33,051 bases of DNA. It comes from Butyrivibrio fibrisolvens 16/4 (GTDB lineage: Bacteria; Bacillota; Clostridia; Lachnospirales; Lachnospiraceae). The notes beneath the pieces are model-generated. The model had not been told where the DNA came from. It did not search any database and saw nothing but the letters and a program-made list of their open reading frames with translations. The stretch spans positions 979,824 to 1,012,874 of the forward strand of contig FP929036.1 of assembly GCA_000209815.1 (NCBI GenBank), written 5' to 3'. Below, one piece after another: positions 1-33,051 of the stretch. Within the stretch, counting starts at the first letter, position 1. Every line of letters starts with the position of its first letter. Made by a program: the position numbers and the translations under genes.

Positions 1-92
1 TGGGCAGTGCTAGAAGCAAAAATGAATGTAGCACTGCCCAAAAGAAGAGAAGCGGGCAGTGCAAAAGAAAAAAATGCTGCCAGTACTGCCCG
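1..92. repeat. Two consecutive hairpins built on GGGCAGT
   Basis: A perfect 11-bp inverted repeat (1-11 with 30-40, TGGGCAGTGCT) is followed by a second inverted repeat of 8 bp (53-60 with 85-92, CGGGCAGT). Four GGGCAGT cores therefore alternate in orientation within 92 bases. The element is cut by the window edge, so what lies to its left is unknown. There is no clear T-tract, so it is not an obvious terminator. It may be a small palindromic repeat family or the tail of a structured transcript. Confidence 0.6.
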
Positions 93-206
93 AAACAAAA
101 AAACACCCAGGGTAGAGAAATAAATAGAAATGTGGTAATATACATTAGATTTAGACTAATTTTTTAATACATAAGAATATTTATATATAGAAGGAGATAA
201 ATTACC

Positions 207-1307
207 ATGAAGTTGGGCATAGTCGGACTTCCAAACGTCGGAAAGTCAACACTTTTTAATTCACTTACAAAAGCAGGAGCACTTGCTGCAAACTACCCAT
301 TTGCTACAATCGACCCTAATGTGGGCGTTGTTTCTGTTCCAGATAAGCGTCTTGATGCACTTACAAAGATGTACAATTCTAAGAAGACAGTTCCTGCAAC
401 TATCGAGTTCGTTGATATTGCAGGTCTTGTAAAGGGTGCTTCAAAGGGTGAGGGACTTGGAAATCAGTTCCTTGCAAACATCCGTGAGGTAGATGCAATC
501 GTTCACGTTGTACGTTGCTTCGAGGATGCTAATGTTGTTCACGTGGATGGTAGCATCGATTCACTCCGTGATATCGAAACAATCAACCTTGAGCTTCTTT
601 TCTCAGATATGGAAGTTATGGAGCGTCGTTACTCTAAGACAGAGCGTTCAGCAAGAATGGACAAGACACTTCAGAAGGAAGCTGCTATGCAAAAGCGTCT
701 TTTAGATCACATGGAAGCTGGCAACATGGCTAAGACTTTCGAGCTTAACGATGAGGATGAGGAAGCTTACTTCAAGGAGTACAATCTTCTTACAGCAAAG
801 CCAGTTATCTATGCTGCAAACGTAGAGGATGAGGATCTTGCAGATGATGGCGCTAATAATAAGAATGTACAGGCTGTTCGTGAGTACGCTGCAAAGGAAG
901 GCTCAGAGGTATTCGTTATCTCAGCTCAGATCGAGCAGGAGATTTCAGAGCTTGAATCAGAGGAAGAAAAGCAGGAGTTCTTAGAGGCTATGGGCCTTGA
1001 GGAATCAGGTCTTGATAAGCTTATCACTGCTTCATATAGATTACTTGGTCTTATTTCTTATCTTACATCAGGTGAGGACGAGACACGTGCTTGGACAATC
1101 AAGAAGGGCACAAAGGCTCCACAGGCTGCTGGTAAGATTCACACTGATTTCGAGCGTGGATTCATCAAGGCAGAGGTTGTTAGCTACGATGACCTTATGG
1201 CAAACGGTTCTATGACAGCTGCTAAGGAAAAGGGGCTTGTTCGTATGGAAGGTAAGGAATACGTTGTTGCTGACGGCGATGTAATCACATTCAGATTTAA
1301 TGTATAA
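207..1307 (+). CDS. ychF: Redox-regulated ATPase/GTPase YchF (OLA1 family)
   Basis: A 366-aa cytosolic P-loop NTPase of the Obg-related YchF/OLA1 family, which binds ribosomes and preferentially hydrolyses ATP. The P-loop GLPNVGKST is at residues 7-15 and the G3 motif DIAGL near residue 70. The G4 position reads NVED rather than NKxD, as known for this ATP-preferring family. A TGS domain fills about residues 280-364, and the length is the family norm. The start is fixed by AAGGAGATAA just upstream. It stands as a single gene with a weak hairpin after it. Codon use is strongly biased to CGT, AAG and CTT, as expected of a highly expressed gene. The identification is firm; the precise physiological role is less settled in the family. 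Confidence 0.97.
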   Translation: MKLGIVGLPNVGKSTLFNSLTKAGALAANYPFATIDPNVGVVSVPDKRLDALTKMYNSKKTVPATIEFVDIAGLVKGASKGEGLGNQFLANIREVDAIVHVVRCFEDANVVHVDGSIDSLRDIETINLELLFSDMEVMERRYSKTERSARMDKTLQKEAAMQKRLLDHMEAGNMAKTFELNDEDEEAYFKEYNLLTAKPVIYAANVEDEDLADDGANNKNVQAVREYAAKEGSEVFVISAQIEQEISELESEEEKQEFLEAMGLEESGLDKLITASYRLLGLISYLTSGEDETRAWTIKKGTKAPQAAGKIHTDFERGFIKAEVVSYDDLMANGSMTAAKEKGLVRMEGKEYVVADGDVITFRFNV

Positions 1308-1332
1308 ACCTTACGGTTTCACACTTTTTTTG
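1306..1332 (+). terminator. Weak terminator after ychF
   Basis: A short stem AAACC/GGTTT with a TTAC loop overlaps the stop codon region and is followed by CACAC and seven T. The stem is only 5 bp, so the call is weak. Confidence 0.4.
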
Positions 1333-1399
1333 AATATTATGTATTATTATAAGGAACGTAAGCAGAGGGTTTTTTTGATATTCCTTAAAGGAGGTACAT

Positions 1400-1636
1400 A
1401 TGAAACTTACAAATATTAAAGACACAGAAGCATTTTTCAAGGTTATCGATAATTGCACTGGAACAGTAGAACTTGTTACAGGCGAGGGTGATAGATTAAA
1501 TCTCAAATCAAAGTTGTCACAGTTTGTTTCACTTGCAAATATCTTCAAGGCAGAGGAAAGCATTCCTGAGCTTGAGATTATTGCATACGAGCCAGAGGAC
1601 GCAAAGAAATTATTAGAGTTTATGATTAATCAGTAA
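1400..1636 (+). CDS. Conserved hypothetical protein, 78 aa
   Basis: A small acidic protein beginning MKLTNIKDTEAFF, with a well placed AAAGGAGG site 5 bases before the ATG and a strong terminator after the stop. I recall similar short proteins in other Lachnospiraceae genomes, sometimes carrying the unhelpful label 'polyA polymerase'. No nucleotidyltransferase motif is present, so that name is not supported. There is no signal peptide or membrane segment. The sequence reads as one small alpha/beta domain with a conserved-looking GEGDRLNLKSKLSQF stretch in the middle. Function unknown. It appears to be its own transcription unit between ychF and the AEC transporter. Confidence 0.85.
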   Translation: MKLTNIKDTEAFFKVIDNCTGTVELVTGEGDRLNLKSKLSQFVSLANIFKAEESIPELEIIAYEPEDAKKLLEFMINQ

Positions 1637-1643
1637 ATGGGAG

Positions 1644-1675
1644 GGGGCCACGGTTTATTAGTGGCCCCTTCTTTA
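1644..1675 (+). terminator. Intrinsic terminator
   Basis: Perfect 8-bp stem GGGGCCAC/GTGGCCCC (1644-1651, 1661-1668) with a 9-base loop and a T-rich tail, directly after the 78-aa gene. Confidence 0.85.
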
Positions 1676-1704
1676 TGAATAAAATCAACTAAGGAGCGAC
1701 CGAA

Positions 1705-2642
1705 ATGTTAGATAATCTTATTTTTGTTTAAATGCAACTGTACCAATTTTTCTTCTAATGGTTTTAGGAGGTGTGTTTAGAGCCACTGGGATTTTCAATG
1801 AAAGTCTCACAAAAGGACTAAATAATTTCGTCTTCAAAATAGCTCTTCCGGTTCTTGTTTATAAGGAACTGGCAACATCAGATGTAGAAGAGCTGTGGGA
1901 CACTGGCTTTATCATATTCTGCTTTGTAGCCACACTAATCTCCATACTGATTGGCTGGGCATTTTCATTTCTTGCCCACGACAAGCGAACCAGAACAGAG
2001 TTTATTCAGGGAACCTACAGAAGCAGCGCCGCACTTTTAGGAGTGGGCATTGCTGTAAACCTTTACGGTACAGCAGGTATGACACCTCTTATGATTATTG
2101 GAGCAGTTCCACTTTACAATGTGGCTGCAGTAATCATTCTTACACTTGGTACAAACGAAGGAAAGCTCACACTGGAACTTTTAAAGAAAACAGCCATCGG
2201 CGTTTTAAAGAATCCTATTATTATTGGTATTACACTTGGAATTATCCGTTCCTTAATTCCAGTGCAAATCTTACTGCCAAAGACACTTGATTATGTTAGT
2301 GCACTTGCTACACCTCTTGGACTTATGGCCCTTGGTGCCAGCTTCCAGATGGGCGAAGCCATCAAAAAATACAAGCCTACAGTTGTGGCTACATTCTTTA
2401 AGTTAATTGGTTTTTGTGCACTATGGCTCCCAGTTGCCATTTCATTAGGCTATAGTCATGACAAGCTTGTTGCTGTACTTATTATGACCGGTTCACCAAC
2501 AACAGTTTCATCATTTGTAATGGCTAAAAGCATGGGTTATAATGGAAACGTTTCAGCAGGTATTGTTATGCTGACCACCATATTGTCTGCATTTACACTT
2601 ACGATATGGTTATATATATTAAGAACAATGGGGTTGATTTAA
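1705..2642 (+). CDS. AEC family transporter (frameshifted near its start)
   Basis: A membrane permease of the auxin efflux carrier (AEC) family, which exports or takes up small organic anions in bacteria; about ten hydrophobic segments are visible. The open frame begins only at 1758, but a better start lies at 1705 behind AAGGAG (1691-1696). That frame reads MLDNLIFV and then hits TAA at 1729. Adding one T in the T-run at 1721-1729 gives MLDNLIFVLNATVPIFLLMV, the family's usual first helix, continuous with the rest. The repaired protein is 312 aa, a normal length. It lies 27 bases before pepT and may be cotranscribed with it. Substrate cannot be told from sequence. Confidence 0.85.
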
Positions 2643-2669
2643 GCACCTCACTGAAAGGAATTAAGATTT

Positions 2670-3890
2670 ATGAAAGCATACGAGAGATTACTAAATTATG
2701 TAAAAATATACACCACCAGCGATGAAGACAGCACCACTGTTCCTTCTACAGCTCGCCAGTTTGATTTGGCAAAGCTTTTGGTGGAAGAGCTTAAGGGACT
2801 TGGTGTAGCTGATGCTCACGTAGACGACAAGTGCTATGTTTACGGTACTATCCCAGCTACAGCAGGCTACGAGGACAAAAAGGCAGTTGGATTTATTGCT
2901 CACATGGATACAGCTCCAGATTTTACTGGTGAAAACGTAAATCCGATAATTGAGGAAAACTATAATGGCGAGGATGTGGTTCTTGGAACATCAGGACGTG
3001 TTATTAAGGTTTCTGATTTCCCACATCTTAAGACATTAAAGGGACGCACACTTATCCACACAGACGGCACTACACTTCTTGGTGCAGATGACAAATCTGG
3101 TATTGCAGAAATCATGACATTTGTAGAGGAGCTTCTTGCTAGTGATAAGCCTCACGGCAAGATTTGCATTGGCTTCACACCTGATGAGGAGATTGGTGCT
3201 GGCGCAGACCATTTTAATGTAGAAGGCTTTGGTGCCGATTTCGCATATACGGTAGACGGCGGCGAGGAAAATGCTGTTGAATACGAAAACTTTAATGCAG
3301 CTTCTGCAGAGGTAAAGTTTAATGGTGTAAACATCCATCCAGGTGATGCAAAGGACATTATGGTAAATGCAGCACTTGTTGCAATGGAGTTTAATGCGCT
3401 TCTTCCACCATCAGAGGTGCCTTCACAGACTGAAGGTTACCAGGGATTCTTCCATCTTACAGATATGTCTGGAGATGTGGCTGAGGCTACACTTTCGTAC
3501 ATTATTCGTGACCACGATGAGGAGAAGTTTGAATACAAGAAAAAGATTATGGAGCACGCTTCTAACATCATTAATCAGAAGTATGGAGAGGGCACATGTG
3601 AGCTGGCTATCAAGGATCAGTATCAGAACATGCTTGAGATGATCAAGCCTCACATGTTCCTTATCGATTATGCATTTGATGCATTAAAGGACGCTGGAGA
3701 GAATCCAAAGGCTGTTGCTATCAGAGGCGGTACAGATGGCGCACGTCTTTCATTTATGGGTCTTCCTTGTCCAAACCTTGGTACAGGTGGCTACAACTTC
3801 CACGGCCCAATGGAGCACATTACAGCAGAGGGTATGGACACAGTCGTTAAGGTGCTTCATGGCATCGTACAGCGATTTGCGGAAAATTAA
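2670..3890 (+). CDS. pepT: Peptidase T (tripeptide aminopeptidase, M20B)
   Basis: A 406-aa cytosolic zinc aminopeptidase that removes the N-terminal residue from tripeptides. Metal and catalytic motifs of M20 peptidases are all present in order: AHMDTAPD (His ligand and catalytic Asp) near residue 78, GADDKSG (bridging Asp), PDEEIG (catalytic and ligand Glu), TVDGG (Asp) and the C-terminal NFHGPMEH (His). The length matches the family. AAGGAATT precedes the ATG. It follows the AEC transporter closely. No terminator hairpin follows; instead a structured element occupies the gap to the next gene. Confidence 0.97.
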   Translation: MKAYERLLNYVKIYTTSDEDSTTVPSTARQFDLAKLLVEELKGLGVADAHVDDKCYVYGTIPATAGYEDKKAVGFIAHMDTAPDFTGENVNPIIEENYNGEDVVLGTSGRVIKVSDFPHLKTLKGRTLIHTDGTTLLGADDKSGIAEIMTFVEELLASDKPHGKICIGFTPDEEIGAGADHFNVEGFGADFAYTVDGGEENAVEYENFNAASAEVKFNGVNIHPGDAKDIMVNAALVAMEFNALLPPSEVPSQTEGYQGFFHLTDMSGDVAEATLSYIIRDHDEEKFEYKKKIMEHASNIINQKYGEGTCELAIKDQYQNMLEMIKPHMFLIDYAFDALKDAGENPKAVAIRGGTDGARLSFMGLPCPNLGTGGYNFHGPMEHITAEGMDTVVKVLHGIVQRFAEN

Positions 3891-3916
3891 AAAGCATTTA
3901 GATGAGCCACATAGGA

Positions 3917-4047
3917 ATAGATAATAAGTGTTACAAAGAAGCCCTTGATGAGCCATCCCTACTTAGATGGTGCTTTAGCAGCATCTTATGTAGGGTAATG
4001 AGCGAATAAGAGCGAAAGCGTGGCGAGTTGTAATACTTATTATCTAT
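3917..4047 (+). ncRNA. Structured leader element, copy A
   Basis: A 131-base element closed by a 19-bp stem (3917-3935 with 4029-4047; 18 Watson-Crick pairs and one G-U). Inside are an 18-base core CCATCCCTACTTAGATGG (3953-3970), a small hairpin TGCTTTAGCA (3971-3980), and GCATCTTATGTAGGG (3981-3995), then a GC-GAAA-GC loop near 4012-4019. The core can fold as a CCATC/GATGG hairpin whose loop could pair with downstream GTAGG as a pseudoknot, or instead form CCCTAC/GTAGGG plus AGATG/CATCT. Copy B at 6608-6739 keeps the same layout with different arm sequences. It ends 35 bases before the likely start of the YitT-type gene. Whether it acts as a riboswitch, processing site or mobile hairpin is unknown. 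Confidence 0.65.
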
Positions 4048-4082
4048 GAGTAGTGGCGGAGTAAATTACTTAGGGGGAATAT

Positions 4083-4948
4083 ATGTCATCAGAAAAAGAA
4101 AAGAGCTGTTAATTGATGTTTTAATGGATGCTTTGTCAGGCTTGTGCATCGGTATCGCTTTGTACAATTTTGCAGCAGATGCCAAATTTCCATTGACAGG
4201 ACTTACTGGTATCGCTATGATTTTCTATCAGTACTGGGGTTGGAAAATCGGTATTGCCACAATTATTATGAACATTCCACTTATTATTTGGGCCTACAAG
4301 GTTCTTGGCAAAAAGTTCCTGCTTAAGTCATTCAAGACTATGGCCATTGGTACAGTGATGATGGATTTTGTGGCACCTCATTTGCCAAAGATTGCCATCG
4401 ACAATTTACTGCTAAATGCCTTAGTGGTTGGTGTGTTCACTGGACTTGGTTATGCCCTGGTATACATGAGAAATTCATCAACTGGTGGAGCTGATTTCAT
4501 CATGATGATTATCAAGGCTAAGCATCCTCATATGTCACTTGGAAGAATTTTCTTCATCGTAGACGTTGTTATTATTGTTATCGATACCATTGCATACGCT
4601 CATTCATTTGAGGCGCTTTGTTATGGTTTTGTTATTAGCTATATTGGCTCTCTTGTAGTAGATAAGGTAATGATTTCTGCTGATGCAGGTATGATGTGTA
4701 TGATTGTTACCAACAAGGCTGAGGCCATTGCAGATGCTATCGATAAAGCTGTGGAGCGTGGTACCACAATTTTTACCGCTAAGGGCGGTTACAAGGGAGA
4801 TGAGAGACAGGTGCTTATGTGTGCCTGCTCAGACAAGCAGATGTACCAGGTTAATCGTGTGGCAAAGAAGATTGACGTGGATGCATTTATTGTCATTATG
4901 GAATCAAAGGCCGTTTACGGCGAAGGATTCAAACGTTTTAAGGGTTAA
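4083..4948 (+). CDS. YitT family (DUF161/DUF2179) membrane protein, frameshifted near start
   Basis: An integral membrane protein of the YitT family: about five N-terminal hydrophobic segments (including STGGADFIMMI, a family hallmark) followed by a soluble C-terminal DUF2179 domain with TTIFTAKGGYKGDERQVLMC. Function in the family is unknown. The open frame extends up to an ATG at 4046, but that codon lies in the arm of the preceding hairpin element and lacks a ribosome site. The ATG at 4083 sits behind TAGGGGGAA; its frame (MSSEKEK) is restored by one extra A in the A-runs at 4093-4102, giving a 288-aa protein. Ends 19 bases before udk, so probably cotranscribed with it. Confidence 0.85.
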
Positions 4949-4967
4949 TAGTAATTAAGGAGTATTT

Positions 4968-5597
4968 ATGTCAGAGAAAATTTGCGTACTTGGTGTAGCA
5001 GGAGGTTCTGCTTCAGGCAAGACTACAATTATCAACAAATTACAGGACTTTTTCGGAGAGGATATTGCAGTAATCAGTCACGATTCATACTACAAGGCTC
5101 ATCCAGATATGACTTACGAGGAGCGTAGCCAGCTCAACTACGACCATCCAGATTCTTTCGAGTCAGATAGAATGGCAGAGGACGTTAGAAAGCTTATTAA
5201 GGGTCACGCTATCGATATGCCTGTTTACGATTATGTTAATCACAATCGTTCTAATGAAACAGTTAGAATCGAGCCAAAGACAGTTATCGTAATGGAAGGT
5301 ATTCTTATCCTCGAAAATAAAGAGCTTCGTGATTTGATGGATATTAAGATTTTCGTTGATACAGATGCTGATGAGCGTCTTATGAGACGTATTCAGCGTG
5401 ATATGATTGAGCGAGGACGTAGCATCGATTCAATCATCGACCAGTATTCAAAGACTGTAAAGCCAATGCACGAGGAATTTGTAGAGCCTTCTAAGAAGTA
5501 TGCAGATATCATCATCCCTCGCGGAGGAGAGAATGCAGCAGGTCTTGATATGCTCATTACATATATGACTAAGAAGCTTCACGAGGAAGAGGCTTAG
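4968..5597 (+). CDS. udk: Uridine kinase
   Basis: A 209-aa cytosolic kinase of the uridine/cytidine kinase family, which phosphorylates uridine and cytidine in pyrimidine salvage. The Walker A motif GGSASGKTT is near residues 11-19, followed by SHDSYYK, the nucleoside-site HPDSFESD, VMEGIL (Walker B region), the lid RDMIERGRS, and the C-terminal DIIIPRGG motif. Length is the family norm. TAAGGAG precedes the ATG, and the gene closely follows the YitT-type gene. A strong terminator follows. Confidence 0.95.
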   Translation: MSEKICVLGVAGGSASGKTTIINKLQDFFGEDIAVISHDSYYKAHPDMTYEERSQLNYDHPDSFESDRMAEDVRKLIKGHAIDMPVYDYVNHNRSNETVRIEPKTVIVMEGILILENKELRDLMDIKIFVDTDADERLMRRIQRDMIERGRSIDSIIDQYSKTVKPMHEEFVEPSKKYADIIIPRGGENAAGLDMLITYMTKKLHEEEA

Positions 5598-5657
5598 TTT
5601 ACTCAAAAAATAAAACAGAGGCTATTTACTCATCTTGTTTGTTTAATACGATGTTTG

Positions 5658-5710
5658 CGCCACAGGGGTTTTTGTTACTTCTCAACAAAAAAGCCTGTGG
5701 CGTCTTTTTT
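5658..5710 (+). terminator. Intrinsic terminator after udk
   Basis: Stem CGCCACAGG/CCTGTGGCG (5658-5666, 5694-5702) extended by an inner TTTTTGTT/AACAAAAA pairing, followed by TCTTTTTT. Confidence 0.9.
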
Positions 5711-5714
5711 GCCT

Positions 5715-5768
5715 TTGTTTACCAATCTTGCTGTGATATTATAGTAGTGCTATTCATTATAGGAATAG
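5715..5768 (+). promoter_or_regulatory. Candidate promoter and inverted repeat of the redox operon
   Basis: TTGTTT (5715-5720), a 16-base gap, then an extended -10 TGATATTAT (TATTAT at 5737-5742) form a plausible sigma-A promoter. Just downstream, CTATTC/GAATAG (5750-5755, 5763-5768) is a perfect 6-bp inverted repeat with a 7-base spacer, near the expected start of transcription, and could be an operator. A second reading (TTGCTG at 5728, TATTCA at 5751) is possible. Confidence 0.45.
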
Positions 5769-5815
5769 AAGGATAGCATTTTGTAATACGTTATATTAAA
5801 GGGAGAGATAATTAA

Positions 5816-6580
5816 ATGGGAAATAAGCCTATAGTGTTGGCTGTTGCTGGTAAAGGCGGAGTTGGTAAAACTTCACTTGCATCGGTGATGGTCAAGTTGT
5901 TAGTGGAAGCTTATCCAGACAAAAAGATTCTAGCAATCGATGCAGACCCTGCTGTTGGTTTATCTACAGCACTTGGTGTTGAGCCAGAGCTTACTCTTGA
6001 TGATATCAGGAAAGAGGCTGTGGAAGCTGCTGAGAACGGGGATGCCAAGGCTACTGTTGAGGTACTTGGCGAGGCAAGATACCGCATTTTTGATGCTATG
6101 GTCGAGATGGATGGCTTCTCTTTTATTGCAATTGGACGTCCAGAGGCTGCTGGATGTTACTGCAAGATTAACACATATCTTAAAGAGGTCATCGCACAGG
6201 TGGCTGATAATTTCGATTACATCGTTATCGATGGCGAAGCTGGTATCGAACAGATTAATCGTCGTGTTATGGAAAAGGTTACACACCTTGTTCTTATTAC
6301 AGACTCCAGCAAGAAAGGCTGCGGAGTGGTAAAGACTATCAAGGATGTGGCTGACAACCTTGTTATGTACGACAAGATTGGTGTGGTTGTAAACCGTGTT
6401 CCATCTGAAGATGTACTTCAGTATATGGATTTAGGTGACATTCCACTTTTAGGATGGATTCCAGCCGATGCCAATCTTACAGAACGCGATCTCAAAGGAG
6501 AATCCGTATTCTACATTCCAAACGAAGCGCCAATCGTGGAGGGACTACGCAATGCCCTACGTAATTTAGGCGTGCTATAA
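5816..6580 (+). CDS. CooC-type MinD-family ATPase (nickel-insertion type)
   Basis: A 254-aa cytosolic P-loop ATPase of the MinD/CooC family. It has the deviant Walker A GKGGVGKTS at residues 12-20, the switch I-like DADPAVGLSTALG near 42-54, and YIVIDGEAG as Walker B. A CYC motif at Cys114-Cys116 matches the CxC by which CooC dimers bind nickel. Known CooC proteins insert nickel into carbon monoxide dehydrogenase, and AcsF into acetyl-CoA synthase. No CODH or complete ACS lies in this window, but an ACS-beta-like gene and hypA are in the same operon. This is the first gene of the operon, with GGGAGAG upstream. The family call is firm; the client enzyme is inference. Confidence 0.88.
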   Translation: MGNKPIVLAVAGKGGVGKTSLASVMVKLLVEAYPDKKILAIDADPAVGLSTALGVEPELTLDDIRKEAVEAAENGDAKATVEVLGEARYRIFDAMVEMDGFSFIAIGRPEAAGCYCKINTYLKEVIAQVADNFDYIVIDGEAGIEQINRRVMEKVTHLVLITDSSKKGCGVVKTIKDVADNLVMYDKIGVVVNRVPSEDVLQYMDLGDIPLLGWIPADANLTERDLKGESVFYIPNEAPIVEGLRNALRNLGVL

Positions 6581-6607
6581 ATAAAAGATTTTAAATGAGC
6601 TGGGCGA

Positions 6608-6739
6608 AAGCTAGATATATGTATTCGAAAAGACCATAAGGACCCATCCCTACTTAGATGGCAGTTTACTGGCATCTTATGTAGGGCAATGAGGGCCGCA
6701 AGAGCGCAAGCGTGTCTTGAGAATATATATAACTAGCTT
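6608..6739 (+). ncRNA. Structured leader element, copy B
   Basis: A 132-base element with the same plan as copy A. A 19-bp stem (6608-6626 with 6721-6739; 17 Watson-Crick pairs, one G-U, one mismatch) has a sequence unrelated to copy A. An inner AAGAC/GTCTT pairing follows. The core CCATCCCTACTTAGATGG (6644-6661) and GCATCTTATGTAGGG (6672-6686) are identical to copy A, while the hairpin between them changes to CAGTTTACTG with pairing kept. A GC-GCAA-GC loop near 6703-6710 replaces GAAA. It lies inside an operon and ends 31 bases before the next start codon. Retained pairing with changed sequence is direct evidence of structure; the function is unknown. Confidence 0.68.
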
Positions 6740-6770
6740 GAAGCCGTAATATATAGGGAGAATTTAATAT

Positions 6771-7961
6771 ATGAAGGACTTAAAGCATCTTTATTACTTT
6801 GAGAATCTTCTTATGGATGCAGACAATGACCTTGTTAGACAGGCCCAGGCTGATGGCCGCGTCTGCGTTGGGTCCGTATGCTACCAGATTCCAGAAGTAC
6901 TAATGAACCTTGGTAATGCTTTTACAGTAAGACTTCGCGCACCACGTACAGGTTCCATGGAAATGGGAACCTATTATCTGACCAGTTTTTTATGCGAATA
7001 TTCCAGAGCATTACTTGAACGCGCCATCGAGGGTGGCTATCAATTTTTAGATTGTCTAATAGCACCAGATGGATGTACCATGATCAACCGTTGCGTTGAG
7101 AACATGGAACTTTTAAAAATCAATGATAAGGAGAATTTCTTCTATAAGTACCTTGAGGTACCTATGAAGGCTGATGATAACGGATTAAATCTTTACATTG
7201 GTCAGTGTAAGGAAAAGATTCTTGAGCCATTACACGAAAAGTTTGGCATAGACATCAGTGATGATGCTCTTAGAAAAGCAGTAGAGGATCACAATAAAAT
7301 CTGCCGAATCATTACAGAGCTTGGAAACTTCCGAAAGGAGGAAAAGCCTCGCATCACAGGCTACGAGTTCCATATTATCTGTATGTGCACTTATGTGTGT
7401 CCTCAGGATTTACTTATCGAGAAACTAGAGGAGACTCTGGAGGAAGTTAAGAATCGTCAGCCAGACGAGAAGTGGCCATTCAGAGCACGTGTGGCAGTTG
7501 TTGGTTCCGAGATTGATGATATCGATATGATTAAGCTTGTTGAGGAATCAGGAGCTTATGTATGTGCAGATAGATTCTGCTTCGGTTCATTACCAGGTCG
7601 CGAGGAAATCATCCTTAATGATGAGGAGGATGTGCTCACACAGATTTGTCGCCACTATATGATGAGCTGTATGTGCCCACGTCACATGGATACTCCTAAG
7701 ATGAATCGCAGACGTGAATACGTTGATCAAATTGCTAAGGAATACAAAGCAGATGGTATCATCTATGAGCAGATGAAGTTCTGTGACCCATGGGCTTATG
7801 AAAGAATGGTAGGAAGCCACGTACTTAGAGAAGAGTATGGTTATCCAGTACTTACAATCGATAGACCTTACGCTGTTGGTAGCTCGGGACAGATTCGTAC
7901 CCGTGTCCAGGCCTTCGTGGAGAGTATCGAAATCAAGAAAATCCAGGGAGGTAAGCACTAA
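6771..7961 (+). CDS. 2-hydroxyacyl-CoA dehydratase-like subunit (BcrC/BadD/HgdB family), first copy
   Basis: A 396-aa cytosolic protein of the HgdB/BcrC/FldB family, whose members hold [4Fe-4S] or double-cubane clusters and do difficult one-electron reductions after activation by an ATP-driven partner. Cysteines at 32, 37, 75, 95, 102 and 108 fall in the N-terminal half (VCVGSVC, APDGCTMINRC). C-terminal motifs MSCMCPRH and MKFCDPWAYE match the family's conserved KFCD region. GGGAGAATTT precedes the start. It overlaps the next gene's ATG by one base (TAATG), so the two are translationally coupled and probably form a heterodimer. Substrate unknown: it may be a CoA dehydratase, or a double-cubane reductase with a small substrate. 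Confidence 0.85.
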   Translation: MKDLKHLYYFENLLMDADNDLVRQAQADGRVCVGSVCYQIPEVLMNLGNAFTVRLRAPRTGSMEMGTYYLTSFLCEYSRALLERAIEGGYQFLDCLIAPDGCTMINRCVENMELLKINDKENFFYKYLEVPMKADDNGLNLYIGQCKEKILEPLHEKFGIDISDDALRKAVEDHNKICRIITELGNFRKEEKPRITGYEFHIICMCTYVCPQDLLIEKLEETLEEVKNRQPDEKWPFRARVAVVGSEIDDIDMIKLVEESGAYVCADRFCFGSLPGREEIILNDEEDVLTQICRHYMMSCMCPRHMDTPKMNRRREYVDQIAKEYKADGIIYEQMKFCDPWAYERMVGSHVLREEYGYPVLTIDRPYAVGSSGQIRTRVQAFVESIEIKKIQGGKH

Positions 7962-9510
7962 TGGGAAAAGCAGTTGGTAGCTCAAAGTTAGGCGAGCTTT
8001 ATAGCGGTGATAAAAAAGTATTTAAGCATCGTGAGTGGAGAGGTGTAAGGGATACATTTTACGATTACACCAGATGGCTTGGCATCATAGCAATGCTTGG
8101 CAAGTTCATGCTTCACCCAAAGAATGTAAAGGGATTTTTCAGATATCGTTGGATGCTCAATTATTTAGCAGTGCCAATGATGATAGATAAGCATTCAATG
8201 GGCCTTCGTGGTCCACAGCTTCGTATCTGCCGTGAGGAATACGATTTAGTTGCATCGGACGTTGCAAAGCTTCTTACTAAGATTTTTTCAATGGATCAGA
8301 ATCTAGGAGCAAGCCCAGAAAAGTCAAAGCATGTTGTCCTAATGGACGAAAATGAAATGACAAATATTATGTGCGGTTTCCCAAATCTTGAGGGACTCAG
8401 CTGGGAGACAGCAAGCTGTTATGTATGTGTTCTTCTTCAGGGAGACGCTATGACACATTACCTTGATGTTGTTCAGGAATGTGGTATGCCAGGTGATGTT
8501 TGCCCTATGCCAGCATCAGAGGCAGGCATATGTATCGATGGAGATATGCCAATCTTTGGTAAGTGTGCCGTTCAGTGTAACACTACCTGTGATGGTTCCC
8601 TTATGGGAAATGGTGTTATTTCCAGAGCTCTTGAGAGAAATGGTATTCCAGTTCATCAGCTGGCTACACCACTTCGTCACACAGAGCCAGGCGTTCAGGA
8701 GTATGCAGCTCAGGAGGTTAGAAATGCCATTGCTTTCATCGAGGAGCAGACTGGTGAAAAGTTCGATTGGGATTACTACTTCGAGTGCGCAAAGCGCATC
8801 AACATAGGTGCTCGCGAGTGTACAGAGTGGCTGGAGCTTTCAAAAACAGATTATCCACAGGTAATCGGAAATAACATCCTGCTTTATCGTGAGACAGAGT
8901 ATATGGCAATCGCTGGTAAGGTTCCAGCCTTCGCCGAGCTTGATAAAAAGATTACTAAGATGGCTACAGAGGCCTACAGAAAAAGACAATGCTTGCTAAG
9001 GAATACCGTCATCGTGCTGTAATCTGGGGCGTTCAGTCTCAGTTCTATACCGATTTCGTGGCATGGCTTTTGAACTGTTGGGGAATTCTTCCACTTTTCG
9101 ATATGCTTACAATGGTTTCCCTTGATCCTATTTCAGAGGACGACAAGGAGCAGGCATATTACGATATGGCTCACCAGTACGAGAACATGATTATGAGAAA
9201 CCGTACTCACGGTGGCTACGAGGTTCTTCTTGATGCTCTTTGGAGATATTGCGAGGAGTTCAATGCAGATATGGTTATCCTTTGGGAGCACATTGCCTGC
9301 AAGGCTCTTGATGGTATGCACGGAATGTTTGAGGAGCAGGCCAGAGCCCACGGCATCAAGCTTGTTTGGGTAAACCACGACCTTTACGACCCACGTGTCA
9401 TCCCACGTAAGAACCTTCGCCAGGATGTAAACCGCTATATGCGAAGCGTATTACGTGAAGAACCGTTAGATCCTACATTAGAGGACTACGATGATACTAA
9501 CCTATGGTAA
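7961..9510 (+). CDS. 2-hydroxyacyl-CoA dehydratase-like large subunit, second copy (frameshifted)
   Basis: A second, longer member of the dehydratase-subunit superfamily. As given, the frame stops at 9022 and a second frame runs from 8989 to 9510. One added base near 8980-8989 (A-run AAAAAGACAA) joins them into 516 aa without a gap. The N-terminal half is cysteine-rich, with ETASCYVC, GDVCPMPASEAGIC and KCAVQCNTTC, which would suit Fe-S ligation. The C-terminal half has the fold-typical VIWGVQSQFYTDFVAWLLN and WEHIACKALDGMHG stretches. It pairs with the first subunit upstream and the activase downstream. The cysteine richness is more than in the classical HgdA or FldC subunits as I recall them. 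Its exact orthologous group is uncertain. Confidence 0.8.
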
Positions 9511-9526
9511 TAAGGAGAATAGAAAG

Positions 9527-10318
9527 ATGAAATATTTTGGTGGATGTGATTCCGGTTCTACATACACAAAGTGTGTGATTATAGATGAAAATGGCAAGAT
9601 GGTAGCAGATGTTACTCTTAAGAGTCGCATTAATGCAGTTCTTTCTTGCCAGGATGCTTTGGACCAGGCAGTGGCACAGGTTCCAGATTTAAATAGTGCA
9701 AAGGACCTTACATATCTTGTAGGTACAGGTTATGGCCGTAACAAGGTTCCTTTCGCAGATGAGAACATTTCAGAGATTAGCTGTCACGCTATGGGCGTAC
9801 ACGTAGCTGATCCAGAGGTAAAAGCAATCATCGATATCGGTGGACAGGACGTAAAGGGTATCGCTGTTGATGTTGATGGAACAGTTCTTAACTTTGCTAT
9901 GAATGATAAATGTGCTGCTGGTACAGGACGTTTCTTCGAGGCAATGGCTAGAGCCTTCGAGATGGATTTGGATGAATTCTCAAATCTTTCACTTAAGGCA
10001 AAGAATGTGATTCCAATTACTGCTCAGTGCACAGTTTTCGCAGAGTCAGAGGTTATCTCTCTTGTAGGTGAGGGCAAGCCTATGGACGAAATCGCAGCAG
10101 GTATCGAGCTTTCAGTTGCAAAGCGTTGCTTCGTAATGTCAAAGAAGGCTGGTGCAGTTGATAAGATTACACTTACAGGTGGTTGTGCAAAGAATGCAGG
10201 ACTTAAGGCTGCCATCGAGCAGGTACTTAAGCTCAAGGTTATCGACCTTCCAATCGACCCACAGCTTATGGGAGCTCTCGGTGCCGCAGAATTTGCAAGA
10301 CAGAAAGGAAATAGATAA
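9527..10318 (+). CDS. Acyl-CoA dehydratase activase (HgdC/BadF-type ASKHA ATPase)
   Basis: A 263-aa ATPase of the acetate/sugar kinase-Hsc70-actin fold that hydrolyses ATP to push a low-potential electron into a dehydratase-type partner. Seen in order are GCDSGSTYTKCVIID (phosphate 1), VGTGYGR, DIGGQDVKGIAVD (phosphate 2), and NDKCAAGTGRFFE and CTVFAESE. The Cys of the last two ligate the [4Fe-4S] cluster shared across the dimer. TGGCAKNAG is the adenosine motif. The frame extends to an ATG at 9491 inside the previous gene, but the ATG at 9527 follows TAAGGAGAATAG at proper distance and gives the usual N-terminus. It overlaps the next gene's start at TAATG. The call is firm; the partner is inferred to be the two upstream subunits. 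Confidence 0.93.
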   Translation: MKYFGGCDSGSTYTKCVIIDENGKMVADVTLKSRINAVLSCQDALDQAVAQVPDLNSAKDLTYLVGTGYGRNKVPFADENISEISCHAMGVHVADPEVKAIIDIGGQDVKGIAVDVDGTVLNFAMNDKCAAGTGRFFEAMARAFEMDLDEFSNLSLKAKNVIPITAQCTVFAESEVISLVGEGKPMDEIAAGIELSVAKRCFVMSKKAGAVDKITLTGGCAKNAGLKAAIEQVLKLKVIDLPIDPQLMGALGAAEFARQKGNR

Positions 10319-10476
10319 TGTTAAAAGTATTATTAATTATCGCAATCGTATTTGTGTGCTTGTTTGTACTTTCATTTATTGTGTATTTCTTCAATCTCGA
10401 TATGAAGCTTACCAGCGCTATTCAGCCTTTACTTGCTAAGCACTATGATAAGATTAAGAGAAATAGAAAGATTTAA
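10318..10476 (+). CDS. Small single-span membrane protein, 52 aa
   Basis: A 52-aa ORF beginning MLKVLLIIAIVFVCLFVLSF. It has one N-terminal hydrophobic segment of about 23 residues and a basic C-terminus ending KIKRNRKI. The start overlaps the activase stop (TAATG) and AAAGGAA lies 8 bases before it. The stop is 3 bases before the next ATG. This tight packing in the operon argues that it is a real gene. I know no family for it. It may tether or assemble the redox complex at the membrane, which is speculation. Confidence 0.75.
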   Translation: MLKVLLIIAIVFVCLFVLSFIVYFFNLDMKLTSAIQPLLAKHYDKIKRNRKI

Positions 10477-10479
10477 TAA

Positions 10480-11223
10480 ATGAAGCTATATGATGAAAGC
10501 ATTAAGGAGTTGCTAGCAGGGATTGATATGACCTCAGCCAAGAAGCTTGATATCGTAAATGCGGATTGGGAAGATGTGGGTGACCACAATCTTATTCTTC
10601 GAGCAGATATGGCCTATGAGCTTGGTGGAGGAACATTTCCTGCAGTAAGTGGTATGGCTGTCACCTGCAATGATGAATTCGTAAATACGGATGAGGTACT
10701 ATTGATTGGACCAGACCTTGATGAAATAAAGGCTGATGCGCCTTACGCTAGAATCGCTATTGTAAAGGTGGCAGAGGATAGTCTTGGGGACGGCAACACA
10801 CTCTACAATGCTATTAGAAAAATCGAATATGTAAGGTATCACATAAATCCAGAGGGCTATATGACACGCGTCTCTGCATCTAACAACAGAGAACCGGTTC
10901 GCGTTGGCAAGGCTGCTCTTGATAAAGGACTTAATTTTGCTAAGGTCGGCAAATTGTTTTTGGATACCTACCACGAAAACAGAAATATTGAAGCTGTAAA
11001 GCTCATATTTATAACTGCGCCGGATTTTGACTACAAGTCATTATCTGATCAGGCAAAGCATCTTGAAGATATCACTGGCACGATAGATCATATCTTCAAG
11101 AATGTGATGATGGATTGCGGAAGTTGCTCGCTGCAGAAAATCTGCGACGAAGTCGAAGGTTTACGTGAGCTACATTTCCAGGAATTAAAGAAAGGGAGTA
11201 TTAATAATGCCAGAAATGAGTAA
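10480..11223 (+). CDS. Acetyl-CoA synthase beta-subunit-like protein lacking the A-cluster domain
   Basis: A 247-aa soluble protein. The run DEVLLIGPDLDEIKADA, then EYVRYHINPEGYMTRVS, then RVGKAALDKGLNFAKVGKLF and KLIFITAPD follows the order of motifs I recall from the middle part of the CODH/ACS beta subunit (AcsB/CdhC). The C-terminal A-cluster domain, with its CTLCQ and CGCFE motifs that bind nickel, is absent. Instead the protein ends with MMDCGSCSLQKIC (Cys213, 216, 222), a possible small Fe-S or metal site. It sits between the activase and the oxidoreductase, overlapping the latter by 17 bases. The relation to ACS is from memory of the family and should be treated as probable. Its role could be a docking or electron-transfer subunit. 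Confidence 0.65.
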   Translation: MKLYDESIKELLAGIDMTSAKKLDIVNADWEDVGDHNLILRADMAYELGGGTFPAVSGMAVTCNDEFVNTDEVLLIGPDLDEIKADAPYARIAIVKVAEDSLGDGNTLYNAIRKIEYVRYHINPEGYMTRVSASNNREPVRVGKAALDKGLNFAKVGKLFLDTYHENRNIEAVKLIFITAPDFDYKSLSDQAKHLEDITGTIDHIFKNVMMDCGSCSLQKICDEVEGLRELHFQELKKGSINNARNE

Positions 11224-14088
11224 AGCAATTATCCCACCACATATGGGGGATAAGGAGCCAAGCAAGAAGATTATCGAGCTTGGAAGAAAGATTACAGACG
11301 TTATGCCACACAAGATGTTTGGCGTAAAGGTAGAGGACCCAGAGTACTGGGGTCTTGCAGAAATCGTAACAGAGGAGATGGCTGAAGTTGGTCTTACAAT
11401 GAAGGTTCGTCACCACTATACATTTGAGGATCTCTGCAAAATGAACCCTGAGAAGGCAAAAGATAAAGAGGCTTTTCAGAAGTTACTTGATGATATGAGC
11501 TATATCGGACTTTTAGAGTACGACTATGGCAATCACTACGATCACAACGGACGTACAGCTCCACAGTCAGAGAGAAGATACACACTTCCTATCTTCGTTC
11601 CAGGTTCTGCAGAGCTTTTCAACATGGAAGAGTCAGTTCCAGGTGAGCGTTCAAACAATAGATTAAAGCAGCATCCAGCTGTTGCATCATTCTTTGAGAG
11701 AATGACATTTATGCCACTTGATGGATTAACACACCTTATCCCACCAGGAGGTGCTGGCGTAGGTATGCACGTTATTCCTGTAGAGAAGGCTATCGAGTTT
11801 GAAAATGAGAAGCTTGACCTCGAGCAGATTTCATACTGGCTCAAGAAATACGAAGGACACATCGGTGTAGGCCAGTGTTCATGCCGTGTATCACGTGCCT
11901 GCCTTGAAGAAGGTTGCGGTGATGACGAGATGAACTGGTGTATTGGTCTTGGTGATTTCGCTGATTACTGCCGTGAGACTGGTAAGGGTCACGATATCAC
12001 ATACGAAGAGGCTATGCGTATCGTTGAGCGTGCTGAGACACTTGGTTACGTTCACCAGATCACAAACATTGACGGCGAAAACAAGATTTTTGGTCTTTGC
12101 AACTGTAACGTAAATATTTGTAACGCACTTCGTACATCACAGCTTTTCAACACACCTAACATGTCACGTTCAGCTTACACAGCTCACGTAGAAGCTGAAA
12201 AGTGCGTAGCTTGTGGTAAGTGCGTAGAATACTGCCCAGCTGGTGCAGTTAAGCTTGGTCAGAAGCTTTGCAAGAAGGACGGCTCACAGGTAGAGTATCC
12301 AAAGGTAGTTCTTCCAGACAGAGTTCACTGGGGCAAGGATAAATATGACGAGGATTATCGTGATAACAACCGTAAGAACTGCTACGAAACAGGTACAGCT
12401 CCATGTAAGGTAGCTTGTCCTGCACACGTTTCTGTTCAGGGTTATGTAAACATGGCTAAGGAAGGCAGATACGAGGATGCTCTTGCTCTTATCAAGAAGG
12501 ACAACCCATTCCCAGCTATCTGCGGCCGTGTATGTAACAAGAGATGTGAGGCTGCTTGTACACGTGGTACTATCGATGCACCAGTTGCTATCGACGATAT
12601 CAAGAAGTTTATTGCTGAGCGCGATCTTCACGCTGAGACAAGATACATCCCACCAATCGATATCCCTTCAAACCGTTTAACACAGTGGGATGACAAGATT
12701 GCAATCATCGGTTCAGGTCCTGCAGGTCTTTCTTGTGCTTACTATCTTGCAACAAAGGGCTACAAGCCAACAGTATTTGAAAAGAACAGCCGTCCAGGTG
12801 GTATGCTCACATGGGGTATCCCAACATGGAAGCTTGAGAAGGATGTTGTTGAGGCTGAAATCGATGTTATCCGTCAGCTTGGCGTAGAGATTAAGTGCAA
12901 CGTTGAAGTTGGTAAGGACATCACTCTTGATGAGCTTCGTGCACAGGGTTTCAAGGCATTCTATGTTGCAATCGGATGCCAGGGCGGAAAGATTCCACCA
13001 ATCCCTGGAACAGATGCAAAGGACGGTATCGACATCGCTGTTACATTCCTTCACAAGGCACTTGAGGATCAGAGCCAGAAGATGGATGGAAACGTAGTAG
13101 TTGTTGGTGGTGGTAACGTTGCTATCGACTGCGTACGTACAGCTGCTAGATTTGGCGCAGGCAACCCTCAGATGTTCTGCCTTGAGGCAAGAGATGAGAT
13201 GCCAGCTAACAATATCGAAATCACAGAGACACTTGAAGAAGATATCGCAATCAACAATGGTTGGGGTCCAAAGGAAATCCTTAAGGATGCTGAGGGTAAC
13301 GTATCTGGTATTGTATTCAAGAAGTGTACATCTGTTAAGGATGCTGAAGGCAAGTTCAATCCACAGTACGATGAGAACGAGACAATGACTGTAGAGTGCA
13401 AGCACATCATCTTCGCTATCGGTCAGGGTATCGAGTGGGGCGGACTCCTCGGTGATGGTAAGGAAAAGTAGAGTTCTGGCATGGCAACTACCCAGTAGCT
13501 GACAAGCTTACATACCAGACAGCACAGCCAGATATCTTCGTTGGTGGTGATGTTTATTCTGGTCCTAAGTTCGCTATTGACGCTATCGAGGCAGGTAAGT
13601 GCGCTGCAGATTCTCTCCACAGATTCGTACAGCCAGGCTGCTCTATGACAATCGGTAAGAATCGTCGTGATTTTATTGAGCTTGACAAAGACAACATTCA
13701 TGTGGAAGAATATGACACAGCAGGACGTAATGAGCCAGCTATTGATACAAGCATTGATATGAAGCATTCATTCCGTGATGCTCACCTTACACTTACAGAG
13801 GAGCAGGTTAAGGCAGAGGCTAGCCGTTGCCTTAAGTGTGGTGCATCTGTAGTAGATGAGAATAAGTGTATTGGATGTGGTGTCTGCACAACTAAGTGTG
13901 CCTTCGACGCTATCCACCTTCACAGAACTCATCCAGAGTGCACACACATGGTACCTTCTGAAGATAAGTTCAAGCATATCGGTGCTTATGCTATTAAACG
14001 TGCCGCTAAGATCGCCTTCTCAAAGAAGAGCGAAGCAGAAAAGGCAGCAGAAAAGGCACACAAGGAGTATAAGCGTAGCCAGAAATAA
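11207..14088 (+). CDS. Multi-[Fe-S] FAD-dependent NAD(P) oxidoreductase, GltD-like (frameshifted)
   Basis: A large cytosolic flavoprotein, 960 aa after repair. The N-terminal half has Cys-rich segments CSCRVSRACLEEGC and CNCNVNIC, then a ferredoxin motif CVACGKCVEYCP. A GltD-type part follows: CKVACP and CGRVCNKRCEAAC for Fe-S, the FAD dinucleotide site IIGSGPAGLSCAYYLA, and an NAD(P) site VVGGGNVAIDCVRTAARFGA. As given, the frame stops at 13471. One more A in the run 13464-13467 restores EFWHGNYPVADKLTYQTAQP and continues through GGDVYSGPKFAIDAIEAG to a C-terminal CIGCGVCTTKCAFDAI ferredoxin domain. The likely role is NAD(P)H oxidation and passing electrons to the activase and dehydratase-like subunits, perhaps with bifurcation. 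Codon use is highly biased, like aspS. Confidence 0.85.
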
Positions 14089-14107
14089 TACTTGGTTACG
14101 GTAGTGA

Positions 14108-14266
14108 GCTGTACGTATACGAAACAACACAACCTAGGCAAGCGCGAGCAGGGGATACCGTGCCGAGCGAGGGAGGATCTACGCCGGCGGGAGGACCATC
14201 GCGAGAGTGCGGAGGGTGCCCTGCGGGAGCATGAAAAACTTAGAAGTTTCGTATACATAACACAGC
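14108..14266 (+). other. GC-rich hairpin element between oxidoreductase gene and hypA
   Basis: A 159-base element closed by a perfect 11-bp stem GTATACGAAAC/GTTTCGTATAC (14115-14125, 14246-14256) and an outer GCTGT/ACAGC (14108-14112, 14262-14266). The interior (about 14134-14231) is strikingly GC-rich beside its AT-rich surroundings, with GCAGGG/CCCTGC (14148-14153, 14219-14224) and a GC-GCGA-GC loop near 14142-14149. It has no convincing ORF. Like copies A and B it ends about 30 bases before the next start codon, but the core sequence is not the same. It may be a mobile palindromic element or a leader RNA. Confidence 0.55.
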
Positions 14267-14295
14267 GGGCTTATTTAGAAAGGGTAGTATAAATA

Positions 14296-14640
14296 ATGCA
14301 TGAATTAGGTATTGTGTTTCATGTAGCGAAACAGGTAGAGGAAGTTGCTATTGAGAACAACGCAGAGCACATCAATGAGGTAGTGCTCTCAATCGGTGAG
14401 GTTTCCACAGTCATTCCAGATTATTTGATTGACTGCTGGGCTTGGAATGCGAAAAAGTATCCAAGACTTGATGGCAGCAAGCTCACTTGCGAAATAATTA
14501 AGGCTGTGACCTTCTGCGAGGATTGCAAGCAGGAGTACGAGACAGTTGCCTATGGAAAGACTTGTCCACATTGTGGAAGCGGCAACACATATCTTGTCAC
14601 AGGAAATGAAGTTATACTTAAAGAAGTTATAGCGGACTAA
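14296..14640 (+). CDS. hypA: Nickel metallochaperone HypA
   Basis: A 114-aa protein that hands nickel to hydrogenase or, in some organisms, urease maturation. It begins with the invariant nickel-binding MHE and has the structural zinc site CEDC (74, 77) and CPHC (90, 93). Length is normal. It is the last gene of the operon, preceded by AAAGGGTAG and followed by a strong terminator. HypB and hydrogenase genes are not in the window. Its place beside a CooC-type ATPase suggests nickel delivery to a product of this operon, which is inference. Confidence 0.94.
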   Translation: MHELGIVFHVAKQVEEVAIENNAEHINEVVLSIGEVSTVIPDYLIDCWAWNAKKYPRLDGSKLTCEIIKAVTFCEDCKQEYETVAYGKTCPHCGSGNTYLVTGNEVILKEVIAD

Positions 14641-14643
14641 TCA

Positions 14644-14676
14644 AAGAGCCACGGATTTCCCGTGGCTCTTATTTTG
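14644..14676 (+). terminator. Intrinsic terminator closing the redox operon
   Basis: Perfect 10-bp stem AAGAGCCACG/CGTGGCTCTT (14644-14653, 14661-14670) with a 7-base loop, followed by ATTTTG. Confidence 0.9.
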
Positions 14677-14696
14677 TCATCTTGAATATAAATCCA

Positions 14697-14725
14697 TTGC
14701 GCACAATCAAATATTATTATATACT
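14697..14725 (+). promoter_or_regulatory. Promoter of the CcdA-TlpA gene with overlapping palindromic motif
   Basis: TTGCGC (14697-14702), a 17-base gap and TATACT (14720-14725). The -35 lies inside ATTGCGCACAATCAA (14696-14710), a near-palindrome (ATTG-CGCA-CAAT) that recurs exactly at 19625-19639 before the DtxR-type gene. A regulator binding there would block this promoter. MarR-type proteins are known to bind sites of this general shape, but the actual factor is not known. Confidence 0.6.
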
Positions 14726-14751
14726 TAGAAAAAATGATTATGAGGTGCAAA

Positions 14752-16032
14752 ATGAGTATAGTATCAGTTTTTATAGAAGGCTTGCTTAGCTTTTTCTCCC
14801 CATGTGTATTGCCGCTGATTCCCGTGTACATTGGTTATTTGTCTGGTGGCACATTAAAGACTACAGGGGATGGTCACATGGTTTATGATAGGAAAAAGGT
14901 CGTCATTAATACTATTTTCTTCGTCATTGGAATTAGTATGGCATTCTTTGTGCTGGGATTTGGTATCAGTGCAGTAGGTCGTTTCTTTAGTGGTTATCAG
15001 ATGATTTTTGCCAGAGCAGGTGGCATTATCATTGTTTTATTTGGTTTGTATCAGCTAGGGTTCCTAGGGACAAATAGAATCCTCAGTGGAGATTACAGAC
15101 TTCCTGTTCAGTTTGAAAAGATGACAATGTCACCAATCACTGCTATATTGATGGGATTTGTAATCAGCTTCGCCTGGACCCCTTGCATTGGTCCTGTGCT
15201 TTCATCAGTGCTTATTATGGCAGCCACAGCAGGCTCTTCGGCAAATGGATTCGGGCTTATCGCAGTATATACATTAGGCTATATTATTCCATTTATTTTA
15301 GTAGGATTCTTTACTAACACACTGCTTAATTTCTTTTCAAAGCATAAGGGTGTTGTTAAATACACTGTAAAAATCGGTGGTGTTATACTTATCGTAATGG
15401 GTCTAATGATGTTCACAGGAAAGATGAATAGCATTACTAGCTATCTGTCTTCTGTATCAGGAAGCAATATTGCCTCAGAACCTACCGTGGAGGAAAAATC
15501 TGACGTAGTGGAAATCCCAGATGAAACCGTGGAAGAGGATGCTGTAGTGGAAGAGGAGCCTGATGCTGACGAAGCTGCTACTGAAAAGATTGCAGCCCCA
15601 GATTTCACATTGACAGACCAGTATGGAAATACTCATAGTCTTTCAGATTATAAAGGCAAAATCATTTTTCTTAATTTCTGGGCTACATGGTGCCCTCCTT
15701 GTAGAGCAGAGATGCCAGATATTCAGGCTCTTTATGAAGAATACCAGAAGATGGATGACCCTGATGTTGTAATCCTCGGCGTGGCTTTTCCAAACTACGG
15801 TAAGGAACAGAGCGTGGAGGGCATTACACAGTTTTTAGATGAGAATGGCTACACTTATCCAGTGCTTATGGATACAGAAGCGTCACTTGTTTTGCCATAC
15901 TACATCACAGCATATCCAACCACCTTTATGATAGACCCTGATGGAAATGTGCTAGGCTACCTACCAGGTGGAATGACAAGAGACATTATGGAAAATGTAA
16001 TAGAGCAGGCTAGAGAGGCTAGCTATAAATAA
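14752..16032 (+). CDS. CcdA-TlpA fusion: membrane thiol-electron carrier with thioredoxin domain
   Basis: A 426-aa fusion. Residues 1 to about 235 form a CcdA/DsbD-beta type membrane domain with six hydrophobic segments and the two conserved motifs FFSPCVLPL (Cys18) and AWTPCIGP, which carry electrons across the membrane. An acidic, Glu/Asp/Val-rich linker (about 245-283) leads to an extracytoplasmic TlpA/ResA-type thioredoxin domain with NFWATWCPPCRAEMP (Cys314, Cys317) and a cis-Pro region AYPTTFMIDPDG. It would move reducing power from cytosolic thioredoxin to outside protein disulfides. The frame extends to an ATG at 14734, but GAGGTG before the ATG at 14752 gives the usual N-terminus. 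It is a single gene with its own promoter. Confidence 0.92.
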   Translation: MSIVSVFIEGLLSFFSPCVLPLIPVYIGYLSGGTLKTTGDGHMVYDRKKVVINTIFFVIGISMAFFVLGFGISAVGRFFSGYQMIFARAGGIIIVLFGLYQLGFLGTNRILSGDYRLPVQFEKMTMSPITAILMGFVISFAWTPCIGPVLSSVLIMAATAGSSANGFGLIAVYTLGYIIPFILVGFFTNTLLNFFSKHKGVVKYTVKIGGVILIVMGLMMFTGKMNSITSYLSSVSGSNIASEPTVEEKSDVVEIPDETVEEDAVVEEEPDADEAATEKIAAPDFTLTDQYGNTHSLSDYKGKIIFLNFWATWCPPCRAEMPDIQALYEEYQKMDDPDVVILGVAFPNYGKEQSVEGITQFLDENGYTYPVLMDTEASLVLPYYITAYPTTFMIDPDGNVLGYLPGGMTRDIMENVIEQAREASYK

Positions 16033-16050
16033 CTGTCTTATAGAAGTTTT

Positions 16051-16835
16051 TTACTTATACAGCTTTTTTACAACAGAATCTGGCACTTCAAAATGTTGAT
16101 AATCTTTGGAATTTTTCCAAGCTCCACCCCACTGAAAACCGTGGGCAATAAAGAGCTGATATGCCAAATCATTTTCATCTATTTTGTATGGGAAATCCTG
16201 GCTGCGGTCTACGTAATCGGCTGCATTGGCTGGCTCAATGGAAAGCTTTCCATTAACAGTTTTTACATATGGATTGTACAAGGTGTTAATATCCATTGCC
16301 AGACCATAGCCGTGCTTTGAAATCTTGGTTGTGTGGCTGATAAATCTAAAATTGAAGCTTGATGAGTTATTGTCTGCCATCGAACGTTCATCATCAGCAT
16401 AATACTCATCTACAAGCTTTATTTTCTCTATAGGATATTTAGCTTCGTATAGTGCCTGGAAAATTTCCAGCAAATCATCTGCAATATATTTGTTGCAGAT
16501 AATTTCACCTTCATGGGACTCTCCATCAAAGCCTACGTGTAGTACATGAAGATATCGTAAATCCGACACAGGCACAGTGCAGTCGTCCTTATAGGACTTT
16601 CCTTTTATTCTAGCGAAGATCTCACTATTCTTGTCAAATTCAATAGAGTAGAAATCCTTATTCTCTTTTGATTCTTCCTGGTTCATATTATTTTCCTTTG
16701 ATGATACTTTTTTGAAGTTTGATTAACTATAGTGTTATTATCCTTTGAAGTTTTTGCTTTTGAATTCTGCATACCGCCGCAGGTTGTGAAAATCAGGCAT
16801 CCTGCAAACAATAAGGCAATTATTTTTTTCCTCAT
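16051..16835 (-). CDS. M15-family (VanY/CwlK-like) peptidase lipoprotein, frameshifted
   Basis: A predicted surface lipoprotein with a D-Ala-D-Ala carboxypeptidase/endopeptidase domain acting on cell-wall peptides. The open frame starts at 16686, but the reading frame from ATG 16835 (MRKKIIALLFAGC, with GTGGGAAT upstream) gives a signal peptide and a lipobox-like FTTC. It joins the main frame if one base is added to the six-base run at 16708-16713, giving 261 aa. Zinc-site motifs SKHGYGLAMDIN (HxxxxxxD type) and DYQHFE are intact, and WGGAW precedes the last one as in M15C enzymes. Its upstream region holds a 73-bp tandem repeat array. Confidence 0.83.
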
Positions 16836-16957
16836 ATTCCCACATCTTTCAATCACATTTATATAGGCCGTTGATTTCCTAGGAAGACAAGCTCCTTTTC
16901 TGTATTGATTCTATCATTATTCAAGGTCTAGGGGCAGAGTATCTTTTGTTTTTTGAA

Positions 16958-17301
16958 ATTTATCACAGAGAACCTTAGTGAAGCTCAATATCTCATTTTG
17001 AGATTGATAAAAACTATTGATATCATCGAAATTTATCACAGAGAACCTTAATGAAGCCCAATATCTCATTTTGAGATTGATAAAAACTATTGATATCATC
17101 AATATTTATCACAGAGAACCTCAGGAAAGCTTAATCTTTCGTTTTTGATTTGATAAAAAACAGCATTAATTGGAGAAATTTATCAATGGAAAAATGCAAA
17201 AAGCGGCTTACAGGATTTTATAGTGATAAAATACAACCGACAGCAAGAAGATTTATCAAAAGAGAAACGGGAAATGTACTCTCCAGAAGTTTCCAGTGAT
17301 A
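16958..17301. repeat. Five-unit tandem array of about 73 bp with TTTATCA...TGATAAA arms
   Basis: TTTATCA occurs at 16959, 17032, 17105, 17179 and 17252, and its complement TGATAAA at 17005, 17078, 17151, 17224 and 17295. The period is 73 bp (71-74). Units 1 and 2 are almost identical, unit 3 is diverged, and units 4 and 5 share little but the arms. Units 1 and 2 also hold an inner palindrome ATCTCA-TTT-TGAGAT. The array fills the 663-base gene-free gap 16836-17498, upstream of the M15 gene and beyond the end of the DnaJ-like operon. The rest of that gap holds a terminator and no convincing gene. Confidence 0.85.
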
Positions 17302-17330
17302 AAATGAACCAGAAAACTAAATAAAGTAAA

Positions 17331-17368
17331 AAAAGACCCTTGGGTGGCTGAAGCCCAAGGGTCCTTTT
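17331..17368 (-). terminator. Terminator of the zinc-ribbon/DUF5685/DnaJ-like operon
   Basis: Perfect 10-bp stem GACCCTTGGG/CCCAAGGGTC (17335-17344, 17354-17363) with A-runs on the left and T-runs on the right, so it could work in both directions. It lies 130 bases beyond the DnaJ-like stop; that 130-base stretch holds nothing I can assign. Confidence 0.8.
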
Positions 17369-17498
17369 TCTTGCATATCCTATAAAATGAACATGCAGAT
17401 ATAGGGAGAAAATATATGATCGGTCCGAATGACCTTGTAATAATCAAAAATAATATATGCCATAGCCTAAAAGGCTGGTCATATTCAAAAATGTAAAT

Positions 17499-18134
17499 TT
17501 AAAAGAAACAACACAGGTTGCAAAGCAAATTTAAAATAATCATGCTGGCGCACCAGCGAACAACACCGGTGTAAGGTCTGGTATATCCATAGGATGTGCC
17601 ACGATATTCATACCAGCTGCTGTTCCAATCGATGCTTTGCTGAAACTGTCTGTATCTAAGATTGCCAGGCTCTAGGGCAATGGCACGTGAGATGAATTCT
17701 CTGGCGTCATTGATATTGCCTAGGCCCTGGGATGCTACTGCTGCGAAGAAGTACCACTGACCATTTCGATTTTCATCAGGGATGGAATAGAGCACATTCA
17801 TTGCCGCAGCAAACTGTCTGGCGTTTATATAATTTGCAGCTGCCTGCATTTCCATAGAAGCCTGAGTGTAAGAGTAGTCCTGCTGGTATCCGCCAGAATA
17901 GCCATAGGTGCTGCCTCCGTAGCTTCCAAAAGATGGGCCGCCATTTTGGCGTTCATCCATTATGCGATTGTATGCCTGCTGAATCTCTTTGAATTTTTCT
18001 TCAGCTGCAGCTTTATTAGGATTGTTTATATTTGCATCTGGGTGATATTTTCTGCTGAGATTTCTATAGGCCTTTTTGATTTCATCATCAGAGGCATCTC
18101 TGGAAACACCCAAAACCCTGTAGGGATCTGTCAT
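17499..18134 (-). CDS. J-domain protein with C-terminal TPR-like region
   Basis: A 211-aa protein with an N-terminal J domain (about residues 3-62) carrying the HPD motif in KYHPDAN, which stimulates Hsp70 ATPase. A Gly/Tyr/Ser/Gln-rich linker (about 65-92) follows. The C-terminal part, with [20 protein letters not shown] and [18 protein letters not shown], looks like a TPR-like helical repeat. The end is hydrophobic and Cys-rich ([10 protein letters not shown]). The zinc-finger region of classical DnaJ is absent. It starts 2 bases after the likely DUF5685 stop, behind AAGGAGAAATAGTA, as the last gene of a three-gene operon. It may serve a specialised Hsp70 client. Confidence 0.88.
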
Positions 18135-18136
18135 TA

Positions 18137-18989
18137 CTATTTCTCCTTACAAGTAGTATCTTTTTCTTTCCTTTAAGCTGTAGATATTCGTATCTGGTCC
18201 AAACACCTGAGTAAATAATATTTCTAAGAATATCAACATTTTCTACTATAGGAAGTCTCTCGAAAGATTTGGCACATTCTGCCATAAGTGAAGTAAGATT
18301 AATCTTAACAAAGCACTCAAATTCCTTTGGAGATTCTTTTTTTAGAAATATGAGAGGATTGTAGCTTCCTCTTTTTTCATCTTTTTTTATATCATCATAG
18401 GCATCGATTATATAAATGAATTTGCCCATGTAATATCCCATACAATGTAAGGTCTGCCCCCAGGAGTCCTGCTTCCAATTAAATAATTCACCAAGCATTT
18501 CTCCAGTATAGCTGGAAACGACATCAATATTTGTTTCTCGATTTTTCTCGGCAATAGAAAGCTTTTTGATATATTTTTCAACAGCTAATGTTTGCCTAGG
18601 GTATAAATCTTTTATTTTATCGTAATCTTTTTTAATGAATGGGCTGCCATTCCTGAAAGTTTGGAGCCATCATCTGCATAGTTATCCAAAAGGCTGTGAT
18701 AGGACAAAATGATATCCATAGCAGCTGCGTATTCGATTGCTTTGCTGGAGAAGCCATGCTTTTTCTTGGCAGGATGAATCATACATCTGAAATCTTCCTG
18801 GTTGATTTCTGGTTCGTAAAGACTTTGAAGCAGAATAGCTAAAAAACATAAATCAAAATTCAAAAGCATTTGTCCTTTGAAACCCGCTACTTTGCCAAGC
18901 TGACGACACAGGCCACAGTAGAAGCTTTGATATATTCGCTTGTCCTCAGAGGACAGCTGGCTTCGATTTGCATTGATATATCCAAACAA
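18137..18989 (-). CDS. DUF5685 family protein (two frameshifts)
   Basis: A helical protein starting [20 protein letters not shown] with [12 protein letters not shown] (a CxxC-type pair) near residue 28, typical of DUF5685, whose function is unknown. As given, the frame is split. It stops at 18612, resumes in another frame to 18088, and there overruns the DnaJ-like start. Adding one base in the six-base run 18628-18633 joins the halves. Adding one in 18161-18165 gives the ending [10 protein letters not shown] with a stop at 18137, just before the next gene. The repaired product is 284 aa. The start is TTG, with AAGAAGGTG inside the end of the upstream gene. I am sure of the first break and fairly sure of the second. 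Confidence 0.8.
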
Positions 18990-18992
18990 TTG

Positions 18993-19428
18993 CTACACCT
19001 TCTTAATAAACTGAGTGTGACATTTACTACAAGTAACCTGAATCTTGCCTCTGCCACGTGGGGCACGAAGCTTTTGCTTACAGCTGGGACACTTAAATAT
19101 CGCGTAGGTTTTCTTTGGTTCCAGTTGTATTTCACTCTGGCAGTGCGATTCTTTATATTAGGAATGAGTCTTGAAAAGAAGGCTCTAATCTTAACAGTTT
19201 TAGAAAGAAATAGCTGATTCTCTGTGTAGCGCTTTTGATAATTTTTGGAAAACATTCTCCAAACGCTATACAAAAGACAAGCCATAGCAAGCAAATATGC
19301 TATATTGGAATGAGTAATCATAGTGACTAGCATCAGTATTAATGCTATCCATGTAAAGGTACGTCCCAGGGCATCGACACCTGTACGTCCTACAAAAACT
19401 GAGCTAATTTATATCTAAAATTGTTCAT
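18993..19428 (-). CDS. Membrane protein with C-terminal zinc ribbon (two frameshifts)
   Basis: A 145-aa protein after repair. The ATG at 19428 follows GGAGGATGCTCA and reads MNNFRYKLAQ. One added base in the run 19394-19398 continues into GVDALGRTFTWIALILMLVT, the first of two membrane segments. A second added base in 19109-19112 turns the tail into FKCPSCKQKLRAPRG followed by VTCSKCHTQFIKKV, a clear zinc ribbon of the CxxC/CxxC type. Without the repairs the open frame hides this domain. It ends 3 bases before the DUF5685 start and heads the operon. Function unknown; membrane plus zinc ribbon plus J-protein suggests a protein quality or assembly role. Confidence 0.8.
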
Positions 19429-19537
19429 TGAGCATCCTCCTCAACAACTAGCTTATCTGCACTTTAAAGGTTTAGACATTTACCGTCAACAGTTTCAGAT
19501 ACTATTTAATAAAAGTTTAATAAATGCTTTAGAAAGC

Positions 19538-19585
19538 TTGAATAAAGTATGATGTTAGTGTAAACTAACCTTAGTTAAGTTAGTT
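19538..19585 (+). promoter_or_regulatory. Promoter with palindromic operator before the DtxR-type gene
   Basis: TTGAAT (19538-19543), a 17-base gap and TAAACT (19561-19566) form a likely promoter. The -10 is overlapped by a 23-bp imperfect palindrome AACTAAC-N9-GTTAGTT (19563-19585). The half-sites resemble the GTTAG/CTAAC halves known for DtxR/IdeR boxes, so autoregulation by the downstream gene is a reasonable inference. Confidence 0.6.
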
Positions 19586-19624
19586 GCACAGAAGTTGAAA
19601 GTGTGGTACTCTAGTTAGGAGTGG

Positions 19625-19639
19625 ATTGCGCACAATCAA
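19625..19639. promoter_or_regulatory. Second copy of the ATTGCGCACAATCAA motif
   Basis: The 15 bases are identical to 14696-14710, where the motif overlaps the -35 of the CcdA-TlpA gene. Here the palindrome extends to GATTG-CGCA-CAATC, 35 bases before the TTG start of the DtxR-type gene. No good -10 follows it at the matching distance. Confidence 0.5.
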
Positions 19640-19673
19640 TTCACAAGGTTCCAGATAAGTAGGAGGTTTAGTT

Positions 19674-20054
19674 TTGAGAACATTTGTAAATGAATCTTCA
19701 GAGAACTATTTAGAGACAATTCTTGTACTTAGTAAGAAATTACCAGTTGTTCGTTCTGTAGATATTGCTAACGAATTGAATTTTAAAAAGTCATCAGTTA
19801 GTATTGCTATGAAAAATCTTCGTGAGAAGAATCAGATTACAGTTACTGATGCAGGATATATTTACCTTACAGATGAGGGAAAGGAAATCGCTGAAATGAT
19901 TTACGAGCGTCACGAGCTCATCACTGACTTATTAGTGAAGCTTGGTGTTGATGAGGAGATTGCTTCAGAGGATGCCTGCCGTATCGAGCATGTTATCAGT
20001 AAGGAAAGCTTCAAGGCCGTTAGAGATTACGCCAAGGACAAGATTCTTAAGTAA
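19674..20054 (+). CDS. DtxR/MntR-family metal-dependent transcriptional regulator
   Basis: A 126-aa DNA-binding regulator. The winged helix (about residues 1-65) contains ESSENYLETILVLSKK and VRSVDIANELNFKKSSVSIAMKNL, which match the DtxR/MntR helix-turn-helix. The dimerisation and metal part has YERHELITDLLVKLGVDEEIASEDACRIEHVIS, with the Glu, His and Cys residues used by this family for Mn or Fe. The SH3 domain of long DtxR proteins is absent, as in MntR. The start is TTG with AGGAGG 7 bases before. A terminator separates it from the Fur-like gene. Confidence 0.92.
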   Translation: MRTFVNESSENYLETILVLSKKLPVVRSVDIANELNFKKSSVSIAMKNLREKNQITVTDAGYIYLTDEGKEIAEMIYERHELITDLLVKLGVDEEIASEDACRIEHVISKESFKAVRDYAKDKILK

Positions 20055-20066
20055 AACTAATAGTTA

Positions 20067-20095
20067 CCAGCCCAGCAACATCGGGCTGGCTTTTT
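20067..20095 (+). terminator. Intrinsic terminator after the DtxR-type gene
   Basis: Stem CCAGCCC/GGGCTGG (20067-20073, 20083-20089) followed by CTTTTT. It lies 18 bases before the Fur-like start, so the downstream gene needs read-through or an unseen promoter. Confidence 0.8.
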
Positions 20096-20112
20096 ATGAA
20101 TGTAGGTGCATA

Positions 20113-20580
20113 ATGGATATTTCAGTAAACAGCGTAGAGCAAAGAGATTTAATAGTTCAGCAGCTTCGAGAGGCAGGCTGCCGCATTACAAAGCAGCGTC
20201 TGGTGGTATTGGATATTATTCTTAATTCAGATCCATCCTGTGTAAAGGAAATCTACCGAGAGGCTATAAAAATTGATAAAAACATAGGTACAGCTACAGT
20301 TTACAGAATGGTAAATACTCTTGAGGAGATAGGCGTACTTAATCGTAAGAATATGTATCAGGTAGATTGTACTGTCTGTGAGCAGCACTGTAAGGATGAG
20401 GACTGCGATCCAAACTGTCCAGGAGGTAGCTGTGTTGCATGTGAAACTAATGTGGTGGTTACTCTGGATGATGATACAAAGATAGTTTTAAATAGAGTGG
20501 ATTTACAGGACATTTTGTATGAAGGACTAAAGGCTAAGGGTCGAATTTCTGACCAGAAGATATCTAGACTTGCATATTAA
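20113..20580 (+). CDS. Fur-family regulator with a cysteine-rich metal region
   Basis: A 155-aa protein. The N-terminal winged helix (QLREAGCRITKQRLVVLDII, then IGTATVYRMVNTLEEIGVL) is clearly of the Fur/Zur/PerR superfamily. After MYQVD the usual His-rich dimer-interface metal site is replaced by seven Cys within 25 residues (86, 89, 93, 98, 102, 107, 110), after which the normal VDLQDILYEGLKAKG end resumes. The ATG at 20113 follows TAGGTGCATA; a longer frame upstream runs through the terminator and is not used. The gene lies with a DtxR-type regulator, so this is a metal- or redox-sensing locus. The metal it senses is unknown. Confidence 0.87.
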   Translation: MDISVNSVEQRDLIVQQLREAGCRITKQRLVVLDIILNSDPSCVKEIYREAIKIDKNIGTATVYRMVNTLEEIGVLNRKNMYQVDCTVCEQHCKDEDCDPNCPGGSCVACETNVVVTLDDDTKIVLNRVDLQDILYEGLKAKGRISDQKISRLAY

Positions 20581-20596
20581 AAAGGTGTACAATGTA

Positions 20597-20631
20597 AGGG
20601 CTGTCAAACCGTTGACAGCCCTATGTTTTTA
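20597..20631 (+). terminator. Intrinsic terminator after the Fur-like gene
   Basis: Perfect 11-bp stem AGGGCTGTCAA/TTGACAGCCCT (20597-20607, 20612-20622) with a 4-base loop and ATGTTTTTATTT after it, 21 bases before aspS. Confidence 0.88.
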
Positions 20632-20651
20632 TTTAGAAGAGGAGATATAAA

Positions 20652-22415
20652 ATGACTCAGTCACGTACACACAACTGTAACGAGCTTCGTCTTTCAGATG
20701 CAGGCAAGCAGGTTACTTTAGTTGGTTGGTTCGAAAACATTAGAAAGGTGTCTAAGAATCTTGGATTTGTTATTCTCCGTGATTTTTATGGCACTACACA
20801 GATAGTTATTGAAACAGAAGAGATGATGGCTGTTATCGATTCTGTAAATAAGGAGTCTACTATCCAGGTTACTGGTGAGGTTCGTGAGCGTTCATCTAAG
20901 AACACTGAGCTTCCTACTGGTGAAATCGAAGTAGTTCCTACATCAATTGAGATTCTTGGAAAGTGTACTCACAACGAGCTTCCATTCGAGATTAATCGTT
21001 CAAAGGAAGCAGATGAGAACACTCGTCTTAAATATCGTTATCTTGATCTTCGTAACCCAGAGGTTAAGAGCAAGATTATCCTTCGTAGCAAAATCGTAGC
21101 AGAGCTTCGTGCTTCTATGATTGCTCACGATTTCATGGAGATTACAACTCCTATCCTTACATGCTCATCACCTGAGGGCGCACGTGATTACCTTGTACCA
21201 GCACGTAATCACCCTGGAAAGTTCTATGCACTTCCACAGGCTCCACAGCAGTTCAAGCAGATTCTTATGGCATCTGGTTTCGACAGATATTTCCAGATTG
21301 CTCCTTGCTTCCGTGATGAGGATGCTCGTGCAGACCGTTCTCCAGGAGAGTTCTATCAGCTTGATATGGAGATGGCATTTGCTTCTCAGGAAGATATCTT
21401 CGCAGTAGTAGAGGATGTACTTCCACCAATCTTTGCAAAATACGGCGTTTACAATACAGCTTCTACAGCTCCATTTGTACGCATTCCTTATCTTGAGTCT
21501 ATGGACAAATACGGAAGCGATAAACCAGATCTTCGTATCGACCTTGTACTTCAGGATGCTACAGATGTTATGGCTGATTGCGGCTTTGGTCCATTCGAGG
21601 GCAATGTTGTTAAGGCTATCGTTGTTGACAATCTTACAGCTACACGTAAGCAGATTGATGCTATGATTGCTGAGGTAGAGGTTGCTACAGCTCAGAAGAC
21701 ATACTGGTTCAAGCTTGATGAAAACGGAGAGCTTGTTGGTGGTATCGCTAAGTTCCTTCAGGAGCGTAAGCAGGCTGTTATCGATGCACTTTCACTTAAG
21801 CCTGGCGATTTCGTTGGTCTTGCAGCAGGTCCACTTCTTGTTGCTCAAAAGACTGCTGGTGTATTCAGAAAGCTTCTTGGTGCAGCAGCAGAAGGCCACA
21901 TGAAGAAGGATACATACGAGTTCTGTTGGATTGTTGATTTCCCAATGTACGAAATTGGCGAGGAGTCTGGCGAGCTTGAGTTCTGCCACAATCCATTCTC
22001 TATGCCACAGGGCGGTATGGATGCACTTAAGAATAAAGAGCCACTGGATATTCTTGCATACCAGTACGATTTAGTATGTAACGGTGTTGAGCTTTCATCT
22101 GGTGCTATCAGAAACCACGATCCTGAAATTATGATTGAGGCATTCAAGCTTGTTGGTCTTGGTGAGGATGATGTTAAGGCTAAGTTCCCAGCTATGTACA
22201 ATGCATTCACATATGGTGCACCACCACACGGCGGTATCGCTCCTGGTGTAGACCGTATGATTATGCTTATTGCTGGCGAGGAATCAATCCGTGAGATTAT
22301 TCCATTCCCAATGAATAAGAATGCACAGGATATTATGATGGATGCACCTGCAACTGTAGATCAGAAGCAGCTTGATGATGTTCACATCGCTATCGTAATG
22401 CCTAAAGAAGATTAA
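20652..22415 (+). CDS. aspS: Aspartate--tRNA ligase
   Basis: A 587-aa class II aminoacyl-tRNA synthetase. The N-terminal OB-fold (about 1-110) binds the anticodon. The catalytic core has LKYRYLDLR (motif 1 region), FRDEDARADRSPGEFYQLDM (motif 2) and the C-terminal GIAPGVDRMIMLIAG (motif 3). The bacterial GAD insertion lies about 280-430. Length is normal for bacterial AspRS. Strong codon bias marks a highly expressed gene. GAGGAGATATAAA precedes the ATG. Confidence 0.98.
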   Translation: MTQSRTHNCNELRLSDAGKQVTLVGWFENIRKVSKNLGFVILRDFYGTTQIVIETEEMMAVIDSVNKESTIQVTGEVRERSSKNTELPTGEIEVVPTSIEILGKCTHNELPFEINRSKEADENTRLKYRYLDLRNPEVKSKIILRSKIVAELRASMIAHDFMEITTPILTCSSPEGARDYLVPARNHPGKFYALPQAPQQFKQILMASGFDRYFQIAPCFRDEDARADRSPGEFYQLDMEMAFASQEDIFAVVEDVLPPIFAKYGVYNTASTAPFVRIPYLESMDKYGSDKPDLRIDLVLQDATDVMADCGFGPFEGNVVKAIVVDNLTATRKQIDAMIAEVEVATAQKTYWFKLDENGELVGGIAKFLQERKQAVIDALSLKPGDFVGLAAGPLLVAQKTAGVFRKLLGAAAEGHMKKDTYEFCWIVDFPMYEIGEESGELEFCHNPFSMPQGGMDALKNKEPLDILAYQYDLVCNGVELSSGAIRNHDPEIMIEAFKLVGLGEDDVKAKFPAMYNAFTYGAPPHGGIAPGVDRMIMLIAGEESIREIIPFPMNKNAQDIMMDAPATVDQKQLDDVHIAIVMPKED

Positions 22416-22433
22416 TATAAGTTGAATACTATT

Positions 22434-22530
22434 GAGGGTCTAGTTACGCTATCAAGCCTTAGTATTGCTCAGCCTATAGATTGGCTTACTGAGCAATAAT
22501 AAGAACTTGGTAGTTACTAGGCTCTTTTTA
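22434..22530 (+). terminator. Large multi-segment terminator hairpin after aspS
   Basis: A nearly 100-base hairpin with an inner perfect 10-bp stem TATTGCTCAG/CTGAGCAATA (22463-22472, 22489-22498), then CTATCAAG/CTTGGTAG, and an outer GGGTCTAGT/ACTAGGCTC with G-U pairs, followed by TTTTTAT. It is larger than an ordinary terminator; an attenuator or regulatory leader is possible. Confidence 0.7.
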
Positions 22531-22553
22531 TATATACATATGTAATTACTTTA

Positions 22554-22620
22554 TTTACACAAAGAATTTAATGTGATAAAGTGATAAAGAACTAAAGTTA
22601 TAAGAAACTACCAAACTAAT
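22554..22620 (+). promoter_or_regulatory. putP promoter with 8-bp tandem repeats
   Basis: TTTACA (22554-22559), a 17-base gap and TAAAGT (22577-22582) suggest a promoter. From 22573 the sequence reads in eight-base steps: GTGATAAA twice exactly, then GAACTAAA, GTTATAAG, AAACTACC and AAACTAAT, with TA at positions 5-6 of every unit. The repeats cover the -10 and the leader. Similar repeats lie before the ABC and NSS transporter genes. Confidence 0.55.
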
Positions 22621-22640
22621 ACGTACAGAAGGGAGCAAAA

Positions 22641-24155
22641 ATGAACACAGTTTGTATAGTAATTGCAATACTGGTATATTTGGCAGCGCTGCTGTTAATG
22701 GGCGTGTCATTTGCCAAGGAAAACAACACTATTGACGATTATTACCTTGGAGGCAGAAAGCTGGGCCCCTTTGTTACAGCTATGAGTGCCGAGGCTTCAG
22801 ATATGTCTTCCTGGCTTTTGATGGGACTTCCTGGTGTTGCCTATATGACAGGTATATGCGATGTATTTTGGACAGCACTTGGCCTTGGAATTGGAACTTA
22901 TCTTAACTGGTTGCTTGTGGCAAAGAGACTTCGCAAATACTCAGAACTTAATAATTCTGTTACAGTGCCAGATTTCTTCGAGCATAGATTCAAAGATAAA
23001 AGCCACATTTTAATGTTGATTTCATCAATTATTATTGTTGTGTTCTTTATCCCTTATGTAGGTTCTGGCTTTGCAGCCTGTGGAAAGCTTTTCTCTTCAC
23101 TATTTGGCCTGGATTATACAATTGCAATGCTTACTTCAGCTGCAGTAATTGTAGGATATACAGCTACAGGAGGCTTCCTTGCTGCATCTACCACAGATTT
23201 TGTTCAATCAATCATTATGACTATCGCTTTGATAGCTGTTGTTGGATTTGGACTTCATACTGTTGGTGGAGTGGAGGCAGTTAGCACTTACAGTATGTCA
23301 CTGGATGGCTATATCAGTCTGCTTGGAATGCACGATTTTGCCTCAGGAAGCTATGTTTCCTATGGTGGATTGATTACTATTGTTTCTACTATGGCCTGGG
23401 GTTTGGGATATTTCGGAATGCCACATATTTTGCTTAGATTTATGGCTATTGAGAATCCTGAAAAGATTAAGCTGAGTAGACGTATTTCCACAATTTGGGT
23501 ATTTATTGCTATGGGGGTAGCTATTTTCATAGGAGTTATGACACGTACAATGGTAAACGCTGGTGTAATAGGAGAGTTGGCAGATTCTGAACGTGGAATT
23601 ATCGCTATTGCACAGAAGCTTTCAGAGACAGGTATTCCACAGGCACTTCTTGCAGGTGTAATCTTAGCAGGTATTTTGGCTTGCACAATGTCTACCTGTG
23701 ATTCTCAGATGCTTGCAGCTTCATCATCGGTGTCAGAAAACATCATCCACGAAACTCTTGGAGTACAGCTTTCAGAGCATATGCAGATGGTTTTGGCCAG
23801 AGTAGTGCTTATAGTGATTTCTGCCATAGGTATATTTATCGCTCGTGATCCAAATAGCTCGGTATTTGGAATCGTATCCTTTGCCTGGGCTGGCTTTGGC
23901 GCTGCTTTTGGTCCAATTATGCTGCTTGCACTTTTCTGGAAGAGAGCAAACAAATATGGTGCCATTGTAGGTATGCTTGGTGGTGGTATTATGATATTTG
24001 TATGGAAATTCTTAATTAAGCCAATGGGAGGTATCTGGGGAATATACGAGCTGCTTCCTGGATTTATCGTTGGATTAGTGCTTTGCGTGATAGTAAGTCT
24101 TGCTACACCAGCTCCAGAAAAAGAAATAATAGATGAATTTGAATCAGTAAAATAA
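22641..24155 (+). CDS. putP: Sodium/proline symporter (SSS family)
   Basis: A 504-aa membrane transporter with about 13 hydrophobic segments. Family marks include DDYYLGGRKLGPFVTAMSAE near the N-terminus, ASDMSSWLLMGLPG, GYTATGGFLAASTTDFVQ, and the GILACTMSTCDSQMLAASSS sodium-site helix. These match PutP more closely than pantothenate or sugar members of the SSS family. Its product takes up proline, and perhaps related compounds, with Na+. GAAGGGAGC precedes the ATG. It is a single gene with a bidirectional terminator at its end. Confidence 0.92.
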   Translation: MNTVCIVIAILVYLAALLLMGVSFAKENNTIDDYYLGGRKLGPFVTAMSAEASDMSSWLLMGLPGVAYMTGICDVFWTALGLGIGTYLNWLLVAKRLRKYSELNNSVTVPDFFEHRFKDKSHILMLISSIIIVVFFIPYVGSGFAACGKLFSSLFGLDYTIAMLTSAAVIVGYTATGGFLAASTTDFVQSIIMTIALIAVVGFGLHTVGGVEAVSTYSMSLDGYISLLGMHDFASGSYVSYGGLITIVSTMAWGLGYFGMPHILLRFMAIENPEKIKLSRRISTIWVFIAMGVAIFIGVMTRTMVNAGVIGELADSERGIIAIAQKLSETGIPQALLAGVILAGILACTMSTCDSQMLAASSSVSENIIHETLGVQLSEHMQMVLARVVLIVISAIGIFIARDPNSSVFGIVSFAWAGFGAAFGPIMLLALFWKRANKYGAIVGMLGGGIMIFVWKFLIKPMGGIWGIYELLPGFIVGLVLCVIVSLATPAPEKEIIDEFESVK

Positions 24156-24163
24156 AAGAATTT

Positions 24164-24192
24164 GGCTTCCCGAAAATGGGAAGCCATTTTTT
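24164..24192. terminator. Bidirectional terminator between putP and the ECF S gene
   Basis: Stem GGCTTCCC/GGGAAGCC (24164-24171, 24178-24185) with ATTTTTTAT on the plus side and an AT-rich tract on the other, between convergent genes. Confidence 0.85.
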
Positions 24193-24760
24193 ATCTAACA
24201 GAAGATAGTCTCTTTAGAAGTGGATATAAAACTGTAGAGATGATAACACCAAATATACCCTGAATAATATTTGGAAGTATGCCTGCTAATGAGGCGATTA
24301 CTCCAGCTGAAAGTGATGAATTATTTACAACTGAAAGCATAAATATTTCAAACAGGAAATATCCAAGCACCATGACAGCCTCACCTGCAATTCCAGAAAT
24401 AATTAGGGTAGGTAACTCAGTTTTTGTACTGAGGATTTTGGAAATTGCTTTGAAAACAAAGTATCCGGTAATGGCTGTCAGTGCTTTGATAACAAAGGTA
24501 GCAGGTACGTATATGAAATAACCACCTATCAAATCTGATAGGGCAGAACCAATTCCAGCGGCCAAGCCTCCCCATAATGGTCCTAGAAGTAATCCTGATA
24601 GCAAAACAAATCCGTCGCCTGGGTGAATATATCCATTTGTTGGTGTAGGAATTTTAATAATCATTGTACCTACGCAAGTAAGCGCTGCCATTAGTGCAGC
24701 TAAAATAACAGTTCTTGTTTGAATTTGAGATTCTTTATAATGAGTAGCTTGAGTATCCAT
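24191..24760 (-). CDS. ECF transporter S component, probably for a B6-type vitamin
   Basis: A 189-aa membrane protein with about six hydrophobic segments, the size and pattern of an ECF-type vitamin S component. NGYIHPGDGFVLLSGLLLGP followed by GGLAAGIGSALSDL is the typical substrate-pocket region of the PdxU/HmpT-like group. It would rely on a shared EcfA/EcfT module elsewhere in the genome. The ATG at 24760 follows AAGGAGGAAGGTT; an upstream ATG at 24793 lacks such a site. The divergent neighbour is a MocR-type regulator, a family that often controls B6 uptake and synthesis. The vitamin B6 assignment is therefore inference from fold and neighbour. Confidence 0.82.
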   Translation of the reverse strand: MDTQATHYKESQIQTRTVILAALMAALTCVGTMIIKIPTPTNGYIHPGDGFVLLSGLLLGPLWGGLAAGIGSALSDLIGGYFIYVPATFVIKALTAITGYFVFKAISKILSTKTELPTLIISGIAGEAVMVLGYFLFEIFMLSVVNNSSLSAGVIASLAGILPNIIQGIFGVIISTVLYPLLKRLSSVR

Positions 24761-24891
24761 AACCTTCCTCCTTGTGTTTAACCTTGATGTCATTTAAAAA
24801 AGTACTTTTTCTTTCTTTATGTTGGAGCTATAATAACACCAAACTGATACCTAAAAAATAGACAAAAATAAAAATAAAATAGGGGACAGAT

Positions 24892-26199
24892 ATGAAGGTA
24901 TATGAGAAAGTCTACAATTATTACATTGAAAAGATGAAGGAGGGCACCTTAAAAAATGGGGATAAAATGCCATCCTTAAGAGAAACTGAAAAGATTTTGG
25001 GGGTCAGCAGGACCTCGGTAGAAAGCGGCTATATGCAGTTGGCAGCCGATGGATATATATATTCTGTTGAAAAGGTGGGGTTTTTTGTAGCAGAGCTTGC
25101 CTTAAGAATTTCAGCTGAGGGAGATGTAAAAAAATCAAAGACTGTTAAAGACCAAAACACCAATAAAAAATCCCAAAAAGAAAATATAGAATATGATCTT
25201 TTTACTATAGGTGAAGACAAGCGATGCTCCTGCCTGGAGCTGTGGCGAAGATATATGAAATCAGCACTTAGACAGGAAGAGAGGCTTCTGTCCTATGCAA
25301 AAAATCAGGGAGAGGATGACCTGAGGCATGAGATTGCAAGCTATGTTAGAAAAAGCAGAAATATTATTTGTTCTCCAGAGGATATTGTTATAGGTGCAGG
25401 CTTTCAGAACTTACTTATAATTTTGATGGTACTGATTGATGGTCAAAAGAGTATATCTTTTCCTACAAAGAATTTTCAGGACGGAGCAGCGGTGTTTGAA
25501 AGTGGAGGCTTTCAGGTAAGCTACAGAAATAAAGACAGCCACGTAATCTACGTGACTCCTTCCTATATGACTAAATGGGGAGATGTTATGACTATGAAAC
25601 GTCGTCTGGAGCTGATAGAGCATGCCCAGAAAAATGATCATTTAATAATAGAGGATGATTATCAAAATGAGTATGTATTTTCCAGCAAGCCAACCCCTAG
25701 TCTGTATGCTATGACTGGCGGAGAGCGTGTGGCCTTCCTAGGTTCATTTTCAAGAGTTCTTCTTCCTAGCGTGCGAATCAGTTATCTCATATTGCCTAGA
25801 GGCTATAGGGAAAAATACCAGAAGATTCAAGGCCTTTACAACCAAACATCATCAAAGGCAGAGCAGATTGCCCTGGCACAATTTCTGAGAGATGGACATC
25901 TGAATCGACATATAAAAAAGACGGTACGCCTGTATGAAGAAAAGCGAAAGGAGTTTTGCGACCTACTAAAAAAATATTTTAAAAATGATGCTGAAATCCT
26001 TATGGGAAGTAGCGGAATGGAACTGGGTCTTATAGTAAATAAGCCATATTTAGGGGAAAGAATAAAAAAATCACGGGTAGCTGTGCATATAGTAGAGGAG
26101 AATGAAAATAGGACTACAATGCTGTTATCCTGCGGAATAATAGATGAAAAAGAAATGGAGCCTGCAATAAAAAAATTATATTTAAGTTTACAAAAATAA
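24892..26199 (+). CDS. MocR/PdxR-type regulator (GntR wHTH plus aminotransferase domain)
   Basis: A 435-aa regulator. An N-terminal GntR winged helix (about 1-70; LKNGDKMPSLRETEKILGVSRTSV) is joined by a Lys-rich linker to a fold-type I aminotransferase domain (about 105-430) that usually binds PLP as an effector. EDDYQNEYVF matches the PLP-ring motif. The segment LGSFSRVLLPSVRISY is where MocR proteins carry the Schiff-base Lys (SFSK); here it is Arg288, codon AGA. This would prevent normal PLP aldimine formation. It is transcribed away from the ECF S gene, with 131 bases between them, so it may regulate that gene. GGGGACAG precedes the start. Confidence 0.9.
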   Translation: MKVYEKVYNYYIEKMKEGTLKNGDKMPSLRETEKILGVSRTSVESGYMQLAADGYIYSVEKVGFFVAELALRISAEGDVKKSKTVKDQNTNKKSQKENIEYDLFTIGEDKRCSCLELWRRYMKSALRQEERLLSYAKNQGEDDLRHEIASYVRKSRNIICSPEDIVIGAGFQNLLIILMVLIDGQKSISFPTKNFQDGAAVFESGGFQVSYRNKDSHVIYVTPSYMTKWGDVMTMKRRLELIEHAQKNDHLIIEDDYQNEYVFSSKPTPSLYAMTGGERVAFLGSFSRVLLPSVRISYLILPRGYREKYQKIQGLYNQTSSKAEQIALAQFLRDGHLNRHIKKTVRLYEEKRKEFCDLLKKYFKNDAEILMGSSGMELGLIVNKPYLGERIKKSRVAVHIVEENENRTTMLLSCGIIDEKEMEPAIKKLYLSLQK

Positions 26200-26213
26200 T
26201 TTAGTATGGTAGA

Positions 26214-26245
26214 GTGATAAAGTAATAAAGCAATGGAACTAAAAG
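26214..26245 (+). promoter_or_regulatory. 8-bp repeats in the leader of the amino-acid ABC operon
   Basis: GTGATAAA (26214-26221) and GTAATAAA (26222-26229) follow each other directly, then a weaker GCAATGGA. The sequence closely resembles the putP leader. A TTTACA about 25 bases upstream could be the -35 of a promoter. Confidence 0.4.
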
Positions 26246-26261
26246 TGAGGAGAGTATAAAT

Positions 26262-27098
26262 ATGATGAGGAAGATTATTGCATTACTTTTATCAGCTACT
26301 ATGATGACAGCTGCATTTGTTGCCTGTGGCAGTAGTGCGGCACAGCCAGCATCTGACACTGCAAGCACAGAGGCTCCATCAGCAGATTCAGAAAGTGATT
26401 TAGCATATATTCAGCAAAAAGGCACACTTATAGTAGGTATCACTGATTTTGCACCGATGGACTATAAGGATGATAACGGGGAATGGATTGGCTTTGATGC
26501 AGATTTAGCAAAAAAGGTCGCTGAGAATTTAGGAGTAGAGGTAGAGTTTGTTGAGATAGATTGGGACAATAAAATTTTAGAGCTTCAGAACAAATCAATC
26601 GACGTAGTTTGGAATGGTATGACACTTACTCCAGAGGTTACAAGCTCAATGGAATGTTCCAAGGCATATCTTAACAATGCTCAGGTAGTTGTAGTTGCTG
26701 CAGATAAGGCAGATTCTATTAAGACATCAGAGGATGCAGCAGCACTTAGCTTTGCAGTAGAGTCTGGCTCTGCTGGAGAGGCAGCGGCAGAGGAGAATAG
26801 CTACAATTATGTAGCTGTAAAGTCCCAGGCCGATGCAGTTATGGAGGTTGCAGCTGGCACTTCAGATGCCTGCATCATTGACCTTCTTATGGCAGGAGCA
26901 ATGATTGGCGAGGGCACAAGCTACCCTGATTTGGAGCATACAATTGAGCTTACAACAGAAGAGTATGGAATTGGATGCCGCAAGGGCTCTGATTTAGCAA
27001 ATTATATTAATGAGCAGCTTAAAGCACTTTATGATGACGGCACAATAACAAGTATTGCTACTGAATATGGCGTACAGGAAGCTATAGTAGCTCAGTAG
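26262..27098 (+). CDS. Polar amino-acid ABC transporter, substrate-binding lipoprotein
   Basis: A 278-aa SBP family 3 lipoprotein. The signal peptide MRKIIALLLSATMMTAAF ends in a lipobox VAC (Cys22), followed by a Ser/Ala-rich linker. The mature part has KGTLIVGITDFAPMDYKDDN, GEWIGFDADLAKKVAENLGV and NKSIDVVWNGMTLTPE, all typical of polar amino-acid receptors. Ligand identity cannot be read from sequence. AGTGAGGAGAG precedes the ATG. It heads a three-gene operon with the permease 14 bases downstream. Confidence 0.94.
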   Translation: MMRKIIALLLSATMMTAAFVACGSSAAQPASDTASTEAPSADSESDLAYIQQKGTLIVGITDFAPMDYKDDNGEWIGFDADLAKKVAENLGVEVEFVEIDWDNKILELQNKSIDVVWNGMTLTPEVTSSMECSKAYLNNAQVVVVAADKADSIKTSEDAAALSFAVESGSAGEAAAEENSYNYVAVKSQADAVMEVAAGTSDACIIDLLMAGAMIGEGTSYPDLEHTIELTTEEYGIGCRKGSDLANYINEQLKALYDDGTITSIATEYGVQEAIVAQ

Positions 27099-27112
27099 TT
27101 TAAAGGAAAAAT

Positions 27113-27769
27113 ATGTTTACAACAGTTACGATTTCATTATTTGAGGGTTTCTTAGGAACCCTCAAATTATTTAGTTTAACACTATTATTTTCACTGCCAT
27201 TAGGACTTGTCATCAGCTTTGGCTCTATGAGCAAAAGTGTGATTGTTCGACTTCCTATCAGGTTTATTATCTGGGTTGTAAGAGGTACGCCTCTTATGTT
27301 GCAGCTTCTTATAATCTTTTACGGACCAGGTATTTTCTTTGGGACAAATCTCTGGGGTTCCGGAGATGGTGGAAGATTCACAGCAGCGTTAGTTGCATTT
27401 GTATTTAACTATGCCTGCTATTTCAGTGAAATTTTCAGAGGCGGCATTCAGTCTATACCTAAGGGACAGTACGAGGCAGCAGCAGTCTTAGGTCTTACAA
27501 AGACACAGACCTTCTTTAAAATAGTGCTTCTACAGGTGGTAAAGAGAATAGTTCCACCTATTTCAAATGAAGTAATCACTCTTGTTAAGGATACCTCTCT
27601 TGCCAGAGTTATAGCATTCTATGAAATCATTTGGGAAGGTGAGAGATTTATTAAGAGCGCTGGTATTATTTGGCCACTGTTTTATACAGGAGCCTTCTAT
27701 CTGATTTTCAGTGGATTGCTTACCCTGCTATTTGGATATATTGAAAAAAGGCTTGATTACTTTAAATAA
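27113..27769 (+). CDS. Polar amino-acid ABC transporter permease (HisM family)
   Basis: A 218-aa integral membrane protein with about five hydrophobic segments. WVVRGTPLMLQLLIIFYGPG and the EAA loop EIFRGGIQSIPKGQYEAAAVLG, the contact site for the ATPase, are intact. Length is normal for HisM/GlnP-type permeases. AAAGGAAAA precedes the ATG. One permease gene suggests a homodimer. Confidence 0.94.
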   Translation: MFTTVTISLFEGFLGTLKLFSLTLLFSLPLGLVISFGSMSKSVIVRLPIRFIIWVVRGTPLMLQLLIIFYGPGIFFGTNLWGSGDGGRFTAALVAFVFNYACYFSEIFRGGIQSIPKGQYEAAAVLGLTKTQTFFKIVLLQVVKRIVPPISNEVITLVKDTSLARVIAFYEIIWEGERFIKSAGIIWPLFYTGAFYLIFSGLLTLLFGYIEKRLDYFK

Positions 27770-27784
27770 TTAAGGGGAAGTAGA

Positions 27785-27798
27785 ACCACTTTAGTGGT
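27785..27798 (+). other. Small intergenic hairpin in the ABC operon
   Basis: ACCAC-TTTA-GTGGT forms a short stem-loop between the permease stop and the ATPase ribosome site. It might tune mRNA stability or translation. It has no T-tract and is not a terminator. Confidence 0.4.
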
Positions 27799-27811
27799 GG
27801 ATGAGGTGTAA

Positions 27812-28564
27812 ATGTCTATATTAGAAGTTAATAATATAAAGAAAAAATTTGATAATACAGAGATTCTCAAGGGCATTTCTTTCAGTATGGAAAAGGGGGA
27901 GACTCTTTCTATTCTTGGAAGTTCTGGCTCTGGAAAGACCACATTGCTTCGATGCCTTAACTTTTTGGAGACACCTGATGAAGGGACTATCACAGTTAAG
28001 GGAAAGTGCCTTTTTGACGCACAATACGGTCCTCTTAAAGATGGGGATTTAAGAGAAAAGCGACTTCACTTTGGAATGGTCTTTCAGCAGTTTAATCTTT
28101 TTCCTCAGTATACAGCCCTGGAAAATGTTACACTAGCTCCAAAGCTGGAGGGTAGGGGAAAATCTCAGGAGGAGATTATAGAAAACGGTAAGGAGCTCCT
28201 TATAAAAATGGGGTTAGCTGATAGGATGAACAACTATCCACATCAGCTTTCGGGAGGACAGCAACAGCGTGTTGCAATTGCTCGCGCATTGGCACTCCAG
28301 CCGGATATTCTTTGCTTTGACGAGCCTACCAGTGCCCTTGATCCAGAGCTTACAGGAGAGGTGCTAAAGGTAATAAAAGAATTGGCAGAGGGCCATACCA
28401 CTATGATTATTGTTACTCACGAAATTGGGTTTGCAAAAGATGTTTCCGATAAGATTATTTTTATGGATGAAGGTGTTATTGCTGATGAGGGGACACCGGA
28501 ACAGGTTATTGATAATCCTTCCAATGAAAGGACCAGACAGTTCTTAGCCAATTATTTAAAATAA
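27812..28564 (+). CDS. Polar amino-acid ABC transporter ATP-binding protein
   Basis: A 250-aa ATPase of the GlnQ/HisP type. Walker [10 protein letters not shown] (about 33-41), Q-loop [13 protein letters not shown], signature [17 protein letters not shown], Walker [12 protein letters not shown] and H-loop VTHEIGFA are all intact. GAGGTG precedes the ATG at good distance. It is the last gene of the operon, with a bidirectional terminator after it. Confidence 0.96.
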
Positions 28565-28598
28565 CTCCTTGTGGGACATTTGGGGGAATGATCCACAC

Positions 28599-28649
28599 AA
28601 AAATAAGAGTCGACCAAGCTTTTTTTGGAGCTTTGAGACTCTTATTTTT
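28599..28649. terminator. Bidirectional terminator between convergent ABC and EAL genes
   Basis: Perfect 13-bp arms AAAAATAAGAGTC (28599-28611) and GACTCTTATTTTT (28637-28649). The right arm overlaps the repaired stop codon of the EAL gene. Confidence 0.88.
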
Positions 28650-30535
28650 GTTCTTTACATTTTTCTATAAATTCTTCAAAAGGAACTGGCTTTGAATAAT
28701 AGTAGCCTTGCAAATAGGTGCAGCCAATATCTCGCATTGTTTTTGCCATCTGGGCTGTTTCGATTCCTTCGGCGGTAATTTCAAATCCGCATTTTTAAAA
28801 GCTTCGATTTCGGTTGGTAGTAAAGCACCAGAATTTTTACAGTAATCCCATACCAAACTCATATCCAGCTTGATGTTGATAAATGGAGCATTTCGTATAC
28901 GAACTATATTCGAATATCCCACTCCATAATCATCCAATACAAACCTAAAGCCTAGTTCAGTGAGGGATGATATTTGTCGTTGCATTTGGTAATCATCTAT
29001 CATTGCTTCTTCAGTAATTTCTAAATGAATGAAATCTGAGCCTATACCACTTTCATGGATGAAGGAACTAAGGCTTTGCTCCAAATCGTTTCTCAAAAAC
29101 TGAATAGGAGATAAGTTTATATTAATAAATGATAGTCCCAATTCTTTAAAGGAAGATGAACTTACCAAATCACAACATTTTTTGAACATCTGCTTTCCAA
29201 GCTGATTGATTTTACCATTTTTTTCAGCAATAGGTATGAAGGCTGATGGTGATAGGATTTTACCTTCAGAATTCTTTATACGTGCTAATGCTTCGGCTCC
29301 TACATATTTTCCGGTTTGACTATCAACTATTGGCTGGAAAAATACTTCGACTGTGTTGTTTTCTATAGCATAATCAAGAGAACGCTTAATATCTGTTTCT
29401 TCGGTAAAGAATGCAATGTCTGCTTTATCAATGGTAAGCAACTCAGTATCAAGAGAATCATTAGCATTTAAAAAGCTTTATTGAAGGCACGCAAAACTAC
29501 ATCTGACGGTATTTTCTTTTCAGGAAAATTAATATGGGTTCCGCATATATCCCAGTAAATTTCTGTATCTTTTGAAATCCAAGGCTGTTTAAAACGATAA
29601 AGCAGTTTTGCATATACTTCTCCCCAGTCAGTCTTGTCTTTGCTAAACATTATAAAACAGCCGGCATCATTATAAAAAATAAGACACTTTGGAAATTCTT
29701 TTTTAAATAGTTTTGAACAAGATAAATTCCCTGATTGGCTTGCTGGATACCATAAAGCACTAGTTTGTCTGAAAAATTTTTATACCAAAAACCAGAGCGT
29801 TAATTGGACTAATTTGATTTTGCTCAAGGACATATTCCCTAAGAGCCAATTTATTGAAAACGAAGGTTCTTTCAATTAAGTGCAAATCAGGATTCTCAAA
29901 GCCCAGAAATAAAACGGTATACGCTGCTAGAGTAAATAAATTCTCTAGCATAAGCTTTGGTAAAGAGTAGCGTAAAACAAGCCCTATTGAAAGGACAATA
30001 TTACAACCTAATAGAATTTCCCATTCTCTTTTGCGTATAAGATATTTACTTCTTTTGACAATAATGGCAAAAGAAAACAGAATATATGTTGAATAGAATA
30101 AATAGAGCAAATTATACAATGGACCACTGTGATAGCCTGTTTCATCTATATAGTAAAGCCATTTGGTCCAAGGGGTGATTAAAACGAAAATTATAGCTAA
30201 ATTAACAGGTAGTTCTACCAGATAACGCCTTTTTAGATTGTTGGTTAAATCTACGTTCAAGATGTTAGCCGCAAAAATGTGGAATGAAAGTGCTCCTGCA
30301 AAAAAGAAAATAAAATAAGCACTGTTAAGGAAGTATAATAACCAGTCTGGAAAGTTCGTATAATCCATATCTGCCCAACTGGAAAGCACATCAAAAGCCA
30401 TTGTAGAACTGATTACAATGGTTAGATATATAAATATTTTATTTTTCTTACTGGCAATCTTGGAAGCGAAATGTAATGACCAATCATTACGGCCAATATC
30501 GCTAAGCTAGGTGCCGCATAGCTTAAATCCCACAT
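28642..30535 (-). CDS. Membrane EAL-domain c-di-GMP phosphodiesterase (five frameshifts)
   Basis: A 632-aa protein after repair, read from ATG 30535 behind AGAAAGG. About six or seven N-terminal hydrophobic segments form a sensor region (about 1-220). A middle part with weak GGDEF-fold likeness lacks a GGDEF motif. The C-terminal EAL domain has GAEALAR, ININLSPIQF, HLEITEEAM, LDDYGVGYSN, IKLDMS and, after repair, TAEGIET and LQGYYYSKPVP, so it should be an active c-di-GMP hydrolase. Single bases are missing in runs at 30443-30447, 29772-29781, 29654-29657, 29470-29474 and 28792-28796. Each fix restores continuous sequence, and the last gives a natural end at 28642. Five breaks could also mean true decay, but all share one form. 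Confidence 0.82.
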
Positions 30536-30733
30536 AAAAAACCTTTCTGTTTGTGAAAACTACCATGTTGATAATACTCCTATATTGTGAAGATTTAGTA
30601 GAATAATTGGCATTTAATTGAGAAATAATCTATAAATTGTTTAAAGTAAAGTTGAACACAATTTAAATCTAGATTAAAAAATACTTTATTTTTGAGCGCT
30701 TTCTTGATATACTACTTATTACGTGTTTAGCCG

Positions 30734-30762
30734 GTTAAAGTGTTAAACTGTTAAATTGTTAG
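30734..30762 (+). promoter_or_regulatory. 8-bp tandem repeats before the NSS transporter
   Basis: GTTAAAGT, GTTAAACT and GTTAAATT follow each other without a gap (30734-30757), then GTTAG. They lie just before GTGGAGG, the ribosome site, and downstream of a possible -10 TATACT near 30706. Compare the putP and ABC leaders. Confidence 0.55.
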
Positions 30763-30778
30763 TGGAGGAATATAGATT

Positions 30779-32145
30779 TTGAAACAAAAGAATCGCGGTA
30801 GCTTTTCAGGTAAGATTGGTTTTGTGCTCTCAGCCGCGGGGGCGTCAGTAGGTTTAGGAAATATTTGGAGATTTCCTTATTTGTGTGCAAAATACGGTGG
30901 AGGTATCTTCCTTATTGTATATGTACTTTTAGCTTTGACTTTTGGTTATACAATGATTGTGGCTGAAACAGCCATTGGTCGAGCTACTAATAAGAGCCCA
31001 GTTGGTGCATATAGGGAGCTTAGTCATAACAAATTTATGGGAATAGGTGGATGGATTAATGCAATCATCCCTATCTTAATTGTTCCTTATTATTCTGTAA
31101 TTGGTGGCTGGGTATGCAAATATCTCTATGAATACATTGTTAATGATGTTAATACAATCGCAGGAGATTCTTTTTCGTAGATTTTATCTCCAATGGAGCA
31201 GAGTCGGAAATCTGGTTTTTAGTATTTGCATTTATAGTATTGCTAATTATTTATATGGGGGTTGAAAATGGTATTGAGCGAGTATCAAAGCTTGTTATGC
31301 CGATTCTTGTAATTCTTGCTGTTATTATTTGCGGCTATTCAGTTACAAGACCTGGGGCACTTGGTGGTGTTAAGTTTTTATTTATCCCAGATTTCAAACA
31401 CTTTTCAATTATGACCTTAGTTACAGCAATGGGACAGATGTTTTATTCTCTTTCTATTGCTATGGGTATCCTTATTACTTTTGGTTCTTATGTTAAAAAG
31501 GAGGTTAGTATTGAGGAATCCACAAAGCAGGTTGAGATCTTCGATACAGCCATAGCTGTTTTAGCCAGCCTTATGATCATTCCAGCTGTATTTGCATTTA
31601 CAGGTGGAGATGAAAGTATGCTTAAGGCGGGACCATCATTGATGTTCATTACTATGCCAAAGATTTTTGCCAGCATGGGATTTGGTAAGGTTATAGGAAT
31701 CACTTTCTTTGCACTTGTTCTTTTTGCAGCAGCTACAAGCGCTATTGCATTAACAGAAAGTGCAGTATCTACGTTCTCGGATGAGTTTGGATGGGACAGA
31801 AGAAGGGGCGTAAACATTATGGCAGCAGTTATGTTCATTCTTGGAAGTCTTTCTTCATTGGGGAACGGTCCACTTTCAGAGGTACGTATCTTTGGAATGC
31901 AGTTTTTGGATTTCTTTGATTTCCTTACAAACTCTGTAATGATGCCAATAGCAGCCCTTGCTACCTGTATACTTATTACAAAGTTTATGACTGTAGAAAA
32001 ATTAGAGGCTGAAGTGGAGCAGGAAAATCATCCATTTAAGCGCAAGGCTGTATTTGGATTTATGATAAAGTTCCTTTGTCCTTTATTCGTAGTTATTATT
32101 TTAGTAAGTGCTATATTAAATGTACTTGGAATAATTAGTATGTAA
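30779..32145 (+). CDS. Sodium-dependent NSS-family transporter (frameshifted)
   Basis: A neurotransmitter:sodium symporter family protein, 455 aa after repair, that would take up an amino acid with Na+. The N-terminal motif GASVGLGNIWRFPYL is the family's unwound helix-1 signature for Na+ and substrate. As given, the frame stops at 31180 and a second runs from 31240. One more T in the run 31171-31175 joins them as FVDFISNGAESEIWFLVFAF, leaving about 11-12 membrane segments. The start is TTG at 30779 behind GTGGAGG. It is a single gene closed by a clear terminator. Confidence 0.87.
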
Positions 32146-32149
32146 TTTC

Positions 32150-32182
32150 AATCATCATCCCTTTTGGGGTGATGATTTTTTT
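32150..32182 (+). terminator. Intrinsic terminator after the NSS transporter gene
   Basis: Stem AATCATCATCCC/GGGGTGATGATT (32150-32161, 32166-32177; one G-U pair) with a TTTT loop, followed by a T-run. Confidence 0.88.
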
Positions 32183-32347
32183 ACTTCAATTTCTTATGTT
32201 TCTTTTTAATTTTTTGTTGTGACACTTCTGTGACAATTGCTTTGATAGTATTAATGTGTCGAAGGGAAAATTACACAGAATCTTCAAATTTTCCAAGAGT
32301 TAAAAAGGGTATAATAACAATTAGAAAAAGAAAGTGAGGACTTGAAA

Positions 32348-33045
32348 ATGAAAAAGAGTTTGGTGGCGATGTTTATTACATCAGGAGTTTTAGCAGTATC
32401 AATGGTCGCTTGCGGTAGTGCAGCAGTCGACACCGAAGAAAAACAGCTGAGACACAGATTGAAGATGCAAAGGAGCCAGCAGCGGCATTGCTTGACTCTT
32501 CTATGGCATATAAAATCCAGGAGATGAAAGACTCAGCTGACGAAGTCGTTCCTACAATCGATATCAATGGATGCGATACTTTCACACAGATTGTAGATCG
32601 TAAACTGACAACAGGTATGGGTTACACAAACACAACAATTGGCGATGAGGATGTTTTAATCGTAAGCTCTGGTACATACGATAATATGGACGGAAATATG
32701 GCTAGTATCGATGGATCAGTTTTCGTATACAACGATGGAGTACCTTTTGAAGTAGGCAAAGTATTCAGCGGTGGAACATCATATCCTTTATCTGTTAAGG
32801 ATGGATATCTTTACACAGGAAGCAACGCTTGGGTTTGCAAATATACATTTAATGGCGACAAGATTGAAATCGCTGAGTTGGCTCAGGTAGCTTATGACAC
32901 TGATGGAAATTCATATTACTTCTATTCATCAGAGGATGGCGGCGATTTCATCACTATGGATCAGGATGAAGCAAAGTCAAAATTAGATGGACTATATGCT
33001 GAGATGGAAGAGGCTGAGGTTCTTAATTTTGATACTATTCAGTAA
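32348..33045 (+). CDS. Hypothetical lipoprotein (frameshifted)
   Basis: A predicted surface lipoprotein, 232 aa after repair. The ATG at 32348 follows GTGAGGA; a TTG two codons earlier is too close to that site. Signal peptide MKKSLVAMFITSGVLAVSM ends in VAC. As given, the frame from the start runs out at 32527, while the rest is open from 32488. One more A in the run 32439-32443 gives TEEKTAETQIEDAKEPAAAL and joins them. The mature part is acidic, with Asp/Gly-rich stretches (TYDNMDGNMASIDGSVFVYN) and a C-terminal DEAKSKLDGLYAEMEEAE helix. I do not recognise a family. The stop is just inside the window. Confidence 0.8.
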
Positions 33046-33051
33046 AATGTA

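Follow-up and report, generated by a model that had tools for sequence, protein, structure and literature searches.

Among the lowest-potential reactions of living cells are some catalysed by ATP-driven double-cubane reductases, whose cluster assembly is, to our knowledge, not settled. The double-cubane cluster protein (DCCP) forms homodimers in which both subunits carry a double cubane, and the double-cubane ligands of BzdN are defined (PMC11971306). For the putative isoprene reductase IsrA, the describing paper places N-terminal CxC motifs at 180/182 and 254/256 and counts 988 homologs, 73% of them near hypA and 56% near hypB (PMC10134865).

We analyzed 33,051 nucleotides (the window) from the chromosome of a Pseudobutyrivibrio, probably a rumen bacterium, and they hold an operon of seven genes (cooC, hgdA, hgdB, activase, acsL, ox, and hypA) at 5816–14640 on the + strand. 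A preliminary description had listed a CooC ATPase, two HGD-D subunits, an activase, an ACS-like protein, an oxidoreductase, and HypA, and all are present in that order on the + strand, although it spoke of an eight-gene set and we find seven. Comparison of sequences across genomes shows that the set is built of two modules, cooC-hgdA-hgdB-act-acsL (module 1) and ox-hypA (module 2). Our preferred interpretation, which we hold with moderate confidence, is a two-module redox operon in which module 1 would be an ATP-driven two-component reductase like class I benzoyl-CoA reductase, matured or fed by AcsL and CooC. The electron path that we infer begins with the activase, which would hydrolyse ATP and deliver electrons singly to HgdA's [8Fe-9S] double cubane; from there they would pass to the open-site [4Fe-4S] cluster of HgdB, the proposed site of low-potential reduction of an inert substrate that is unsaturated or aromatic-like. 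AcsL and the CooC-type ATPase would most likely form a metal/Fe-S maturation and docking unit, and this unit may act as well on HgdAB pairs whose genes lie at other places in these genomes. Module 2, which accompanies module 1 in Pseudobutyrivibrio and in some of its relatives, would supply a flavin/Fe-S reductase of the IsrA type together with a nickel chaperone for it.

Our genome survey covered a class sample (391), a phylum sample (398), the genus (29), and one other family (40). Module 1 is found repeatedly in Lachnospiraceae and in three or more further families, and the acsL marker is present in 20 of the 29 genomes of the genus sample. All five core genes occur together in 27 of 34 acsL loci, 24 in the order of the window and three (L105–L107) with cooC last, so the five-gene linkage exceeds chance. 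Across the 34 loci, act is present in 33, hgdB in 29, hgdA in 27, and ox in 17. The same loci hold cooC in 31 cases and hypA in 20, which answers the objection, raised in advance by the preliminary description, that these two genes might never be linked to the set. The three loci without cooC are all truncated by contig ends, and two of the ox-less loci (L020 and L033) end shortly after acsL. In many loci module 1 stands without ox or hypA. The gene combination of module 1 is conserved in relatives, and in the openly licensed PMC text searched we found no paper describing it. Several lineages have a flavin reductase adjoining module 1, either ox or, immediately 3' of acsL in L032, one of the Old Yellow Enzyme type.

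Three loci (L015–L017) hold cooC-act-acsL-hypA without hgdAB; hgdA lies elsewhere in those genomes, with hgdB within 1.4 kb of it. In two of the three genomes (G402 and G403), the act of the cassette is the sole TIGR00241 match at E <= 1e-15 besides a two-domain protein of ~1430 aa. The third (G401) encodes two more activases, which counts against our preferred interpretation. The orphan hgdAB pairs, from whose search G416 (L110) was left out, stand in varied gene contexts, and their neighbors were dropped as substrate clues since they differ among genomes.

In their cysteine ligands, HgdA and HgdB follow the class I benzoyl-CoA reductase plan. HgdA (6771..7961, + strand; 396 aa; PF06050, 291 bits) is a double-cubane-type subunit whose cysteines C37/75/102/270/302/338 align to BzdN C36/73/100/263/293/327, all six double-cubane [8Fe-9S] cysteines being kept. 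The same six-cysteine pattern is found in 9 of 10 HgdA proteins, the tenth (L106) having lost the equivalents of BzdN C36, C263, and C293 and kept the other three. Its HGD-D partner HgdB (7961..9510, + strand) lies in two frames here and is a single 516-aa gene in relatives; profile scans were run on the two window pieces first and on the intact L009 orthologue of Pseudobutyrivibrio ruminis DSM 9787 later, and the structural model was built from L009 because the window gene is broken. By Foldseek, this model matches the fold of BzdO, HadB, and DCCP (1.2e-12 for a BzdNO chain of BzdO length and 2.1e-12 for the HadB-type 3o3m_A). C181, C210, and C447 (L009 numbering) match MbdO cysteines in the alignment and are kept in 11/11, 11/11, and 9/11 sequences, respectively; the third ligand is a histidine in L106 and L107, a point against our interpretation. 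We rejected C373 as a residual double-cubane ligand despite its suitable spacing: the MbdO alignment and its helix position place it elsewhere, and only 7/11 sequences have it. The activase (act, 9527..10318, + strand; 263 aa) is an ASKHA protein of the HadI/BcrAD type with cysteines at 129 and 168, which we take to be cluster ligands, and it scores 213.5 bits against the TIGR00241 cut-off of 125.4. Its start is probably at 9527 and not at that of the longer frame, since 18 of 20 relatives align only from residue 7–13 of the longer frame onward.

Other family models place the two subunits at a distance from the named enzymes. The best NCBIfam match of HgdA is DCCP (NF040772), at 141 bits against a cut-off of 350, and L009 HgdB reaches 37 bits with the same model. 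When the benzoyl-CoA reductase subunit families were compared (TIGR02263, TIGR03190, TIGR02260, and TIGR03191), the window HgdA scored 90 and 88 bits against cut-offs of 421 and 454, L009 HgdB gave no match to the B/O models at E <= 0.1, and L034 HgdB gave 14 and 15 bits against 487 and 449. HgdA also falls far below HadC (NF052456, 90 vs 700 bits), as does L009 HgdB below HadB (NF052455, 13 vs 750 bits). It is accordingly unlikely, in our view, that module 1 encodes an ordinary 2-hydroxyacyl-CoA dehydratase or benzoyl-CoA reductase acting on a CoA substrate, even though it shares their superfamily and its activase exceeds the family cut-off. Such an enzyme would fit the divergent module 1 of L105, which has two activases and lies near an acyl-CoA dehydrogenase, and the related set of L067, near CoA ligase, thiolase, and CoA-transferase-type genes. 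However, HgdA and L009 HgdB lie far under all these family cut-offs, and the dehydratases are described without a double cubane (PMC11971306), whereas HgdA has all six ligands. A Pfam search of 14 flanking window genes returned no CoA-transferase, dehydrogenase, or acyl-CoA gene, in agreement with the preliminary description, which had also tied the activase and dehydratase-type pair to a CooC-type ATPase and assigned no substrate. We found no substrate gene linked to module 1, and this counts against our preferred interpretation as well.

The acsL product (10480..11223, + strand; 247 aa) is CdhC-like and combines an acetyl-CoA synthase middle domain with a D-C-x2-C-x5-C-x9-H tail. It matches ACS by profile at 2e-8, aligned to ACS residues ~327–483 (the middle domain), and PF03598 at 35.1 bits (cut-off 24); its AF2 model matches by Foldseek at 3.8e-10, and all 22 matches at E <= 0.001 are ACS entries. 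It stays below 39 bits with NCBIfam ACS families whose cut-offs are 356 and more, and a single-sequence search of PDB returned one designed helical protein only. The tail resembles a reduced A-cluster motif, with three cysteines (15/15 and 11/11 aligned sequences) and no CGC nickel site; the whole A-cluster of ACS (four cubane cysteines plus CGC) is absent. The model is of low confidence where the tail cysteines lie, which weighs against our interpretation, and the tail histidine was discarded as a universal fourth ligand, being present in only 8/11. CooC (5816..6580, + strand; 254 aa; PF01656) is a CooC/MinD-type ATPase with a P-loop (deviant Walker A) and a metal-binding-type C-Y-C motif at residues 114–116, and its closest solved relative is CooC itself (PDB 3kje, E 6.6e-18). 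All 13 CooC proteins compared, from the cassette or related to it, have the CxC, and so do two of the CooC2 type from ACS clusters; the window and L034 CooC share 22–29% identity with CooC encoded beside ACS. In L067 the same CooC subfamily stands beside a benzoyl-CoA-reductase-like set with no acsL detectable within 19 kb; the two proteins thus need not work as a pair, which counts against our interpretation.

These features also allow a different role for AcsL, as an electron carrier whose Cys3 [4Fe-4S] cluster would reduce the activase in place of ferredoxin, leaving CooC to mature the reductase. We regard this as possible though doubtful. The three conserved cysteines would suit one cubane, act accompanies acsL in 33 of 34 loci, and the L067 CooC does without acsL; however, AcsL is kin of a nickel-enzyme domain, not of ferredoxin, and its partner CooC has a cousin adjoining ACS in acetogen clusters (table for strain Y, PMC9765523). 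Somewhat more doubtful is the idea that module 1 is a nickel-dependent relative of benzoyl-CoA reductase and DCCP, in which CooC would load nickel onto AcsL and the truncated A-cluster site would either hold a functional Ni-Fe-S centre through which the electrons pass or hand nickel to HgdB. If true, it would be an organometallic-type reductase from relatives of acetyl-CoA synthase and benzoyl-CoA reductase, both among the most demanding anaerobic enzymes.

Service to CODH/ACS in the source genome was rejected, as CODH gave no match there, acsL was the only ACS match, and CFeSP gave no strong one. The 25 cassette genomes include 23 without an ACS over the cut-off and 23 without a strong CFeSP match; CFeSP exceeds the Pfam cut-off in nine, in seven of them at merely 24.8–28.9 bits. 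Two genomes (G184 and G296) hold the cassette together with a true CODH/ACS, and in a third (G593) acsL is accompanied by another frame as long as ACS. Among the genomes of the phylum sample with a match, the remaining 70 were counted as having full ACS by open-frame length (412–814 aa) alone. The presence of an ACS-related protein and CooC could suggest a non-canonical substitute for CODH/ACS in CO2-fixing Lachnospiraceae without the known genes, and a pathway gap has been published in this family: Ca. Galacturonibacter soehngenii converts CO2 to acetate without CODH/ACS genes, and the pathway of Pseudobutyrivibrio xylanivorans is partial (PMC7000372). We consider such a substitute highly improbable, because AcsL has no CGC site and matches the middle of ACS only, because of the 23 of 25 genomes on either count, and because G184, G296, and G593 carry the cassette alongside those other genes.

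Module 2 appears, from motifs and domains, to belong to the IsrA/HypA/HypB set. The ox gene (11207..14088, + strand; two frames here, 960 aa in relatives) encodes an IsrA-type FAD/Fe-S oxidoreductase; its L009 orthologue has CSC at 224 and CNC at 298, N-terminal CxC motifs 74 residues apart, and its GltD-like core and C-terminal ferredoxin site are as in IsrA (clade 9). HypA (14296..14640, + strand; PF01155, 100 bits) has an N-terminal MHE and two CxxC motifs, and hypB is absent from the operon. Pairs of ox with hypB or hypA occur away from module 1 in L058, L068, and L070: a second ox copy of the source genome (L058) adjoins a CobW/HypB-family gene, and hypA lies beside ox in the other two. 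The preliminary description had taken the two nickel proteins as signs of one new metal centre, but hypA travels with ox in a separable module, and the targets of HypA and CooC are probably distinct enzymes. Its proposal of ox as the electron source is weakened too, with ox in half of the loci (17/34) and its family proposed as reductases themselves. A single enzyme system, in which CooC and HypA would both supply one nickel centre of an undescribed kind and ox the electrons, now seems quite unlikely. It would accord with the frequency of ox (17/34) and hypA (20/34) at acsL loci, and L015–L017, where hypA remains with cooC-act-acsL though ox is gone from the locus, favor a tie between hypA and module 1. 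The genes also form one run with a terminator-like site at its end, a strong hairpin just 3' of hypA (14644..14670, + strand; 11 pairs, 7 G-C). This is the longest stem among six such sites within 5500–15000, a number in no excess over the 6.4 expected from shuffles. Against a single system, the modules separate in many genomes, and linkage of hypA with ox characterizes the IsrA family (PMC10134865). An Rfam search of the window gave no match. Biased codon use, taken earlier as a hint of high expression, does not hold for the whole operon (effective number of codons 42.8 vs 45.3 for other window genes tested); this number is lower in the ox parts (32.5 and 35.9), act (37.1), and the first hgdB part (38.5), and not low in cooC (46.3), hypA (51.2), and acsL (56.1).

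Two genes of the operon have a broken frame in the window, which counts against our preferred interpretation. In hgdB a single base is missing next to an A-run at 8979/8980, and in ox a single-base deletion next to an A-run at 13467/13468 yields a TAG at 13469–13471. For each gene, 11/11 single-frame orthologues compared fall in two window frames, and a programmed frameshift was ruled out since relatives read through in a single frame. We take one-base deletions in A-runs as typical of long-read error. Sequencing error is the likely cause of both breaks, because other genes of the same assembly are broken too. In all, 4 of 30 testable genes are broken, including an unrelated one at 18160–18989, and a NuoD/hydrogenase-large-subunit-like protein elsewhere is also split over two frames. 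Decay of the operon in this strain, with function lost, would explain why hgdB, ox, and a second hgdA of the source genome are all broken. We judge it very unlikely given the breaks in unrelated genes, the one-base A-run nature of both breaks examined, and the intact genes of the compared relatives.

The conserved link of CooC with the ACS-related AcsL offers concrete candidates for maturation or electron delivery, connects two enzyme families so far studied separately, and flags a reductase system whose extra HgdAB pairs suggest several substrates. Module 1 is like class I benzoyl-CoA reductase (BzdNO/BzdPQ and MbdNO/MbdPQ) in its six-cysteine double-cubane subunit, three-cysteine [4Fe-4S] subunit, and ATP-driven activase, but it has one activase instead of two (L105 excepted), adds CooC and AcsL, has no CoA ligase or other CoA genes found adjoining, and its 516-aa HgdB has a longer predicted N-terminal helical region. 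Like DCCP, its best NCBIfam match, HgdA has all six ligand positions; unlike the DCCP homodimer, the HgdB partner has three ligands only, the other three being absent. The fold and activase are shared with 2-hydroxyacyl-CoA dehydratase (HadBC/HadI), from which module 1 differs in the double-cubane ligands kept by HgdA and in that no acyl-CoA pathway genes were found adjoining. As with acetyl-CoA synthase (AcsB/CdhC) and CooC2, AcsL resembles the start of the A-cluster motif and a CooC-type ATPase is nearby, but AcsL is one domain, with C-x2-C-x5-C in place of C-x2-C-x8-C-x9-C and no CGC. Finally, module 2 is like IsrA in its ox-hypA pair, CxC spacing of 74, GltD-like core, and terminal ferredoxin site, and unlike the IsrA set it sits in an operon with a benzoyl-CoA-reductase-like module and without hypB.

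The seven genes cooC, hgdA, hgdB, act, acsL, ox and hypA occupy 5816–14640 on the plus strand of the window, which corresponds to 979824–1012874 of a one-contig genome of 3.16 Mb. A scan of genome contigs yielded 21 loci and identified Pseudobutyrivibrio as the source of the closest named relatives of AcsL, the product of a stand-alone gene for the ACS middle domain. In the window both hgdB and ox are split over two frames, whereas most relatives have a single hgdB frame of 516 aa and a single ox frame of 960 aa; for each gene 11/11 single-frame orthologues align to the two window frames. The breaks (8979/8980 in hgdB, 13467/13468 in ox) are each a one-base deletion next to an A-run and probably reflect assembly error. 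Split genes account for 4 of the 30 that could be tested in the examined stretches of this genome, one of the four, at 18160–18989, being unrelated to the operon. That gene lies in two frames relative to 4/4 relatives, which supports a general indel error in the window assembly. Elsewhere in this genome, at a locus (L036, G000) that carries NuoD/hydrogenase-type and hyp genes and a second hypA, the NuoD/hydrogenase-large-subunit-like protein lies in two frames that match consecutive parts of its family.

We compared 34 acsL loci, comprising those of the contig scan and windows from whole-genome searches, the window itself counted. The activase gene act is present at 33, cooC at 31, hgdB at 29, hgdA at 27, hypA at 20 and ox at 17. 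All five genes of the core cooC-hgdA-hgdB-act-acsL, here module 1, occur at 27/34 loci, in the window's order at 24 of these 27; three divergent sets (L105–L107, from genomes G593, G821 and G830) read hgdA-hgdB-act-acsL-cooC. Contig ends cut the loci that lack cooC (L008, L020, L033) or act (L008), and at four loci (L015, L016, L017, L110) hgdA and hgdB are missing although the contig goes on. Stand-alone acsL was found in 20/29 genomes of the genus sample, 7/391 of the class sample and 2/398 of the phylum sample, where the other 70 matching genomes were taken to carry ACS from frames of 412–814 aa. It also occurs in 4/40 genomes from the family of G184, and its carriers belong to Lachnospiraceae and three other families (f11, f56, f169). 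One locus (L032, genome G223) has two divergent hgdAB pairs back to back (5454–8336 and 9324–12301) with cooC in between, and a third hgdA lies elsewhere in that genome.

The available text of PMC11971306 gives the double-cubane [8Fe-9S] ligands of BzdN as C36/73/100/263/293/327, and C37, 75, 102, 270, 302 and 338 of the window HgdA are their counterparts. All six are kept in 9/10 HgdA proteins; the tenth, from L106, has lost exactly three, and the three it keeps probably correspond to the residues that bind the single cubane in BzdO. For HgdB, the modelled orthologue from the intact locus L009 (mean pLDDT 72.5) has BzdO and HadB as its nearest folds, and its three cluster cysteines, assigned by alignment to MbdO, are kept in 11/11, 11/11 and 9/11 sequences. 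With 213.5 bits the activase exceeded the 125.4-bit threshold of its family; HgdA and HgdB fell below the cut-off of every curated subunit family tested. Together, the ligand patterns and these scores make HgdAB, as judged from sequence, a class I benzoyl-CoA reductase-like pair in anatomy that lies outside all the curated subunit families tested.

AcsL is ACS-like in fold: a profile of 15 AcsL proteins matched acetyl-CoA synthase residues ~327–483 (E 2e-8), and all 22 PDB matches of an AF2 model (mean pLDDT 83) at E <= 0.001 are ACS entries. Its tail, a low-confidence region of the model, carries D-C-x2-C-x5-C, whereas true ACS from genomes studied here (L072, L073) has C-x2-C-x8-C-x9-C and a later CGC, motifs that we take to be the A-cluster ligands; AcsL is without the CGC site. 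A histidine ten residues beyond the tail motif, at the spacing of the fourth ACS cysteine, is present in 8/11 aligned sequences; it is missing in L105–L107, and we therefore based no reading on it. Across 25 cassette genomes, ACS exceeded its cut-off in 2, CODH in 10 and CFeSP-type proteins in 9, seven of these nine having only short matches of 24.8–28.9 bits and two strong ones. No CODH match was found in the window genome, which has one CdhD-type match right at the cut-off and, as its sole ACS match, AcsL itself, below the cut-off. The cassette is very probably not a CODH/ACS system. Outside those 25 genomes, G593 encodes both acsL and an ACS-length frame. Eight genomes of the Pseudobutyrivibrio loci (G394, G396, G398–G403) encode a ~700-aa CODH over the cut-off, with no ACS over the cut-off and no strong CFeSP match.

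The remaining genes, ox-hypA, form module 2. Ox resembles IsrA, a putative isoprene reductase of Acetobacterium wieringae, in its GltD-like core, its C-terminal ferredoxin site and a pair of CxC motifs separated by 74 residues, which lie at 180/182 and 254/256 in IsrA and at 224/226 and 298/300 in the orthologue from L009; hypA is near 73% and hypB near 56% of 988 IsrA homologs, according to the available text of PMC10134865. Apart from module 1, ox homologues adjoin hypA at two loci (L068, L070) and a CobW/HypB-family gene at a third (L058). The preliminary description had read the two nickel proteins as suggesting a new metal centre, a reading that these pairs outside module 1 do not support; the window's two nickel-type proteins probably serve different enzymes. 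Counting against separate enzymes, hypA follows acsL without ox at L015–L017 and L008. A terminator-like hairpin (14644–14670) lies 3' of hypA; promoter-like and terminator-like sites were no more frequent than in shuffles. Between ox and hypA, a GC-rich non-coding stretch (14089–14290) has three diverged partial copies elsewhere in the genome (74–78%) and no Rfam match, and may represent a small RNA or a dispersed repeat. The 190-base cooC-hgdA gap (6581–6770) appears structured by eye, and its length differs among relatives.

A CxC motif, presumably nickel-binding, is kept in 13/13 cassette or related CooC proteins. Cassette CooC seems to form a separate subfamily, because the window and L034 proteins share 33–45% identity with divergent members (L067, L105–L107) and 22–29% with CooC beside ACS. 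At L067 (genome G184, 7266–13972) a set resembling benzoyl-CoA reductase includes a CooC-type ATPase and two activases, along with genes for a CoA ligase and a thiolase and one of CoA-transferase type; transposase-like frames, named by eye, separate hgdA from the activases. No acsL was detected in the 19 kb examined at this locus, which points to a broader role for CooC than for AcsL across the reductase family and disfavours a strict CooC-AcsL pairing.

HgdAB is also encoded apart from the cassette. Among 14 genomes, the window's own or named Pseudobutyrivibrio, 12 have a module-1-type hgdA at a place other than the locus of module 1. For 8 of the 12 this gene is a second copy; no other hgdA of this type was found in G401–G403 or in G394, where a contig end truncates module 1. 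The hgdB gene adjoins it or lies within 1.4 kb at 8/8 places examined. In G401–G403 (L015–L017) the outside hgdA coexists with cooC-act-acsL-hypA. In G402 and G403, TIGR00241 matches at E <= 1e-15 are confined to the cassette activase and a ~1430-aa two-domain protein, an indication that cooC-act-acsL is able to serve HgdAB from other places in the genome; G401 has two activase matches beyond the cassette one. G394 and G401 also encode a ~700-aa frame with activase and HGD-D matches adjoining a second activase (contigs C38 and C1). In G401, a Pseudobutyrivibrio, an orphan hgdAB pair and a metK-like gene are followed downstream by genes (L061, 13683–17422) for a NifH-like and two NifDK-like proteins, which score below every NCBIfam cut-off listed.

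We propose that module 1 would use ATP to drive the low-potential reduction of a compound that is unsaturated or aromatic-like, because of the benzoyl-CoA-reductase ligand set, the flavin ene-reductase-type neighbours and an acyl-CoA dehydrogenase near the divergent L105 set. The flavin neighbour is ox at most Pseudobutyrivibrio loci, L022, L023 and L111, an Old Yellow Enzyme type at L032, and a looser neighbour some kilobases off at L106 and L107 (family assigned for the L106 protein). Against the proposed function, no substrate gene was found in the window, and the AOR and Fe-ADH neighbours at L034 indicate no particular direction. As the preliminary description had stated, CoA-transferase, acyl-CoA and dehydrogenase genes are lacking nearby, here among the 14 flanking window genes in a Pfam search. 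No published description of the gene combination was found in a search of openly licensed PMC text. We rate the gene set as belonging with the benzoyl-CoA reductase/double-cubane cluster protein kind, as a new form of that kind.
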